DNA of 64,000 bases, from NCBI GenBank assembly GCA_017522915.1, contig JAFWXX010000005.1, positions 1 through 64,000 of the forward strand, in the 5' to 3' direction. Numbering within the stretch: position 1 is the stretch's first letter; each line of letters starts with the position of its first letter. The DNA is from Bacteroidaceae bacterium. Its GTDB lineage: Bacteria > Bacteroidota > Bacteroidia > Bacteroidales > Bacteroidaceae. The notes below the pieces were generated by a model, which was given only the letters and a program-made list of their open reading frames with translations, was not told the origin of the DNA and made no database searches. Below, piece by piece: positions 1-64,000 of the stretch. The position numbers and the translations under genes are program-made.

Positions 1-51
1 GCCTTGCCATATAACGAACTTGCAGCAAAAACCAAAGAGTTAATAGTTTAG
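1..51 (+). CDS. C-terminal fragment of an upstream gene
   Basis: The first 51 bases read in frame 1 as 16 residues (ALPYNELAAKTKELIV) followed by a TAG stop. A perfect terminator hairpin lies 39 bases further on, which fits the end of a gene that starts outside the window. The fragment is too short to assign a family. Confidence 0.4.
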   Translation, partial: ALPYNELAAKTKELIV

Positions 52-90
52 TTCCTATATTAATTTTACGCAGAACCTAATTTAAACCAG

Positions 91-121
91 AGCCGGCTTA
101 TCGTACTTGAATAAGCCGGCT
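91..121 (+). terminator. Hairpin terminator after the upstream gene
   Basis: Perfect 11-bp inverted repeat (arms at 91-101 and 111-121, AGCCGGCTTAT and its complement) with a 9-nt loop. It sits shortly after the stop codon at 49-51. No long T run follows, so its efficiency is uncertain. Confidence 0.6.
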
Positions 122-395
122 TTCATCACCCCTTCCCGCACGCGTGGAGATGATGGGCTTCCTCGGTATCGGACAAGTAATGTGCAAATGAGTAAATGGA
201 AGTTTACTTACATTTACCACGAATGTAGCCATTACTCGCAAAAGGCAACAACCCGATGGTTGGTGCTCCGGGATGTTAAATACGACGGGATAAATATTTG
301 TGCGGTTTTGCCACCAATCTTAATATATATTTAACATAATTAATAGATTTGTAATCTGAACATCATAAATATAACTGCCAAATAGTTTTTATCTC
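122..395. other. Intergenic stretch without a recognised gene
   Basis: A 75-codon open frame crosses this stretch (107-334), but it begins inside the terminator hairpin and its translation looks like no protein I know. A small hairpin (AGTAAA/TTTACT) occurs near 190-207. The promoter of the gene at 396 should lie here, but I see no clear TAnnTTTG element. Confidence 0.4.
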
Positions 396-1334
396 ATGAA
401 AAACATAAGATTCTTTATTATTTGCTCCTTATTAAGCATTTGCCTTTCGGCTTCGGCACAGTATGCAAAGCCCAGAATAATTGCTATGCCAAGTGCCTCA
501 TGGTGTCATAACAACGGATACATGCAGAAGATTGAGTTGAAAGGCCAGGAAACAGAAGTCCCCGATTACAAGAGAGCCCTGCTTGAAGACGAAAAGCTAA
601 ACTTCATGCTATCTAAAATGAGTGATGTCTTTGTCGATTTAAAATACCCTTTACAAGACTTGAAACTGACAATCGAGCAGGTAGAAGCTGCATTGCAGAA
701 CGATGGGAAAAACGTACAAGACAGCAAGAACATTGAAAGCCTTAATGAAAATCTGTTCAGCATAGCTGATATTGATATCGTCATCGAACTCGACTGGAAT
801 GTGCAGACCAACAGAGATAGAAAAAATATTGCATACAACATACGTGCAATAGATATATATACAGGCAAACTGATTGGTACCGTAGCTAATTCAACATGGG
901 AATCGTTGGGAGACCCATACGAAAATTTTTATCATGACGAGATTACCAGCAAGTTAGGAATTGCACTTCAGAGCTATTTTGAAGAACTGATGTCTAACGG
1001 ACGCGAGATATCTATTAGCGTAATGATTGCAGAAAATGAAATGAACATCGGCTTTGAAACAGAATTCGAGGGAGAAAGCCTGAGCGACATAATTGACGGT
1101 TGGCTTGAGAAGAACGCGAAGCAAACATCTTTCTACAAGAATGAGATAGCAGACAACCATACAAGATATGACAAAGTCTTTATTCCCACTCATAAGGAGA
1201 ACCGTACCATGAACAAAGCCGAAGATTTTAATAAAGGACTGATGCAGTATCTATGCAATGAGCCGTACAACATTCCATGCAAGACAATACACAGCAGTCC
1301 CAGACGTGGAATATTGGTCATTGGCGAAAAATAA
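396..1334 (+). CDS. DUF6175 family exported protein (copy 1)
   Basis: 312 residues with a Sec signal peptide (MKNIRFFIICSLLSICLSASAQ, cleavage after SAQ). I recognise the family as DUF6175, found in Bacteroides relatives; its function is unknown. Family-like features are the N-terminal block around MPSASWC, the PDYKRALL and PLQDLK segments, an NGREI segment, a SDIIDGWL segment, and the C-terminal end LVIGEK. The middle (YNIRAIDIYTGKLIG) resembles the strand pattern of CsgG/LpoB-like periplasmic domains, which is my inference. A second copy lies at 5750-6706, so the two paralogues bracket the island. A very stable hairpin follows the stop codon directly, so this gene probably forms its own transcription unit. 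Confidence 0.75.
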   Translation: MKNIRFFIICSLLSICLSASAQYAKPRIIAMPSASWCHNNGYMQKIELKGQETEVPDYKRALLEDEKLNFMLSKMSDVFVDLKYPLQDLKLTIEQVEAALQNDGKNVQDSKNIESLNENLFSIADIDIVIELDWNVQTNRDRKNIAYNIRAIDIYTGKLIGTVANSTWESLGDPYENFYHDEITSKLGIALQSYFEELMSNGREISISVMIAENEMNIGFETEFEGESLSDIIDGWLEKNAKQTSFYKNEIADNHTRYDKVFIPTHKENRTMNKAEDFNKGLMQYLCNEPYNIPCKTIHSSPRRGILVIGEK

Positions 1335-1338
1335 GATA

Positions 1339-1400
1339 TAACAGCAGTACAGCTCCCTCCTGCAACTGTATGGTAGCAGGAGGGAGCTGTACTGCTGTTA
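1339..1400 (+). terminator. 25-bp perfect stem terminator
   Basis: Arms at 1339-1363 and 1376-1400 are exact reverse complements over 25 bp, with a 12-nt loop. The hairpin starts four bases after the stop codon of the DUF6175 gene. Its left arm is nearly the same sequence as the terminator of the second DUF6175 gene at 6723-6760. Confidence 0.8.
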
Positions 1401-1518
1401 TTTGTCTTAACTTGTTCTGCACGACCTTTCTGGATAGAAAACCATAACCTTAAATCGCAAAAAAGTAAACTTCAGCAAACAAAAAGGCTATTTTTTATAA
1501 AAAATATAAAAAATTAAA

Positions 1519-1526
1519 TACATTTG
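1519..1526 (+). promoter_or_regulatory. -7 element for the WG-repeat gene
   Basis: TACATTTG matches the Bacteroidetes -7 consensus TAnnTTTG. The upstream region is a T-rich stretch without a clear TTTG box at the right distance. Transcription from here would give a leader of about 120 nt with a small hairpin (1547-1568) before the start at 1653. The rest of 1401-1652 shows nothing else I can support. Confidence 0.45.
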
Positions 1527-1652
1527 TACCATGAAGTTAAAAACATCTAATTATGTACAAGTAATTAGAAACAGTTGGATTTTTACAACAAGTCAAAGGG
1601 ACGAAACACACGAATTAAACTCTTATATTTAAATAACCTTACATACAAGACT

Positions 1653-3470
1653 ATGAGAAAAACTCTTATTTTTATTTTCATTTTCTTTACATGTTCTCTT
1701 TCGGCACAAAAACTCAAGGTTCATGCCGACGAGAAAGGAAAATGCGGTTACGCCAATGAGCAAGGCGAAGTGGTTATCAAGTGCAAGTACGATATTGCTT
1801 TTGAGTTCAAGGATGGAATGGCAAAAGTTGGCAAAGGTGACAAATTGGGTTTTATTGATTCGGAAGGCAAGGAAATACTGCCAGTAAAATACGAGGAGAT
1901 AACTTTGTGGCGAGAAGGAATATACCGCATAAAAACCGGCAAGAAATATGGTCTTTATTCAATAAAAGACGGCATTATCACAAAACCGCAATACAGTTGT
2001 ATAAGCGACCTCAACAGATTCGGCAAAGCCATTATCACCAGTGGAGGTAATGTAAAAGGCAATAAGGTAATTAAAGCAAAGATTGGAATATTGAACTCCG
2101 ATGGAAGCGTTGCTATCAAGCCTGCGTACGACAAGATCTCAGAGATAAAGAAGTTCAACAGGTTCTCAATAGAAGATATTGCCGGCGTATTAAGCGAGAA
2201 TAAGGTTTATATCGGCAAGATGAGCAAGACAGAGGAGTCTGTTTATGAATATAAAGTTAAAAAGAACTTGGAAGTTCCTAGATACGGAATACTGCTAAGT
2301 GATACTTTGGAAACAGATGTCGAATACCTCTGTTGCTATAAAGGTGAAAAATCGGCTGTAGTCGGAAGCAATGGAAAAGCGATTACACCATTCTTCAAGG
2401 ATTGCAAATTCACAATCCCATCATCTGGCATGTGCGGTTTCCGTTATGGCACAACAAAAGTAACAACAGGATATTACAATATAGAAACCAAAAAGAAGAT
2501 TTTCTTAGGTAAGAACATCAAGATAAAGAAACAGATCCTGGCAGCAACACCTTTTACAGGTGACATAGCACTGGTAATGAAATCAGAAGACAATTCACCA
2601 TTCGGATTATACTTCATAAACAAGAATGGTGAGCAAATTACAGAGGTTTTCCCGGTTGTCATGTATAAAGGCGGATACTGGATTGCATCAAGAATTGACG
2701 ACGGTGCAACAGCACCAGCAAACTTGCCTGAAGGTATAAAAGCTGAAGATTACAAACTCTCAAGAGCCATGTTAGACCAAAACGGTAATTGGGTAATGAA
2801 TTTCGGAGAGTACTGGAATATTCTTCCACACAATAGCGGAAAGTTATTTACGGTCATGACACACTCAGGAACATTAGGTGTCATAGATATAAACAAGAAT
2901 ACGGTCATACCATTTGAATATCACCAACTTGGAGAACCTATAAACGGTTGGTACTGGGCAAAGAACGACAAAAACAAGTGTGGTATTATAGACGAAAACA
3001 ATAATGTCATTCTGCCTTTTGAATATCACAATATATTCATGAATGAATCAAAGAACCCCACAAACATCTGGGTTCGTAAAGAAGAAAACGGTTTATGGAA
3101 CAATTATGACCTTGCCAAAAAACAGATTGTTGGAGAAGGGGTTGTAAGTTCTGCTAACTTTGTAGGAGACTACGCGTGGGTAGTTCCTCAGAACCAGCAA
3201 ATTACCAAAGACTTTGTATATAAAGCAATCTTGAGATTGTATCCAGGAAGAGCAGACAATGCTTTAGGCATACTTATTGACAAAGAAGGTAACCACAAAA
3301 CAGTAATCCCTATGCCAGTGGAGTTGTTCCCCGATTTGGCAAAAAGGCTGAAAGCCAATGAGGATAAAATAAGACCAGTGCATGAGAAAGAGATCATTTA
3401 CGAAAAGATACGCACTAGATTCAAACACGAATTGTCAAATACAGTTATAGAGGATTATTGGGATTTTTAA
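1653..3470 (+). CDS. WG-repeat exported protein
   Basis: 605 residues from the ATG at 1653. I prefer this start to the ATG at 1575 because it gives a standard signal peptide (MRKTLIFIFIFFTCSLSAQ), while the longer form adds 26 unrelated residues in front. Many WG-type repeats of about 35-45 residues follow, for example CGYANEQGEVVIKCKYD, LGFIDSEGKEILPVKYEE, IGILNSDGSVAIKPAYD and CGIIDENNNVILPFEYHN. WG repeats are thought to form beta-propeller or solenoid interaction surfaces; no enzyme motif is visible. The C-terminus (about the last 100 residues) is not repetitive. The gene is 23 bp upstream of the next one and probably opens the operon that runs to 6706. Confidence 0.85.
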   Translation: MRKTLIFIFIFFTCSLSAQKLKVHADEKGKCGYANEQGEVVIKCKYDIAFEFKDGMAKVGKGDKLGFIDSEGKEILPVKYEEITLWREGIYRIKTGKKYGLYSIKDGIITKPQYSCISDLNRFGKAIITSGGNVKGNKVIKAKIGILNSDGSVAIKPAYDKISEIKKFNRFSIEDIAGVLSENKVYIGKMSKTEESVYEYKVKKNLEVPRYGILLSDTLETDVEYLCCYKGEKSAVVGSNGKAITPFFKDCKFTIPSSGMCGFRYGTTKVTTGYYNIETKKKIFLGKNIKIKKQILAATPFTGDIALVMKSEDNSPFGLYFINKNGEQITEVFPVVMYKGGYWIASRIDDGATAPANLPEGIKAEDYKLSRAMLDQNGNWVMNFGEYWNILPHNSGKLFTVMTHSGTLGVIDINKNTVIPFEYHQLGEPINGWYWAKNDKNKCGIIDENNNVILPFEYHNIFMNESKNPTNIWVRKEENGLWNNYDLAKKQIVGEGVVSSANFVGDYAWVVPQNQQITKDFVYKAILRLYPGRADNALGILIDKEGNHKTVIPMPVELFPDLAKRLKANEDKIRPVHEKEIIYEKIRTRFKHELSNTVIEDYWDF

Positions 3471-3493
3471 TAACCGGTTAAAATAGAAAAACA

Positions 3494-4726
3494 ATGAACA
3501 AGACAACTAATATAATTATATGTGGAGTACTGCTCTTCTGTAATGTTTTCCATGGTTATGCACAAGAGGACGAATTCAAGTACAGACGCAGTTCTATGTA
3601 CTCTCTGCTAATAAACCATGAGGACCAGAAATTTGCGAATGAAATCAAGGATGCCTTTATAAAGATTCCTGTTCCGGACAAGTTCAACGACCATGATTTG
3701 AGTGTCAAGATTCTCACCATGGACAAGAAATTGAAAGACGCATCCTCGGACAAAGAAAATGAAACCATAACAGACTTCCTGCAACGTAACAACATAGCAA
3801 GTCGATTGGTTGGCAAATGGTTTAACCGTGACAAGAGCACTGGCGAGTGCGACATGAATCTTGTAAAGGAACGTGGCCTATACGATGCGACGAAATACGA
3901 CCTCATTCTGGCGGAGAAGTCAGCACGAAGTTCTGCACTGCTTATGGATGCCGGTGAAGAACTCATTGGAAACACTTATGTAGTAGTAAACGATATCAGA
4001 TATATTGACAAAGCCAAAACCGGCAAGGCTTTAGGAGGTATAGCAAGAGTACTAGGAGCTGTAGCGGCGGCATACACGGGAATTAACTTCAGTGATCTCA
4101 CAGACAACATTGCAGACATGGCAGAATCGTACAAAGGATTCAAGGTAAAAATCAACACATTCCTTTACCGTCTGACCTGGAATGAGGAGATAGCAAACAG
4201 ATTCTATATAGAACATTATTCCTCTGAGGCTGACGAAATAAAATGCAAGAACTTTGAAAATAGCAGAAACGAATACACCCTTACTTATGTAGGCAAAGTT
4301 GAGAGTAGCGGAAGCTCAACATCGTTCCTTGGAATAAATGAAGCAGAACCTATCTATATGGTTCGTAAGGCATGCCAACGTGCCATTGACGAAAATATCG
4401 TCAGCCTACAGAACGAATTTGAAGAGTTCCGTATAAAGACCCCGCTTGTCAGCAATGCACCTTTGACAGCATATATCGGCATGAAGGAGGGAGTAACAGA
4501 AAAAAGCCTTTACGAAGTTCTTGAAACGATAGAGAACGAAGATGGAACACGCCAGTACAAAAGAGTCGGTATTATAAAGCCTGTAAAAAACCTTATATGG
4601 GATAACAGATTCATGGCTGCAGAAGAAGGTGCAGCAACAGCCAACTTAGGATATACGACATTCATTAAAGAGAGCGGTTCTAACTTCTTGCCAGGAATGC
4701 TAATACGTGAAATAAAAAGCAAGTAA
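3494..4726 (+). CDS. Exported protein of unknown function (410 aa)
   Basis: 410 residues with a signal peptide ending in HGYAQ (cleavage near residue 24). I do not recognise a named family. A Gly/Ala-rich hydrophobic stretch (GKALGGIARVLGAVAAAYTG, about residues 177-196) sits mid-protein. The last 85 or so residues (YIGMKEGVTEKSLYEVLE ... VGIIKPVKNLIWDNRF) have the pattern of a small beta-barrel, resembling the C-terminal domain of FlgT-like proteins; this resemblance is inference from reading alone. It sits 3 bp before the next gene and clearly shares an operon with its neighbours. Confidence 0.65.
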   Translation: MNKTTNIIICGVLLFCNVFHGYAQEDEFKYRRSSMYSLLINHEDQKFANEIKDAFIKIPVPDKFNDHDLSVKILTMDKKLKDASSDKENETITDFLQRNNIASRLVGKWFNRDKSTGECDMNLVKERGLYDATKYDLILAEKSARSSALLMDAGEELIGNTYVVVNDIRYIDKAKTGKALGGIARVLGAVAAAYTGINFSDLTDNIADMAESYKGFKVKINTFLYRLTWNEEIANRFYIEHYSSEADEIKCKNFENSRNEYTLTYVGKVESSGSSTSFLGINEAEPIYMVRKACQRAIDENIVSLQNEFEEFRIKTPLVSNAPLTAYIGMKEGVTEKSLYEVLETIENEDGTRQYKRVGIIKPVKNLIWDNRFMAAEEGAATANLGYTTFIKESGSNFLPGMLIREIKSK

Positions 4727-4729
4727 GAG

Positions 4730-5203
4730 ATGAATAAGACATTTTTCATACTATTCCTCACTATTATGTTCAGCTATAATGCTTGGGCAGAGTACGACAA
4801 AATTGAAAAATACGAAATACAATCGGCTGGAACCGGTGTAGAAGGCACATATCTTGTAAAGGTATTGATATACTCAAAAACAAATAAATTGAGTGATGAT
4901 GCATATAAATACGCAGCAGTACATGGATGCATTTTCCGTGGATTTTCCGGTGCACCAGGAATGACTTCAGCTCCCCCAATGGCAAGCAGCCCTACTCTGG
5001 AAGAAGACAGAGAAGAATACTTCAAAACATTCTTTGAAAGTACTTATATGAACTTTGCATCAGTAGTAGAAGCATCATACAAAGTTATAAGATTAAAAAA
5101 GAAAGGATATAAATTAGAAGCAACAGTACAAGTCAAAAAAGACAAACTACGGCACGAACTTGAAAAGTCAGGAATTATCAAAGGACTTGCAAGCGGCTTC
5201 TGA
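4730..5203 (+). CDS. Small exported protein, paralogue of the next gene
   Basis: 157 residues with a signal peptide (MNKTFFILFLTIMFSYNAWA). The mature part shares a layout with the 163-residue protein encoded next: an alpha/beta N-terminal half with a lengthy helix, then an EEYF..FF motif (REEYFKTFFESTYMNF here), a basic linker, and a conserved C-terminal end (RHELEKSGIIKG). The layout resembles LPP20 / FlgT N-terminal domains, which is inferred and not verified. A Pro/Ser/Met-rich insert (GAPGMTSAPPMASSP) sits mid-protein. Only 3 bp separate it from the upstream stop codon. Confidence 0.6.
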   Translation: MNKTFFILFLTIMFSYNAWAEYDKIEKYEIQSAGTGVEGTYLVKVLIYSKTNKLSDDAYKYAAVHGCIFRGFSGAPGMTSAPPMASSPTLEEDREEYFKTFFESTYMNFASVVEASYKVIRLKKKGYKLEATVQVKKDKLRHELEKSGIIKGLASGF

Positions 5204-5230
5204 CCATACAAACCGTGTTAACCATAAAAA

Positions 5231-5722
5231 ATGACAGATATGAATTGTAAACTTAGGTACTTTTTATTTGCGATTGTCGCACTTATCTCAATGACATCGC
5301 TGCATGCACAGGATTTCTCGTCCTACCACAAAGGTAATATCGAATGTCTTGAGGCCGAGCTGGACGGTTCGTTGACACTACGTGTAACCGGTGCGGGGAA
5401 AAATCGCTCCGATGCCGAAGAACAAGCAAAAAAGAATGCTGTATATGAAATCATATTCAAGGGAATTGTGGGCTCTGCATCAGGGAAAATAACAAAACCT
5501 CTTGTAACTGAAGTCAATGCGCGTGAAAGATATGAAGAATACTTTGACCAGTTCTTCGCTGATGGCGGAGAGTACAAGAATTTCGTATCAAAGGCCGATG
5601 CTAAACGTTCAAGCAAAGAGAAGACCAAGAAAAAATACGAGAATACATGCAGGTTGACAGTCAGAGTACTGCGTAGCGAGCTTAAGGCACATTTGAAAAA
5701 AGATGGAATAATAAAGAAATAA
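5231..5722 (+). CDS. Small exported LPP20-like protein
   Basis: 163 residues; the start is the ATG at 5231 or the one at 5240, and the latter gives a more typical signal peptide ending in SLHAQ. The segment GAGKNRSDAEEQAKKNAVYEI has the small-residue turn, the DAEEQAKKNA helix and the following strand typical of LPP20 / FlgT N-terminal domains. RYEEYFDQFF and KAHLKKDGIIKK match the same positions in the upstream paralogue. Function unknown. It lies 27 bp after the upstream gene and 27 bp before the second DUF6175 gene. Confidence 0.6.
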   Translation: MTDMNCKLRYFLFAIVALISMTSLHAQDFSSYHKGNIECLEAELDGSLTLRVTGAGKNRSDAEEQAKKNAVYEIIFKGIVGSASGKITKPLVTEVNARERYEEYFDQFFADGGEYKNFVSKADAKRSSKEKTKKKYENTCRLTVRVLRSELKAHLKKDGIIKK

Positions 5723-5749
5723 TAAACTGATAATATCAATTGAAGTACT

Positions 5750-6706
5750 ATGAAAAATTTTAAATTTATACTTTTGGGTCTTCTATTTGGAACTGCTCTT
5801 TCTGTTTTCGGACAGGCAAAAAGACCTAAACTGATGGTAGTACCGAGCGATTCATGGTGCATGGAGCATGGATATACAAATAAATATGATAATATGGGCA
5901 ACATCGAGTATGTCCCAGACTACAAGGCTGCTCTACTGAATTGTAAGGAACTAAACAATGTAATATCAAAGATTAATATCATTATGGCCGACAGAGGTTT
6001 TCCTTTGCAGGACCTTCAACAAACAATTAAATCCATAAATAACATTTCGGCCGAAGACCAGCTTATTCAAAGCAAGACAAGCGGAGCAAACATTGCAGAA
6101 AGCCAGTTGGACCGTATACGTCGTACAGCAAAAGCTGATATTATACTGGAAATTGATTGGAACATCAACACAGTGGGGCCCAAGAAAAGCATAACATACA
6201 ATCTGCGTGGCTTGGATGCATACTCAAATAAACAAGTTGCAGGTGTACAAGGAACAGGGACACCATCATTCTCGGCCGAAGTTGATGTACTTCTTGAAGA
6301 AGCCACACTTAGCAACGTTGACAATTTCATAGCCTCGCTGCAACAACACTTTGACGATATCCTGGCAAATGGTCGCGAAGTTGTTTTAGACATAAGGGTG
6401 TTCAACAATGCGGAAGGTATTGATTTGGAATCGGAGTATGATGGATATGAACTTACGGAGATAATTGACAACTGGCTTGCCGAGAACACTGTAAATCATG
6501 TATTCAGCAAATCGGACGGAACCGCTACTATGACTCTATACGACCAGGTACGAATTCCCCTATACAAGGCGAATGGCATGGCACAGGATACCGAAGGTTT
6601 TACAAGAGAACTAGCACGTCACCTTCGTAAAGAGCCATACAAGGTACCATGCAAAATAATAAACAGAGGATTAGGACGTTGCCTACTCGTCATTGGCGAA
6701 AAATAA
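5750..6706 (+). CDS. DUF6175 family exported protein (copy 2)
   Basis: 318 residues, signal peptide ending in SVFGQ. This copy is closer to the DUF6175 proteins I remember than copy 1 is: it has VPSDSWC, VPDYKAAL, DRGFPLQDLQQTIKS, KTSGANIAES, a KADIILEIDWN strand, YNLRGLDAYSNKQVAG, NGREVVLDIRVF, LTEIIDNWL and the end RGLGRCLLVIGEK. It is the last gene of the likely operon 1653-6706 and is followed at once by a hairpin. Protein similarity to copy 1 is clear but moderate, whereas the last 21 coding bases and the terminator are almost identical between the two. Confidence 0.8.
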   Translation: MKNFKFILLGLLFGTALSVFGQAKRPKLMVVPSDSWCMEHGYTNKYDNMGNIEYVPDYKAALLNCKELNNVISKINIIMADRGFPLQDLQQTIKSINNISAEDQLIQSKTSGANIAESQLDRIRRTAKADIILEIDWNINTVGPKKSITYNLRGLDAYSNKQVAGVQGTGTPSFSAEVDVLLEEATLSNVDNFIASLQQHFDDILANGREVVLDIRVFNNAEGIDLESEYDGYELTEIIDNWLAENTVNHVFSKSDGTATMTLYDQVRIPLYKANGMAQDTEGFTRELARHLRKEPYKVPCKIINRGLGRCLLVIGEK

Positions 6707-6722
6707 GATAAAACAACAGTAC

Positions 6723-6760
6723 AGTTCCCTCCTGTAACTTTACAGTTGCAGGAGGGAACT
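6723..6760 (+). terminator. Terminator of the DUF6175/WG operon
   Basis: Arms 6723-6739 and 6744-6760 form a 17-bp stem with one G-U pair and a 4-nt loop, followed by TTTATAT. Its left arm differs at only a few bases from that of the terminator at 1339-1400. Confidence 0.75.
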
Positions 6761-7035
6761 TTTATATAGCAAATTCATTTGGCAATTCAGACTTATGAAA
6801 TGAGGCTGTGAACAAAGAAATGCTCCGTTGGTTTATATCATAATAAGGATATCGAAAAAAATATCAAATTTCCCAAATAGCTGTTTTTCAAAATACAAAT
6901 ATAATTATCGTACTAAAATGCAGATTGCATGACAACACCATTTTTGGAGCACGGGACAGCATGTCAAATTTATCAAAAAAGGTATTTATTTCCCTTAACA
7001 TCAATGCATTGTAGAAATATAATAACGTAAAAAGA
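6761..7035. other. AT-rich intergenic region
   Basis: About 275 bases between the operon terminator and the promoter of the small HTH gene. I see no convincing coding frame, tRNA or repeat in it. Confidence 0.4.
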
Positions 7036-7066
7036 TTTGCAGAAAATGTTCAAATCCCTATTTTTG
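7036..7066 (+). promoter_or_regulatory. Canonical Bacteroidetes promoter of the HTH gene
   Basis: TTTG (7036-7039), a 19-nt spacer and TATTTTTG (7059-7066) match the -33/-7 consensus exactly. The predicted transcript starts near 7073, about 45 nt before the ATG at 7117. A second TAnnTTTG match (7078-7085) has no partner box. Confidence 0.75.
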
Positions 7067-7116
7067 TGCAAATTATATAAATTTGTCGCAAAAATTCAAT
7101 ATCACTTATCACAGCT

Positions 7117-7335
7117 ATGATTCACATCGGAAGCATTATAAAGAAAAGGTTTGACGAACATGGAGAAAGCGTTTCCTGGTTCGCGAAACAACTATGTTGC
7201 GACAGAACTAACGTGTACAGCATTTTCAAGCGGGAAAGCATAGACACAGCACTTCTAGTAAAGATTTCAGTGATATTGAACCACGATTTCTTCAAGTATT
7301 ACAGTAAAGATATTGCAATTGCCGAAAATATCTAA
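7117..7335 (+). CDS. Small XRE-type HTH protein
   Basis: 72 residues. The pattern IGSIIKKRFDEHGESVSWFA, then LCCDRTNVYSIFKRESIDT, then LLVKISVILNHDFFKYYS matches a five-helix lambda-repressor-like HTH, with the recognition helix around DRTNVYSIF. There is no effector domain, so it would act as a minimal DNA-binding protein. It has its own promoter and terminator, and it stands alone between the exported-protein island and the rhamnose genes. Whether it controls either neighbour is unknown. Confidence 0.75.
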   Translation: MIHIGSIIKKRFDEHGESVSWFAKQLCCDRTNVYSIFKRESIDTALLVKISVILNHDFFKYYSKDIAIAENI

Positions 7336-7378
7336 TGGAACGGCTTGCATGCGATATTTCGGAATCGCACGTATGCCT

Positions 7379-7414
7379 TAGGGAAAAACGGATATCTCTG
7401 CCCGTTTTTCCCTA
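7379..7414 (+). terminator. Rho-independent terminator of the HTH gene
   Basis: 13-bp perfect stem (7379-7391 with 7402-7414), 10-nt loop, followed by ATTTTTATTG. Confidence 0.75.
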
Positions 7415-7461
7415 TTTTTATTGCCATGAAGAAAATGCATGAGATTAAATTCGGGTTATTG

Positions 7462-7492
7462 TTTCCGAATTTGGTTCATCTTGATATATTTG
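7462..7492 (+). promoter_or_regulatory. Promoter of rhaBD
   Basis: TTTC (7462-7465), a 19-nt spacer and TATATTTG (7485-7492). The -7 box fits perfectly and the -33 box has one mismatch. The ATG of rhaB is 28 nt downstream. No clear operator for an AraC-type activator such as RhaR was seen. Confidence 0.6.
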
Positions 7493-7520
7493 CATAAAGA
7501 ATTCATTTATTGGCAAAAAA

Positions 7521-9032
7521 ATGAAGCAACCCATTACTATGAAGAAAGCGTCCTTCCTGGCATTCGACATTGGTGCCACAAGCGGCAGAGCTGTAATCGG
7601 AACCATCGCCGACGGCAAACTTACGACAGAGGAAATCCACCGTTTCCCAAATGCGATAAAAGAGATTGACGGAAAATTCTATTGGGATATATACCACATA
7701 TTCAATGAACTGAAAAAGGGACTTGCTGAGTGCCGTGCAAAAGGAATAGAGCCAGAGTCCATAGGCATCGACACATGGGGCGTGGATTTCGGGTACATAG
7801 CCAAGGATGGCTCCATAGCAGGGCTGCCGAGAGCATACCGCGACCCGTACACCAACGGAGTAAAGGAAGAGCTGTTCAAGAGGATTCCACGCAAGGAGAT
7901 ATACAAGAGAACCGGCATACAGTTCATGGACTTCAACAGCCTTTATCAGTTGCTGGCAGCAAAGAAAGAAGAATGCGAGGCTATGCAGAATGCCGAAAGG
8001 ATTCTTTTCATGCCCGACCTCTTTGCATATATGCTGACCGGCAAGATGGTGTGTGAATACACCGAAGCCTCAACATCGCAATTAGTCAATCCCGAAACAA
8101 AGCAGTTCGACAAGGAACTTGCCGAAAAAGCAGGAATAGAGCCGAAGATACTGATGCATATCTCGATGCCCGGAACACTGATAGGCGAACTCACCGATGA
8201 GATTGCAGAAGAAACCGGCATAGGCAAAATACCAGTATATGCCGTTGCAGGACATGACACGGCCTCAGCCATAGCCGCCATACCTGCAGAAGACGAGAAT
8301 TTCGCGTTCCTCAGCAGCGGCACATGGAGCCTTATGGGCATTGAGTGCGAAAGCCCGATAATAAACGAGAAGACATTCTCCTTGAACCTGACAAATGAAG
8401 GCGGAATTGACGGCACAACATGCTTCCTTAACAACATTACAGGCATGTGGCTGCTCGAACAGTGCAGGAAAGAGTGGGAAAAGAGTGGAAAGGAATACAG
8501 TTACGACGAGATTATTTCAATGGCAGGGAGTGCAATGCCGTTCCGCTCGCTGGTGAACCCCAATGACACGATGTTTACAAACCCGGCAAGCATGGAAGAG
8601 GCCATAAAGGAGTATTGCAGGATAACCGGACAGCACGTGCCGGAGAACGACGCAGAGACTATACGCACCATCTTCGAGAGCCTTGCAATGTGCTACCGCC
8701 ACACCGTAGAGAGCATAAAGGAGGTGTCGCCGCACAGAATAGAAAGGCTGCACATAATTGGAGGCGGCTCAAGAAACAGAATCATGAATCAGTTTGCATC
8801 AAATGCTGTAGGGATGCCTGTAGTAGCAGGCCCGGCTGAGGCAACAGCAATCGGGAACTGCATGATTCAGGCAAGGGCCGCAGGGTTGGCAGGAGACCGC
8901 TGGGAAATGCGCCGGCTGATTCGTGAGGTTGCAGAGACTGAGCTTTTCACACCGGCAGAGACAGCTGAATGGGAAAAGGCCTACTTGCAATACAACAGAA
9001 TATTGGAAAACAAGATACAACAAACTGAATGA
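7521..9032 (+). CDS. rhaB: Rhamnulokinase
   Basis: 503 residues, FGGY sugar-kinase family. It phosphorylates L-rhamnulose with ATP to L-rhamnulose 1-phosphate in the cytoplasm. The N-terminal phosphate-binding motif is AFDIGATSGRAVIG (residues 14-27). The IDTWGVDFG segment (83-91) is typical of RhaB, and the catalytic Asp is D246 in VAGHDTASA. The C-terminal ATP-binding GGGSRN motif is also present. The start could be the ATG at 7521 or the one six codons later; neither has a strong ribosome site, which is usual in this phylum. It overlaps rhaD by 4 bp (ATGA), so the two are translationally coupled. Confidence 0.95.
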   Translation: MKQPITMKKASFLAFDIGATSGRAVIGTIADGKLTTEEIHRFPNAIKEIDGKFYWDIYHIFNELKKGLAECRAKGIEPESIGIDTWGVDFGYIAKDGSIAGLPRAYRDPYTNGVKEELFKRIPRKEIYKRTGIQFMDFNSLYQLLAAKKEECEAMQNAERILFMPDLFAYMLTGKMVCEYTEASTSQLVNPETKQFDKELAEKAGIEPKILMHISMPGTLIGELTDEIAEETGIGKIPVYAVAGHDTASAIAAIPAEDENFAFLSSGTWSLMGIECESPIINEKTFSLNLTNEGGIDGTTCFLNNITGMWLLEQCRKEWEKSGKEYSYDEIISMAGSAMPFRSLVNPNDTMFTNPASMEEAIKEYCRITGQHVPENDAETIRTIFESLAMCYRHTVESIKEVSPHRIERLHIIGGGSRNRIMNQFASNAVGMPVVAGPAEATAIGNCMIQARAAGLAGDRWEMRRLIREVAETELFTPAETAEWEKAYLQYNRILENKIQQTE

Positions 9033-9850
9033 ATATGGAAATCATTAGAAAGAACAAAGCTCTGATGAATGAAATCGGACGCATAGCAGAGGTGGCAGGC
9101 TACCTCTGGACAAAAGGATGGGCCGAACGCAATGGCGGCAACATATCGGTAAACATAACAGCCTTGATGAATGAGGAGGCAATGAGCCTGCCGGCACTTG
9201 CCCCTGCACGCGAACTCATAGAAACGGTCCCATGCCTGGGAAACAATTTCTTCTATGTAACAGGAACCGGCAAGAGAATGAGGTATGTAGCACAGGCTCC
9301 GTTCGAAAACGGCTCTATAATACGCATATCACCCGACGGAACATCGTTTGAGATAATCGCAGAACAGCCGGTATGCCCTACGATGGAGATACATTCGCAC
9401 CTGATGATGCATAACTATCTACGCAGCATGGGCCGCAATACCACCGTTGTGCTGCACACCCACCCTACCGACCTTATAGGCTTCTCGCACTGCAAGCCCT
9501 TCCTTGAGAGTTCAAAGCTGCTGACACGCACATTATGGAGAATGATTCCTGAAGCACGTATCGTTGTGCCTAAAGGAATCGGAGTCGTGCCGTATGCAAT
9601 ACCCGGTACAATAGAACTTGCAAGGCTCACAATAGAACAGCTACGCAATCACGACATGCTGCTATGGGAAAAGCATGGTGTTCTGGCTGTAGGAGACGAC
9701 ATCATTGACTGCTTCGATGCCATAGACACCATGAGCAAATCGGCACAAATCTACTTCAATACCCGCTGGGCAGGTTTTGAACCCGTAGGAATGACCGACG
9801 AGCAGCTCGATGCCCTTGTTCCGGCATTCAACCTTCCCGACTGTTACTGA
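9029..9850 (+). CDS. rhaD: Rhamnulose-1-phosphate aldolase
   Basis: 273 residues, class II (zinc) aldolase of the RhaD/AraD/FucA family. It cleaves L-rhamnulose 1-phosphate into dihydroxyacetone phosphate and L-lactaldehyde. Residues matching the E. coli enzyme are visible: the catalytic Glu in PTMEIHSH (E120) and zinc ligands H143 and H145 in LHTHPTD and H216 in WEKHGVL. NGGNIS near residue 35 is the phosphate-binding loop. It forms a two-gene operon with rhaB. The isomerase RhaA and permease RhaT/RhaP, which often accompany these genes, are absent here. Confidence 0.95.
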   Translation: MNMEIIRKNKALMNEIGRIAEVAGYLWTKGWAERNGGNISVNITALMNEEAMSLPALAPARELIETVPCLGNNFFYVTGTGKRMRYVAQAPFENGSIIRISPDGTSFEIIAEQPVCPTMEIHSHLMMHNYLRSMGRNTTVVLHTHPTDLIGFSHCKPFLESSKLLTRTLWRMIPEARIVVPKGIGVVPYAIPGTIELARLTIEQLRNHDMLLWEKHGVLAVGDDIIDCFDAIDTMSKSAQIYFNTRWAGFEPVGMTDEQLDALVPAFNLPDCY

Positions 9851-9865
9851 CACGTAAATACAAAG

Positions 9866-9900
9866 AATGAGGAGAACTTCAAAATTCAGTTCTCCTCATT
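9866..9900. terminator. Bidirectional terminator between rhaD and the FAD oxidoreductase
   Basis: 13-bp perfect stem (9866-9878 with 9888-9900) and 9-nt loop. Its right arm lies inside the last codons of the convergent minus-strand gene, which ends at 9886. Confidence 0.6.
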
Positions 9901-11394
9901 GTATTCTGCATCGGTATTTACATTCCATAGAGCATCCCTTCCGCATTTGCCGTATAGGACATCAACAGCTCTCATCGCACTGAGCATAGAATGGTCCATA
10001 TTGTTGTAACGGTGCTGACCGTTTCGGCCTATACAGTAGAGATTCTCTATACCGTCAAGGAAAGCACGTACTTTTTCTATACCGCTATAACTGCCGTAAT
10101 ATGCAGGATAAGCCTTTTTCATTCTTATCACATGAGTCTCAATCACCGACTTGCTTTCTATAAATCCAAGCCGCACCAATTCATCAACAGCCATTGCTGA
10201 GATATCGGCATCGCTCATAGTCCAAAGCGCATCCCCTTCACTGCAAAAATACTCCAGCCCCAAGAAGACGCTGTTCTCGTTATCGGCAACCATGTATGGC
10301 GACCAATTGTTGAACAGCTGTATGCGCCCTACCTTAACGTCACGTTCCTGAATATATATCCAGTTATCGGGCAAACGCGAAGCTGAATTGCCGTCATCGG
10401 CTTCACCTCTTACCGACATTCCGTCAAGCAAAACACCGACCGTAATGAAATCGCGGTACGGCAGTGCAACAGCAGTGTCAAGCACCGGGGAAGGAACAGA
10501 GAGGCCATTGAATGACGGCAACAGTTCTGCAAGAGGCATTGAAGAGAAGAGGTAATCGCATGCAAGTACATACTCCTCTCCCTGTGAACTGCGGCAAGTG
10601 ACAGAGAATGGCTTGCCGTCCGAAAAATTGACCTTTACGACACGATATCCCAGAAAGAGCCCTCCACCCTTCTCCTTTATCAGCGAAGCAACCCGCTCCC
10701 ACAACTGGCCTGGACCGAATTTAGGATAAAGGAAACTGCTTATAAGCGATGTCTCTACCTCCTTACAGCCCTTTTCTCTGCGTTGGCTCAAAGCATTTGA
10801 GAGAACAGTAAACAATGACAGGCCTTTGACGCGCTGGCTGCCCCAATCGGCTCCAAGTTCCGAAGGATGCTTGCCCCATACTTTTTGAGTATAGTCTTCA
10901 AAGAAAAGCCTGTACAGCACTTTACCGAAACGGTTTATATAAAAATCCTCAAGAGAGAGCTCATCACGTCTTCTTATACGCGCTATTATATAACTGCCGA
11001 CGACACTCAAAGTACGAAGAATTCCCAGCTTAGAAAAGGTTGAATAAGATGCCTTTATAGGATAATCAAAGAAACGGCGCAGGAAAAATATGCGCGAAAG
11101 GCGACGACGGCGCAACATAGCATTCTCACTGCACTCTTCATACGTAGATAAAGGCATAATATCAAGCCACCAACGCATAACTTCGTCGTTTCGGGAGAAG
11201 AAACGGTGCCCGCCTATATCCATCCTGTTCCCGTTGAAGTCAACAGTTCTCGAAAGCCCACCTACAACTTCATCGGCCTCAAGAATAACAGGATGCACAT
11301 CACCGTGCTTCAAGAGTTCGTATGCAGCTGTAAGGCCAGCCGGACCGGCCCCGACGATTATTGCCACCCGCTTTCTGTCATTCTGCCGTTGCAT
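9886..11394 (-). CDS. FAD-dependent amine-oxidase-like oxidoreductase
   Basis: 502 residues. The N-terminal Rossmann motif [19 protein letters not shown] (residues 9-27) is followed by [13 protein letters not shown] and GGHRFFSR, as in protoporphyrinogen-oxidase and UDP-galactopyranose-mutase-like flavoproteins. The C-terminal FAD segment reads [19 protein letters not shown]. The substrate is unknown; relatives often sit near polysaccharide genes and act on nucleotide sugars or isoprenoids. It is the last gene of the operon 14626-9886, 13 bp after the large secreted protein. No transmembrane segment is evident. Confidence 0.8.
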
Positions 11395-11407
11395 TGTCTG
11401 TATGGTG

Positions 11408-14347
11408 TTATTTCATCAGAAAGCGCATTACTGCGCCCATAAGTTTATCACGCTGTTCCTCTTCGGAGACAGTCTCGAACGGAAAGCTTGTAGAAATCAC
11501 TCTATAGTTTCCGGCATATGCCACTCCGGCACTCTCCCTGTTGCCGTTAAAGACGAAAGAGACAAAAGCGTCGTCAAGAGGAACCAGTATATCGGGACGT
11601 GACACTGCATAACATCTTTCATTTGCAGTGCGTGCAAAACTGAATTCGAGACCGGAACCTGATATGCAGTTCTCATTCTGTTCAGAGACAGAACCGCCAT
11701 AGTCAAAGCGCAGGATATCACGGATAAACCTGCGGTCCTCAGTATTCTTTGCCATATCGCTTGCTATGAAAGCACCGCTTATGAAAAGGCTGCCTCCTGC
11801 AGCACAATACTCTTTTATCTTCGACTGCAGACGCTTAGGGAATGTTTTGTATGGCTTGTCATATCCTCCAAGATATGAACCGTTTCCGCCTTGCTTCTCA
11901 ACGCCGAGTATCAAATCAACAGCCTTAAAACTGCCAAGATTAACCAATCCGTCCATGACAGCATCACTGCTGCATGAAACAAAACTTATTCCGTTTGCGG
12001 CCAAAGACTTTCCATGCACTGCAGGATAATTGAACGAGTTGCCGGCAATTATCATTCCTTCGTAATTGTTTCCGCTCAGGCCCAATCCGTTCTCGTAACC
12101 GATATTTGCACGCTGGAAGTCGAGCTGAGGACCGCAATACTCCGGAGTACGGATATAAGGGACACCAGGGTCGCTCTCCATATCAAAACCGGCCATTGAA
12201 GGTGTCTTTACTACCTCCGGACCGCTCAAACGATGAAAGGCATTGACAACCAGAACTGTCCCTTTGCTTTCTGCAGCAATATAAAGTGACAGTTCTTCGG
12301 ACGGGAGACTCTGGCCGCCGTCATTGAGAGCCGACACCCTAAAGCTGTACAACACATCCTTCTTTATTCGGAAAGAGCACTGCGGAACATCCACAACTGT
12401 ACCATTGTCGTAACCCCCGTCACCCATACGCGTATAGACAACGTACCTTGCAGGTTTGGCTGTAGGCTCCCGCGGGTCATTTACAGGATTCCAATCAAGC
12501 CTTACTTCATCCTCTGCGGTCATTGCCATACGGAAGTTGCTCACCGGCAATGGCTGTACGACATAACTGCGCCCATGTACATAGGCAAGATGCTTCAGCA
12601 ACGACTTATAGACAGAACGCGCAAGAGTAAACTTGAAATCGGGGTCGTGTCCATATACCATATCCATGAAATTCTGGTGCGACAACGATTCGAAAATCAA
12701 TGACGGGACAAGAGGCCAGCGCGACTCACTATACTTGCGGTCAAGAATTCCGCGCACAGGCCACCTTCTGCCGTAATGGGCCGTAAGGTCTTCCTGCACA
12801 TTATTAAGCAGATAAGACACGAGGTCACGCGACATATATCGCGAGCGGCCCGACTGCAACGTATCGCCGTCATGCTCGGTAGTTATAACCCCAAGCGAAC
12901 CCACAATTTCGTCCTCAGCCGAAAAGCCGGCATCGGAATGGAACCCGAACGAGAGTTCTATAGGAACTTTCAGTCCTACTGTATCGGGGCAATATACCGA
13001 ACCGCCGGAGAGATAGTTTACGACGCGTGAACGGCAATTAATATCATCCCTATAGTCATCCTCGCCTTCATAGGCCGAATATACATAATACGGGAAACCG
13101 CTTGTCTGCAAATTATAGCGTGCTCCTTCGAGGAATTTAGGCATGCCGCTTATCGAAGGGATGGAATCGCCACGGACAACATTTCCCATTCCGCCGCCGA
13201 AGCGCACTGCATCTGCACTGACAACACCTTTATGCTTGCTTATGTTATCCAGCATCACGCACTGTCTTTCAACAGCACCCTTCTCAAAATGGAAAGTGCC
13301 GAGATATACCCATGTACCGCCGCCCATTCTTTGGTTGACCTTGAAGTTTGTAGAACCTCCGCTATGCCTTACCGTATAGTTCGCATCCGGTACAGAATTC
13401 CTGAGAGTGTGATATGCCACATACACTGCATATTCGCCCTCCGACGGAATGGAAGGATACCATACAGCAGAAGCCGAGGCATTCTTTGCATCTTTAGACG
13501 TTTCGATGACCTTATAGGTTCCGGCTACAAACGGGTTCTCCTTATCGTAATAGGCACTGTCCTTCTGCATATATCCCTTATCCCTGGATTTCCATTCTGC
13601 ACCCGACGAAGCATTCTCATGATATCGTGAGCCAGTGGAGCTCGCATCATTATCGACAATCACACATTCCGGCTGCCAATCCCTTTCGCGAGGCGTATAT
13701 ACTATAGCACCGGCATTCTCAAGCATGGGCATAAGGAACGGCACAACGAAGGATTGCGTAAACATATCCTCTGTAGTACAATAAAGAGGAGGACGCTGCC
13801 ATTTCCAGATGGCCTGTTCTGCATTATAGTATCTTCCGTGACTCTGCCATAACGCAATGTGGCGGTTATGCAGTCCTTTAGGCACAGCATAAGGACGTGA
13901 AGCATTCATAACCCATGGTTCATTCTTGTAATCGAGACCTTGCCAAAGTCTTTCCTTCTCTACAGCATCCTTTTTCCTATAGATATTAGGGACACGCTCA
14001 TCTATGGTGTGCCCAGCATAGACAACCTCTATATCATAGCTGCGCAGATTGCGCGGAAGGAGCTTACGGATATCATTGTAGATGGTATCCACTACGCCAG
14101 GCGTGAAAGCCTGACCCGAAAAAGCCTCATTGGAATATATGACAATCTTCTTCGTGCTGTTATTGACTACGATATTGTTACGACGGCGGTCGAGGCCGGA
14201 GAACTTGAACTTGGTACGCGGAGATGTATATTTCTTGAAATATTCCGAAATAGAACGCGAAACGGCTCTATCGACCTCTTGTGCCGATAGAACCGCCATA
14301 CACATGAAAAAGACAGCCGAGGCTGTCAGTAACCTTTTGAAACTCAT
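11408..14347 (-). CDS. Xanthan-lyase/golvesin-like secreted protein with FN3 domain
   Basis: 979 residues with a signal peptide ending in VLSAQ. Relatives in Bacteroides are usually annotated as xanthan lyase or as golvesin C-terminal-like domain proteins. A middle stretch around residues 460-560 ([11 protein letters not shown] ... [11 protein letters not shown]) recalls the active-site layout of amidase_3-type hydrolases. A beta-sandwich insert (about 280-390: [15 protein letters not shown] ... ADAVRFGGG) looks like the golvesin/XLY-type domain. An FN3 domain starts near residue 597 ([21 protein letters not shown]). The last 250 residues resemble a glutamine-amidotransferase-like fold. The true substrate is unknown, but a cell-wall or glycan target is likely. 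Its ATG directly follows the stop codon of the upstream gene. Confidence 0.75.
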
Positions 14348-14626
14348 TTATTTTGCCGATGCCAACCTGTTTATCTCTTCCAGAATAACTTTTGCATCTG
14401 CATTGAACGAATCACAAAGAGCATTGAAATACTTCTTTGCAGACATACCTGGCTGAACATGATTTACACGTGCTATATATTCTTTGTTCATCGCAAATAT
14501 CCTGTTGAACACATCCACCCACGCCTCAGCATTGCTTTCAGCATCGTATGATAGGATAAAAGCCTCTGTTGCCAACTCATCTGCCACAAATGTGATAACT
14601 TTCTTGAGATTCTTTCTGCTTGCCAT
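14348..14626 (-). CDS. Conserved small helical protein
   Basis: 92 residues, mostly helical, with no signal peptide or known motif (MASRKNLKKVITFVADELAT at the start). I do not recognise a named family, though similar small proteins occur in Bacteroides. It opens the minus-strand operon directly behind a promoter, and its stop codon abuts the ATG of the 979-residue protein, which implies coupled expression. Confidence 0.7.
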   Translation of the reverse strand: MASRKNLKKVITFVADELATEAFILSYDAESNAEAWVDVFNRIFAMNKEYIARVNHVQPGMSAKKYFNALCDSFNADAKVILEEINRLASAK

Positions 14627-14653
14627 AATCTTTATTGTTTAGGAATATTTCTG

Positions 14654-14684
14654 TAAAGATAATAAAATAGTTCAAGCGATGCAA
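14654..14684 (-). promoter_or_regulatory. Promoter of the 14626-9886 operon
   Basis: On the minus strand: TTG (14684-14682), a 20-nt spacer and TATCTTTA (14661-14654), one mismatch from the -7 consensus. The start codon is 28 nt downstream. Confidence 0.6.
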
Positions 14685-14818
14685 CCCTAAGGCACCAAAT
14701 TCGATTATTTATACACATTCACGATAAAAAAAGGCAAAGCACTTTCAATTCTCACAAAAAAAAGCGAAATTTGCCCTTAATTATACACAAACAAGTATTT
14801 TAATTTATTTCGAGAAAC

Positions 14819-16465
14819 ATGAAAATAAGCGCATTGCAGAAAGCAAGGGCTGCTTACCAGCCCAAACTTCCCCAGGCTTTGACCGGGAGTGTTAAACTTT
14901 GTGAGGGTGCTGCAACAGAATCGGTTGCAGACCAGGAGGCTATCAAGGCCATGTTCCCAAACACATACGGCTTGCCTATCGTAACATTCGAGAAGGGCGG
15001 CGAAGCTAAGGAGTTCCCCGCAATCAACGTAGGTGTAATACTTTCAGGCGGACAGGCTCCGGGCGGACACAATGTAATCGCAGGTCTCTTCGACGGTGTA
15101 AAGAAGCTCAACCCGAACAGCAGACTCTACGGTTTCCTCATGGGCCCCGGCGGCTTGGTTGACCACAAGTACATGGAGATTACAGCCGAGCTCATGGACG
15201 AGTACCGCAACACCGGAGGTTTCGACATCATCGGTTCTGGCCGTACAAAGCTTGAGAAGACAGAGCAGTTCGACAAGGGTCTTGAGATTATCAAGGAACT
15301 TGGCATCAAGGCACTCGTAATCATCGGCGGCGACGACTCAAACACCAATGCTTGCGTACTCGCAGAGTACTATGCAGCAAAGAATACCGGCGTACAGGTT
15401 ATCGGCTGTCCAAAGACCATCGACGGTGACCTTAAGAATGCATACATCGAGACCTCTTTCGGTTTCGACACCGCATGCAAGGTCTATTCAGAGGTTATCG
15501 GCAACATACAGCGTGACTGCAATTCTGCCCAGAAGTACTGGCACTTCATCAAGCTGATGGGACGTTCTGCATCACATATTGCACTTGAGTGCGCTCTCCA
15601 GACACAGCCTAACTACTGTATCATTTCTGAGGAGGTTGAGCAGAAGGCTCTTTCACTCGACAACATCGTAACATCAATTGCAGAGGCTGTAGCTTCACGT
15701 GCTGCTGCAGACAACAACTTCGGTACAGTTCTTATACCTGAAGGCCTTATCGAGTTCGTTCCGGCAATGAAGGCTCTTATCGCAGAGCTCAACGACCTGC
15801 TTGCCGTAAAGGGCGAGGAGTATGCAGCAGTAGCTCCGGAAGAGCAGCGTCAATATATTATCGGCCAGCTCTCTAAGGACAACGCAGAGGTATATGCAAG
15901 CCTCCCCGCAGGTGTTGCACGCCAGCTCACAATGGACCGTGACCCTCACGGCAACGTACAGGTTTCTCTTATCGAGACAGAGAAGCTCCTTTCTGAAATG
16001 GTTGCAGGCAAGCTTGCTGCATGGAAGAAAGAGGGCAAATATGTCGGCAAGTTCAACGCACAGCACCACTTCTTCGGTTACGAAGGACGTTGTGCAGCAC
16101 CATCGAACTACGATGCTGACTACTGCTACGCACTCGGTTACAATGCGTCACAGCTCATCGCTGCAGGCAAGACCGGTTACATGTCATCGGTACGCAACAC
16201 TACAGCTCCTGCCGCAGAGTGGGTTGCCGGCGGTATCCCCATCACTATGATGATGAACATGGAACGTCGTCACGGCGAAATGAAGCCTGTTATCCAGAAG
16301 GCACTTGTTGACCTCAACGGTGCACCATTCAAGGCTTTTGCAGCAAACAGAGAGCAGTGGGCAAAGGAGACATGCTATGTTTACCCAGGTCCTATCCAGT
16401 ATTTTGGACCGACAGAGGTTTGTGACCAGACTACAAAGACACTTGCTCTTGAACAGCAGAAGTAA
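14819..16465 (+). CDS. pfp: Diphosphate-fructose-6-phosphate 1-phosphotransferase
   Basis: 548 residues, the long PPi-dependent type of phosphofructokinase (group II). It interconverts fructose 6-phosphate and fructose 1,6-bisphosphate using pyrophosphate. The discriminating motif is GGDDSN (residues 170-175): the second Asp, where ATP enzymes have Gly, excludes [13 protein letters not shown], instead of PGTIDND, agrees with PPi use. The length equals that of typical Bacteroides enzymes. Codon use looks optimised, with many GGC and AAG codons, as expected of a highly expressed gene. An ATP-type PFK is encoded at 40812-41798. The GH25 gene follows 18 bp downstream. Confidence 0.95.
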
Positions 16466-16483
16466 CACCCTTACTGCATATTA

Positions 16484-17341
16484 ATGGCAGATAAAAAGAT
16501 AAGGAAAGAGAGAACCGGCGGACGGAAGGCAACACCTTCTGCCCGCCGTTCATCACATCCGGGAAGAAGGGATATGCCGCATTGGCAATATGTGGCAATA
16601 GCAATCATTGTCACATCCTTCGCCCTTTTCATAGCCTACCACCTTTTTATCAAGAAGCTCATATACACAATAACTCCATGCGAGGGGCTGAAAGTATATG
16701 CCACATGCATACCAAAAGGATATTCGGTATATGGAATTGACGTCTCGCGCCATCAGGGCAAAATAGATTGGAAAAAACTGGCAAAGGAGAACCCCGAAGA
16801 CGCACCGATAACATTTGCATACATGAAGGCATGCGAGGGAAGCGACCATAAGGACATTCACTTCGACCGCAATTGGAAGGAAGCAAAGGAGAACGGCTTC
16901 ATACGTGGAGCATACCACTACTTCAGCACACACTCTACAGGCCTTGCACAGGCAAACATGTTCATAAATACTGTCAATGTTGCCAGCGGAGACCTTCCGC
17001 CAATGGTTGATGTAGAGGAAATTCCCGAAGACAAGGTACAGTTCATGCAGGAATTGAAGATATTCGTATCGAAGATACAGGAGCACTATGGTGTAAAACC
17101 TATTATATACACCTACAAGAAGTACAAGCAGAAGTACATGAGCGACCGTTTTTTCGACAACTACCCCACATGGATTGCACACTACTACGTCCATTCATTG
17201 ACAGTTGACAAGAACTGGACCATATGGCAATGTTCCGACAGAGGCGAACTGCCAGGAATTGACCATAAGGTCGATATCAACATATTCAACGGTGAATTGA
17301 ACCAGCTTGAGAACCTTAGAATAAAACAGCTGCCGGAATAG
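16484..17341 (+). CDS. Membrane-anchored GH25 lysozyme-like hydrolase
   Basis: 285 residues. A basic, Ser/Arg-rich cytoplasmic tail (1-33) precedes one transmembrane helix (about 37-56), so the catalytic domain would face the periplasm. The GH25 signature YGIDVSRHQG contains D86, and the PPMVDVEE segment holds the acidic pair D176/E178. KACEGSDH and GAYHYFS are typical family strands. GH25 enzymes cut the N-acetylmuramic acid to N-acetylglucosamine bond of peptidoglycan. It is probably co-transcribed with pfp and converges on rluD, whose stop codon is 15 bp away. Confidence 0.9.
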   Translation: MADKKIRKERTGGRKATPSARRSSHPGRRDMPHWQYVAIAIIVTSFALFIAYHLFIKKLIYTITPCEGLKVYATCIPKGYSVYGIDVSRHQGKIDWKKLAKENPEDAPITFAYMKACEGSDHKDIHFDRNWKEAKENGFIRGAYHYFSTHSTGLAQANMFINTVNVASGDLPPMVDVEEIPEDKVQFMQELKIFVSKIQEHYGVKPIIYTYKKYKQKYMSDRFFDNYPTWIAHYYVHSLTVDKNWTIWQCSDRGELPGIDHKVDINIFNGELNQLENLRIKQLPE

Positions 17342-17356
17342 AGCCAAAAAGGGCCG

Positions 17357-18442
17357 TCATTGTTCCATATAGCCGGCACTCGCACTCGAATACCTTCTCC
17401 AGGCCTCAACCATTGAGACAAAATCCTCCGGCAACTTAGAATCGAAGAACATCTGCTCGCCCGTTGTCGGGTGTACAAAGCCCAAAGTCTTGGCATGCAA
17501 TGCCTGACGCGGACAAAGCTTGAAGCAATTACGTACAAACTGGCTGTACTTGCTGAAATTCGTTCCTTTCAGTATTTCATCACCGCCATAGACATCGTCA
17601 TTGAAAAGTATGTGGCCTATGTGCTTCATGTGTACCCTTATCTGATGGGTACGGCCTGTTTCAAGATTGCACTCGACAAGTGTGACATAGCTCAGCCTCT
17701 CCAGCACTCTGTAGTGCGTAACAGCATGCTTTCCGATGCTGTCATCACTGGCAACGCACATCTGAAGACGGTTTCGCGGATTGCGTGTTATGTTTCCGGT
17801 CACCGTGCCTGAATCTTCCTTCAAGGCACCCCAGACCACAGCATTATAAGTACGCTTGGTAGTCTTGTTGAAAAACTGCTTTCCCAGATGAGCCTTTGCC
17901 ATGAATGTCTTGGCAACGACAAGCAAACCGGACGTATTCTTGTCAATCCTATGAACAAGCCCCACTTGAGGGTCATTCGGGTCAAAATCGGGATTCTCCC
18001 TAAGATGCCATGCCACAGCATTTATCAATGTTCCATGAGTATTGCCGCAACCCGGATGCACAACCATTCCTGCAGGCTTGTTCACAACCATGAGATCATC
18101 ATCCTCATATACGACTTCCAAAGGGATATCTTCGGGGACAATACTGCTGTCATACACCCTTGTATTCAATGTTATGACAACGACATCACATGGCTTTACC
18201 TTGTAATTGCTCTTTACAACCTTGCCATTGACCGATATGGAGCCGGCATCGGCAGCCTGCTGTATCTTGTTGCGGGATGTATTGGCTACATGGTCTATAA
18301 GAAACTTGTCTATTCGGATAGGCGACTGCCCTTTATCTACTACAATACGGATTTCCCGGAAAAGGCCCTCCTCTTCCATATCCAGTTCATCATCCTTGAT
18401 GATGACATCGTTCATATCATCACAACTGTCAAGCAATGCCAT
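17357..18442 (-). CDS. rluD: RluD-type ribosomal large-subunit pseudouridine synthase
   Basis: 361 residues from the ATG at 18442; a GTG two codons earlier (18448) overlaps the upstream stop codon and is the alternative start. An S4 RNA-binding domain (RIDKFLIDHVANTSRNKIQQ) is followed by the RluA/RluD catalytic domain with GLVHRIDKNTSGLLVVAK, whose Asp is the nucleophile. It converts uridines of 23S rRNA (positions 1911/1915/1917 in E. coli) to pseudouridine. A 30-residue acidic N-terminal extension precedes S4. The gene follows the PASTA gene without a gap, an order common in Bacteroidales; the ddl gene that often comes next is missing. Confidence 0.92.
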   Translation of the reverse strand: MALLDSCDDMNDVIIKDDELDMEEEGLFREIRIVVDKGQSPIRIDKFLIDHVANTSRNKIQQAADAGSISVNGKVVKSNYKVKPCDVVVITLNTRVYDSSIVPEDIPLEVVYEDDDLMVVNKPAGMVVHPGCGNTHGTLINAVAWHLRENPDFDPNDPQVGLVHRIDKNTSGLLVVAKTFMAKAHLGKQFFNKTTKRTYNAVVWGALKEDSGTVTGNITRNPRNRLQMCVASDDSIGKHAVTHYRVLERLSYVTLVECNLETGRTHQIRVHMKHIGHILFNDDVYGGDEILKGTNFSKYSQFVRNCFKLCPRQALHAKTLGFVHPTTGEQMFFDSKLPEDFVSMVEAWRRYSSASAGYMEQ

Positions 18443-18444
18443 TG

Positions 18445-19047
18445 TCACTCAAAATAACCTTCATCAATAATCGCCTCATCGGTGTCTGCACTGCTGCCGC
18501 TTCCGATAACAATTACAAGACCGGCACCCTTAGGCACGCTCTCGCCATTTGACAGTTTGCGTCCTTCGTACTTTACTGCATACACCCACTCCTTTTCACC
18601 ATTCACACGCTCAGTACCTACGACTGAGAAACCGGAAGACTTCAGGCGGGCTGAGGCTTCACGCAAGGAACTGTTGTCTATGACAGCAGGAATAATTGCC
18701 ATCGGTTTGTTTGAGCTGCTCATAGTAAGCATAATCTTGCGTCCCTCCTTAACCTTGAAATTCGCCACCGGATTCTGTTCAACTACTTCGTTCTCGGCAG
18801 CACCCTTCTTGTACTTGTAATCGACAATTTCAAGGTCGAGACGATTCTCGCGCAACAGTTGCTTGGCATCTTCAAGCTGCATTCCGCACACATCAGGCAC
18901 GGCATACGACTGGCCGTGATGCGTATAACTGTCCAGCCACGTCAACACCATATATGGGATTGCAACTACTACAACAGTCATTGCAATGGCATTTACAATA
19001 ATCAGTTTCAAAGTCTTCTTTTTTGTATTTTCTTTAGATGTGCCCAT
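18445..19047 (-). CDS. PASTA-domain membrane protein
   Basis: 200 residues: a short basic N-terminus, one transmembrane helix (about residues 12-32), then two PASTA repeats (VPDVCGMQLEDAKQLLREN with its partner strands, and IIPAVIDNSSLREASARLKS) and an acidic Ser-rich tail. PASTA domains bind peptidoglycan fragments or muropeptides. No kinase domain is attached, unlike PknB-type proteins, which is normal for Bacteroidales. It is transcribed from a strong promoter just upstream and coupled to rluD. Confidence 0.85.
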   Translation of the reverse strand: MGTSKENTKKKTLKLIIVNAIAMTVVVVAIPYMVLTWLDSYTHHGQSYAVPDVCGMQLEDAKQLLRENRLDLEIVDYKYKKGAAENEVVEQNPVANFKVKEGRKIMLTMSSSNKPMAIIPAVIDNSSLREASARLKSSGFSVVGTERVNGEKEWVYAVKYEGRKLSNGESVPKGAGLVIVIGSGSSADTDEAIIDEGYFE

Positions 19048-19102
19048 AGATTTAATCTTATACAGGTAATTCCAATGGATACCTCATGCTCCCTATTTTA
19101 TA

Positions 19103-19134
19103 CAAAAATAGTGCAAGCCGGTATCAAGTACAAA
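19103..19134 (-). promoter_or_regulatory. Promoter of PASTA-rluD
   Basis: Minus strand: TTTG (19134-19131), a 20-nt spacer and TATTTTTG (19110-19103), a full consensus match. The leader would be about 50 nt. Confidence 0.75.
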
Positions 19135-19220
19135 GATAAACATATTTTTTTTGAATGACTGTACAACCGGCAATGTTTAACAGCAGGCTAATGAAGATAA
19201 TAAGCAATAGGCGTATTATA

Positions 19221-19252
19221 CTTGTTTTCTTTTCAGTTTTATATTATCTTCG
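19221..19252 (+). promoter_or_regulatory. Promoter of the DUF4468-porin operon
   Basis: CTTG (19221-19224), a 20-nt spacer and TATCTTCG (19245-19252). The -7 box has one change from TAnnTTTG; the same variant occurs upstream of meaB and porQ in this window. The ATG is 31 nt downstream. Confidence 0.6.
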
Positions 19253-19283
19253 CAAAATAATAATACTTTAAATATAATATACT

Positions 19284-19874
19284 ATGAGAAGATTGTTGCC
19301 AATCATCGCTTTATTGCTTATATGTTCAACTGCATCGGCGCAGCTATTCAAGAAAAAGGACCGCATCGTAGAACCCAAATACCAGGCCGGAACTGTAGAA
19401 GTCAAGAACGGCAAGGTCGCATTTGAAGAAAAAATTGCAGCCGAAGGGCTTACAGCCGCAGAAATAGAAAAAAGAATAAACAATTGGATAGACTCACGTT
19501 ATGTCGAGCCGACAGTAATCTCGGTAAAGAGATACGAGAGCGAGCTGCCGGCAACGACTATAATCAAAGGCGAGGAATATATTGTCTTCAAGAAGAAATT
19601 CTTTGTTCTCAGCAGGGCCAGAATATACTACTACCTGACGCTTACTGCCGAAGACGGGTTCTGCAACTTCAACATGTCCCGCATTACATACTGGTATGAC
19701 GACGAGGATGAGAAAGGCGGCATCAAGATGAAGGCCGAAGAGTGGATAACCGATGAATACGCATTCAACAAGAAAGGAGAGATGAAGAGATTCGAGGGCA
19801 AATTCCGTCGCAAGACAATCGAGCTTAAAGAGATGCTCGCAGGCGAGCTAAAAGAGGCACTGAACAAGAAATGA
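19284..19874 (+). CDS. DUF4468 exported protein
   Basis: 196 residues with a signal peptide ending in ASAQ. The segment VEVKNGKVAFEEKI, the helix AEIEKRINNWIDSRY, the strands leading to a YYLTLTAEDGFCNFNMSRI segment and the ITDEYAFNKKGEMKRFEGKFRRKTIEL helix match the DUF4468 layout (a two-layer alpha/beta domain, function unknown). It is the first gene of a four-gene operon with the porin 53 bp downstream. Confidence 0.8.
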   Translation: MRRLLPIIALLLICSTASAQLFKKKDRIVEPKYQAGTVEVKNGKVAFEEKIAAEGLTAAEIEKRINNWIDSRYVEPTVISVKRYESELPATTIIKGEEYIVFKKKFFVLSRARIYYYLTLTAEDGFCNFNMSRITYWYDDEDEKGGIKMKAEEWITDEYAFNKKGEMKRFEGKFRRKTIELKEMLAGELKEALNKK

Positions 19875-19927
19875 GTTCAGGCTTCAGAAGCGGCCTGCAC
19901 TAAAATGTAACCCGACGAGACAAAGCA

Positions 19928-22009
19928 ATGACAAGAAATATATTATTGATATTGTTGTACATACTGACATGTTCAGTATCGGCACAGCATATCCAGAACC
20001 ATCAGCTGGACGGCAGCATGAACAGAGGATTGGGAAGCGGAGAATCTTTCAATCCGTTCAGAGGAAAAAGCAAAGACTCCACAAAAGTGGACATTAAAGT
20101 TCCAAAGGAGATTAAGCAATGGCGAATTGAGGAAGAGATGGGTGACCCTATTGGAATAGATGCCGACACAGCACAGCACATGTTCCAGAACTGGCACCTG
20201 ACGGAAGGAACCAGAGGCGAGTACAATTTCCTGGGCAGCATGGGTAATCCGCGCCAGTCAAGAATCTTCTTCGACAGGCCGACGGACACGAAGTTCGATT
20301 TTCTGCAGCCATACGACTATTTCTATACATACCCGAAGCGTTTCATATTTACCGATACAAAATCTCCATACACGAACTTGAGCTACCACTCATCGGGAGA
20401 CAAAGTTGAGGGTGACGACCGTGTCAGGGTCTATTTCACGACAAATGCCGGCAAGAAATTCGGAGTAGGTTTCCTGTTCGATTATCTGTACGGACGAGGA
20501 CGTTACGACAACCAGTCCAGCGCACTGATGAACTTTACACTCTTCTCATTCTATAGAAGCGACAGGTACAACTATCACCTTATAGCAAGCCGCTATCACA
20601 TGAAGCAGGCCGAGAATGGCGGTATCACAGATGACAGATACATTACACGCCCCGAAGAGACTGACGGTTCAAACAGCAACTTCGGAACAGCGGATATTCC
20701 GGTAAAGCTTGACAAGGCATGGAACAGGAACGAGGTATATAATGTATATTTCTCCCACAACTACAACATGGGATTCTACAGGGACGAAGCGGTAAAGGAC
20801 AGCAACGGCATTGCTACCGATACCCTTGAAAGGAAGTTCATAAAAGTGTCAAGAATCACACACACGCTGAAAATGACACGGGACATGAGGGAATTCATAA
20901 ACCACCAGCAACCAGCAAACTACTATGCCGACACTTTCCTGTTCAACGATTCTGTTGACCACACGACAAGCACTACAATAGAAAACAAGGTTGCACTTTC
21001 GCTATGTAAAGGATTCAGCAGATGGGCTTTTGCCGACATTACAGCATTTGCCTCATACAGCTACAACAATTACACGCTTCCTGATACCATTTCGGGCAAG
21101 AGGGATGAGTTCAAGAGAAAATACAATGAACATATCCTCAAGGTTGGAGGTATCATATCGAGCAACATCGGCAATAGTCTGAAATACCGCATTGAGGGTG
21201 AGACAGCCATATCGGGAGATGAAATCGGTACATTCTCGCTTGACGGAAGAGCCGAGCTGAATCTCAAGCTATGGAAAAAGGATGTGAAGTTGACTGCGCA
21301 TGCTTTCGCCAAGAACAACCGCCCATCTTTCTATTACCGCCACTTCCATTCAGAACATTTCTGGTGGGATGACAACGACCTCGACAATGAGTTGAGAACA
21401 AGAATTGAGGGAAGAATAGAGATTCCGGCATGGAAGACAAGGATTTCTGCAGGATTCGAAAACATAAAGAACTACACATACATATCGAATGAAGCTGTAA
21501 GCCGCAACGACGGCAAGAGTTTCCTCAACAGGTTCGGAATAAGGCAGAACAGCGGGATAAGAGTATTCACAGCAATGCTTGAGCAAGACTTCAAGATTTG
21601 GAAGCTCTATTTCAACACAGCCTTGACATATCAGAACAGCAACAATCAGGAGGTACTTCCGTTGCCTAAGCTCAATGCATACGCAAACATGTATATCAAA
21701 TTCAAGATTGCAAAAGTGCTTAATACGGAAATTGGAGCAGATGTCAGATATTTTACCGAATATTATGCTTCGGATTACGCTCCGGCATTAGGACAGTTTG
21801 TACAGCAGAACCCGAACGACAAGATTAAAATAGGAAACTACCCGGTAGCAAGCGTCTATGCAAACTTCCTGTTAAAGCAGACACGTTTCTATGTAAAATA
21901 CTACCATGCAAACGAAGGAACAGGAAAAAGAAACTATTTCCTTGCTCCACACTACCCTATGACACCAGCTGTATTATGGCTTGGATTGTCTTGGAATTTC
22001 TACAATTGA
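19928..22009 (+). CDS. Putative outer-membrane porin (Porin_10-like)
   Basis: 693 residues with a signal peptide ending in SVSAQ, a polar N-terminal region to about residue 110, then a long run of alternating amphipathic strands rich in Tyr, Phe and Asn, ending in LWLGLSWNFYN with an aromatic near the C-terminus. This is the arrangement of the Bacteroidetes putative porin family. The phrase GNPRQSRIFFDRPTD near residue 110 is typical of that family as I remember it. The transported substrate is unknown. The Gfo/Idh/MocA gene starts 16 bp after it. Confidence 0.82.
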   Translation: MTRNILLILLYILTCSVSAQHIQNHQLDGSMNRGLGSGESFNPFRGKSKDSTKVDIKVPKEIKQWRIEEEMGDPIGIDADTAQHMFQNWHLTEGTRGEYNFLGSMGNPRQSRIFFDRPTDTKFDFLQPYDYFYTYPKRFIFTDTKSPYTNLSYHSSGDKVEGDDRVRVYFTTNAGKKFGVGFLFDYLYGRGRYDNQSSALMNFTLFSFYRSDRYNYHLIASRYHMKQAENGGITDDRYITRPEETDGSNSNFGTADIPVKLDKAWNRNEVYNVYFSHNYNMGFYRDEAVKDSNGIATDTLERKFIKVSRITHTLKMTRDMREFINHQQPANYYADTFLFNDSVDHTTSTTIENKVALSLCKGFSRWAFADITAFASYSYNNYTLPDTISGKRDEFKRKYNEHILKVGGIISSNIGNSLKYRIEGETAISGDEIGTFSLDGRAELNLKLWKKDVKLTAHAFAKNNRPSFYYRHFHSEHFWWDDNDLDNELRTRIEGRIEIPAWKTRISAGFENIKNYTYISNEAVSRNDGKSFLNRFGIRQNSGIRVFTAMLEQDFKIWKLYFNTALTYQNSNNQEVLPLPKLNAYANMYIKFKIAKVLNTEIGADVRYFTEYYASDYAPALGQFVQQNPNDKIKIGNYPVASVYANFLLKQTRFYVKYYHANEGTGKRNYFLAPHYPMTPAVLWLGLSWNFYN

Positions 22010-22025
22010 CAAGAAGAGTGCTTAT

Positions 22026-23006
22026 ATGAACATTAATATCAAGTGGGGATTCATAGGTTGCGGAGAAGCTACTGAGAAGAAAAGCGGACCGGCTTTTTCT
22101 CTTGTAAGAGGGTCGGAAGTCGTAGCCGTTATGGGACGCGACAAGGAGAAGACCAGGAACTATGCAAAAAAGCACAACATAACACGCTGGTACACCGATG
22201 CGCAAGCCTTGATAGACGACCCTGAAGTAAATGCTGTATATATCGCTACTCCGCCATCATCGCATGCCACGTACGCAATAATGTCCATGAAGGCAGGCAA
22301 GCCTGTATATGTAGAGAAACCTCTTGCAGCGAGCTATGAGGACTGTACACGAATAAACAGGATATCACGTGAAACAGGGGTCCCTTGCTTTGTTGCATAC
22401 TACCGCAGGTACCTTCCATACTTCCAGAAGGTACGCGAACTGTTGCCCCAGATAGGAAACGTCCTGAATGTACAGATACGCTTCTCCGTACCGCCACGCG
22501 ACTTGGACTACAACCGTGAGAACTTGCCTTGGAGGGTTATACCGGACATTGCAGGAGGAGGATACTTCTACGACCTCGCACCGCATCAGATAGACCTGTT
22601 GCAGGAGATGTTCGGATGCATTCTCTTTGCTGAGGGCTATGCGGCAAACAGAGGAGGGCTGTACAAGGCGGAGGATACTGTAAGCGCATGCTTCAAATTC
22701 GAGACCGGCATACCAGGTTCCGGGTCATGGTGCTTCGTGTCGGATGAATCGTCAAAAGAGGACCATATCGAAATATTCGGAAGCAGGGGAACCATCAAGT
22801 TCTCTGTCTTTACATTCGAACCTATAGAATTGAGAAACGAAGAGGGTACAAAAAGTTTCAATATTCCAAATCCTCCTTATGTGCAATTGCCGTTGATAAG
22901 AAGCATTGTTGAACATTTGCAGCAGAAAGGAGTTTGTACATGTGACAGCATCAGTGCAACCCCGACTAATTGGGTATTGGACAAGATTCTTGGTAAAATC
23001 GGTTAA
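22026..23006 (+). CDS. Gfo/Idh/MocA family oxidoreductase
   Basis: 326 residues from the ATG at 22026; an earlier in-frame start at 21981 would overlap the porin gene and add 15 unrelated residues. The N-terminal Rossmann fold starts WGFIGCGEATEKKSGPAF, and YVEKPLAASYEDC carries the EKP motif of the family. The C-terminal half holds GGGYFYDLAPHQIDLLQ, with the family's Asp/His pair. Such enzymes oxidise or reduce sugars and cyclitols with NAD(P). The substrate is not deducible. Its stop codon is directly followed by the ATG of the DUF4421 gene. Confidence 0.88.
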   Translation: MNINIKWGFIGCGEATEKKSGPAFSLVRGSEVVAVMGRDKEKTRNYAKKHNITRWYTDAQALIDDPEVNAVYIATPPSSHATYAIMSMKAGKPVYVEKPLAASYEDCTRINRISRETGVPCFVAYYRRYLPYFQKVRELLPQIGNVLNVQIRFSVPPRDLDYNRENLPWRVIPDIAGGGYFYDLAPHQIDLLQEMFGCILFAEGYAANRGGLYKAEDTVSACFKFETGIPGSGSWCFVSDESSKEDHIEIFGSRGTIKFSVFTFEPIELRNEEGTKSFNIPNPPYVQLPLIRSIVEHLQQKGVCTCDSISATPTNWVLDKILGKIG

Positions 23007-24119
23007 ATGACAACAAGAAGGCTTTCGGGAATACACCTTGCCAGAGCTATTGCAGTAATAGTTATGTTACTCTCCGTGCAAGCCTCATTCTCCCAGAACG
23101 GGCAGAATGACAATATAGGTGGATTTATCAGGAACGTTACACAATTCATCACCCAAAACACCCATAAGATTCTTGACAAGACCGAAACAGTTATTGAGAA
23201 GTACCTCGATTCCAAGGACAGCATTTACATAATGCCAAACGGATACAATTTCATGGTAATGCCTCAATACTCCTATAATTTTGAGTATTACAGGTTCTCA
23301 TCGAAAGAGACAGGACAAGGAATCACCCTGATGCCCAGAATCAGCAGCAAGATAGGATTCTATGCCGGATGGAGATGGCTTTTCTTAGGATATAGTTTCA
23401 ACATCGACAAAGGAGCCCCGCTATGGGACATAAACTTCAGTTTCTACACTTCAAAGTTAGGGATAGACCTTTTCTACAGGAAAAGAGACAAAGGATACAG
23501 GATACGCAGCACAAAAGGCTTTGATGAAAATGCGAAAGAATATTTTGAGACCAACAAAAACTTTGACGGGCTGACGGTAAGACAAAAAGGAATCAACCTG
23601 TACTACATTTTCAACAACAAGAAGTTCTCATACCCGGCAGCCTATAGCCAAACAACTGTACAACGCATCAGTGCCGGCTCATTCATTCTCGGAATAAGCT
23701 ACAATGAGCAGTCATTTAACCTGGACTATACAGGATTTGCACCGGAGATACAGGAACAGTTATCCCCCGAACTAAAATTTGCAGAGGTTAAGTACAAGGA
23801 CTTCGGAATAAACTTCGGATATACATACAATTGGGTGTTTGCACGCAACTGCCTTGCAAACTTATCCATGACTCCCTCTATCGGGTACAAGAACACATCT
23901 CTTAAAATGATGGACAGCAAAGAACTGTTCTCTAACATAAACATAGACCTTATAACACGCGCGGCAATAGTATATAACAACGGTAAATACTTTGCCGGCG
24001 TGTCTATGGTATCCCACACCTATACCTACAGCAAGGAGACCCTTTCTGTCCTGAATGGTTTCGGTGTAATAAACATCTATGCAGGATTCAACTTCTGGCG
24101 AAAGAAGAAAGGCAATTAG
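23007..24119 (+). CDS. DUF4421 family outer-membrane protein
   Basis: 370 residues with a signal peptide ending in SFSQ. IYIMPNGYNFMVMPQYSYN, then GFYAGWRWLFLGYSF, and GIDLFYRKRDKGYRIRS are family segments of DUF4421. The rest consists of amphipathic strands ending in INIYAGFNFWRKKK, so a beta-barrel in the outer membrane is likely. It is the last gene of the plus-strand operon and overlaps the stop codon of the convergent FadL-type gene by 4 bp, leaving no space for a separate terminator. Confidence 0.8.
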   Translation: MTTRRLSGIHLARAIAVIVMLLSVQASFSQNGQNDNIGGFIRNVTQFITQNTHKILDKTETVIEKYLDSKDSIYIMPNGYNFMVMPQYSYNFEYYRFSSKETGQGITLMPRISSKIGFYAGWRWLFLGYSFNIDKGAPLWDINFSFYTSKLGIDLFYRKRDKGYRIRSTKGFDENAKEYFETNKNFDGLTVRQKGINLYYIFNNKKFSYPAAYSQTTVQRISAGSFILGISYNEQSFNLDYTGFAPEIQEQLSPELKFAEVKYKDFGINFGYTYNWVFARNCLANLSMTPSIGYKNTSLKMMDSKELFSNINIDLITRAAIVYNNGKYFAGVSMVSHTYTYSKETLSVLNGFGVINIYAGFNFWRKKKGN

Positions 24120-25636
24120 AAACGCATACCGAATGTCGCCATCACCGAGTTGTCCGCAAACTCGACATCGGCAGCCGGATTCACATATTCGGTATCATAA
24201 AACGGATAGAAATCGGCTTTCTGTGTCTGTAACATGTAAGCCACGTCAATATAGAAGTTCTTGTACCTGTAACCTGCGCCTAAAGTGAATATATTCTTTT
24301 CGAACTTGTTTATGTAGTCGGTAGATGTATCACTGACATTTGCATTATCCATATTCTTATATGCACCTTTCTCAAACGGCGCAGTCTGATAGTTATAGCC
24401 GGCACGGATACTGAAATCCTTTATCCTGTATTCGGCACCGACACGGAATGTATGCTGAGCCTTCAGGTTGCGGCCAATCTCTTTATTCTGGGCCAAGGAA
24501 CCTTTAGTCTTGCGCTCGAATTCAACTGTAGAATAATCGGCATACTCATACTCAGCATTAATTGCCAGACGAGTTCCGAATGTATATGATGCCGACACAT
24601 TAAAACGCCAAGGAGTTGAAACCTTATGCTTGGAATTGATCTCACCGTCATAACGTTGAGGGTCACGGGTATCGTATATATAACCGTCAACAGCAGCAAT
24701 TGTCGAATAATAGCTCTCGGTAAGTTCGTACCAAGTAGGAGTATGTACGGACAGGCCTATCTTGAAAGGAGAATACTTGAAAGGACGTATGATTGCACCG
24801 AGCTTGACATTAATGCCATGTCCTTCAATACTATGACTCTTGTCCAAAGAATATATCTCACCGAATTTGTCATCCTCATAATAATACGAATAACGGGTAT
24901 AATCGATATTGGAAAGACCGACAGTCATTCCCAGATACAACCACTCATTGAAATTTGCAGCGACGTTAAGTTCCACTTCATCGACACCTCCGCGTTCCTC
25001 GCTATAGAAACCCATATCATCGGGCTCATAAAGCAGAGCACCGTTCTTGTCAACAATAAAGTCATCTCCTTTCATGAAGCCGTCATAATACCCTTCTGCC
25101 ATAAGCAATGCCATCCAATTATAGCCTAGAACATCGTACATTGAATAATTGAGTTCCTGTACTTCAAATGGGCAACCACGATAAAGAGCGTTGATGATAT
25201 ATTGCTGCGAGAACCCGCCAGCCTTACCGAACATCTCGAAATTGGCACTAAGGTCCTTGTTTCTTCTATAGCTTATTCCAAAATTTACAAATTTCAGATA
25301 ACGGTCCTTTATTTCATTTGACAGGACAAAGCCCACATTGTTTACCATGCCATACGATTTGTCGCTCTTTACATTGTCTGAACCATATTTCACCTTCACA
25401 TTATCAAAGTTTGCACTTGCCGTAAAGTTCAAATCGTTCGAGCGGTATAGTGCAACTCCGGCAGGATTAGTGCCAATAACAGACACATCACCGCCCAAGG
25501 CACTCATTGAGCCTCCCATACCGACAAAACGCGCGGTTCCGGAAAGTCCTCCTTCAACAAGCGGGAAGATATCGTACATATTCTGCGCAAGTGCGCAAAA
25601 AGGCATAAGCAATAATAAATATAATGTTTTTCTCAT
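24116..25636 (-). CDS. OmpP1/FadL/TodX family outer-membrane protein
   Basis: 506 residues with a signal peptide ending in CALAQ. The N-terminal hatch reads GTARFVGMGGSMSALGGD followed by SVIGTNPAGVALYRSND, with the NPAG motif of the FadL family. The rest is a 14-strand-like barrel ending in SVMATFGMRF with a terminal Phe. Members import hydrophobic compounds; Bacteroides homologues are often labelled hemin receptor on weak grounds. It follows the Arg/Ser/Gly-rich gene by 41 bp on the same strand, so the two are probably co-transcribed. Confidence 0.85.
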   Translation of the reverse strand: MRKTLYLLLLMPFCALAQNMYDIFPLVEGGLSGTARFVGMGGSMSALGGDVSVIGTNPAGVALYRSNDLNFTASANFDNVKVKYGSDNVKSDKSYGMVNNVGFVLSNEIKDRYLKFVNFGISYRRNKDLSANFEMFGKAGGFSQQYIINALYRGCPFEVQELNYSMYDVLGYNWMALLMAEGYYDGFMKGDDFIVDKNGALLYEPDDMGFYSEERGGVDEVELNVAANFNEWLYLGMTVGLSNIDYTRYSYYYEDDKFGEIYSLDKSHSIEGHGINVKLGAIIRPFKYSPFKIGLSVHTPTWYELTESYYSTIAAVDGYIYDTRDPQRYDGEINSKHKVSTPWRFNVSASYTFGTRLAINAEYEYADYSTVEFERKTKGSLAQNKEIGRNLKAQHTFRVGAEYRIKDFSIRAGYNYQTAPFEKGAYKNMDNANVSDTSTDYINKFEKNIFTLGAGYRYKNFYIDVAYMLQTQKADFYPFYDTEYVNPAADVEFADNSVMATFGMRF

Positions 25637-25677
25637 AGTAATATACTCTTAGTTATTATCCTGCATAGTGCTCAGAG

Positions 25678-27060
25678 TTACCTGCGGCCACCGCGTGTGC
25701 TGCCAGAAGAACCGCCACGTGAACTTCCGCCCGAAAAAGCGCTTGAGTTGCCAGAGGATGTTCTCGGACTGGCATTGTAGGATGAACGGGAGCCTCCAGA
25801 GCGTGTTTCAGAACCACTGTATGACGAGCCTCCACGCGAACGGCTTACACTTGTACTGCTCGGACGGTTATATCCCCTTGAAGAAGAGCCATTGCTATAG
25901 CCATTCTCGCTTTTCCTGCGTATTTGACGCACATCCGTAGCACCTCCGCTCCTATTGTTGCTGTTTCCGTCACGAGCACGCAATGACAAGCCATTTTCCC
26001 TCCTAGGCTGCTGACGACGTATCCCTACAGCTGTACCGTTCCGTTTGTCGGAATTATTATACTGGTTGCTTGTGTATAAGCCTTCACCTCTGCGTGGCTG
26101 CTGACCACGCAATGACAGGTTATTGCCACGGCCATCCCTTTCTGGACGGAACCTGTTCTGTAGTGTTGCCGATTCGCCTCTACGTTCTCTTTCTTTACGG
26201 ATTGATGGTGTATTCTCCTCTTTGCGCGAGCCATCCTCTGCATTATCCAAACGGTTTATACGCACTCTTCTGTCGGCCAATGTTCCCATCTTTACACCGC
26301 CACGTTCCCTTGTGCCATTTGCTGTAACAGAGAGTTCCTTCTTATCTAACCGTTCGCCATTGTGAATCTTTATATCCCCATTTACAGGTACATCCTTGAA
26401 TTCTATACGTCCAGGCCTTGATGCATAGTGAACATGATTGTTATGCCGCCACCAGTAATCGTGATGAGCCCATATGCTTGAATTATAATGCCAATTGAAA
26501 TATACCCAGAAATCGTTCAGTTCAATAAGCGAAGGATTACGCCACAAGTTCCATGGGTTATAGAAACCAAGAGCATACCTATTGCTCTTGCTCCAATAGA
26601 ACCATGGGTTATTGACAGTGGGGTAAATATCCAGGGTGTAGCCATTGTCATATACCAGCCAGTCGTTAATGCCACAGCCATATACAAGGTCCCAATATAT
26701 ATTGTCACCGAACAGGCGGCCCGGTGCACGGAAACGCACTATTCGTGAAGAATAGCTGAAATTGTTGTCATAAAACAACTTAGGATCATTTGTGTATGAA
26801 ACGCCATCAAGACCGACAATAGTATTGCCGATATCCATAACCGTATCGGCATAGAGAGAGCCTGAAGCATCTTCCACCATAAAATCTGTTTCAGAACCGA
26901 CTTCTTCGTAATACTCTTCTGCATCAACAAAGAAACTTTCCTCTGTACTCTTTACTGTTACAGGATTTTTCTCTTTTTTGGGAACGAAATAGACATCGTC
27001 AATCTGCGCCATTGAGGCAAACGGAGCAAAAAGCATTAAAAGCAACATAAACCTTTTCAT
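25678..27060 (-). CDS. Exported protein with Arg/Ser/Gly-rich tail
   Basis: 460 residues from the ATG at 27060, which gives a clean signal peptide (MKRFMLLLMLFAPFASMAQ); a GTG two codons earlier is possible. The first half contains aromatic, Asn- and Trp-rich segments (WDLVYGCGINDWLVYDNGY, NPWFYWSKSNRYALGFYNPW, WHYNSSIWAHHDYWWRHNNH). The second half is low-complexity and very basic, with a duplicated QQPRR(G/E)-GL motif, and ends SSRGGSSGSTRGGRR. Bacteroides homologues have no assigned function. The disordered basic tail may bind anionic polymers. It is the first gene of a two-gene operon with the FadL-type protein. Confidence 0.7.
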   Translation of the reverse strand: MKRFMLLLMLFAPFASMAQIDDVYFVPKKEKNPVTVKSTEESFFVDAEEYYEEVGSETDFMVEDASGSLYADTVMDIGNTIVGLDGVSYTNDPKLFYDNNFSYSSRIVRFRAPGRLFGDNIYWDLVYGCGINDWLVYDNGYTLDIYPTVNNPWFYWSKSNRYALGFYNPWNLWRNPSLIELNDFWVYFNWHYNSSIWAHHDYWWRHNNHVHYASRPGRIEFKDVPVNGDIKIHNGERLDKKELSVTANGTRERGGVKMGTLADRRVRINRLDNAEDGSRKEENTPSIRKERERRGESATLQNRFRPERDGRGNNLSLRGQQPRRGEGLYTSNQYNNSDKRNGTAVGIRRQQPRRENGLSLRARDGNSNNRSGGATDVRQIRRKSENGYSNGSSSRGYNRPSSTSVSRSRGGSSYSGSETRSGGSRSSYNASPRTSSGNSSAFSGGSSRGGSSGSTRGGRR

Positions 27061-27101
27061 AAGCACATCATTTTATATTCATGGTACAAAAATATCATGA
27101 A

Positions 27102-27133
27102 CAAAGATAAAAAAACAGGGAAAAATCCTACAA
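27102..27133 (-). promoter_or_regulatory. Promoter of the 27060-24116 operon
   Basis: Minus strand: TTG (27133-27131), a 21-nt spacer and TATCTTTG (27109-27102). A second TAnnTTTG match (TATTTTTG, 27094-27087) lies downstream without a -33 partner. The element overlaps the ilv terminator. Confidence 0.6.
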
Positions 27134-27151
27134 GTAGTGAGGATTTTCCCT
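27117..27151 (-). terminator. Terminator of the ilv operon
   Basis: Read on the minus strand, AGGGAAAATCCT pairs with AGGATTTTTCCCT (one bulged base) around a loop of about 10 nt and is followed by GTTTTTTTA. It lies 47 bases after the ilvN stop codon. Confidence 0.75.
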
Positions 27152-27197
27152 ATTTATACATGCAAAGAGTTATAAGCACTCTGCGAATGCAATGAAA

Positions 27198-27761
27198 TTA
27201 CTCTACATCCTTTACCGGCTTACGCTTATAGTCTTCATTGAAAAGATACTCTCCAAGCACCTCTTGAGCAGAGCGCGGCACAGCCACACGACCGGACTTC
27301 ACGAACTGCAACATGCAGTTCTGCGCTACGAACTCATCATATAGCCTTAAGATATCATCAGTAGAACCGGTAACCTCCACGACAGTATATGTCGGATTCA
27401 CCTCCATTACACGAGCATTGTTGTGGCGTATAGTCCTTGAGACCTCGCTGTTCTCCAACATGACAGGAGTCGAAAGCTTGTACAGCGCAACTTCCTGGAA
27501 AAATATCTCATTGTCGGTATAATAATCGGCCTTAAGCACATCCACTTTCTTCTCTATACGCTTTGTAACCTTCTGCACGGAATCCTCCTCGCCCCAGAGA
27601 GAAATTGTATAACGATGAACGCCCTCTACCGATGACGATGAAGCCGTTATAGTATCTATGTTCATCATGCGACGTGTAAACTCTGCCGTAACCTGATTAA
27701 GCATACCGGCTATATTCTCAGTATATATGATTATAGTAAACAGTTTCTTGTCCATATCCAT
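27198..27761 (-). CDS. ilvN: Acetolactate synthase small (regulatory) subunit
   Basis: 187 residues. An N-terminal ACT domain (KLFTIIIYTENIAGMLNQVT ... MMNIDTITASSSSVEGVHRY) is followed by the C-terminal ALS small-subunit domain (RVMEVNPTYTVVEVTG, DDILRLYDEF). It binds the catalytic subunit and gives valine feedback control. Its ATG directly follows the ilvB stop codon. The length is a little above the E. coli IlvH value, with a short charged tail. It is the last gene of ilvD-ilvB-ilvN. Confidence 0.93.
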   Translation of the reverse strand: MDMDKKLFTIIIYTENIAGMLNQVTAEFTRRMMNIDTITASSSSVEGVHRYTISLWGEEDSVQKVTKRIEKKVDVLKADYYTDNEIFFQEVALYKLSTPVMLENSEVSRTIRHNNARVMEVNPTYTVVEVTGSTDDILRLYDEFVAQNCMLQFVKSGRVAVPRSAQEVLGEYLFNEDYKRKPVKDVE

Positions 27762-29456
27762 TTATTCAAATATCATCTCATTTACCGAAGCACCCGGAGG
27801 TGTCATCGGCATTACATTGGCCTCTTCCATTACTGCTACATGCAACAGGAAAGGCCCCGGTGCAGCAAGCATTTCTGCAATGGCATCATCGAGTTCGTCA
27901 CGCTCGACAACAAGACGTGACGGAATGCCGTAACCTTGCGCAATCAGAGCATAATCGGGATTCAGCATCGGAGTCCATGAATAGCGGTGATTGAAGAAGA
28001 GTTCCTGCCATTGGCGCACATTGCCAAGATAGTTGTTGTTAAGAAGAATTATCTTTACTGCAGTACCCTGCTCCATTATGGTACCCAACTCCTGTATATT
28101 CATCTGCATGCCTCCGTCACCGGTAAAAAGGCAGACTGTACGTTCGGGCATCGCAATCTTTGCACCGATGGCAGCAGGCAGGCCATAGCCCATTGTTCCC
28201 AGGCCTCCGGACGTAAGTATGCTATGGGGCTTTGTATATTTGAAATAACGCGCCGACATCATCTGGTTCTGCCCCACGTCGGTAACAAGTATTGCGCTGT
28301 TTGCTGTAGCCTCGCTCACTTTACGTGCAACCTCACCCATAAGCAGAGGACCGCTTCCCGGATTCAAAGCCTTTACCGTAACTTTCTCATGCTCTATTGC
28401 ATTATACCGTGCAAAGCTCTCAATCCACTCCTTATGCTCGGCTTTGTTCACAAGAGCCGTAAGAAGAGGCAGTACCTCCTTGCAATCGCCCACAATGGGT
28501 ACATCCACTGTTACATTCTTGTTTATCTCGGCATGGTCAATATCTATATGGACTATCTTAGCCTGCTTTGCGTATGTCGAGAGCTTGCCCGTAACACGGT
28601 CGCTGAAACGCATTCCTACAGCAATGAGCAAGTCGCACTCATTTGTATTGAAATTAGGACCATAATTGCCATGCATGCCCAGCATACCGACACAAAGAGG
28701 ATGGTCTGTAGGCAAAGCTGAGAGCCCCATGAGTGTACGGGCCGCAGGAATATCGGCTTTCTCGATGAAGGCCTTAAGTTCCTCATGTGCCTCACCCAGT
28801 TCGACACCCTGACCTACAAGAAGAAGCGGACGTTGCGACTCGTTGACAAGCCTTGCAGCCTCCTCTATGGCATTACGGGAAGGAGTGGGATAAGGTATGT
28901 AGCTGCGTACACAATCAACTTTTGCCGGCTCGTAGTCGAGCATTGCTACCTGAGCGTCCTTGTTGAAGTCAAGCACCACGGGACCGGGACGGCCACTACC
29001 TGCAATATAGAATGCACGAGCAACAGCCCATGCTATATCCTCAGGGCGACGTATCTGGTAACTCCATTTGGTAATAGGCTGTGTTATACCGACAAAGTCA
29101 ATCTCCTGAAATGCATCTGTACCCAACACCCCCGTACTTACCTGACCGGCTATAACCACGACCGGTGTACTGTCGAGCATAGCATCGCTTATGCCAGTAA
29201 GCGTATTTGTCGCACCCGGACCGCTGGTAACGATGCTTACGCCTACCTTTCCTGAGCTGCGTGCATAACCCTGTGCGGCATGAACAGCACCCTGCTCGTG
29301 GCGTACAAGTACGTTGCGGAAATCATTGCGATGGTCGTACAAGGCATCAAATACCGGCATGATTGAACCGCCGGGGTAACCGAATATAGTATCTACCCCC
29401 TCGTTTATGAGTGAGCGCAAAAGAGCCTCACTGCCTGTTATTCTCTCTTTTCCCAT
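27762..29456 (-). CDS. ilvB: Acetolactate synthase large (catalytic) subunit
   Basis: 564 residues, thiamine-diphosphate enzyme. It condenses two pyruvates to acetolactate, or pyruvate with 2-oxobutyrate. Visible motifs are FGYPGGSIMPVFDAL, the catalytic Glu in VRHEQGAVHAAQGYAR, GPGATNTLTGI, the FAD-binding middle domain, and the TPP/Mg motif TGDGGMQMNIQEL ending in LNNNYLG. ilvD lies 5 bp upstream and ilvN directly downstream, so this is the core of the branched-chain amino-acid pathway. Confidence 0.96.
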   Translation of the reverse strand: MGKERITGSEALLRSLINEGVDTIFGYPGGSIMPVFDALYDHRNDFRNVLVRHEQGAVHAAQGYARSSGKVGVSIVTSGPGATNTLTGISDAMLDSTPVVVIAGQVSTGVLGTDAFQEIDFVGITQPITKWSYQIRRPEDIAWAVARAFYIAGSGRPGPVVLDFNKDAQVAMLDYEPAKVDCVRSYIPYPTPSRNAIEEAARLVNESQRPLLLVGQGVELGEAHEELKAFIEKADIPAARTLMGLSALPTDHPLCVGMLGMHGNYGPNFNTNECDLLIAVGMRFSDRVTGKLSTYAKQAKIVHIDIDHAEINKNVTVDVPIVGDCKEVLPLLTALVNKAEHKEWIESFARYNAIEHEKVTVKALNPGSGPLLMGEVARKVSEATANSAILVTDVGQNQMMSARYFKYTKPHSILTSGGLGTMGYGLPAAIGAKIAMPERTVCLFTGDGGMQMNIQELGTIMEQGTAVKIILLNNNYLGNVRQWQELFFNHRYSWTPMLNPDYALIAQGYGIPSRLVVERDELDDAIAEMLAAPGPFLLHVAVMEEANVMPMTPPGASVNEMIFE

Positions 29457-29461
29457 AGTTG

Positions 29462-31264
29462 TCAGTCTATTATTCTTATTCCACCCTTATCGGCCGAACT
29501 AACCATATTGGCATAAGCCTTGAGGCTCTTCGACACTACACGGTCACGTGTAAGGGGAAACATCTCACGCGCAGCAAGCTCCTCATCAGTAAGTTTGACG
29601 TTAATTGTACGCGCAGGTATATCAATCTCTATTATATCACCGTCACGAAGCTTGCCGATATTTCCTCCGGCAGCAGCTTCTGGAGATATATGTCCAATAC
29701 TCAATCCCGAAGTACCTCCGCTGAAACGGCCGTCGGTTATCAATGCACACTCCTTGCCAAGATGACGTGACTTTATATAAGATGTAGGATAAAGCATCTC
29801 CTGCATTCCCGGACCTCCCTTAGGACCTTCGTATATTATCACAACCACATCACCGGACTGTACTGTACCGCCAAGGATGCCCTCCACGGCGGCCTCCTGC
29901 GAGTCAAAGACACGGGCCTTGCCTGAGAAACGCCATATACTCTCATCCACACCGGCTGTCTTCACGACACAACCGTCCTGAGCTATATTCCCGAACAGTA
30001 TCGCAAGGCCTCCGTCGCGCGTATATGCATGTTCCAAAGAGCGTATGCAACCATTCTCGCGGTCGGTATCAAGAGTGTCGTACGTACACTCCTGCGCACC
30101 CATTGTATTGCAGAACACATTGGCCGGAGCTGTACTGTATATGCGCTTTGCCTCTTCATCTATACTATCTCCAGTAATGGAATATCTTTCAATGTCACCT
30201 GCCAATGTAGCTCCGTTGACACGTTTGACTGCAGTATTGAGCAGACCGCCCTTGGCAAGTTCACCCATGATGCCGATGATTCCTCCTGCACGGCCGCAAT
30301 CCTGCACGCTGTACAAAGGTCCGTTAGGAGCCAGTTTGCATAGACAGGGGACCTTACGGCTGAGTGCATCGATGTCACTCATCTTGAAATCGACTCCTGC
30401 CTCCTGAGCTACAGCCAGAAGATGAAGTATCGTATTTGTAGAACCGCCCATTGCAATATCAAGTGTCATTGCGTTGAGGAACGCGTCACGCGTAGCTATA
30501 CTTCTTGGCAGAACGCTCTCATCACCTTCACCATAATACTTCATGGCATTCTCTACTATCTGCTTTGCAGCATCCTTTAGAAGCTGTACACGGTTACGGT
30601 GTGTTGCAAGTATTGTTCCGTTGCCCGGCAAGGAAAGGCCGATAGCCTCGGTCAGCGAGTTCATGGAGTTTGCAGTGAACATGCCCGAACAGCAGCCGCA
30701 GCCTGGACAAGAGCGTTTCTCAATCTCTGCAAGTTCCTCATCGCTTACAGAAGTGTCGGCAGCCTTTACCATTGCAATGACAAGGTCGAGATTCTCGTTC
30801 TTCCATGTACCCTTCTCCATAGGACCTCCCGAAACGAACACCGTAGGAATATTAAGCCTCATGGCAGCCATAAGCATACCGGGAGTTATCTTGTCGCAGT
30901 TAGATATGCACACAAGAGCATCCACCTTATGGGCATTGCACATATATTCGACGCTGTCGGCAATAATGTCACGCGACGGCAAGGAATAGAGCATTCCGTC
31001 GTGCCCCATGGCAATACCGTCATCTATAGCAATAGTATTGAATTCTGCCGCATAACAGCCGAGTCTTTCTATCTCGGCCTTTACAATCTGCCCGGCCTCA
31101 TGCAGATGAGTATGCCCCGGAACGAGTTGGGTGAATGAATTGGCAATGGCTATTATTGGCTTGCCGAACATCTCACGCTTCATGCCGTTGGCAATCCACA
31201 ACGCACGTGCGCCAGCCATACGGCGTCCTTCGGTACATTGCGCGCTTCTCAGTTGTATCTTCAT
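29462..31264 (-). CDS. ilvD: Dihydroxy-acid dehydratase
   Basis: 600 residues. It dehydrates 2,3-dihydroxy-isovalerate and 2,3-dihydroxy-3-methylvalerate, the third step of valine/isoleucine synthesis. Iron-sulfur ligands are visible: [11 protein letters not shown] (C123) and [16 protein letters not shown] (C186-C192). Mg-binding DDG (residues 81-83) and the C-terminal [20 protein letters not shown] motif are present. It is the first gene of the operon, behind a canonical promoter and a structured leader of about 130 nt. Confidence 0.96.
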
Positions 31265-31272
31265 AATCCATT

Positions 31273-31305
31273 AAAATAAAGAAGCCTCCCCCAATAGAGA
31301 AAGGC
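31273..31305 (-). promoter_or_regulatory. Attenuator-like hairpin in the ilv leader
   Basis: On the minus strand GCCTTTCTC pairs with GGGGGAGGC (9 bp, with G-U pairs, 4-nt loop UAUU; 31305-31284) and is followed by TTCTTTATTTT (31283-31273), just before the ilvD ATG at 31264. Upstream in the leader, GTTCCCTGTAG can pair with CTGCAGGGGAAC, and GGCAT with ATGCC; the last pairing uses the 5' arm of the terminator-like hairpin. This suggests transcription attenuation or start-site masking. A short frame (MSCSMNDM) in the loop has no Ile, Leu or Val codons, so a classical leader peptide is not evident. Confidence 0.5.
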
Positions 31306-31399
31306 ATGTTCCCCTGCAGATGCCATTGCATATAGAACTACATGTCATTCATGCTACAACTCATTTGCTACAGGGAACTTCCGTTCAAATTCAAGAATG

Positions 31400-31431
31400 C
31401 AAAATTAACCCCTTTTTTCAGTTTATACAAA
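31400..31431 (-). promoter_or_regulatory. Canonical promoter of ilvDBN
   Basis: Minus strand: TTTG (31431-31428), a 20-nt spacer and TAATTTTG (31407-31400), a full match to the Bacteroidetes consensus. The start site is expected near 31393. Confidence 0.8.
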
Positions 31432-31488
31432 ATTATTTACACAAAAGAGGTGATAGCTGAGAAAATAGCAAGACCCTGCAGGTATTGT

Positions 31489-32538
31489 TTATCTCCACAA
31501 GAGCCTGTCACGAAGTATGACATATATGATTACAGGAGCTCCGATAATTGGGGTTATAGCACCTATAGGCAACAGACCGCCCTCTCCAGGAATCATGGTG
31601 AGAGAATTGCACAACAAAGCCATACAGCCGCCCAAAAGCATTGTAGCAGGCAAGAGTACTCTATGGTTATTGCTTCCGATTGACAAACGCGCCAAATGCG
31701 GCACGGCAAGCCCCAAGAAAGAGATAGGACCGCAAAAGGCTGTAACAACAGCTATAAGCAGCCCTGTTATCACTAAAAGAAGAAAGCGGGACAACCTTAC
31801 ATTTATTCCAAGGTTGCCGGCATAGGCATCACCAAGAAGAAGTGCATCTAGAGGCTTCATCATCAATAAAGAGCAGAAGAGAAGAACCGAGAGCAAGAAT
31901 GCGAAAAGGGGCAACTGCTCCATTGAGACTGCACTGAAACTTCCCATTCCCCATATAAGATATGAATGCACTCCCTCTGCGGTGGCAATGTAGTTCAATA
32001 TGGAGATGACCGAAGAGGTAAGATAACTTATTGCGACACCGGCTATAAGCAGAAACACCTTGTTCAGGAGCAGAGAAGAGAGAAAAAGAACGACAGCTAT
32101 TATAAGCATTGCTCCCATAAAGGCACCTGACAACATCGCTGCATGGCCGGCCATACCGAAATCCCCGATAGCGAATACGCCATGCGATAACAACATAACT
32201 ATTGCAACACCAAGACCTGCTCCACCGCTTATTCCCAATACCTCAGGACCGGCAAGAGGATTCCCGAACAGAGTCTGCAGCATAAGGCCCGCCACTGAAA
32301 TCGAAGCACCGGCAAGCAAGGCTGCAACAGCCTGCGGAAGACGTGTCTCAAGAATTATGTAGTTCCATGACTCACGTTCACTCTCGCCACCGGAGAGAAC
32401 GGCAAGGACATCCTTTGCAGGAATATCGACAGCCCCCCATATCATGTTAGCTACAAAAAGGAGTATAAGAAACATGAAGAGGAGCGGCAATGCAACTGTT
32501 TTCCTATCAGCGAAGCTTTTCATAATACTCTGTTTCAT
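31489..32538 (-). CDS. FecCD/BtuC-type ABC transporter permease
   Basis: 349 residues with about ten hydrophobic helices. Motifs of the iron/B12 permease family are present: RLPQAVAALLAGASISVAG near residue 68, NPLAGPEVLGISGGAGLG, and the C-terminal GLAVPHLARLSIGSNNHR coupling region. It would carry a siderophore, heme or cobamide across the inner membrane. It overlaps the upstream binding-protein gene by 32 bp; a start five codons later would shorten this to 17. No ATPase gene follows: the next gene downstream on this strand is ilvD, behind its own promoter. Confidence 0.92.
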   Translation of the reverse strand: MKQSIMKSFADRKTVALPLLFMFLILLFVANMIWGAVDIPAKDVLAVLSGGESERESWNYIILETRLPQAVAALLAGASISVAGLMLQTLFGNPLAGPEVLGISGGAGLGVAIVMLLSHGVFAIGDFGMAGHAAMLSGAFMGAMLIIAVVLFLSSLLLNKVFLLIAGVAISYLTSSVISILNYIATAEGVHSYLIWGMGSFSAVSMEQLPLFAFLLSVLLFCSLLMMKPLDALLLGDAYAGNLGINVRLSRFLLLVITGLLIAVVTAFCGPISFLGLAVPHLARLSIGSNNHRVLLPATMLLGGCMALLCNSLTMIPGEGGLLPIGAITPIIGAPVIIYVILRDRLLWR

Positions 32539-33628
32539 AATCGGTCAACAAATCGGGATGAAAAATTGCCACAAGCTCCTTAAGCAACCTTTCGGGATGG
32601 AAAGAAGTAGCCTCAAAGATATTGTTCCGGTGTGTATTGCATCCGTAGAGACTCCCAGCCTTAAAAGGCTTGAAATTGCCATAGCCGGCGAACTCCTCAA
32701 GAAGGGAGGATTTGCTCTTGTCGGTTGGAGAATTATACTTTATCAACCATATATCTGCATCCGCAGCCTTGTCCAGCACCACTTCATAGGAGAGAGGAAC
32801 CGAACCGCTGCCCTTGTATGACGAGAAGAGATAATCGGCACCGGCATCCTTGTAAAGCTGTCCCATAGTGCTCTCTCCGGCAGGCACATACCATGCAGAA
32901 CTGCTTTTGAGTTCGCACATCAGCGACGGGCGCACATCTGGGCCATTGGCAATCTCACGCAGGTGTTCGTATTCGCTGCATATATGCATGAACAGAGAAT
33001 CGCTTTCTTCAGCTTTGCCGAATAGACGGCCATAAAAACGCATCCATTCGGCACATCCCAAAGGAGATGTCTCCATATAATCGGCACACTCGACCAGAGT
33101 GAACGGCAGATTCTCCAGCTTGCCGTAACCGCCGTTTTCGTACGGCAACACAAATATCGCTTCTGGATTTACCTGCACAACCTTCTCACCGTTCACATTC
33201 AACGAACTTCCGCAATCCGTTATCTTACCGGCTGCAATGCCATCCCTTACGGGATCCGAATACATGTATTTCGCATCACAAACACCCGAAACGGCATCTA
33301 CAGCACCCAACTCTTCGAGAAGCGATGCATGAACACCCGAAAACAGGATTACTCTCTCCAAAGGAACACGCAACAAGCGGCCTTCAGGAACATTTTCGGG
33401 AACCGCAGAATCACGCGGTACAAGAATATAACGCTGAAGCACACCCTTGCCCCATGGATTTCTGACTTCGGCTACGGTATAGCCATCGCTCTCCACAACA
33501 CGAAGCAATGACGAGTGAGAAAAAGCAATCTCGCTACCGTTCACATCCGCCGTAACTGCTTTGTTGCACGACAACAGACACATTCCTATCAACGCAAACA
33601 ACAGACCGAAGAAAGTTCTTGTTCTCAT
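32507..33628 (-). CDS. ABC transporter substrate-binding lipoprotein (BtuF/FecB-like)
   Basis: 373 residues. A lipoprotein signal peptide ends LLSC (Cys20). The periplasmic binding protein type-II fold of the helical-backbone family is seen in VPLERVILFSGVHASLLEELGA, VNPEAIFVLPYENG and the long central helix PLGCAEWMRFYGRLFGKAEE. It would deliver iron complexes or cobamide to the permease encoded by the overlapping next gene. It lies 3 bp after the DAHPS/CM gene, in a dense run of same-strand genes. Confidence 0.88.
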   Translation of the reverse strand: MRTRTFFGLLFALIGMCLLSCNKAVTADVNGSEIAFSHSSLLRVVESDGYTVAEVRNPWGKGVLQRYILVPRDSAVPENVPEGRLLRVPLERVILFSGVHASLLEELGAVDAVSGVCDAKYMYSDPVRDGIAAGKITDCGSSLNVNGEKVVQVNPEAIFVLPYENGGYGKLENLPFTLVECADYMETSPLGCAEWMRFYGRLFGKAEESDSLFMHICSEYEHLREIANGPDVRPSLMCELKSSSAWYVPAGESTMGQLYKDAGADYLFSSYKGSGSVPLSYEVVLDKAADADIWLIKYNSPTDKSKSSLLEEFAGYGNFKPFKAGSLYGCNTHRNNIFEATSFHPERLLKELVAIFHPDLLTDYETEYYEKLR

Positions 33629-33631
33629 CAG

Positions 33632-34702
33632 CTACTTTATGTTCTTATTGATAATGGAGAGCTGCTGGCGTATGCTCTCTGAATGTATCGATTCAAAGAT
33701 TGCCTTAAGGGCATCGGCATCGAGCTTACCGTCTGCTCCGCCCTTAGCACACCGCTCCATTGCCTCATTATAGCGGAACGGCTGGAATACCGTCAAACCC
33801 TTCTCACGTTTGACCTCACCAATCTCACGCGCAATCTCCATACGTTTAGAAAGAAGACGTATGATCTCTTCGTCTATTGAGTCTATCTGTTTGCGGTATG
33901 AAGAGAAATCGGATGAAAGCATATCGGGAGAGCGGCGGACCAACTTTGAAAGAATTACTTTGAGCTCATCGGGAGTAACCTGCTGACGCGCATCGCTTAG
34001 AGCACATACCGGATTGCAGTGAGTCTCTATCATCAAACCGTCGAAGTTCAAATCCATCGCTTGTTGGGAGAGCATCATTATAAGTTCCCTTTTGCCGGCA
34101 ATATGGCTTGGGTCACATATTACAGGCAACAAAGGAAGACGGCGACGCAGTTCGATAGGCAGTTGCCACTGCGGGGAGTTGCGGAAGAACTTCTCTCCAT
34201 ACGAAGAGAAGCCTCTATGTATAGCACCCAGTTTCCTTATTCCGGAATTATACAACCTCTCAAAAGCACCTATCCATAGTTCTATATCGGGATTGACAGG
34301 ATTCTTCACAAGCACCGGAATATCGGCTCCACGCAAAGCGTCGGCAATCTCCTGTACTGCAAAAGGATTGGCTGTTGTCCTTGCACCTACCCATATCATG
34401 TCTATGCCGGCGGAAAGAGCCAGTTCTACATGCTCTGCTGTAGCGACCTCTATGGCTACAGACATCAGGAATTCGCGTTTCACCCTCTGCAGCCACGGCA
34501 ATGCTTCCTTTCCAATACCTTCGAAACAGCCAGGCCTTGTTCTTGGTTTCCATACACCGGCACGGAATATCGCAATACCGTTCTCCGAGAGCTTCGAAGC
34601 AACAGACATTACCTGTTCTTCACTCTCGGCACTGCATGGACCGGCAATTATGACCGGCGATTCAGAATTATCGAATATATCTATCCTTTCAATATCCATC
34701 AT
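33632..34702 (-). CDS. Bifunctional DAHP synthase / chorismate mutase
   Basis: 356 residues from the ATG at 34702, which overlaps the tatD stop codon by 4 bp; an in-frame start at 34771 would run back into tatD and adds an unrelated sequence. The N-terminal domain is a KDO8P-like DAHP synthase (PVIIAGPCSAESEEQV, GVWKPRTRPGCFEGIG, DPSHIAGKRE, METHCNP-type metal site). The C-terminal about 100 residues are an AroQ-type chorismate mutase (YRKQIDSIDEEIIRLLSKRM). It catalyses the first step of the shikimate pathway and the step towards prephenate. The fusion is typical of Bacteroidales and usually allows prephenate feedback. Confidence 0.93.
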   Translation of the reverse strand: MMDIERIDIFDNSESPVIIAGPCSAESEEQVMSVASKLSENGIAIFRAGVWKPRTRPGCFEGIGKEALPWLQRVKREFLMSVAIEVATAEHVELALSAGIDMIWVGARTTANPFAVQEIADALRGADIPVLVKNPVNPDIELWIGAFERLYNSGIRKLGAIHRGFSSYGEKFFRNSPQWQLPIELRRRLPLLPVICDPSHIAGKRELIMMLSQQAMDLNFDGLMIETHCNPVCALSDARQQVTPDELKVILSKLVRRSPDMLSSDFSSYRKQIDSIDEEIIRLLSKRMEIAREIGEVKREKGLTVFQPFRYNEAMERCAKGGADGKLDADALKAIFESIHSESIRQQLSIINKNIK

Positions 34703-35484
34703 CCGTTTATTTTTGGAAAAATGCGCATGGCATTGGCAGTCGTAACCTCCGCCACCCTTTCTACACTGCAACCGTACAATGTTGCCAGGAAGTGCGCTAT
34801 ATAAGGTATGTATGAACTTTCGTTGCGTTTTCCGCGATACGGTACAGGAGGAAGATAGGGCGAATCAGTCTCAAGCACAATTCTTTCAAGAGGAACAGAC
34901 GCCAATACTGCAGGCAAGAGCGATTTCCTGTATGTAACCACACCTCCAATACCTAAGCAGAAACCATCGAACGTGAGTAGCTTCCGCGCCTGCTCTTCAC
35001 TGCCGGAGAAACAGTGGAACACACCTGACAGACCCTTTGAACGGTAACTCTCCATTACAGAATAGAGTTCATCAAACGCACTACGGGAATGTATCGCCAA
35101 CGGCAACCCGGTTTCGGAAGCCCACTCTATCTGCTGCATGAGGGCATCGGTCTGTTCTCTTTTGCGGGTATCATCCCAATAGAAATCGAGACCGACTTCA
35201 CCTACAGCAATAAATTCACGGTTCTTCTTTAGGATTGCATAAATACGTTCCAGTACACTGCGGTAATTGTCATCGACCTCGGTAGGATGCAATCCTATCA
35301 TTGCGTGGCAGATACCGGGATATTCCCTACACATTTCCCGGATTGGTTCAATTGAAGATTCATCAATACAAGGAAGGCATAAATTTCTTACCCCAGCCGA
35401 CAATGCTCGTTCAACTGTTGCATTCCTGTCATCGTTAAACTCCTGAACAAACAGATGCGTATGTGTGTCTATGAATTCCGGCAT
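34699..35484 (-). CDS. tatD: TatD family metal-dependent hydrolase
   Basis: 261 residues, amidohydrolase-type TIM barrel. Metal ligands are visible in IDTHTHLF (H8, H10), the Glu of VGEVGLDFYWD, the His of LAIHSRSA and VFHCFSGS, and the Asp of LETDSPYLPPVPYRG. Family members are DNases or 3'-exonucleases involved in DNA repair. It lies 5 bp after an unknown gene and is translationally coupled to the DAHPS/CM gene. Confidence 0.92.
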   Translation of the reverse strand: MPEFIDTHTHLFVQEFNDDRNATVERALSAGVRNLCLPCIDESSIEPIREMCREYPGICHAMIGLHPTEVDDNYRSVLERIYAILKKNREFIAVGEVGLDFYWDDTRKREQTDALMQQIEWASETGLPLAIHSRSAFDELYSVMESYRSKGLSGVFHCFSGSEEQARKLLTFDGFCLGIGGVVTYRKSLLPAVLASVPLERIVLETDSPYLPPVPYRGKRNESSYIPYIAHFLATLYGCSVERVAEVTTANAMRIFPKING

Positions 35485-35489
35485 TAGAA

Positions 35490-36200
35490 TCAGAGCTCTT
35501 TTTTTGATTTGCGGTCAGGGCGTTCATAATATATCACACCATACTCCGCACACTTCTTTATACGCGCCTTGCCTTCAAAACCGGCAAACGCTTTCTCAAT
35601 TTCGGCCCAGGCCTCAAAAATAATCTCATCGGCCTCAAAACGCATATCCGAAATATTATGCAATGCATCCCCGGTCCTTTGCTGCAGCATCTGCTGCCTG
35701 TCGTACATCTCCTTGAACAGTTCAAACACAACAGACACCCTGCCCATTGTAGGGTTATATACCGGCACACCACCCTCGGCCTGACGACGGCGTTCCCCTT
35801 CCATAATCTTCAAGCCCCATTCCAACACAGCCGATTCAGAGAAGAGATTAGGAACGGTATCCTCATTCTCCGGCAAGCCGTAATACGGCCGCTTGCTACG
35901 GGCAATCTCACCACGCATTATAGACATGCTCAGAACCTGAATGAAGTGAGAGACATACATACGCGCCTTTTTCAATGCAGCTTCGTATGCTTCATTTCCT
36001 CGTTTTGAGGATTGCTCCTGCACACAACGCTTATACACACCGACCTCACGCGATAGATTTTCAAGCATATTCTTCGCACGGTAGTAGGTATTATGGGAAA
36101 GCACATTCGTGAACACACCATTATCCACACTGCTCTCTACAGCAGCTCTTAATGCGCGTATGCGTGCTTGGTCGGTTTTAGGCAGTCGGCGGTAAGGCAT
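35490..36200 (-). CDS. Conserved hypothetical helical protein
   Basis: 236 residues, no signal peptide, mostly charged helices; it starts MPYRRLPKTDQARIRALRAA and contains KKARMYVSHFIQVLSMSIMR and KRPYYGLPENEDTVPN. The end is basic (YERPDRKSKKEL). I do not recognise a named family, though proteins of this kind occur across Bacteroidales. It lies between the polyprenyl synthase (18 bp) and tatD (5 bp) and is clearly part of that operon. Confidence 0.7.
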   Translation of the reverse strand: MPYRRLPKTDQARIRALRAAVESSVDNGVFTNVLSHNTYYRAKNMLENLSREVGVYKRCVQEQSSKRGNEAYEAALKKARMYVSHFIQVLSMSIMRGEIARSKRPYYGLPENEDTVPNLFSESAVLEWGLKIMEGERRRQAEGGVPVYNPTMGRVSVVFELFKEMYDRQQMLQQRTGDALHNISDMRFEADEIIFEAWAEIEKAFAGFEGKARIKKCAEYGVIYYERPDRKSKKEL

Positions 36201-36218
36201 CCTTTATTCCTTTGAATA

Positions 36219-37193
36219 TTACAGGTTTCTGTTAAGAATTGAGTTGGCAAAAGCCTTAAGGTTCTCTTTTTTCTCTTCGGGGACCGAGATATTGGCAATG
36301 TACTCATCGCACTTTGCAAAAAGTGCCTGAATGCGGTTCTCGCAAATTTCCTTTACACCCAAAGCATTATAGATGCCTGTAAAATAGGCAATTTTTTCAT
36401 TCTCGTCGAACTCCTCTTTCTCCATCCACTCCTTCATCTCGGCCAATTGTTCAGGAGAAGCGAGGTTCATTGCTGTTATAAGAAGGAATGTCTTCTTGTT
36501 ACAACAGATATCACCGCCTATCTTCTTACCGAAAAGCGACTGGTCGGCATAGACATCAAGCAGGTCATCCTGCAATTGGAATGCCACTCCCATAGTCTCG
36601 CCATAGGCATATAGATTCTTAAGGTCCTCTTCTGGGGCACCGGCAAGCATGCCGCCCAACTTAAGGGATGCCGCCAGGAGAACAGATGTCTTGAGACGAA
36701 TCATTTCGAGATACTCCTCTTCCTTGACATCATTGCGTTTCTCAAAGCCAAGGTCATACTGCTGGCCGTCGCCAATCTCCTTTGCTGTTTCCGTAAAGAG
36801 CGCCAGCATCTCAGGAAGTTTTCCGGCCGGAACATGAGAAAAGAACTCGTATGCCAGCACAAGCATGGTATCTCCTGAAAGAATCGCCGCCGTATCACCC
36901 CATTTTGCACATACGGTAGGCTTTCCACGACGTATTGACGCACGGTCCATAACATCGTCATGTATCAATGTGTAGTTGTGGTATGTCTCCATAGCCACTG
37001 CCGGATAGAGAGCCTCTTCTACACTCTCCTTATATATATTATATGCAAGAAGGAAAAGTACCGGGCGCACTCTCTTGCCGCTCTGCGAGAGCGTATAGCG
37101 TATCGGTGCATACAGTTCACGAGGGTCTCTTTCGAATTCAAGATTTTCGATAAACCTGTTGACAATATCTCTTAGTTCTTCCCAATTATACAT
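36219..37193 (-). CDS. Polyprenyl diphosphate synthase
   Basis: 324 residues, trans-isoprenyl diphosphate synthase. The first Asp-rich motif is HDDVMDRASIRRGKPT (DDVMD, residues 79-83) and the second is FQLQDDLLDVYAD. It condenses isopentenyl diphosphate with allylic primers, giving chains such as farnesyl or geranylgeranyl diphosphate; exact chain length cannot be read from the residues before the first motif (YHNYTLI) with confidence. IspH, which supplies its precursors, is encoded at 39938-40810. It opens the six-gene run 37193-31489. Confidence 0.92.
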   Translation of the reverse strand: MYNWEELRDIVNRFIENLEFERDPRELYAPIRYTLSQSGKRVRPVLFLLAYNIYKESVEEALYPAVAMETYHNYTLIHDDVMDRASIRRGKPTVCAKWGDTAAILSGDTMLVLAYEFFSHVPAGKLPEMLALFTETAKEIGDGQQYDLGFEKRNDVKEEEYLEMIRLKTSVLLAASLKLGGMLAGAPEEDLKNLYAYGETMGVAFQLQDDLLDVYADQSLFGKKIGGDICCNKKTFLLITAMNLASPEQLAEMKEWMEKEEFDENEKIAYFTGIYNALGVKEICENRIQALFAKCDEYIANISVPEEKKENLKAFANSILNRNL

Positions 37194-37215
37194 AACAAAG
37201 CCTTTAAAGTAAAAA

Positions 37216-37241
37216 AAAGAGGCTGCGTCTGCAGCCTCTTT
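37216..37241 (-). terminator. Rho-independent terminator of tonB
   Basis: Minus strand: 11-bp perfect stem (AAAGAGGCTGC and its complement), 4-nt loop, followed by a run of T residues (37215-37211). It lies 16 bases after the tonB stop codon. Confidence 0.85.
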
Positions 37242-37257
37242 AATATTCTGTTTTCAA

Positions 37258-37992
37258 TTACTGCAGCTTGAACACTACAGGCAGTGTAAAGTACACACGC
37301 ACATTCTTACCAGACTGACGGCCCGGCTTCCACTTAGGCATACCGCTTACCACACGTACAGCCTCCTTGTCAAGATACATATCACCGGAACTCTTGAGAA
37401 CCTCTGTACCCTGGATAGAACCGTCGGTATTAACGACGAAGCGAATGAATGCACGGCCCTGTGAGTTGTTGTCGCGAGACACACGCGGATAGTTGATATT
37501 CTCCTGAAGATACTTCATAAGTGCCTTCATACCGCCTGGAAACTCCGGCTGCTGCTCTACTACCTGGAACACAGTCTGCTCCTCAACAACCTCCTCGACT
37601 ACGATATTGGCGTTGTCTGTAACCTCAACCACATCACCCTGCTCTTCGATAGAAACCAGATCGCTCTCTTCAATCTCAGCCTCATCATCGACAATCTCAA
37701 GAATATCGACAATCTTCTTTGCTTCTGGAGGAGGAGGAACAACCTTCTTCTCTGGAATTGTAAACGGAACCATGATATCTACCGGGATATCAAGATTCAC
37801 CTGCTTAGCCTTCTTGGCTTTCTTGTCCTTAGGCTCAACTGTTGTCCACTCGAACACTGCGAATGTTGTAGAGAAGACGATAAGACAACCCACCAACAGC
37901 CACAAGAATCTGTGCTGTTCCAAATTGGCCTTGGCACTCTTCTTTTCTTCGAGCAACCCGCCATTAACCTGTTGATTTCTCTCTGTATTCAT
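37258..37992 (-). CDS. tonB: Energy transducer TonB
   Basis: 244 residues. One transmembrane helix (about 28-48) after a cytoplasmic tail, a Pro-containing region (EKKVVPPPPEAKK), a very acidic linker with many Glu and Val (about 95-140), and a C-terminal TonB domain (FPGGMKALMKYLQENINYP ... AFIRFVVNTDGSI ... EAVRVVSGMPKWKPGRQSGK). It couples the proton-motive force through ExbBD to outer-membrane receptors such as the SusC protein at 49932. ExbB/ExbD are not in the window. Confidence 0.93.
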   Translation of the reverse strand: MNTERNQQVNGGLLEEKKSAKANLEQHRFLWLLVGCLIVFSTTFAVFEWTTVEPKDKKAKKAKQVNLDIPVDIMVPFTIPEKKVVPPPPEAKKIVDILEIVDDEAEIEESDLVSIEEQGDVVEVTDNANIVVEEVVEEQTVFQVVEQQPEFPGGMKALMKYLQENINYPRVSRDNNSQGRAFIRFVVNTDGSIQGTEVLKSSGDMYLDKEAVRVVSGMPKWKPGRQSGKNVRVYFTLPVVFKLQ

Positions 37993-38022
37993 TATCGTAT
38001 TTTATATATATTTTCTAATCGA

Positions 38023-38030
38023 CAAAAATA
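38023..38030 (-). promoter_or_regulatory. -7 element upstream of tonB
   Basis: TATTTTTG on the minus strand, 31 nt upstream of the tonB ATG. No TTTG box at the standard distance was found. Confidence 0.4.
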
Positions 38031-38192
38031 AACAATATTTTTCAATACGCACGATGAAAAGCAATCTTTTTTTTGTTTTAAAAAGATTTTCTTCACCAGG
38101 CACACCATAAACCTGCTTTTTCTCCGTTATTTTTCTACTGAGACAAACATATATTTGTTATTATAGAATAGTAAATAAATGAAAAAAAGATG

Positions 38193-38200
38193 TATCTTCG
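38193..38200 (+). promoter_or_regulatory. -7-like element upstream of porQ
   Basis: TATCTTCG, the same -7 variant as at 19245-19252. If used, transcription starts near 38207, downstream of the first possible ATG of porQ (38179). The translation start should then be at 38209 or, better, the GTG at 38251. No convincing -33 box is present. Confidence 0.4.
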
Positions 38201-38250
38201 CAAAGCGTATGCAGATATCCGCTTGCAAAGCTAAACAAAATATCAAGAAC

Positions 38251-39228
38251 GTGAAACTTAAGAATATCATTTTTTATATTTTTATGTTGTTGCCTATACT
38301 TGCAACGGCACAAAGTGGAGAAAACGCATTCAATTTTCTCCGTCTCCCCTACTCTGCCAGAGCAGCTGGCCTTGGAGGAAGCAACATCTCTATAATTGAG
38401 GACGACATAACATTGGCAATGCACAACCCGGCCTTGCTGATAAACGTAAGCGACAAGACCATAAACATAAATTACATGTCGTACATGAGTGACAGCAAGC
38501 TGGCCGGTGCCGCATTCAACAAGGCATTCGGCGAACGCGCTGCAGGTGCAATCACAGCCCGTTATGTCGATTACGGAGAGTTTGAAGGATACACCGAAGA
38601 CAACATATATACAGGGTCATTCAGCGCAAAGGATATCGAGTTGGCTGCAACATACAGCTACTTGCTCAGCAACTATTGGAGCGGAGGCGTTACCGGACGT
38701 TTCATATATTCAAAATATGAGGCTTTGAGCGCAATAGCACTCGGAGTCGATTTAGGATTAAACTACTACAACCCCGACAAGGGGCTCTCGGCATCTTTTG
38801 TACTGAAGAACCTCGGCGCACAAGTGAAGGCGTTTGAGGAGAAGAACGAGAAGCTGCCTGTTGACGTGCAGTTGGGAATAAGCAAGAAACTGCCCCACGC
38901 CCCGATACGTTTGTCATTGACGCTGACAAACCTGCATAAATGGGGAAAGGATGACTTCTACAATGCAGACGGCAGCGAGGACAGCACCTCCGACATATTG
39001 CTCAAACATATCATTTTAGGCGCAGATGCCATTATAGGAAAGAATTTCTACGCATCAATCGGCTACAACTTCCGTATGAGCAAGGAACTTTCTGCTGGCG
39101 GAAACAAATGGGACGGATTGAGCATCGGAGCAGGCTTGAATATTAATAAGGTAAAATTCGGAGCATCCTACAGCAAACTGCATGTATCGTCCTCGTCATT
39201 CCTTTTCAACCTATCATACACTCTTTAA
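38251..39228 (+). CDS. porQ: Type IX secretion system protein PorQ
   Basis: 325 residues from a GTG at 38251, chosen because it gives a standard signal peptide (MKLKNIIFYIFMLLPILATAQ). The ATG at 38179 would add 24 basic residues before it and lies upstream of the -7-like element. The mature protein starts SGENAFNFLRLPYSARAAGLGGSNIS, followed by AMHNPALL, then FadL/PorV-like barrel strands ending in SSFLFNLSYTL. PorQ is an outer-membrane component of the Por/type IX system. The order porQ-cmk-ispH-pfkA is conserved in Bacteroidales as I know it and supports the call. A candidate type IX cargo lies at 57701-59761. Confidence 0.82.
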   Translation: MKLKNIIFYIFMLLPILATAQSGENAFNFLRLPYSARAAGLGGSNISIIEDDITLAMHNPALLINVSDKTININYMSYMSDSKLAGAAFNKAFGERAAGAITARYVDYGEFEGYTEDNIYTGSFSAKDIELAATYSYLLSNYWSGGVTGRFIYSKYEALSAIALGVDLGLNYYNPDKGLSASFVLKNLGAQVKAFEEKNEKLPVDVQLGISKKLPHAPIRLSLTLTNLHKWGKDDFYNADGSEDSTSDILLKHIILGADAIIGKNFYASIGYNFRMSKELSAGGNKWDGLSIGAGLNINKVKFGASYSKLHVSSSSFLFNLSYTL

Positions 39229-39251
39229 AGAATAAAAGACAAAGCCATAAG

Positions 39252-39944
39252 ATGAAAAAGATAACAATAGCAATCGACGGTTTCTCTTCATGCGGAAAGA
39301 GTACAATGGCAAAGGCATTGGCACGCAATATCGGATATCTCTACTTCGACAGCGGCGCAATGTACAGGGCGGTAGCTCTCTACTGCATGCAGAACGGACT
39401 GATCGGCAGTAAGGGCATCGATACAGCCACATTGCAGGAGAGAATCAGTCAGATACATATAACATTCGAGGCCGACCCGGAAACAAAGAACTCAATAACA
39501 TTCCTGAACGGAGTTAATGTAGAGCACGAAATACGTACGATAGAAGTATCCCAGCTTGTAAGCAAGGTTGCGGCACTCGATTTTGTACGAAGCGAAATGG
39601 TTAACCAGCAACGCGAAATGGGCAAGTCCAAAGGCATAGTCATGGACGGACGCGACATAGGTACAACCGTATTCCCCGATGCCGAAATGAAGGTATTCGT
39701 AACAGCATCGGCAGAGGTACGTGCAAAGAGACGCTATGACGAGCTTGCCGCACGCGGAGACAATCCCGACTATAACGAAATACTTGAGAACGTACAACTG
39801 CGCGACCATCTGGACCAGACACGCGAGGTCAGCCCATTGAAGCAGGCCGATGACGCTCTGCTCCTTGACAATAGCGGAATGACACGCGAGGAGCAGATGG
39901 AGTGGCTTATAGATGTTTATAAGAAAATTGCCTCAGAATGCTGA
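39252..39944 (+). CDS. cmk: (d)CMP kinase
   Basis: 230 residues. P-loop GFSSCGKST (residues 9-17), YLYFDSGAMYRAVAL for substrate binding, and the C-terminal RDIGTTVFPDAEMKVFVTASAEVRAKRR region match cytidylate kinase. It phosphorylates CMP and dCMP with ATP. It starts 23 bp after porQ and overlaps ispH by 7 bp. Confidence 0.96.
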   Translation: MKKITIAIDGFSSCGKSTMAKALARNIGYLYFDSGAMYRAVALYCMQNGLIGSKGIDTATLQERISQIHITFEADPETKNSITFLNGVNVEHEIRTIEVSQLVSKVAALDFVRSEMVNQQREMGKSKGIVMDGRDIGTTVFPDAEMKVFVTASAEVRAKRRYDELAARGDNPDYNEILENVQLRDHLDQTREVSPLKQADDALLLDNSGMTREEQMEWLIDVYKKIASEC

Positions 39945-40810
39945 ACATAGAGATTGACGAGCACTCCGGGTTCTGTTTCGGTGTAACCACTGCAATAAAG
40001 AAGGCCGAAGAGGAACTGCAGAATGGCGGTACATTGTACTGCTTAGGCGACATTGTACACAACAGCATAGAATGTGACAGGCTCAAACGAATGGGGCTTG
40101 TTACAATTGACCATGCTACATACCGCAACCTTCACAATGCAAAGGTATTGTTAAGGGCACATGGAGAGCCGCCCGAAACATACGAGATAGCAAAGACGAA
40201 TAATCTTGAACTGATTGACGCCACATGCCCAGTAGTACTGAAGCTGCAACAACGCATAAAGAAGAAATGGCAGGAAACATGTAACGAGGAGCGGCAGATA
40301 ATAATACACGGACAGGCAGGTCATGCCGAGGTTCTGGGTCTTGTTGGGCAGACACGTGGCGAAGCAATCGTCATCGAAGACGCATCGCAACTCAACCGTA
40401 TTGCAAAAGACAAGAACACATACATATATTCCCAGACAACCAAATCGCTTGAGGGCTACAAGAGAATTGTGGAGTCCATTGAAGAATCCGTATCAAAGGA
40501 AAAGCAATGCGAGTCATTCAATACCGTATGCGGCCAGGTTGCAAACCGCATGAACGGAATCGGAGAGTTTGCAAAGTCGCATGACCTTATATTCTTCGTA
40601 TGCGGCAAGAAAAGTTCAAACGGCAAGATACTCTACAATGAGTGCAAGAGAGTGAACCCCTCCTCATACCAGATTGAAGGGCCGGAAGACATTGACTTCG
40701 CCTTGACAGAGAATACGGAGTCAATCGGTATATGCGGAGCGACCTCGACTCCAAAATGGCTGATGGAGAACTGCAAACAGGCTATAATTAACTATCATAA
40801 CAATAAGTGA
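39938..40810 (+). CDS. ispH: 4-hydroxy-3-methylbut-2-enyl diphosphate reductase
   Basis: 290 residues. Three Cys ligands of the iron-sulfur cluster are in place: C13 (HSGFCFGV), C97 (DATCPVV) and C198 ([11 protein letters not shown]). It makes isopentenyl and dimethylallyl diphosphate, the last step of the methylerythritol-phosphate pathway. It overlaps cmk by 7 bp and is 1 bp upstream of pfkA. The product feeds the polyprenyl synthase encoded at 36219-37193. Confidence 0.95.
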
Positions 40811-40811
40811 A

Positions 40812-41798
40812 ATGAAAAACAAGATTCAATGCGTTGGCATCCTTACATCAGGAGGCGATGCACCGGGCATGAACGCTGCAATCCGTGCCGTCACACGTGC
40901 ATGCATATATCACGGAATAACAGTAAAGGCGATATATCGCGGATATAAAGGCCTGATAACCGGCGAGATTCAAGAGTTCAAGACCGAGAATGTAAGTAAC
41001 ATCATACAACGTGGCGGAACAATCCTCAAGACAAGCCGTTGCGATGAGTTCAAGACAGAAGAGGGCCGTACAAAGGCATACGAAACTCTGCAGAAAGAGG
41101 GTATCAATGCACTTGTCGTCATTGGAGGTGACGGTTCTATTACCGGAGCATACTACCTCGCACGCGATTTTGACATTCCATGCATTGCATTGCCTGGAAC
41201 AATAGACAACGACCTCTACGGAACTGACACTACAATCGGTTACGACACCGCTTTGAACACAATTATGGAGTGTGTCGATAAGATACGTGATACCGCATCG
41301 TCTCACGAACGTCTTTTCATCGTTGAAGTAATGGGCCGCGACGCTGGCTTCCTTGCACTCAACGGCACAATCGCAACAGGAGCCGAGGCATGCGTGCTGC
41401 CGGAGATTGACCCTGAGTTCGAGCGTATCAACCAGTTCATAGCAAACGGACTGCGCCGTACAAAGAGCAGCAGTATAGTTCTCTTTGCCGAAGGCCGCGA
41501 GAAAGACTACAACATCATGGAGGTTGCCGAAGGAATGCGTCAGCGTTTCCCGGAACTCGACGTACGCGTATCTATCCTCGGCTATCTGCAGCGTGGCGGC
41601 AGCCCTACTGCAAATGACCGTATTCTGGCAAGCCGTCTCGGCGTAGCAGCCATAGACGCCCTGCTCGAAGGACAGCGTAATGTAATGATTGGTTTGAGAA
41701 ACAACGAAATCGTATATATTCCTTTCACAAAGGCTATCAAGGACGACAAGCCAATTGACAAGGAAACAGTCCGTGCTCAGGAGATTCTTGCATCTTAA
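40812..41798 (+). CDS. pfkA: ATP-dependent 6-phosphofructokinase
   Basis: 328 residues, the short group-I type. Motifs are [15 protein letters not shown] (11-25), GGDGSI (105-110) with the Gly that permits ATP, and [12 protein letters not shown] (129-140) with the catalytic Asp. It phosphorylates fructose 6-phosphate irreversibly with ATP, unlike the PPi enzyme at 14819-16465. It is the last gene of porQ-cmk-ispH-pfkA and ends at a strong terminator. Confidence 0.95.
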
Positions 41799-41812
41799 TG
41801 AAGAGACACATA

Positions 41813-41860
41813 TTAATCAAATAGCGGTTGAAAAATGATTTTCAACCGCTATTTGATTAA
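41813..41860. terminator. 22-bp perfect bidirectional terminator
   Basis: Arms 41813-41834 and 41839-41860 are exact complements with a 4-nt loop (ATGA). It sits 14 bases after the pfkA stop codon. The other arm contains the last codons and stop of the convergent fthC gene (ends 41849), so it serves both transcripts. Confidence 0.85.
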
Positions 41861-42382
41861 TACACAGTCCATGACAACATCGTGTCCCTCACATGGCAGC
41901 TCATCGACAAGCTGAGGAGGATAGCAGACGCCTATCTTCAACGCCCTGAAAGCGGGATGCGACATGTATTTGTCGTAGAAGCCTTTTCCACGCCCCATAC
42001 GCTTTCCCGAAAGCGTAAAAGCGACTCCGGGAACTACAATCGCATCAATCTCTCCAGGATCTATGCAAATCGCACCCTGCGGCTCCATTATTCCAAATGC
42101 ACCCCGTTTCATCTCTCCCATGCAATAGAACCTCATTACATCGCCCTCGATACGGGGAAGAGCCACCAGCATGCTCTCTGCCAGTTCCTCTACAAGGGAC
42201 CATATTTGGGGTTCGTCCGGCAACGGAGAAAAAAGAGCTACTATACGTGCACCGCAAACCGCAAGATGTGACTTTATGCTCCTGCACAAAGACACTGAAC
42301 AAACCGTTTTCTCTTCCTGCGTCATTGCCGAAATCCTTTCACGCACCAATCGGCGCAGTTCTTTTTTGCCAATACCGCTCAT
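41849..42382 (-). CDS. 5-formyltetrahydrofolate cyclo-ligase
   Basis: 177 residues. The N-terminal KKELRRLVRERISAMTQEEK helix, LFSPLPDEPQI and the C-terminal GKRMGRGKGFYDKYM motif are those of the cyclo-ligase (FthC/YgfA). It converts 5-formyl-THF to 5,10-methenyl-THF with ATP. Its ATG overlaps the meaB stop codon by 4 bp. The last codons are part of a terminator stem. Confidence 0.9.
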   Translation of the reverse strand: MSGIGKKELRRLVRERISAMTQEEKTVCSVSLCRSIKSHLAVCGARIVALFSPLPDEPQIWSLVEELAESMLVALPRIEGDVMRFYCMGEMKRGAFGIMEPQGAICIDPGEIDAIVVPGVAFTLSGKRMGRGKGFYDKYMSHPAFRALKIGVCYPPQLVDELPCEGHDVVMDCVLIK

Positions 42383-43479
42383 ACTATCTTCTTGTCGTAA
42401 CTGTCGAGAACCGCTCCTGCAGCAGCGAACGAGGTCATCTTCCCTGCATAGGCCAGCTGTTCATACTTAGACAAAAGTTCTTCCATGCCCGGAGCATTAT
42501 AGAAACGGCTTTTCAGGCTCTCCTCTATAGTCTCGTACATCCAATACTTGAGCTGACTGTTGCGCCGTTCATCAAAAGCTCCATTCGACCTTACTGTATC
42601 GATATACCCCATGACCATATTCCAGACCTCCTTTATGCCAATATCGTAGAATCCCGAATAGGTAAGCACCTGCGGACGCAACCCGCTGGCCGGCATCGGA
42701 AACAACTGCAACGCATTACGGTAATGCACAGCTGCACGGCGCGCCGCATCGGCATTTTCACCGTCGGCCTTGTTTATCACTATTCCGTCGGCCATTTCCA
42801 TTATACCGCGCTTTATACCTTGCAATTCATCACCAGCACCGGCAATCTGTATCAAAAGGAAGAAATCGACCATAGAATATACAGCTGTCTCGCTCTGCCC
42901 CACTCCCACTGTCTCAACAAAGACTTTGTCGTACCCGGCAGCCTCGCAAAGCACAATTGTCTCACGCGTCTTGCGCGCCACGCCACCCAATGAACCGGCC
43001 GATGCGCTAGGGCGAATAAACGCCGAAGGATGCAATGAGAGACGTTCCATACGTGTCTTGTCACCCAATATACTTCCTTTACTGCGTTCGCTGCTGGGGT
43101 CAACAGCCAATACTGCCAGCTTGCCGCCATATTCATTGAGCAGGTGCATGCCGAAAGCGTCTATAGAAGTGCTCTTTCCTGCACCCGGAACACCGGTTAT
43201 GCCAACCCTGACAGATTTTCCGGAATAAGGCAGACAGCGTTCCACCACCTCCTGAGCAATAGCCTGATGCTCAGGCAAAAGGCTCTCGACAAGAGTTACC
43301 GCACGGCTGAGCACAGTCACATCGCCACGCAATATACCCTCTACGTAATCATTGACCGAGAGTTCCGCAGCCCTCTTGCGCCTCATCGTAGAGAGATAAG
43401 GGTTTACCGAACCCATAGACTCTACACCGCCATTCACCTTAAGGCCTTTATATGCCTTGTCATTTTCGGGATGTTCCAT
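42379..43479 (-). CDS. meaB: Methylmalonyl-CoA mutase-associated GTPase MeaB
   Basis: 366 residues, G3E-family GTPase (ArgK/MeaB). Walker A is GVPGAGKS (96-103), followed by LLAVDPSSERSKGSILGDKTRM, FVETVGVGQSE (switch) and INKADGEN (base recognition). MeaB protects and reactivates the adenosylcobalamin-dependent methylmalonyl-CoA mutase used in propionate formation. The mutase genes mutA/mutB are not in the window. The BtuFC-like genes at 31-34 kb could supply cobamide, but they are distant. Confidence 0.93.
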   Translation of the reverse strand: MEHPENDKAYKGLKVNGGVESMGSVNPYLSTMRRKRAAELSVNDYVEGILRGDVTVLSRAVTLVESLLPEHQAIAQEVVERCLPYSGKSVRVGITGVPGAGKSTSIDAFGMHLLNEYGGKLAVLAVDPSSERSKGSILGDKTRMERLSLHPSAFIRPSASAGSLGGVARKTRETIVLCEAAGYDKVFVETVGVGQSETAVYSMVDFFLLIQIAGAGDELQGIKRGIMEMADGIVINKADGENADAARRAAVHYRNALQLFPMPASGLRPQVLTYSGFYDIGIKEVWNMVMGYIDTVRSNGAFDERRNSQLKYWMYETIEESLKSRFYNAPGMEELLSKYEQLAYAGKMTSFAAAGAVLDSYDKKIV

Positions 43480-43501
43480 AATCTCTTACTCTAAGATATG
43501 C

Positions 43502-43688
43502 GAAGATAATAACAAACGAGCGAGAAATATCAAGCTTGCTTGAATATTTTTCAAAGCGAGTGCAGTATAAGCTACACTAAAAGTGAAGATAATAACAAAC
43601 GAGCGAGAAATATCAAGCTTGCTTGAATATTTTTCAAAGCGAGTGCAGTATAAGCTACACTAAAAGTGAAGTAATAACAAACGAGCGA
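43502..43688. repeat. 83-bp tandem repeat (2.25 copies)
   Basis: Two identical 83-bp units (43502-43584 and 43585-43667) and a partial third (43668-43688, with one base missing). Each unit starts GAAGATAATAACAAACGAGCG and holds two imperfect stem-loops, one around AAGCTTGCTTG and one around AGTGCAGTATAAGCTACACT. Read on the minus strand, each ends in TATTATCTTC, which resembles a -7 box, with CTTG 22 nt upstream; the unit nearest meaB has the full TATCTTCG. Similar intergenic units with AACGAGCG and CAAGCTTGCTTG occur in other Bacteroides genomes as I remember them. Confidence 0.9.
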
Positions 43689-43756
43689 ATAAGAATTCAA
43701 CGGAGTTAATGGGTGAAATATGAATATGACAAGTAATTTTTAATCACAGTATAAAA

Positions 43757-43794
43757 ATATGGGGCATAGACTACCTACCGCCTATGCCCCATAT
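43757..43794 (-). terminator. Terminator of pepD
   Basis: 13-bp perfect stem (ATATGGGGCATAG and its complement) with a 12-nt loop. On the minus strand it is followed by ATTTTTATAC. It lies 21 bases after the pepD stop codon. Confidence 0.75.
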
Positions 43795-43814
43795 ATCGTA
43801 TTATATATCTCTAT

Positions 43815-45269
43815 TTAAAGAACTCCGTTCACTACAAGAGCCTTGACCAAAGAATAGAATTTCTCTACTGTAGGAATCTCGACACGCTCTGTTGGAGAGT
43901 GAGGAGACATCAGTGTAGGACCGAAGGACACCATATCCATCTTAGGATAGTTGGTCGAGATTATTCCGCACTCAAGACCAGCGTGTATTACACGTACATC
44001 GGGTTCTTTGCCGAACATATCGGTATAAGCCTTCTTCAACGCAGCAAGGAGAGGTGAATTCACGTTCGGCTGCCAACCGCTGTAACCGCCGCTGAGCTCC
44101 ACCTTCATGCCGGCCATTGCAAAACAGCTTGACAACTGCAATGCAAGATACTCCTTCATTGTATCGCATGAGCTACGTGCAAGGATATTGATTTCGGCCT
44201 TGCCTTCACCGATGCGTACGATAGAGAGATTGCTTGATGTCTCTACTGTATCGGGGATAGTTGGGATGAAACGGAGAACACCGTCATGACAAGCAAGTAC
44301 CACGTCAACAAGGTTTTCCTGAATTTCCTCAGGAACTACAGTTTCAGGCATTTCAGTCTCTGTAACAGTGAGTGTTATGCCCTCCTCTATTGTAGCATAC
44401 TCGCTATTATAGAGAGCCTCATACTTTGCAGCGATAGCCTTAAGTTCCTCAACGCCCTCTTCGGGAAGAGTAAGGACAACCTCGCAGCTTGCAGGGATAG
44501 CATTACGCATGTTTCCGCCGTTCCAGCTGGCAAGAACTACACCGCACTCGTCCATAGCCTCGCGCATGAAACGTGCCATGAGCTTGTTGGCATTGCCGCG
44601 TCCTGCGTTGATTTCAAGACCTGAGTGACCTCCACGGAGGCCTTTCAACTGCACCTTGACAGCGACTTCGTCATCACTCTCCTCCTCCATGAACTCCATA
44701 GAAGCAGAAATGTCAAGACCGCCGGCACAACCGATATACATCACACCCTCCTCTTCCGAGTCGAGGTTAAGAAGCAGCTCGCCTTCGAGTTCACCGCCCT
44801 TAAGGCCGAATGCACCGAACATGCCGGTCTCCTCATCAGCTGTAATGAGAGCCTCAAGCGGACCATGCTGCAATGAAGTGTCCTCCATTATAGCCATAAT
44901 AGCAGCAACACCAAGACCATTGTCGGCACCGAGTGTCGTATTGTCGGCATAGAGCCAATCACCCTTCACCACTGTTGTGATAGGGTCATTGATGAAGTCA
45001 TGCTTGCTGTCGGGAGTCTTCTGTGGAACCATATCCATATGAGCCTGAAGGATTATTCCCTTACGGCCCTCAAGACCAGGAGTTGCCGGCTTGCGCATGA
45101 TAATGTTTCCTGCCTCATCCTGCCATGTCTGCACGTTTATGCTTTTGCCGAAGTCAAGAAGGAACTTCTGGATTTTCTCTAGGTGTCCCGATGGACGTGG
45201 AACCTGTGTAAGAGCCTCGAAATGCTTCCACACCTCGCGAGGCTGAAGATCTTTGATTGTAATTGCCAT
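43815..45269 (-). CDS. pepD: Cytosolic beta-alanyl/aminoacyl-histidine dipeptidase (M20)
   Basis: 484 residues, the usual length of PepD. Metal and catalytic residues are in LQAHMDMVPQ (H77, D79), ADNTTLGADNG (D116), ADEETGMFGA (E146/E147) and NLDSEEEG (D170). A lid domain (about 200-390) is inserted in the catalytic domain. It hydrolyses Xaa-His and other dipeptides with zinc. It lies 17 bp after the flippase-like gene, so the two probably share a transcript. Confidence 0.94.
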   Translation of the reverse strand: MAITIKDLQPREVWKHFEALTQVPRPSGHLEKIQKFLLDFGKSINVQTWQDEAGNIIMRKPATPGLEGRKGIILQAHMDMVPQKTPDSKHDFINDPITTVVKGDWLYADNTTLGADNGLGVAAIMAIMEDTSLQHGPLEALITADEETGMFGAFGLKGGELEGELLLNLDSEEEGVMYIGCAGGLDISASMEFMEEESDDEVAVKVQLKGLRGGHSGLEINAGRGNANKLMARFMREAMDECGVVLASWNGGNMRNAIPASCEVVLTLPEEGVEELKAIAAKYEALYNSEYATIEEGITLTVTETEMPETVVPEEIQENLVDVVLACHDGVLRFIPTIPDTVETSSNLSIVRIGEGKAEINILARSSCDTMKEYLALQLSSCFAMAGMKVELSGGYSGWQPNVNSPLLAALKKAYTDMFGKEPDVRVIHAGLECGIISTNYPKMDMVSFGPTLMSPHSPTERVEIPTVEKFYSLVKALVVNGVL

Positions 45270-45286
45270 AATTATAAGTTTTTATA

Positions 45287-46336
45287 TTATTTGTCAAAAC
45301 GCTTTTCAAATTGAAGCATCAGCAAGGCATATATGCCAAGCAATGCGACCAATAGAGTCTGCGTGCTATGTACTATCAACGCAAAAGCCTCTGCATCGGT
45401 TGAGCTGACACCGTACAAAAGCATTATGCTTATTATTGCGAAATGCCATGGACCTGCACCGTTTGGTGTGGGAACAACCACGGCTATGCTTCCTGCCACA
45501 AAAAGCAACAAACCTGCGAATACAGAAAGGCCGCTGCTGAACGGGAAACAGAAGAAACATAGATAGAACTGCATGAAATAGCAGAACCAGATGCCTATTG
45601 TCTCCACAGCAAAGAGCCACCCGTTATCCATTTTCTTCAAAGATAACAAACCTTCGGCAAACTGTGCAATGAACGACCTTATTTTTTTCCAGAAGTTCAT
45701 CTTCCTTACAACGAAGAACAGCATCACAATGAAAGCCAGTACCGAAAGGAGAATTATCAGCCAGCCGCCCATTGATGCCAGCATTCCGCTGTCTGCTGTC
45801 ACGAAACCGACTTGATTGAGGTAGCTGCAGAAGACTGGCCACTGCAAAGTTACGGCTGCAACGGTTATAAGCACAACCATCACTGTATCAATAAGGCGTT
45901 CAGTTACAAGAGTCCCCAAAGATTGGGCAAAATGAACCCTTTCGTACTGTTCAAGAACGACACAGCGCGAAACTTCTCCAATGCGTGGAACAACAAGGTT
46001 TGCCGCATATGCAATGAACACGGAATAGACACACACCTTGCCCGACGGAGCATAGCCTAACGGAGCAAGAGTAAGTTTCCATCTCCAGCCTCTGAGTACA
46101 TGGCTCATGATTCCGAACAATATTGACAGCACAAACCATGTAAGATCCATGTGGGAAAGGTCGTTCCAAAGGCGTGAGAAATCAAAATCGGCATATATCA
46201 TATACAGAATCAGCACACCCAACATAAGCGGGAGCACAGTTTTTAAAGTCTTGCCGAAAATCTTTTTCACAACTTTAGGACTATTTTTAATACTTTTATT
46301 TACCTTTGCATCATTAGGGGCCACCCGGCACCGCAT
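45287..46336 (-). CDS. Lysylphosphatidylglycerol-synthase/flippase-like membrane protein (UPF0104)
   Basis: 349 residues from the ATG at 46336. A GTG at 46270 (VKKIFGKTLKTVLP) would give 327 residues and a more typical N-terminus; a TTG at 46390 overlaps a -7 box and is unlikely. About eight transmembrane helices are visible, with the family motifs RGWRWKLTL, RIGEVSRCVVLE, and the C-terminal VPTPNGAGPWHFAI. Relatives move or modify lipids and are related to MprF membrane domains. The substrate is unknown. pepD follows downstream. Confidence 0.8.
   Translation of the reverse strand: MRCRVAPNDAKVNKSIKNSPKVVKKIFGKTLKTVLPLMLGVLILYMIYADFDFSRLWNDLSHMDLTWFVLSILFGIMSHVLRGWRWKLTLAPLGYAPSGKVCVYSVFIAYAANLVVPRIGEVSRCVVLEQYERVHFAQSLGTLVTERLIDTVMVVLITVAAVTLQWPVFCSYLNQVGFVTADSGMLASMGGWLIILLSVLAFIVMLFFVVRKMNFWKKIRSFIAQFAEGLLSLKKMDNGWLFAVETIGIWFCYFMQFYLCFFCFPFSSGLSVFAGLLLFVAGSIAVVVPTPNGAGPWHFAIISIMLLYGVSSTDAEAFALIVHSTQTLLVALLGIYALLMLQFEKRFDK
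46301..46308 (+). promoter_or_regulatory. -7 element facing rsmA
   Basis: TACCTTTG fits TAnnTTTG. It lies 139 bp before rsmA and within the 5' part of the opposite-strand flippase gene. The transcript would begin near 46315 with GC-rich sequence that can form hairpins. No clear -33 box is present. Confidence 0.4.
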
Positions 46337-46378
46337 TCCGATTGTTTGAATTGCGTAGCCCGACGCGGCTTTATGTTG

Positions 46379-46386
46379 CAAAGATA
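46379..46386 (-). promoter_or_regulatory. -7 element of the flippase-pepD operon
   Basis: TATCTTTG on the minus strand. The transcript would start near 46371, 35 nt before the ATG at 46336. It overlaps, head on, the transcript expected from the plus-strand element at 46301-46308. No clear -33 box is present. Confidence 0.5.
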
Positions 46387-46447
46387 ACAATATATTAAAA
46401 AAACCTTGTTTTTTTTCAAATAATTAAACAAAAAAGGCACAGCAACG

Positions 46448-47233
46448 ATGAAAGCAGTTACAGCAAAGAAGAGATTGGGCCAGCACTTCCTGACCGACCT
46501 GAACATAGCAAGAGACATTGCCGACACCGTTGATGTTTGCCCTGGCATGCCGGTACTTGAAGTCGGCCCCGGTATGGGGGTACTGACACAATTCCTGTTG
46601 GAGAAGAAACGCCCTGTAAAGGTTGTTGAGATTGACGAGGAGTCAGTCTCCTATCTTAGACAGAACCTAAAGGAGCTGGGAGACGACAATATCATACCCG
46701 ATGACTTTTTAAAGATGCATCTCGACCGCATATTCGACGGAACGCAGTTCATGCTCATCGGGAACTACCCGTACAACATATCAAGCCAGATATTCTTCAA
46801 GATGCTCGACTTCAAGGAGCATATACCCTACTGCAGCGGAATGATACAGAAAGAGGTCGGCGAACGCCTTGCCGCGAAACCGGGGACAAAGGCTTACGGC
46901 ATATTGAGCATACTTGTACAACTATGGTACGATGTTGAGTATCTTTTCACTGTACATGAGAATGTATTCTCGCCGCCGCCGAAGGTAAAAAGCGCAGTAG
47001 TTCTTATGAAGCGCAACGGACGCACAGAGCTTGAATGCGACGAAGCCTTGCTTAAGAAAATCGTAAAAGGGACATTCAACCAGCGGCGTAAAAAGATGCG
47101 CAATTCCATACAGCAGATTGTAGGAAAGGAGTCACGGCTGCTCAATGACCCGATAATGGAGAAACGCCCCGAACAGGTCTCCATAGAGGAGTTTATAGAA
47201 CTGGCCTTGAAGGTCGAAAAAGAACTTGCATAA
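46448..47233 (+). CDS. rsmA: 16S rRNA (adenine1518/1519-N6)-dimethyltransferase
   Basis: 261 residues. N-terminal KKRLGQHFLTD, SAM motif VLEVGPGMGVLT (37-48), the acidic residue of VVEIDEE and the catalytic GNYPYNIS (NYPY 106-109) are those of KsgA/RsmA. It dimethylates two adenines of helix 45 in 16S rRNA during small-subunit maturation. It lies 12 bp upstream of mgtE. Confidence 0.96.
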   Translation: MKAVTAKKRLGQHFLTDLNIARDIADTVDVCPGMPVLEVGPGMGVLTQFLLEKKRPVKVVEIDEESVSYLRQNLKELGDDNIIPDDFLKMHLDRIFDGTQFMLIGNYPYNISSQIFFKMLDFKEHIPYCSGMIQKEVGERLAAKPGTKAYGILSILVQLWYDVEYLFTVHENVFSPPPKVKSAVVLMKRNGRTELECDEALLKKIVKGTFNQRRKKMRNSIQQIVGKESRLLNDPIMEKRPEQVSIEEFIELALKVEKELA

Positions 47234-47245
47234 AGAATCGGCACG

Positions 47246-48604
47246 ATGACAAAGGAATTCATCAATTACATAAAGGAACTTATCGAGCAGAAGGATTCGG
47301 TACTGCTGCATGAGAGCATCGCCAAGATGCACCCGGCCGACATAGCCGAGATTTGCGCAGAGCTTGACCTCGAAGAAGCCCGTTTCCTTTACAGGCAGCT
47401 TGACAACGAGAAAGCCGCAGACACCCTCATCGAAATGGATGAGGATTTGCGTAATGAGCTGCTTGAGGAACTGCCTTCGGAAGCTATTGCCAAACGCTTT
47501 GTCAACTATATGGATACCGACGACGCCGTCGAGATTATCCGTGACATGGACGAAGACAAGCAGGAAGAGGTCCTTTCGCACATCAAGGATATTGAACAGG
47601 CCGGAGACATTGTTGACCTTCTCCAGTACGACGAGGACACGGCCGGAGGTCTCATGAGTACCGAAATGGTTGTCGTGAACGAGAACTGGAGTATGCCTGA
47701 ATGCCTCAAGGAGATGCGCCAGCAGGCCGAGGAACTCGATGAAATATACTATGTATATGTCGTTGATGACGACGAGCGTCTTTGCGGACTCTTCCCCCTC
47801 AAGAAGATGATAACCAGCCCTTCGGTATCGAAGGTAAAGCACGTGATGAGCACAAAGGTTGTCAGCGTTGATGTCGATACGCCAATTGACGAAGTTACGC
47901 TCTTGATCGAGAAGTACAACCTTGTGGCAATACCTGTCGTTGACAAGATCAACCGCCTTGTGGGACAAATCACCGTCGATGACGTCATGGATGAGGTTCG
48001 TGAACAGACAGAACACGACCAGCAGTTGACCGCCGGTCTTACCCAGGACGTCGAGACAAGCGACAGCGTACTCTTCCAGAGCAAGGCACGCTTGCCGTGG
48101 CTAATCATAGGCATGTTGGGAGGTATAGGCTCTTCCCTCCTCTTGAACTGTTTTACGAACACATTGGGGAGCCACCCCGAAATGGCTCTTTTCATACCGC
48201 TTCTTGCCGGTATGGGAGGTAATGTCGGAACACAGTCTTCGGCAATAGCAGTACAGGGATTGGCCAACAACTCGCTGGATTCAAGCCACATATTCCGTCA
48301 TATAGCCAAGGAGATGGTTGTAGCTATAATAAACGCCACGATTCTTTCGCTAATGGTATATATCTACAACTACTTCATTTACGGTGCTTTGGATATTGTA
48401 ACGCTGGCAGTTCCGCTAAGCCTGTTCGTAGTAGTGCTGTTCGCTTCGGGATTCGGCACGCTGATACCGATGGTTCTTGAAAGAATGGATATAAACCCGG
48501 CTGTCGCAACAGGCCCGTTCATTCAGATTATCAACGACTTGAGCGGAATGACATTCTATATGATAATTTCAATGGCACTCAGCTACATGATGTCGGTTGC
48601 GTGA
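47246..48604 (+). CDS. mgtE: Magnesium transporter MgtE
   Basis: 452 residues. An acidic helical N domain (1-130: HPADIAEICAEL, LPSEAIAKRF), two CBS domains (about 133-255, ending LVGQITVDDVMDEV) and a five-helix membrane domain with GGNVGTQSSAIAVQGLA and a final DLSGMTFYMIISMAL helix. MgtE is a Mg2+-gated channel; cytoplasmic Mg2+ binding by the N and CBS domains closes it. It is encoded between rsmA and a secreted esterase, 16 bp apart from the latter. Confidence 0.96.
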   Translation: MTKEFINYIKELIEQKDSVLLHESIAKMHPADIAEICAELDLEEARFLYRQLDNEKAADTLIEMDEDLRNELLEELPSEAIAKRFVNYMDTDDAVEIIRDMDEDKQEEVLSHIKDIEQAGDIVDLLQYDEDTAGGLMSTEMVVVNENWSMPECLKEMRQQAEELDEIYYVYVVDDDERLCGLFPLKKMITSPSVSKVKHVMSTKVVSVDVDTPIDEVTLLIEKYNLVAIPVVDKINRLVGQITVDDVMDEVREQTEHDQQLTAGLTQDVETSDSVLFQSKARLPWLIIGMLGGIGSSLLLNCFTNTLGSHPEMALFIPLLAGMGGNVGTQSSAIAVQGLANNSLDSSHIFRHIAKEMVVAIINATILSLMVYIYNYFIYGALDIVTLAVPLSLFVVVLFASGFGTLIPMVLERMDINPAVATGPFIQIINDLSGMTFYMIISMALSYMMSVA

Positions 48605-48620
48605 ACATAAAAACCAGAAA

Positions 48621-49823
48621 ATGAGAAAACTGTTATTTTGCATTACCATAGCACTTATGGTAACAGAAGGGATGTATGCCCAGATAAGAGAGTTCGAAAG
48701 TTGGGTAAAAAAGCCGGAGGGTGAACTTGCTGCACAAAAGTTTGCGAATGCCAAACTCGACAGAAGCGAATGCCAGAGGGCTACCGAGATTATAGATTCA
48801 CTATGGCTCAGATCATCGGCCAAACGTTTGGGAGCGAGCTGGAAGAAGATGATATTGGCAAACGATTCTCTGCGGCTGGCATGCGCATGCAGGAATTTCG
48901 GCATGCCGCCTAAAGACGGGCACAGCCTCTACATCTCACTCCACGGAGGAGGAGAATGTCCCAAAGAGGTGAATGACGGGCAATGGATGAACCAGATATA
49001 CCTATACCAGCTCAACGAAGGGGTATATGTGGCTCCACGTGCGCCATGGAACACATGGGACCTATGGCACAAGAAAGGACTTGACGAGCTTTTGGAAGAA
49101 CTGATTCAGGCATGCGTGCTTTTTGAAGGTGTAAATCCTAATAAGGTATATCTGCTCGGATATTCGGCCGGAGGCGACGGAGTATGGCGTTTGGCTCCGC
49201 GAATGGCCGACAAGTGGGCTGCAGCAGCCATGATGGCAGGTCACCCAGGCAACGCATCACAGAAAAACCTGCTAAACCTGCCGTTTACAATCTGGATGGG
49301 AGCCGAGGATGCTGCATACGACCGTAACAAGCTTGCAAAGGAGAAAGGAGAAGTCTTGGACTCGCTCGCAGCAACCAATCCCGGAAAATACATTCATAAG
49401 ACAAATATTATTGAAGGCAAGGGACACTGGATGGATGGACTTGATGCTGATGCAATAGGCTGGATGGCCCAGTACCGCAGGAATCCTTATCCCAAAAGGA
49501 TTATATGGAGACAGGAAGAGGTCGTGCGCGAACATTTCTATTGGCTATCGGCACCGGCAGATGAACTGCAGCATGGAAAAACTGTTGAAGCAAGAATAGA
49601 AGGCAATACCATTCACATCGACCGTTGCGACTACAAGAAGCTTGCCATATACCTTAACGACAACATGTTGAACCTCGACAAGAAGGTAGTTGTACGTTAC
49701 AAAGGCAAGAAAATCGCAAGCCGGAAATTAAGAAGAAACATTACAAATCTATACAACACGCTCAATACACGGAATGACCGTAGTTATTCATTTCCATGTA
49801 TGCTGGAGATTAATATTAATTAG
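48621..49823 (+). CDS. Secreted alpha/beta-hydrolase (esterase-like)
   Basis: 400 residues from the ATG at 48621, which gives a signal peptide ending in EGMYAQ. The oxyanion-hole loop LHGGGE is near residue 107, the nucleophile elbow GYSAGGDG near 180, and the likely catalytic His in GKGHWMDG near 267; an Asp in MGAEDAAYDR may complete the triad. It resembles PHB-depolymerase/esterase-type proteins. The last 100 or so residues form a separate beta-rich domain. The substrate is unknown. It follows mgtE and is 108 bp upstream of the SusC gene. Confidence 0.8.
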   Translation: MRKLLFCITIALMVTEGMYAQIREFESWVKKPEGELAAQKFANAKLDRSECQRATEIIDSLWLRSSAKRLGASWKKMILANDSLRLACACRNFGMPPKDGHSLYISLHGGGECPKEVNDGQWMNQIYLYQLNEGVYVAPRAPWNTWDLWHKKGLDELLEELIQACVLFEGVNPNKVYLLGYSAGGDGVWRLAPRMADKWAAAAMMAGHPGNASQKNLLNLPFTIWMGAEDAAYDRNKLAKEKGEVLDSLAATNPGKYIHKTNIIEGKGHWMDGLDADAIGWMAQYRRNPYPKRIIWRQEEVVREHFYWLSAPADELQHGKTVEARIEGNTIHIDRCDYKKLAIYLNDNMLNLDKKVVVRYKGKKIASRKLRRNITNLYNTLNTRNDRSYSFPCMLEININ

Positions 49824-49882
49824 TCTTTTTTTGAAATATTCACTTTTTTTCATTTCAATCAACTTTTATTAGCAAAAAAAAC

Positions 49883-49890
49883 TATATTTG
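49883..49890 (+). promoter_or_regulatory. -7 element of the SusCD operon
   Basis: TATATTTG fits the consensus, 41 nt before the ATG at 49932. No TTTG box is found at the standard distance, which leaves room for an alternative sigma factor or an activator. Confidence 0.5.
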
Positions 49891-49931
49891 CAGAATTGAG
49901 AACAAGAATTGAACAAAAAAAATCCAATATA

Positions 49932-52900
49932 ATGAAAGCCAGCATCTTTACTCCAAAGGCAATCTGCATGATTCTGATGCTGTTCTATGCAACATCATTA
50001 TTCGCACAGAACAACATTGTTACAGGAACCGTCACAGACGACATGGGAGAACCGTTGCCTGCAGCAAGTGTAGCAGTAATGAACAACGGCAAAATTGTCC
50101 GGGGTACAAACACAGACCTGAACGGCTATTTCAAGGTTGAGATATCCTTAGGTGAAGGAGACAATGAAATTCAAGTAAGCTACGTCGGTTCAAAGACAAA
50201 GAAAATCAAACTGACGACAGAGAACTACAGCAAGCATTTCGAAGTAACGATGGAACCTGACGAAGAATTGCTCGAAGAGGTTACTATCGTCGAGGACGGA
50301 TATGCACGATTGCCACGCAAAGACATGGTCGGTGCATTCACGACCGTAAAGGCCGATGACATCATGATGCCTGCATATCAAAGCATCGACCAGATGTTGC
50401 AGGGAAAGGTTGCCGGCATGAGTGTTGTCAACTCGTCGGCACGCGTAGGCGCATCGCCAAAGATTACAATCCGTGGTACTTCGACCATTCTTGGAAACAC
50501 CGATCCCCTATGGGTTGTAGATGGTGTAATCCAGGAAGATCCGCTTTCCATTGATATGAGTTCGGCCATAACATCGGACATGAGAGAACTTATCGGCAAT
50601 CAGGTTTCATGGCTCAACCCTCAGGATATCGACAATATAACAGTTTTGAAAGACGCTTCAGCAACAGCCATATACGGCTCCAAGGCATCCAACGGTGTAA
50701 TTGTAATTACAACAAAGAAAGGAACCCCCGGACGTATAAGCGTAAACTACAACACAAACATATCTGTAAGGGAACGTCCGACATACGACATGTACGATTT
50801 CATGAACTCCTACGAACGCATCCAGTTCAGCAAGGAGGCATATGAAGCCGGCGTACGTTACCAAAGCGAGCCATTGCCGCAGATATACACATACGAAGGA
50901 CTTATGGCGATGTTCAACAAGAGAATGATTTCTGAAGACCAGTTCGCACATTACCTTCAGCGTCTTGAGACCGTGAACACCGACTGGTTCGACCTGCTCA
51001 CACGCAATTCCGTGAGCCAGAACCACAATTTGAGCGTATCGGGCGGAACAGAAAAATATACCTATAATGCATCATTGGGCTATCAGGACAACAAAGGTTA
51101 TGAAGTAGGAAACCAGAACGACCAGCTAACAGCCCGCTTAAGCATAAACAGCAGCATTAACGAGAAACTCAACATAAGCGTACAGCTTAACGGAAGCATA
51201 AGAAACTCCGATGGCTATGGTGCCGGTGTAAACCCATATACATATGCAATGAATACAAGCCGCGCCATCCCTGCATACGAAGAAAACGGTGACCGTGCTT
51301 TCTACTCAAGGTACTATACATACCAGTACAACACACAGTTGGGAGGCAAGAACCAGTATTCATACAACATCTTCAACGAAATGGAGAACAGTTACTCTTC
51401 GAACAGAGGAACCAGCTTCAATGCATCGGCAAACATTTCGTACAAGCTGTTGAGTTGGCTAACATACCAGGCCACGGCAAGCGTTGCAGTGAACAACAAC
51501 AAAAGCGAGAGTTACGCCGGAGAAAAGACCTCACGCGTAGAACAACTATACCGCGGTTACGCATACGGGAGCGAAAAGGCCGGTTCCGACAAGTTCAACG
51601 CAGCCCTGATGCCTTATGGCGGTGTCCTGAATCAGGCGAACTCGCAAAGCGTATCATACAGTACTTCCCATCGTCTTCAATTCAGCAAGGAGTTCAACGA
51701 AAGCCATCGCCTCAATGCTTTGCTCGGCATGGAAGTACGTTCAAGCGAAAGTGTCAGCGAGGGCAATACTGTCTGGGGATTTGTGCCGGAACGTGGCTCG
51801 ATACTTGTATCACCAACCCTACCGGAGAACTTCAAGCCTATCGGAAGCGATGTGAGCATAGGATGGGGAGCCTTGGCACAAATGTATAACGGAGGATGGA
51901 GCAAAGCCTCTACCACAACAAACTACATGTCTTTCTTTGCCACAGTGGCATACTCATTGAAGAACCGCTACGTATTCAACTTCAATTTGCGCTCCGACGC
52001 CTCAAACCGTTTCGGACAGGATGTAAACAAACAGTTCGACCCTACATGGTCGGCAGGTTTCTCATGGAAGATAGCACAAGAGCCTTTTATAGAGAAGCAC
52101 ATGCCATGGCTCGACCAGTTCAACATTCGTGCAACATACGGTATTCAAGGAAATGTCGTAAACACCTTGAGTCCGGAGATGATTGTAAGATACCAGGGAT
52201 TGCTACAAAGCTACAACGAATACTATCTCACCATTTCGAGTCTGCCCAACCCGTTGCTGAAATGGGAACGCACAAAAACATACAACTTCGGAGCAGACAT
52301 CTCACTGTTCGGCATAACCATGAACCTGGAATACTACCAGCGTAGATCAAACGCAGTTATCAGACTCGACATCCCACAAGAATACGGTATGTCAAGCATG
52401 CCTATGAACGGTGGCATAATAATGAATCGAGGTGTTGAGGTCACATTGAACTTCACACCCATACGTACAAAAGACCTTGTGTGGACATTGGGTATCAATG
52501 CAGGAAAGAACTGGAACGAATCGGCAACAGACGACCGTACAGCAAAAGCCGACGAACTTACACATGTCGATTTCCTTAATGGAAACTCAAGCCGTCCATT
52601 AAAGGAAGGCTACCCGTTGACGGCATTCTGGTCATACAAGTTCACAGGACTTGACGGCAAAACAGGATACCCGACATTTGAGCATGCGACATACGACACA
52701 GTAGAAGGTGACGGAAGCGTTGACCCAACCACATTCCTGGTATATTCGGGACAGAGCGAACCATACTTCAGCGGAGGTCTAAATACTCGTCTGCGTTGGA
52801 AGAACTTCCATATAGGCATGGACTTTGCCCTGATGCTGGGAGCCAAAAAACGCTTGCCGAACCCCTACTCTACATTCACCTACGGCAAAATGCCAGACAT

Positions 52901-53288
52901 CTTCAGCAACCTTTCAAAAGAGCTTAACGACCGTTGGAAGAAACCTGGTGACGAAGCACACACCAACATTCCGGGGCTATATACATCGGTTCGCGACCTC
53001 TATAACCTTAACTTGCCTAACGGTTTGTATGATAACATATACTCTATGTGGGCACAATCGGACGTAAGGGTTGCTGATGCCTCATTCCTGCGTTGTACAC
53101 AGATTTCACTTTCATACAGCATACCGAACAGGATATGCAAAAAGATAGGCCTCACAAGAATACAGTTAAGCGCAAACATAAATAACCTATTTGTGCTTGC
53201 AAGCGATGATTGGAAAGGCTACGACCCGGAGCTTGGCTACAGCATACAGCCAAGGATATATTCATTAGGTTTGAGTGTTGGATTCTAA
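49932..53288 (+). CDS. SusC/RagA-type TonB-dependent outer-membrane transporter
   Basis: 1118 residues from the ATG at 49932, which gives a signal peptide ending in SLFAQ; the upstream TTG at 49896 is unlikely. A carboxypeptidase-D-like N domain (NIVTGTVTDDMGEPLPAASV) is followed by the TonB plug (DQMLQGKVAGMSVVNSSA, LWVVDGV, ITVLKDASATAIYGSKASNG) and a 22-strand barrel ending in GLSVGF. No FecR-binding STN domain is present. It imports glycans or peptides together with the SusD partner encoded 13 bp downstream. No polysaccharide-degrading enzyme is encoded nearby. Confidence 0.95.
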   Translation: MKASIFTPKAICMILMLFYATSLFAQNNIVTGTVTDDMGEPLPAASVAVMNNGKIVRGTNTDLNGYFKVEISLGEGDNEIQVSYVGSKTKKIKLTTENYSKHFEVTMEPDEELLEEVTIVEDGYARLPRKDMVGAFTTVKADDIMMPAYQSIDQMLQGKVAGMSVVNSSARVGASPKITIRGTSTILGNTDPLWVVDGVIQEDPLSIDMSSAITSDMRELIGNQVSWLNPQDIDNITVLKDASATAIYGSKASNGVIVITTKKGTPGRISVNYNTNISVRERPTYDMYDFMNSYERIQFSKEAYEAGVRYQSEPLPQIYTYEGLMAMFNKRMISEDQFAHYLQRLETVNTDWFDLLTRNSVSQNHNLSVSGGTEKYTYNASLGYQDNKGYEVGNQNDQLTARLSINSSINEKLNISVQLNGSIRNSDGYGAGVNPYTYAMNTSRAIPAYEENGDRAFYSRYYTYQYNTQLGGKNQYSYNIFNEMENSYSSNRGTSFNASANISYKLLSWLTYQATASVAVNNNKSESYAGEKTSRVEQLYRGYAYGSEKAGSDKFNAALMPYGGVLNQANSQSVSYSTSHRLQFSKEFNESHRLNALLGMEVRSSESVSEGNTVWGFVPERGSILVSPTLPENFKPIGSDVSIGWGALAQMYNGGWSKASTTTNYMSFFATVAYSLKNRYVFNFNLRSDASNRFGQDVNKQFDPTWSAGFSWKIAQEPFIEKHMPWLDQFNIRATYGIQGNVVNTLSPEMIVRYQGLLQSYNEYYLTISSLPNPLLKWERTKTYNFGADISLFGITMNLEYYQRRSNAVIRLDIPQEYGMSSMPMNGGIIMNRGVEVTLNFTPIRTKDLVWTLGINAGKNWNESATDDRTAKADELTHVDFLNGNSSRPLKEGYPLTAFWSYKFTGLDGKTGYPTFEHATYDTVEGDGSVDPTTFLVYSGQSEPYFSGGLNTRLRWKNFHIGMDFALMLGAKKRLPNPYSTFTYGKMPDIFSNLSKELNDRWKKPGDEAHTNIPGLYTSVRDLYNLNLPNGLYDNIYSMWAQSDVRVADASFLRCTQISLSYSIPNRICKKIGLTRIQLSANINNLFVLASDDWKGYDPELGYSIQPRIYSLGLSVGF

Positions 53289-53301
53289 AAAAAAGGACAT
53301 T

Positions 53302-54852
53302 ATGAAATTCAGACATAGTTTTTTGGCTGCAATTGCAGCACTATCGATGACTGCATGCGGCGATTTCCTTGAACCGGATTCAGAAAGCGAATTCGTACCC
53401 GAAGATGCAGTATCGCTTAACGAGCTGTTGCTCGGTGAAGCATACATACGTAATGACATGAAAGGTTTCAATATATTCTTGGGATTGTTAGAAGATGATA
53501 TCGAAGCCGCCCCATATCAGACACCAAACTCAGGATTTGACGGCAACCTGTACATAGCTGGCTATACATGGCAACCCGACATGTTCGAGATGATGGAAGA
53601 GGCCGGTGCTGGCCATATAAACCTGTATGAGAGCTATTACGAAGTCATTTTGGGGGCAAATGCCGTTATAGATTATCTGCCCGATGTAAACGACACTCCG
53701 GATAACAAGAACAAAGTTAAGGCACAAGCATATGCATTGCGCGGTTTCTACTACCTGAACCTTGTCAACATATTCGGACAGCCCTACAACAGCAACCCGG
53801 AGTCACTTGGGGTACCTCTCAAACTCAACAGCGGTATTGAGGACGGCTACCTTGACAGAAAGAGCGTTAAGGAAGTATATGAACAGATATTAAGCGACCT
53901 GCATACTGCCGAAGAGGCATACCTTTCGTTGCCCGAAAGCGAGCAATGGGATGACGACTACCGCACAAGTTTGCCTATGGTACAGTTGATACTCTCCCGT
54001 ACATATCTATACATGGAGAACTGGAGCAAGGCGGCAGAATATGCCAAGAAAGTCATGGACAACAAAAACTTCAGGCTTGTCGATCTGAACGAGATACCAT
54101 ATTACAGGAACGACGACGAAGGCAATGAAGTACGTAACTATGCCGTCTTCCCTACATATTCTTCCAGTGAGACAATATGGCCATACGGAAACATTGACGA
54201 CATGTTTGAATGGACATACGAAGGGATGAACAGCATAAACGCTTCGACAAACCAGAAGATGCATGCATACTTCCAGGCATCGGAAGAACTGCTCAACACA
54301 TATGTTGACTGGGACCTGCGTCTGCTCTATTACATTGTAAACATCGAGACCGGCAGTGGCAATGAGATGCCGATGGCATATGCAAAAATAAACACAGGAA
54401 CCCAATACGGTCTCCCGCAGAATGCGACAGGAGTGTTCGGCCGTTGCCTGCGTTTATCAGAGGCATACCTCAACTATGCAGAGGCTTTAGCTATGATAGG
54501 AAATGACCTGGATGCAGCAGCAGAAACTTTGAACGATCTTCGTGAAAAACGTTTCAACCCGGAAGATTATGAGGATGAGACATTCGCTACACAGGAAGAG
54601 CTTATAGAGTTCATCCGTGACGAACGCCGCCGCGAGCTATGTTTTGAGGGACATCGTTGGTTCGACCTACGCCGCTGGGGCATGCCATCGTTCACACATA
54701 AATGGTACAATGATGAAGAAACGGCAAATGTTTACCGCCTTGAAGAAGGAGATCTGATGTATGCTGTACCCATTCCCGACGAGGCTTTGAACATGAACCC
54801 GAAGCTCGTACAGAACGAGTTGCCCGGCAAACGTACATACATAGTTGAATAA
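53302..54852 (+). CDS. SusD/RagB-type surface lipoprotein
   Basis: 516 residues from the ATG at 53302; a start at 53275 would overlap susC. The lipoprotein signal peptide ends MTACGDF. The N-terminal part (FLEPDSESEF, LLGEAYIRND) and the TPR-like helices are typical. The C-terminal block RDERRRELCFEGHRWFDLRRWG is the best-conserved SusD signature. It caps the SusC barrel and binds the substrate at the cell surface. It is followed by a metallopeptidase-fold lipoprotein 26 bp downstream. Confidence 0.95.
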   Translation: MKFRHSFLAAIAALSMTACGDFLEPDSESEFVPEDAVSLNELLLGEAYIRNDMKGFNIFLGLLEDDIEAAPYQTPNSGFDGNLYIAGYTWQPDMFEMMEEAGAGHINLYESYYEVILGANAVIDYLPDVNDTPDNKNKVKAQAYALRGFYYLNLVNIFGQPYNSNPESLGVPLKLNSGIEDGYLDRKSVKEVYEQILSDLHTAEEAYLSLPESEQWDDDYRTSLPMVQLILSRTYLYMENWSKAAEYAKKVMDNKNFRLVDLNEIPYYRNDDEGNEVRNYAVFPTYSSSETIWPYGNIDDMFEWTYEGMNSINASTNQKMHAYFQASEELLNTYVDWDLRLLYYIVNIETGSGNEMPMAYAKINTGTQYGLPQNATGVFGRCLRLSEAYLNYAEALAMIGNDLDAAAETLNDLREKRFNPEDYEDETFATQEELIEFIRDERRRELCFEGHRWFDLRRWGMPSFTHKWYNDEETANVYRLEEGDLMYAVPIPDEALNMNPKLVQNELPGKRTYIVE

Positions 54853-54878
54853 CAGCAGAAACAATACAAGAAACAACC

Positions 54879-55922
54879 ATGAAGAAGTTTATTCATATAA
54901 CTGCCATCATACTTGCAGGAATAGCAATCATTTCGGCATGTAAAGAGAGTGAGGACGACATAACCCCATCGGGCAACTACTCGCCTATCCGTGGAGGATT
55001 TCCACAGGGCACGACAGCCTATGACTCACTGATAAACGAAATCAAGAGCGAGTATGGAGTATATCTTCTCTACAAGGATGTAACAGAAGAGGACCTCAAC
55101 CGCGACTGGGTATCGGCCGGAACCGGTGACATATATGTTGCAGGATACGAACATGAACGCGAAGACTTGGCATGGAATCTTCCCCAAAGTCATTTGCCTT
55201 TCTATGTCGATTTCTTCTATAACTACATCTTCCCGAATATAAGCAAGGAGTTTGCAAACTCCACTTTTCCGGTAAAGATTTACATGATACACAACTTGCG
55301 CACCGAGCCACGTAACTTTGGCGAGGAGAATGAGGAAGGTGAAGAGAGCGGAGGAACAACCGTTGACCCTTCGAAATCAATCAAGTTAGGCAGCTTCGAC
55401 AACTGGGCCATAAGTTTCAAGGATGAGATAATCAACGGAGGTAATGCCGACTATTCGCTAAAACAACTCCGATGCATGTTCATGATACAGGCATTATACA
55501 ATGCAATGGAAAAAGGCGAGATTGATTCACCGGATGAATTCTGGAGCGGATTCGACTTTTCCACCGACAAGAAGATGAACCATGTTGACCCAAGCAAGCC
55601 CAATTACAAGTACAAGCTCGGATTCGTGGATATGATAAACGACAATTTCGGTACAGGAGCCCTGCAACAGGTCTGGGCACCTGCAATAGCCAACGAAACC
55701 AGTTGCTACTATTGGGAAAAGGACAAATATCCGTATTACGATCTCTTTGCCACATACATAAAGAATATCATGTGGCTTACACCCGATGAGTTTGAATCAC
55801 GTTATCCATCGGGCAAATACCCTATGATAAAGGAGAAATACGATATTGTCGTAGAACACATGCTTGACAAGTACGGCATTGACCTGGTAGGCATAGCAAA
55901 AGGAAAGAAAGAACAGGAGTGA
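54879..55922 (+). CDS. Lipoprotein of the putative zinc-binding metallopeptidase family, catalytic motif lost
   Basis: 347 residues with a lipoprotein signal peptide (ISAC, Cys21). The layout matches the lipoproteins encoded after SusD genes that carry a putative zinc-metallopeptidase domain (Mx1): KYKLGFVDMINDNFG (about 244-258), a DLFATYIKNIMWLTPDEFE stretch, and the C-terminal IKEKYDIVVEHMLDKYGIDL (about 317-336). Where relatives have HExxH, this protein reads CMFMIQALYN (199-208) with neither His nor Glu. It may therefore be a binding protein. An acidic Gly/Glu insert (EENEEGEESGG) is at 149-159. Assignment is by reading alone. Confidence 0.6.
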   Translation: MKKFIHITAIILAGIAIISACKESEDDITPSGNYSPIRGGFPQGTTAYDSLINEIKSEYGVYLLYKDVTEEDLNRDWVSAGTGDIYVAGYEHEREDLAWNLPQSHLPFYVDFFYNYIFPNISKEFANSTFPVKIYMIHNLRTEPRNFGEENEEGEESGGTTVDPSKSIKLGSFDNWAISFKDEIINGGNADYSLKQLRCMFMIQALYNAMEKGEIDSPDEFWSGFDFSTDKKMNHVDPSKPNYKYKLGFVDMINDNFGTGALQQVWAPAIANETSCYYWEKDKYPYYDLFATYIKNIMWLTPDEFESRYPSGKYPMIKEKYDIVVEHMLDKYGIDLVGIAKGKKEQE

Positions 55923-55935
55923 TTAAACCTCAAAC

Positions 55936-57024
55936 ATGAAAAACACACGTCACATAATGATAATAGCATCAATTGCAATCCTGGCTCTATCCTGCTACAA
56001 TCCTCCGCAGGTAGATTCACTATGGCAGAAAGAGTTCAATACAGCCCATGAGATAGTCGATACCTACAAGGCTGTTGATGGGATGCTGCGTGATAGCGAC
56101 AAGGAAGGAAAGACAAAGAACCTATGTCACTATGTTTGGAACAGCGGAGAGTATATGTTCAAGTGCCGTGGCAAGAACGAGGACATCGCACTATTGCCGG
56201 AGAACATCGAGGAACTTGCTCTTGATGATGACATTGTAGAATCTTACATGATTGAGCGTGACACGGCACGCTTTGCCGACCATTACTTTACATTAAAGGC
56301 AATGAAGAGAGGCTGCAGTTTTGATGACTCCCGTGACGGAATTACAATTACAGTATTCTATCCTATACGTAGCATAAACAGCAACGACTATGCAAAGCTT
56401 GAGGAGATCTTCTCATGCAGGAACGACGCACTGCACATAGCATACATGAAAAAACTCAAGTTCCCGTTCAGGAACAGCGGATGCAACGAAGAGATGAACA
56501 GGATACGCCCGCTTATCGAGAAGAACGTAAAGGATAGCAAACTAAAGCAGGAGATAATCGAACTATACGACCTTTACGGCAATATTGTTCCAGGGATGCC
56601 TGCGCCGAATCCGGTACTTAAGGACACCAAAGGCAATAAACATACATTCGACGAGTTCCGTGGCAAATTGCTTGTAATAGACGTGTGGGCAACATGGTGC
56701 AGCAGTTGTCTTGTAAAGATGCCCGACTACATAGCTCTGCGCGAAAGCTACAAGGACAACAAGGATATAGAATTCATAACCGTATCGATAGACAGGAGAG
56801 ATGCCAGAAATGCATGGCTCAAGAGTATTGAAAAACGCGGCATGAGTAATATGCTGAACCTTACACCCGACTGCGAGGAGATGTCGCAGTTCGAATGCGA
56901 CTACCACATTTCGGGAGTACCACGATACATCGTCATCGGAAAGGACGGAAGAATTGTATCGGCCTATGCACCACCCCCAGGCGGCGGGCTGAAAGAGATA
57001 ATTTCCAAATCAATTGACAAATGA
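55936..57024 (+). CDS. TlpA-like thioredoxin-fold lipoprotein
   Basis: 362 residues with a lipoprotein signal (ALSC, Cys20). An N-terminal region of about 210 residues of no known family is followed by a TlpA/ResA-type thioredoxin domain: GMPAPNPVLKDTKGNKHTFDEFRGK, WATWCSSCLVKMP with redox pair C255/C258, and the cis-Pro loop SGVPRYIVIGKDG. It would reduce or exchange disulfides in the periplasm or at the surface. It overlaps no gene but lies 13 bp after the metallopeptidase-like gene and 1 bp before the next thioredoxin gene. Confidence 0.85.
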   Translation: MKNTRHIMIIASIAILALSCYNPPQVDSLWQKEFNTAHEIVDTYKAVDGMLRDSDKEGKTKNLCHYVWNSGEYMFKCRGKNEDIALLPENIEELALDDDIVESYMIERDTARFADHYFTLKAMKRGCSFDDSRDGITITVFYPIRSINSNDYAKLEEIFSCRNDALHIAYMKKLKFPFRNSGCNEEMNRIRPLIEKNVKDSKLKQEIIELYDLYGNIVPGMPAPNPVLKDTKGNKHTFDEFRGKLLVIDVWATWCSSCLVKMPDYIALRESYKDNKDIEFITVSIDRRDARNAWLKSIEKRGMSNMLNLTPDCEEMSQFECDYHISGVPRYIVIGKDGRIVSAYAPPPGGGLKEIISKSIDK

Positions 57025-57025
57025 T

Positions 57026-57514
57026 ATGAAAAAAGCGACAATGTACGGTTTCGCCCTGATCCTTCTGCTTTGCGCATGCGGAAACGTAACAAACAATGCA
57101 AAAAACAGCGAAGAGGTACAAACAGAGCAGAGAACAGAAGTAGATGAGAAGAAATCTGAAGGTACTGAATTCTTCAATATATCTCTCGAAGAGGCCTTGG
57201 CCAAAGCGAAGTCTGAAGGCAAATTGGTACTCATAGATTGCCACACAAAGTCATGTGGTCCATGTCGCAAGATGGAGAAGACGGTATTTCCGCAAGCCAA
57301 ATGCGGAGAATTCATCAACTCCCGTTTTGTACCTATCATGATGGATATGGAAGAAGGAGACGGCATGGCGGTTGCAGAGAAGTACGAAGTAGGCATATAT
57401 CCCACCTTCCTTGTACTATCGCCAGACGGGAAAAAACAAGGTGAAATCGTCGGTGCTGAATTCAATATCGATGATTACATATCAATGTTAAATAATATTC
57501 TTAACAAAGAATAA
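57026..57514 (+). CDS. Thioredoxin-family lipoprotein
   Basis: 162 residues from the ATG at 57026. The signal peptide ends LLLCACGN (lipid Cys18 likely). A charged linker (about 20-47) precedes a thioredoxin domain of the DUF255/thioredoxin-like type with SCGPC (C77, C80) and the cis-Pro segment VGIYPTFLVLSPDG. It ends the SusC operon; a perfect 44-bp palindrome follows. Together with the preceding TlpA-like gene, it forms a two-step extracytoplasmic thiol-redox pair. Confidence 0.85.
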   Translation: MKKATMYGFALILLLCACGNVTNNAKNSEEVQTEQRTEVDEKKSEGTEFFNISLEEALAKAKSEGKLVLIDCHTKSCGPCRKMEKTVFPQAKCGEFINSRFVPIMMDMEEGDGMAVAEKYEVGIYPTFLVLSPDGKKQGEIVGAEFNIDDYISMLNNILNKE

Positions 57515-57525
57515 ATCAATGTAAC

Positions 57526-57569
57526 ACATTACACGGACCGGGGTGCATGCACCCCGGTCCGTGTAATGT
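57526..57569 (+). terminator. 44-bp perfect palindrome after the SusC operon
   Basis: 57526-57547 and 57548-57569 are exact complements with no mismatch (half site ACATTACACGGACCGGGGTG plus CA). The hairpin is strong but lacks a T run, so it could be a terminator, an mRNA stabiliser or a protein site. Confidence 0.6.
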
Positions 57570-57611
57570 ATGTTAAACTTCTTGATACCACACATATATT
57601 GGATATTTATC

Positions 57612-57642
57612 TTTCATATTTTAAGTAAAAAACATAACTTTG
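57612..57642 (+). promoter_or_regulatory. Promoter of the type IX cargo gene
   Basis: TTTC (57612-57615), a 19-nt spacer and TAACTTTG (57635-57642). The leader would be about 52 nt. Confidence 0.6.
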
Positions 57643-57700
57643 CAGACAAATTAAAAGCCAAGCAGCTGTTCATCGTACAATAATCTCTAAAACCTACAAT

Positions 57701-59761
57701 ATGAAAAGAATTTTACTCACGACATTCTGCATTGTTGCAATGATTCTCTCAACAAATGCAGAGACCTACACCCACACATTCAAGAACGGTGAATTGACAA
57801 CAGAGGGCGGTACCGTAACACTCAGCGACCTTGAGTGGAGCGCAACCTCTTCGACTTACATTGGCTGGAGTGCTCAGAAAGGTATTCAGATAGGCAGCAA
57901 AGCCACGGTAAACCCTACATACACGTTAAGCACATCTTCACTTGCAGGATGCAAGATAAAGAGCGTTACAGTGAACAGCAGCATTGCTGCCAGCAGCGAT
58001 GCCAAGCTGACCATTAGCGTGGGAGACAACTCTTCCGATGCATATACACTCACAACATCTGATGCTGCTTACACATTTTACTGTGAAGACACCACCGGAG
58101 ACATCACAATCAGTTGGGAAGCGACACAGCGTGCATACTATGTAAAGTCCATAACAATTGAATATACCCCGGATGCAAGTACCGTAATCGTACCGGCCCC
58201 GGAATTCTTGACACCTGCAGTCGTATATGCCGATAAAGTTCAGGTAACAGCAGAGACTACAGACCAGAGTGCTGTTCTCTACTACACTCTTGACGGAACA
58301 GAGCCAAGCTATGAGGATTATGTAAACAGTACAGGCAGCACAAAGTGCAGCAAATACTGGGTAATGTACTTCGATCTCACCACCACTACTACTATCAAGG
58401 TAATTGCAGTCAAGGTTGACGGGGAAGCTGTATTCAAGAGTGCCGTTGCAGAACAGACATACATTGTATCACGCACAATGCCATACGTTCCTGTAACAGA
58501 AATCACTTCAGGCAACAAGTATGCAATTGTAGCCGCCGACAGTGCTGCAACTTACTTCTATGAAGATAAGTCTTATGGCTACTTGCCTACAAAGACAGCG
58601 ACCGACGTCAACGGCAAGTATATTGAGACTGTTGAATGTGCCGGCTTTACATTTACAGCTGCAGAGGGCGGATATACAATCCAAGACGAGCTTGGACGCT
58701 ATGTTTACCACACTGGAACATACACAAGCTTCAACTATGCAGCAGAGAAGCCTGCTGAAGGTGCTGTATGGAGCGTAACTATAGACAACGAAGGCAATGC
58801 AACTATCGCCTGCGACGGATATACAGTATATTACTCTACAAAGCACAAGACATACGGATGCTACCCAGCTGACAAGATTACAGAAGAACATGTACTTCCT
58901 AAGCTGTATATGCAGCGTGAATATCCCACTTATACGATTTCACCGGCAGAAAGAAGCACATTCGACCGCTTGGAAACAATCACTGTAACATGTGAAGAGG
59001 GCATTGCAGCGACCAGTGACCTGAAGATAACAGCGGAGGGCTACACGACTGCATTCACTGTAAAGCAGACCGATAGCAAGACCCTCACGATAACAGCAGC
59101 AGAGCCACTCACAACATACAACAATAGAGACCTCAGCATAAACATCAGTGCAGGAGACATCATACTCAACCCTGATGGTATGAATATGATACTCCCTGTA
59201 CCTACAAAATATGGTGTACGCACTATGGTCAAGTATGTATTGACTGGAAATGCACCTGCAGCAACTATTGACGAGGTTTCACCTGCAAACGGTTCAACAG
59301 TTGAAGAGCTGTCACACTTTGTATTCACATTCAGTTATTACGCCGGGCATAGCGACGATGCCAACCTGCAGCCAAGACTATATGCAGAAGGCAAGGATTG
59401 GACTTATGCTCTTGAAATAACCACAGTAAATAGCGATGGTTCTAATATTGGAATGCAACAGGCCGCGCTCAAGACAACAGAACCTCTGATTGGAAACGGC
59501 ACATATATCCTTGAGATTCCCGATGGCTATTTCTGCGACGGCAATGGCAGAGAGGTTAAAGGTATCACACTCAAATATACAGTAAAGAACGATAGCGGTG
59601 AAACTGCCGGTATAGAAGATATCATTGCCGAAAGCAAGAATGGCTTGACTGTATATACGACAACGGGTGTAAAGGTTGCTGAGACTGCAGACTCCTCAAT
59701 CATCGATGCTCTTCCTTCGGGGATATACATCATCAACGGAAAGAAAGTCTTTATCAAGTAA
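57701..59761 (+). CDS. Secreted multidomain protein with chitobiase-type domain and type IX-like tail
   Basis: 686 residues with a signal peptide ending in STNA. An N-terminal beta-sandwich (about 20-160) is followed by a chitobiase/hexosaminidase C-terminal-type domain (about 167-265: PEFLTPAVVYADKVQVTAE, LYYTLDGTEPSYEDY), a beta-trefoil-like region and two Ig-like segments with the duplicated phrases SPAERSTFDRLETIT and SPANGSTVEELSHFV. The end reads NGLTVYTTTGVKVAETADSS, then LPSGIYIINGKKVFIK, which fits a short type IX sorting domain as in Prevotella proteins. No catalytic motif is evident. It probably acts at the cell surface as an adhesin or binding protein. Confidence 0.75.
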   Translation: MKRILLTTFCIVAMILSTNAETYTHTFKNGELTTEGGTVTLSDLEWSATSSTYIGWSAQKGIQIGSKATVNPTYTLSTSSLAGCKIKSVTVNSSIAASSDAKLTISVGDNSSDAYTLTTSDAAYTFYCEDTTGDITISWEATQRAYYVKSITIEYTPDASTVIVPAPEFLTPAVVYADKVQVTAETTDQSAVLYYTLDGTEPSYEDYVNSTGSTKCSKYWVMYFDLTTTTTIKVIAVKVDGEAVFKSAVAEQTYIVSRTMPYVPVTEITSGNKYAIVAADSAATYFYEDKSYGYLPTKTATDVNGKYIETVECAGFTFTAAEGGYTIQDELGRYVYHTGTYTSFNYAAEKPAEGAVWSVTIDNEGNATIACDGYTVYYSTKHKTYGCYPADKITEEHVLPKLYMQREYPTYTISPAERSTFDRLETITVTCEEGIAATSDLKITAEGYTTAFTVKQTDSKTLTITAAEPLTTYNNRDLSINISAGDIILNPDGMNMILPVPTKYGVRTMVKYVLTGNAPAATIDEVSPANGSTVEELSHFVFTFSYYAGHSDDANLQPRLYAEGKDWTYALEITTVNSDGSNIGMQQAALKTTEPLIGNGTYILEIPDGYFCDGNGREVKGITLKYTVKNDSGETAGIEDIIAESKNGLTVYTTTGVKVAETADSSIIDALPSGIYIINGKKVFIK

Positions 59762-59775
59762 AGATGGAGAACATA

Positions 59776-59822
59776 TATAGAACCAACGGAGCGCAACAAC
59801 ATTGCGCTCCGTTGGTTCTATA
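59776..59822 (+). terminator. 21-bp perfect stem terminator
   Basis: Arms 59776-59796 and 59802-59822 are exact complements, with loop CAACA. It lies 14 bases after the stop codon of the cargo gene. Confidence 0.8.
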
Positions 59823-59866
59823 ATTAGACCTGCATGACACATATTTTGAAAAAACTTTTATTGCCG

Positions 59867-59900
59867 TTTGCATTATAATCGAATTTTATTTTTATATTCG
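59867..59900 (+). promoter_or_regulatory. Promoter of the DUF349 gene
   Basis: TTTG (59867-59870), a 22-nt spacer (one longer than usual) and TATATTCG (59893-59900). The leader would be about 105 nt; I see no clear structure in it. Confidence 0.45.
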
Positions 59901-60013
59901 CAAAATAATGAGGTGAAAGCAGAAGTCACACCGGTAAATTAATATGTATTCAGCATAGTTGTGTACCGATGTGCTTATATTGCTTTTTGTGTTCAACCTA
60001 AAAAGAAAAACAG

Positions 60014-61897
60014 ATGAGTGAAACATTAAAACCGGATGTTCAGCTCGAAGAGCAGAACATTACGAGTACTCCTGAACAGGCTGCAGATGCCGCTACGACT
60101 GAGATTATTGAGCAGAACAGCATTGAAGAGGAGACTCCACAAGTGCAAACAAAAGATGCAGCTCCCGCAGAGGAGAGTTGCGAAGACTCAAAACCAGCGG
60201 ACAGACAGGAGATAATCGAGCGCATTAAGGCTATTGCCGAAAGCGACGATGTGCTCAACTGCAGACAAGAGGTTGAATCTCTTAAAGTCCAGTTCTACCG
60301 TATGCGTACAGCTGAGATAGAAGCTGCACATAAGGCATTCATTGCCGAGAACGGGGAGGAGGAACTCTTCGTTCCGCAAGAGGATGCGCTTGACGGGCCA
60401 TTCAAGGCAGCCATGGAAATCATAAAGGCTAAACGCAGCGCATGGCTTGCTGCTCAGGAACAGGAGATGAAAGCCAACTGCGAGGCCAAGGAGCAGCTTC
60501 TTGCACAATTGCAGACACTTGTTGAGAAGGCAAGCCAAGGGACACCGGAAGTAAACGAGTTCAAATCTCTTCAGGCAAAATGGAAAGAGATAAAGAATGT
60601 TCCTCAAGACAAGGTGGCACCGCTATGGAAGCAGTACCAGTTGCTTACAGAGCAATTCTACGATGTGCTTAAGATAAACCATGAGTTCCGTGAATACGAC
60701 TTCAAGAAGAACCTTGAAATAAAGAACAGAATATGCGAAACAGCCGAGTCACTGGAGAATGAAAGTGACGTAATAAGTGCATTCCGCCAGCTTCAGCAGC
60801 TGCATAATGAGTTCCGCGAGACAGGCCCTGTTGCACCGGAACTCCGCGAAGAGATTTGGACAAGATTCAAGGCTGCATCTACAGTAATAAACAGACGCCA
60901 CCAGGACTTCTTCGAGGCAAAGAAGGAGGTTGAAAACGAGAATCTTGCAAAGAAAACCGCACTCTGCGAAGAGATAGAAGGAATCGATTTCAAAGCATTG
61001 ACCACTTATCAGGCATGGAATGATGCTACACAGAGGATTCTCGACATGCAGTCCAGGTGGAAGGAGATTGGATATGCCCCACAGAAGATGAACTTGAAGA
61101 TTTTCGAAAGATTCCGCGCTGCATGTGATGAATTCTTCAAACGAAAGAGCGAATACTTCAAGGAAGCCAAGAGCATATTGGCCAAGAATCTTGAACGCAA
61201 GAAGGAGCTATGCGAGGCTGCTGAATCGCTTAAGGACAGCGATGACTGGAAAGAGACCGCAAACAAGCTTACCAAATTACAGAAGGAGTGGAAAGAGATT
61301 GGACCTGTTGCGCAGAAACATTCCGAAGCACTATGGAAACGTTTTGTAGGAGCATGTGACGAGTTCTTCGAAAGACGCAATGCAGCTACATCAAGCCAGC
61401 GCAATGCAGAACAGGAGAACCTAAGACTCAAACGGGAAATCATAGATAAAGTAAGAGCTATCGACACCACCCTGCCGGCAGACGAACAGACAAGAACTGT
61501 TGCAACTCTTGTACAGGAATGGAACAGTATAGGATTTGTACCGTTCAAGGAGAAGGACAAGATATACAAGGAGTTCAAACAAGCCACCAATGCCATATAT
61601 GAGCAGCTTCACATCAATGCAAATGAACGCCGTTTGGCAAACTTCCGCAATAACATCGGAAAAAGCGGCAATAGCCTGCAACGCGAACGCGACCATCTTA
61701 TACGCCAGTACGAAACATTGAAGAACGAGATTGCTACATACGAGAACAACCTCGGTTTCCTCAGCGTTTCGAACAAGAAAGGAGAAAGCCTTGTGGATGT
61801 AATGCGCCAGAAAGTTGAGAAACTGAAACAGGACGCTCAGATAATCCTTCAGAAGATACGTCTTGTAGAAGACGAAATAGAAAAGGGAGATAAATAA
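60014..61897 (+). CDS. DUF349 domain protein
   Basis: 627 residues, cytoplasmic. An acidic, Glu/Thr/Ala-rich N-terminus (1-65) is followed by at least five DUF349 repeats of about 75 residues, with signatures such as LQAKWKEIKNVPQDKVAPLW, FRETGPVAPELREEIWTRF, MQSRWKEIGYAPQKMNLKIF, LQKEWKEIGPVAQKHSEALW and LVQEWNSIGFVPFKEKDKIY. The last 100 residues are a coiled coil. The function of DUF349 is unknown. It stands alone between two strong hairpins. Confidence 0.92.
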   Translation: MSETLKPDVQLEEQNITSTPEQAADAATTEIIEQNSIEEETPQVQTKDAAPAEESCEDSKPADRQEIIERIKAIAESDDVLNCRQEVESLKVQFYRMRTAEIEAAHKAFIAENGEEELFVPQEDALDGPFKAAMEIIKAKRSAWLAAQEQEMKANCEAKEQLLAQLQTLVEKASQGTPEVNEFKSLQAKWKEIKNVPQDKVAPLWKQYQLLTEQFYDVLKINHEFREYDFKKNLEIKNRICETAESLENESDVISAFRQLQQLHNEFRETGPVAPELREEIWTRFKAASTVINRRHQDFFEAKKEVENENLAKKTALCEEIEGIDFKALTTYQAWNDATQRILDMQSRWKEIGYAPQKMNLKIFERFRAACDEFFKRKSEYFKEAKSILAKNLERKKELCEAAESLKDSDDWKETANKLTKLQKEWKEIGPVAQKHSEALWKRFVGACDEFFERRNAATSSQRNAEQENLRLKREIIDKVRAIDTTLPADEQTRTVATLVQEWNSIGFVPFKEKDKIYKEFKQATNAIYEQLHINANERRLANFRNNIGKSGNSLQRERDHLIRQYETLKNEIATYENNLGFLSVSNKKGESLVDVMRQKVEKLKQDAQIILQKIRLVEDEIEKGDK

Positions 61898-61909
61898 TCC
61901 CTTAAGTAT

Positions 61910-61957
61910 ATAAAGAACAGGGCGAGTATTCAAATGAATACTCGCCCTGTTCTTTAT
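61910..61957 (+). terminator. 23-bp stem terminator of the DUF349 gene
   Basis: Arms 61910-61932 and 61935-61957 are exact complements, followed by TTACC. It lies 13 bases after the stop codon. Confidence 0.8.
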
Positions 61958-62020
61958 TACCATTGCAGGCTCACGCTCAAAAGCAGGGGGAGCAAGCAAC
62001 AATGTTTTCATACAAAATAA

Positions 62021-62044
62021 GCCGGTCTTGCATGCAAGACCGGC
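62021..62044 (-). terminator. Terminator of the secG operon
   Basis: Perfect 24-bp palindrome (half site GCCGGTCTTGCA). On the minus strand it is followed by TTATTTTG. It lies 22 bases after the secG stop codon. Confidence 0.75.
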
Positions 62045-62066
62045 CTTTATGTGTTATAACACTCTG

Positions 62067-62408
62067 TTACTGCTGTACTGGAGCTTCTGGTGCAGGAGCC
62101 GCCGGAGCTTCCGGTGCTACGGGAGCAGTTTCCTCAACAGCAGGCATTGACTGCTCTGTTGAGTAGCCAACCTCAACCTGGCTTCTTGAAGGAATTGAAT
62201 AAGCAGCCAGAATGCTTACTACTACCATCACGGCAGCAAGAGTCCATGTTGCCTTCTCAAGAAAATCCGTTGTCTTTCTCACACCCATAATCTGGTTAGA
62301 TGAAGCAAAGCCTGATGCCAAGCCACCACCCTTAGAGTTCTGGATCAAAACAATCAGACACATCAGCACTGAAGCCAACACAATCAATGAAACGCAAAGC
62401 AAATACAT
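62067..62408 (-). CDS. secG: Preprotein translocase subunit SecG
   Basis: 113 residues with two transmembrane helices (about 3-22 and 54-72). The connecting loop IQNSKGGGLASGFASSNQIMG holds the conserved GGGL(A/S) segment of SecG. The C-terminal tail is Pro/Ala/Glu-rich (PVAPEAPAAPAPEAPVQQ), common in Bacteroidales. SecG assists SecYEG during SecA-driven export. It follows the TPR gene by 1 bp. Confidence 0.93.
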   Translation of the reverse strand: MYLLCVSLIVLASVLMCLIVLIQNSKGGGLASGFASSNQIMGVRKTTDFLEKATWTLAAVMVVVSILAAYSIPSRSQVEVGYSTEQSMPAVEETAPVAPEAPAAPAPEAPVQQ

Positions 62409-62409
62409 A

Positions 62410-63129
62410 TTATTTTCTTTTTGTATGTTTTATTATTTTTTCTAAAAATCTTATTTGGTCTGCAAAGTAACGATTTTTATTCGGATATTCCAAACATAAT
62501 CGTTTAATAATTTCAAGAGCCTTCTCATATTTGCCTTGCTTTATATAAATATTGGCAAGAGTCTCGGTAAAGAAGGAGGATTCCAGCGAAGTTTCAACCG
62601 AGACTTCCTTCACTTCCGTTTCAACAGGTTCTGCATCACTCTTCAAATCAAGAACAATACGTTCATTATCTCCTGCCAGGAAGTCATCTATAAGGTCCTG
62701 CCCACGCAAAGCAGGTACACTCTCTGGTTCCGGATTATCTGAATCTTTCTTAAGATATGCCGACACATAGTCCACTGCTGCCGCGCCCTCTGCCTCCAGC
62801 GAGAAAGAGTCCTGCGGAAGAGTGCTTAGGAATGCGTCTATGAGAGACATTGTCCTGTCAACAGGAATATCATCCGAAGAGGAGTGCTCCACTTCGGGAC
62901 TCCCGTATCCGGCCATGAGTTCGAACAGAGGCCACCTGCTCTTAAGGTAAAGTGCAGCCTTTCGAAGCTCCTTACCTAAATTTATATCATGCAAGAGATA
63001 AAGATTCTTGAGCATAAGCAGACGAGCCACATCGAAATATGGATATTTGCCCACAATAAGCCGCAGCTCATAGAGGGTATCCCTATTGAGCCTCTCCGGA
63101 TGGGATATATATACAGACAGCCTATCCAT
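62410..63129 (-). CDS. TPR-containing conserved protein
   Basis: 239 residues, cytoplasmic. The N-terminus (MDRLSVYISHPERLNRDTL ... LRLIVGKYPYFDVARLLML) is conserved in Bacteroidales. The middle is acidic and variable. The C-terminus holds one TPR-like repeat (LANIYIKQGKYEKALEIIKR, LCLEYPNKNRYFADQIRFLE). Function unknown. The order lptE - TPR gene - secG is the usual one in the order and supports a link with envelope biogenesis. It is 2 bp after lptE. Confidence 0.75.
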   Translation of the reverse strand: MDRLSVYISHPERLNRDTLYELRLIVGKYPYFDVARLLMLKNLYLLHDINLGKELRKAALYLKSRWPLFELMAGYGSPEVEHSSSDDIPVDRTMSLIDAFLSTLPQDSFSLEAEGAAAVDYVSAYLKKDSDNPEPESVPALRGQDLIDDFLAGDNERIVLDLKSDAEPVETEVKEVSVETSLESSFFTETLANIYIKQGKYEKALEIIKRLCLEYPNKNRYFADQIRFLEKIIKHTKRK

Positions 63130-63131
63130 TT

Positions 63132-63665
63132 TTACCAGTTTGCGACAGCGGCATTGAAGATAGCTTCAACAATCTCTTCAATCATCTGGGTCACAAGGTC
63201 TTCCTGCACAGAATCGAGTGACTGCGTAGCATCGAAATCACGCGTTGAACTGAACTGGCGTTCAAAGTCCTCTTCGTGGTTGGTATTGTTTGTAAAACGG
63301 ACATTGACAGTCATCTTCAACTGCACCATTGCAGAGTAGCCGTCGGATGATATCGATTTGTTGAACTGGTCATATGCAACGATTTCTCCATCAAACTGAA
63401 GGTCACCGCCTCTTTCCACCTGCTGAAGCTTGGTCTGCTGCACAAACTTGTCGCTCAACGCCTCATTGAACATAGCCGCCATTGGACCCCATTGGTATGG
63501 AGCACGGTTCTGGAACGGAGTGAAAGATATGGTCTTCACTTTTGTATAGTCAATGGATGCACCTGAAAACTTGTATGTTACAGTACAGCCTACAAGCAGT
63601 ACTGCAGCCAAAACAAACAGAGGCAAGGCACACTTTGCCCTTGCCAAGAAATTACTCAATGCCAT
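63132..63665 (-). CDS. lptE: LptE family lipoprotein
   Basis: 177 residues with a lipoprotein signal (LLVGC, Cys near residue 27). The mature protein reads YKFSGASIDYTKVKTISFTP, then FNEALSDKFVQQTKLQQVERGGDLQFDGEI, the alpha/beta fold of Bacteroidetes LptE. It plugs the LptD barrel and helps insert lipopolysaccharide into the outer membrane. It overlaps the upstream regulator gene by 14 bp. Confidence 0.88.
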   Translation of the reverse strand: MALSNFLARAKCALPLFVLAAVLLVGCTVTYKFSGASIDYTKVKTISFTPFQNRAPYQWGPMAAMFNEALSDKFVQQTKLQQVERGGDLQFDGEIVAYDQFNKSISSDGYSAMVQLKMTVNVRFTNNTNHEEDFERQFSSTRDFDATQSLDSVQEDLVTQMIEEIVEAIFNAAVANW

Positions 63666-64000
63666 ACTCCTTTATTTTTCTGTATAACGTACGTTCCGAA
63701 ATATTAAGTTCCTTTGCCGCATTGCGACGTTTGCCCTTATTCCGTTCAAGAGCCATAAGTATCGTCCTTTTTTCGACATCATCAAGCGAGAGAGCCTCCT
63801 CTACATACTCATCCACCACACTCTCGGCATGAGTATAGTGAGGGGTTTGTGAATGTATATGCAGGGTCGGGTGCATAACAGGCTGGGCCGGCTGTACCGA
63901 ATCGTAATACTGCATATGCTCCTGGTTTTCATTGCCGGCTGAGCGAAGGTTCTCTATCTGTTGTTTCAGTTCTGTAATATCCCTGCGCATATCAAACAGG
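63652..64000 (-). CDS. Sigma-54-dependent regulator, C-terminal part
   Basis: Partial gene; only about 116 C-terminal residues are inside the window and the frame stays open to the edge. A Fis-type HTH closes the protein (VEKRTILMALERNKGKRRNA, then AKELNISERTLYRKIKEYGIE), preceded by a Gln/His/Pro-rich linker that probably joins it to an upstream AAA+ domain. In Bacteroidales this gene precedes lptE and encodes an NtrC-like activator. The AAA+ GAFTGA motif lies outside the window. Confidence 0.8.
   Translation of the reverse strand, partial: LFDMRRDITELKQQIENLRSAGNENQEHMQYYDSVQPAQPVMHPTLHIHSQTPHYTHAESVVDEYVEEALSLDDVEKRTILMALERNKGKRRNAAKELNISERTLYRKIKEYGIE

Follow-up and report, generated by a model that had tools for sequence, protein, structure and literature searches.

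A conserved operon of flagellum-free Bacteroidota encodes exported proteins predicted to fold like flagellar and secretion ring parts

We describe an operon of exported proteins that is conserved across Bacteroidota and whose families co-occur in Bacteroidales genomes. Structural models of two of its products, P3 and the DUF6175 protein D2 (residues 23–207), give predicted folds akin to components of flagellar and secretion rings. The predicted folds suggest an undescribed assembly of the outer envelope. Our leading, though still tentative, explanation is that the products of the operon build a periplasmic assembly, non-flagellar and associated with the outer membrane, from FlgT- and CsgG-type domains, probably in the form of a ring.

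The operon lies in a stretch of 64,000 nt from the genome of a Bacteroidaceae bacterium (the window). Six open reading frames, all on the plus strand, were located there, with the following features:

396–1334, plus strand: D1, a divergent second DUF6175 protein, 312 aa (PF19672, 194.6 bits against a Pfam cut-off of 23; 34% identical to D2)
1338–1401, plus strand: hairpin 3′ of D1, with 29-nt arms at 1338–1366 and 1373–1401, homologous to the hairpin 3′ of D2 (repeat search)
1653–3470, plus strand: WG, an exported WG-repeat protein, 605 aa, operon gene 1 (WG_beta_rep, PF14903, five stretches; start taken as the ATG at 1653, the mechanical reading frame opening at 1575)
3494–4726, plus strand: P3, 410 aa, predicted FlgT middle-type and C-type domains (AlphaFold, Foldseek, VIA)
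4010–4135, plus strand: codons for P3 residues 173–214, an inserted low-confidence helix pair (DSSP and pLDDT of the model)
4424–4723, plus strand: codons for P3 residues 311–410, a predicted FlgT-C-like beta-barrel (VIA against 8z5n_0 288–377)
4730–5203, plus strand: sA, a small exported protein, 157 aa, paralogue of sB (profile comparison of sA with sB, 100%)
5240–5722, plus strand: sB, a small exported protein, 160 aa, paralogue of sA (profile comparison; start taken at 5240, mechanical start 5231)
5750–6706, plus strand: D2, the main DUF6175 protein, 318 aa, two domains (PF19672, 373.1 bits against the same cut-off)
5816–6370, plus strand: codons for D2 residues 23–207, a predicted CsgG/PelC/TolB-N/FlgT-M-type domain (VIA)
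about 6723–6770, plus strand: terminator-like hairpin closing the operon directly 3′ of D2, 17 pairs followed by a T-rich run

DUF6175 and the WG repeats are the sole known families among the six proteins, and the Pfam scan of the window proteins gave no family match for P3, sA or sB. The earlier note had described all six proteins as exported and at least the last five genes as a tight operon, and both descriptions hold. All six N-termini read as Sec/SPase I signal peptides, called by inspection and pattern, and the same means revealed no lipobox in any of the six. WG, P3, sA, sB and D2 form one tight operon on a single strand, with gaps of 23, 3, 36 and 27 bases and a hairpin at the 3′ end. 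D1 is probably a separate transcription unit, because it is separated from WG by a hairpin of its own. In addition, a repeat search revealed a 170-nt repeat common to D1 and D2 (74%), spanning the gene end and the hairpin, so that D1 looks like an extra DUF6175 copy, as after a segmental duplication. The Bacteroidales promoter motif has no match ahead of D1 or WG, and its frequency in the window is that expected by chance. A 78-codon frame 3′ of the operon (window 7099–7332, plus strand) resembles by eye a small helix-turn-helix regulator and has no Pfam match.

The gene set is carried by many gut, rumen and water Bacteroidota without flagella. We analysed a sample of 295 Bacteroidales genomes, from which 40 DUF6175 neighbourhoods were drawn, and a second sample of 80 loci of named genomes, including Myroides, Dysgonomonas, Bacteroides, Prevotella and Flavivirga. 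DUF6175 was found in 67 of the 295 genomes. The standard set consists of DUF6175, P3, a further protein named X, and either one small protein or two. Of the 80 relative loci, 79 have small proteins, 78 have X, 75 have P3 and 31 have WG. Genes for a small protein, DUF6175 and X are consecutive in 77 of these loci, with median gaps of 15 nt and P3 close by in 75, and all 32 WG–P3 neighbour pairs lie within 150 nt. Furthermore, four families co-occur almost perfectly in the 295 genomes (Fisher p 1e-38 to 1e-55, kinship not corrected). The genes thus stay together in other genomes, and their conservation across Bacteroidota and co-occurrence argue that the set is more than chance. In some of the neighbourhoods from the 295-genome sample the small protein is fused to DUF6175, and a lipobox pattern is present in 22 of 72 sB relatives. 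No mention of DUF6175 was found in the literature searched.

Flagellin is absent from the genome and none scored above cut-off in the 295 Bacteroidales, with control genomes positive, in accordance with the expectation that no flagellum is present. PADLOC gave no match that would indicate a defence system. As for a mobile element, no plasmid match was found, and a phage collection holds one unannotated 9-kb record from human faeces ('Bacteriophage sp.', MT836698.1) that encodes at 2993–3943 a DUF6175 protein 61% identical; the record may be a misfiled bacterial contig. A link to type IX secretion was considered and rejected, since its marker SprA_N is present in 277 of the 295 genomes and is therefore uninformative.

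FlgT is part of the sodium-driven polar flagellum, and FlgO and FlgP are proteins of the H-ring. In a Foldseek search of 350,542 PDB chains, the AlphaFold model of P3 (pLDDT 84.3, 66 aligned sequences) has FlgT as its first match (3w1e, E 4.1e-6) and FlgT in the LPHT ring as its second (8z5n_0, E 2.5e-5), and the next, unrelated fold follows at E 0.29, about four orders of magnitude behind. In the VIA alignment, residues 31–410 of the model align to FlgT 95–356, so that both the middle and the C domain of FlgT are covered, in the order they have there. The C-terminal barrel superimposes on FlgT-C (8z5n_0 288–377) with a Z of 8.6 and 2.6 Å over 80 residues, as proposed in the earlier note for the end of this 410-residue protein. 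Over the 210-residue VIA alignment the rmsd is 11.5 Å, so the relative placement of the domains may differ between P3 and FlgT. By its model, P3 is thus predicted to have the two-domain architecture of FlgT's middle and C domains.

P3 is not FlgT as defined, because it has no N domain, no family match and no flagellum to serve. Specifically, mature P3 begins at FlgT residue 95 of the alignment, leaving out the FlgT N-terminal domain, and the best match of Pfam FlgT_C in the genome reaches 12.1 bits (E 0.55), below the cut-off of 27. When all four families were used for sequence-profile searches of the PDB, no match rose above chance level. The likeness could in principle reflect common folds, brought together by convergence or chance with no shared working principle. 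Such an origin would fit the match of the P3 barrel to the N-terminal domains of F1-ATPase (VIA, Z up to 7.7), the low TM-score of 0.20 over the whole chain (Foldseek) and the weak FlgT_C score, but we consider it quite unlikely, given a two-domain match in the right order that stands so far ahead of the next fold, and given that the more divergent forms of the operon, described below, contain domains that can be recognised as LPP20 and LptE-type.

The AlphaFold model of D2 (pLDDT 85.7, 74 aligned sequences) points to a second ring-type fold. Foldseek matched residues 23–207 to GNA1162, CsgG, XCC0632, PelC and LpoB, and VIA matched them to CsgG (Z 9.9), PelC (Z 9.2) and the FlgT middle domain (Z 8.0), as well as to TolB-N. 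DUF6175 23–207 is accordingly modelled as a CsgG/PelC/LpoB-type alpha/beta domain, bearing out the CsgG/LpoB-like pattern attributed to the family from its strands. The second domain, residues 209–318, has no convincing match in searches with the whole D2 model. Pfam scans of all family members yielded, besides DUF6175 itself, only scattered sub-threshold matches, with one DUF6175 member reaching E 0.0027 against FlgO.

Curli export and Pel polysaccharide export each use a ring protein, CsgG and PelC respectively. Domains of the CsgG type are not confined to rings: TolB, LptE and LpoB have them as well, and these need not assemble into one. The fold of residues 23–207 and outer-envelope export are common to DUF6175 and the CsgG/PelC pair, whereas D2 has an additional second domain, no lipobox and no inserted membrane beta-hairpin strands in its model, and no curli or Pel genes were seen beside the operon. 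The proposal that the set is a split FlgT is therefore upheld for the kind of domains but not for a clean division of N, middle and C domains over three proteins, because two of these domains, middle and C, are already joined in P3, and DUF6175 adds another protein of the middle kind.

The small proteins sA and sB, which have no Pfam match, read by eye like members of the SHS2-like fold group. FlgP, LPP20 and FlgT form one such group, in which ring formation has been linked to an insertion after the helix of the fold (PMC12222027). A first profile score of 95.7% between the small proteins and LPP20 was circular, since the LPP20 alignment had recruited small proteins, and is not counted; the repeat, run without signal peptides and shared members, gave 10.1%, with controls for the same query at 1.4% or below. 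The LPP20/FlgT-N nature claimed for sA and sB is thus not established by profile comparison.

Divergent relatives provide further bridges. Loci L064–L068 and L073 have a shorter protein of 272–327 residues in or beside P3's place. It resembles LptE in L065, with a score over the Pfam cut-off, and LpoB in L073, with a score under it, and the P3 C domain finds its best profile match in the C-terminal part of this protein (31–52%). In L065 and L073, proteins that adjoin the operon exceed the Pfam cut-off for LPP20, and 16 relative loci have LPP20-family genes no more than 1.6 kb away on the same strand. These LPP20-family neighbours and protein X extend the set beyond that of the earlier note.

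Compared with FlgT and the H-ring, the operon thus has in common the predicted fold and order of the FlgT middle and C domains in P3, and LPP20-type proteins, of the FlgP fold group (PMC12222027), adjoining it in relatives. It differs in that its parts are spread over several proteins, in that P3 lacks the N domain, in the lack of a flagellum, and in the addition of the CsgG-type DUF6175 family, a helix-hairpin insert and a WG-repeat partner.

The sub-threshold LpoB match in L073, together with the presence of LpoB among the structural matches of DUF6175, would also suit periplasmic activators or regulators of cell-wall synthesis that act like LpoB and form no ring. We regard this as improbable, because the FlgT-C barrel is added in P3 and a fixed multi-protein set is unlike a single activator.

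Other exported proteins were seen in the genome and its relatives. The same genome also encodes, on contig C31 (L156:237–1956, minus strand), two exported proteins that form a pair apart from the operon: one of 202 aa comes close to the LPP20 threshold (23.4 bits against a cut-off of 25.9), and its neighbour of 364 aa has, by eye, an LPP20-like start and a FlgO-like end. Extra exported proteins in or after the operon of relatives (L076:6933–7502, L091:6734–7447, L114:6508–7458 and L075:9953–10807) comprise a 190-aa protein resembling by eye a small outer-membrane barrel, 'DVVYLNNG' proteins of 240–320 aa and 'FEGE' proteins of 285–334 aa, and have no Pfam match over cut-off.

In 78 of the 80 relative loci, protein X is the family gene that follows DUF6175. 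X is absent from the window locus, where no remnant of it was found, and the window set is an incomplete version of the standard set. The same genome has a second, standard locus on contig C23, in the order P3′–small–DUF6175–X, which holds the only X of the genome. In profile comparison, the N-terminal part of X resembles the C-terminal domain of LPP20-long proteins (88.6%), and LPP20-long proteins in turn resemble the protein that divergent relatives have in P3's place (about 81%). From these profile matches X is probably another CsgG-type protein, its N-terminal domain probably being of that type. On the window's own contig beyond the window, an orphan small-family gene (L188:6088–6567; C10:109084–109563) stands near a rubrerythrin-like gene and away from any P3, DUF6175 or X.

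In the AlphaFold model, P3 residues 173–214 form a low-confidence helix pair between two strands. Many short P3 proteins have this hairpin in a Gly/Ala-rich, hydrophobic form; the long ones lack it. As a general membrane anchor it was rejected; the anchor idea is kept to one branch because the long variants lack the hairpin. WG is found mainly before P3 with a hydrophobic hairpin (31 of 34, versus 27 of 70; kinship not corrected), and WG is best read as an accessory tied to these P3 variants. Four P3 relatives show sub-threshold Pfam matches to TraT; in the two whose match coordinates were examined, these fall in the strand-plus-hairpin region and reach at most 16 bits against a cut-off of 31, one of the two also having a glycine-zipper match. 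TraT is a decameric outer-membrane lipoprotein whose membrane helices anchor the ring without forming a pore (PMC11733297). The likeness, which lies in that region of P3 relatives, is a lead only, and the window P3 differs from TraT in lacking a lipobox and having the FlgT-C barrel.

The preference of WG for hydrophobic hairpins, the hairpin insert itself and the rank of CsgG and PelC as the best structural matches of DUF6175 are also what one would see if the operon encoded an export channel of the outer membrane, or the periplasmic collar of one, built like CsgG or PelC and passing a polymer or a protein, perhaps WG, to the surface. This is rather unlikely: the D2 model contains no membrane beta-hairpin insert and D2 no lipobox, long P3 has no hairpin, and WG, the sole candidate cargo of the set, is present in only 31 of the 80 loci.

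For the preferred periplasmic assembly of FlgT- and CsgG-type domains, we infer how a ring would form, where it would sit, in what order it would assemble, what WG would do and what the whole would be for, as follows. All parts would be exported by Sec. P3 and DUF6175 would oligomerise via their CsgG-type domains to form a ring or scaffold on the periplasmic face of the outer membrane, with sA and sB pairing with DUF6175. X, ordinarily a member of the assembly, is missing from the window locus. In the window branch, the hydrophobic P3 hairpin may touch or enter the outer membrane, and the WG protein may dock there. Its purpose would most likely be to organise the outer membrane or something that crosses it. 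This reading draws on the predicted folds of P3 and of DUF6175 23–207, the profile matches of X, the fusions of small proteins to DUF6175, the conserved operon and its co-occurrence, the LPP20-family neighbours and the missing flagellin. Counting against it are the CsgG-type domains of proteins that need not be ring-formers, a FlgT likeness confined to the predicted fold, the rmsd of 11.5 Å, the lack of a lipobox in the window proteins, the long P3 variants without a hairpin and the missing X.

In a bolder version, which we consider somewhat unlikely, the operon would represent an outer-membrane ring machine, so far undescribed, that is widespread among Bacteroidota without flagella and has H-ring parts dispersed over several proteins, and flagellar FlgT, FlgO and FlgP would be one specialised branch of an envelope-ring toolkit. 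If true, DUF6175 would gain a structural class and partners, and the domain set of the flagellar H-ring would exist as a non-flagellar operon, which would make the origin of the ring testable.
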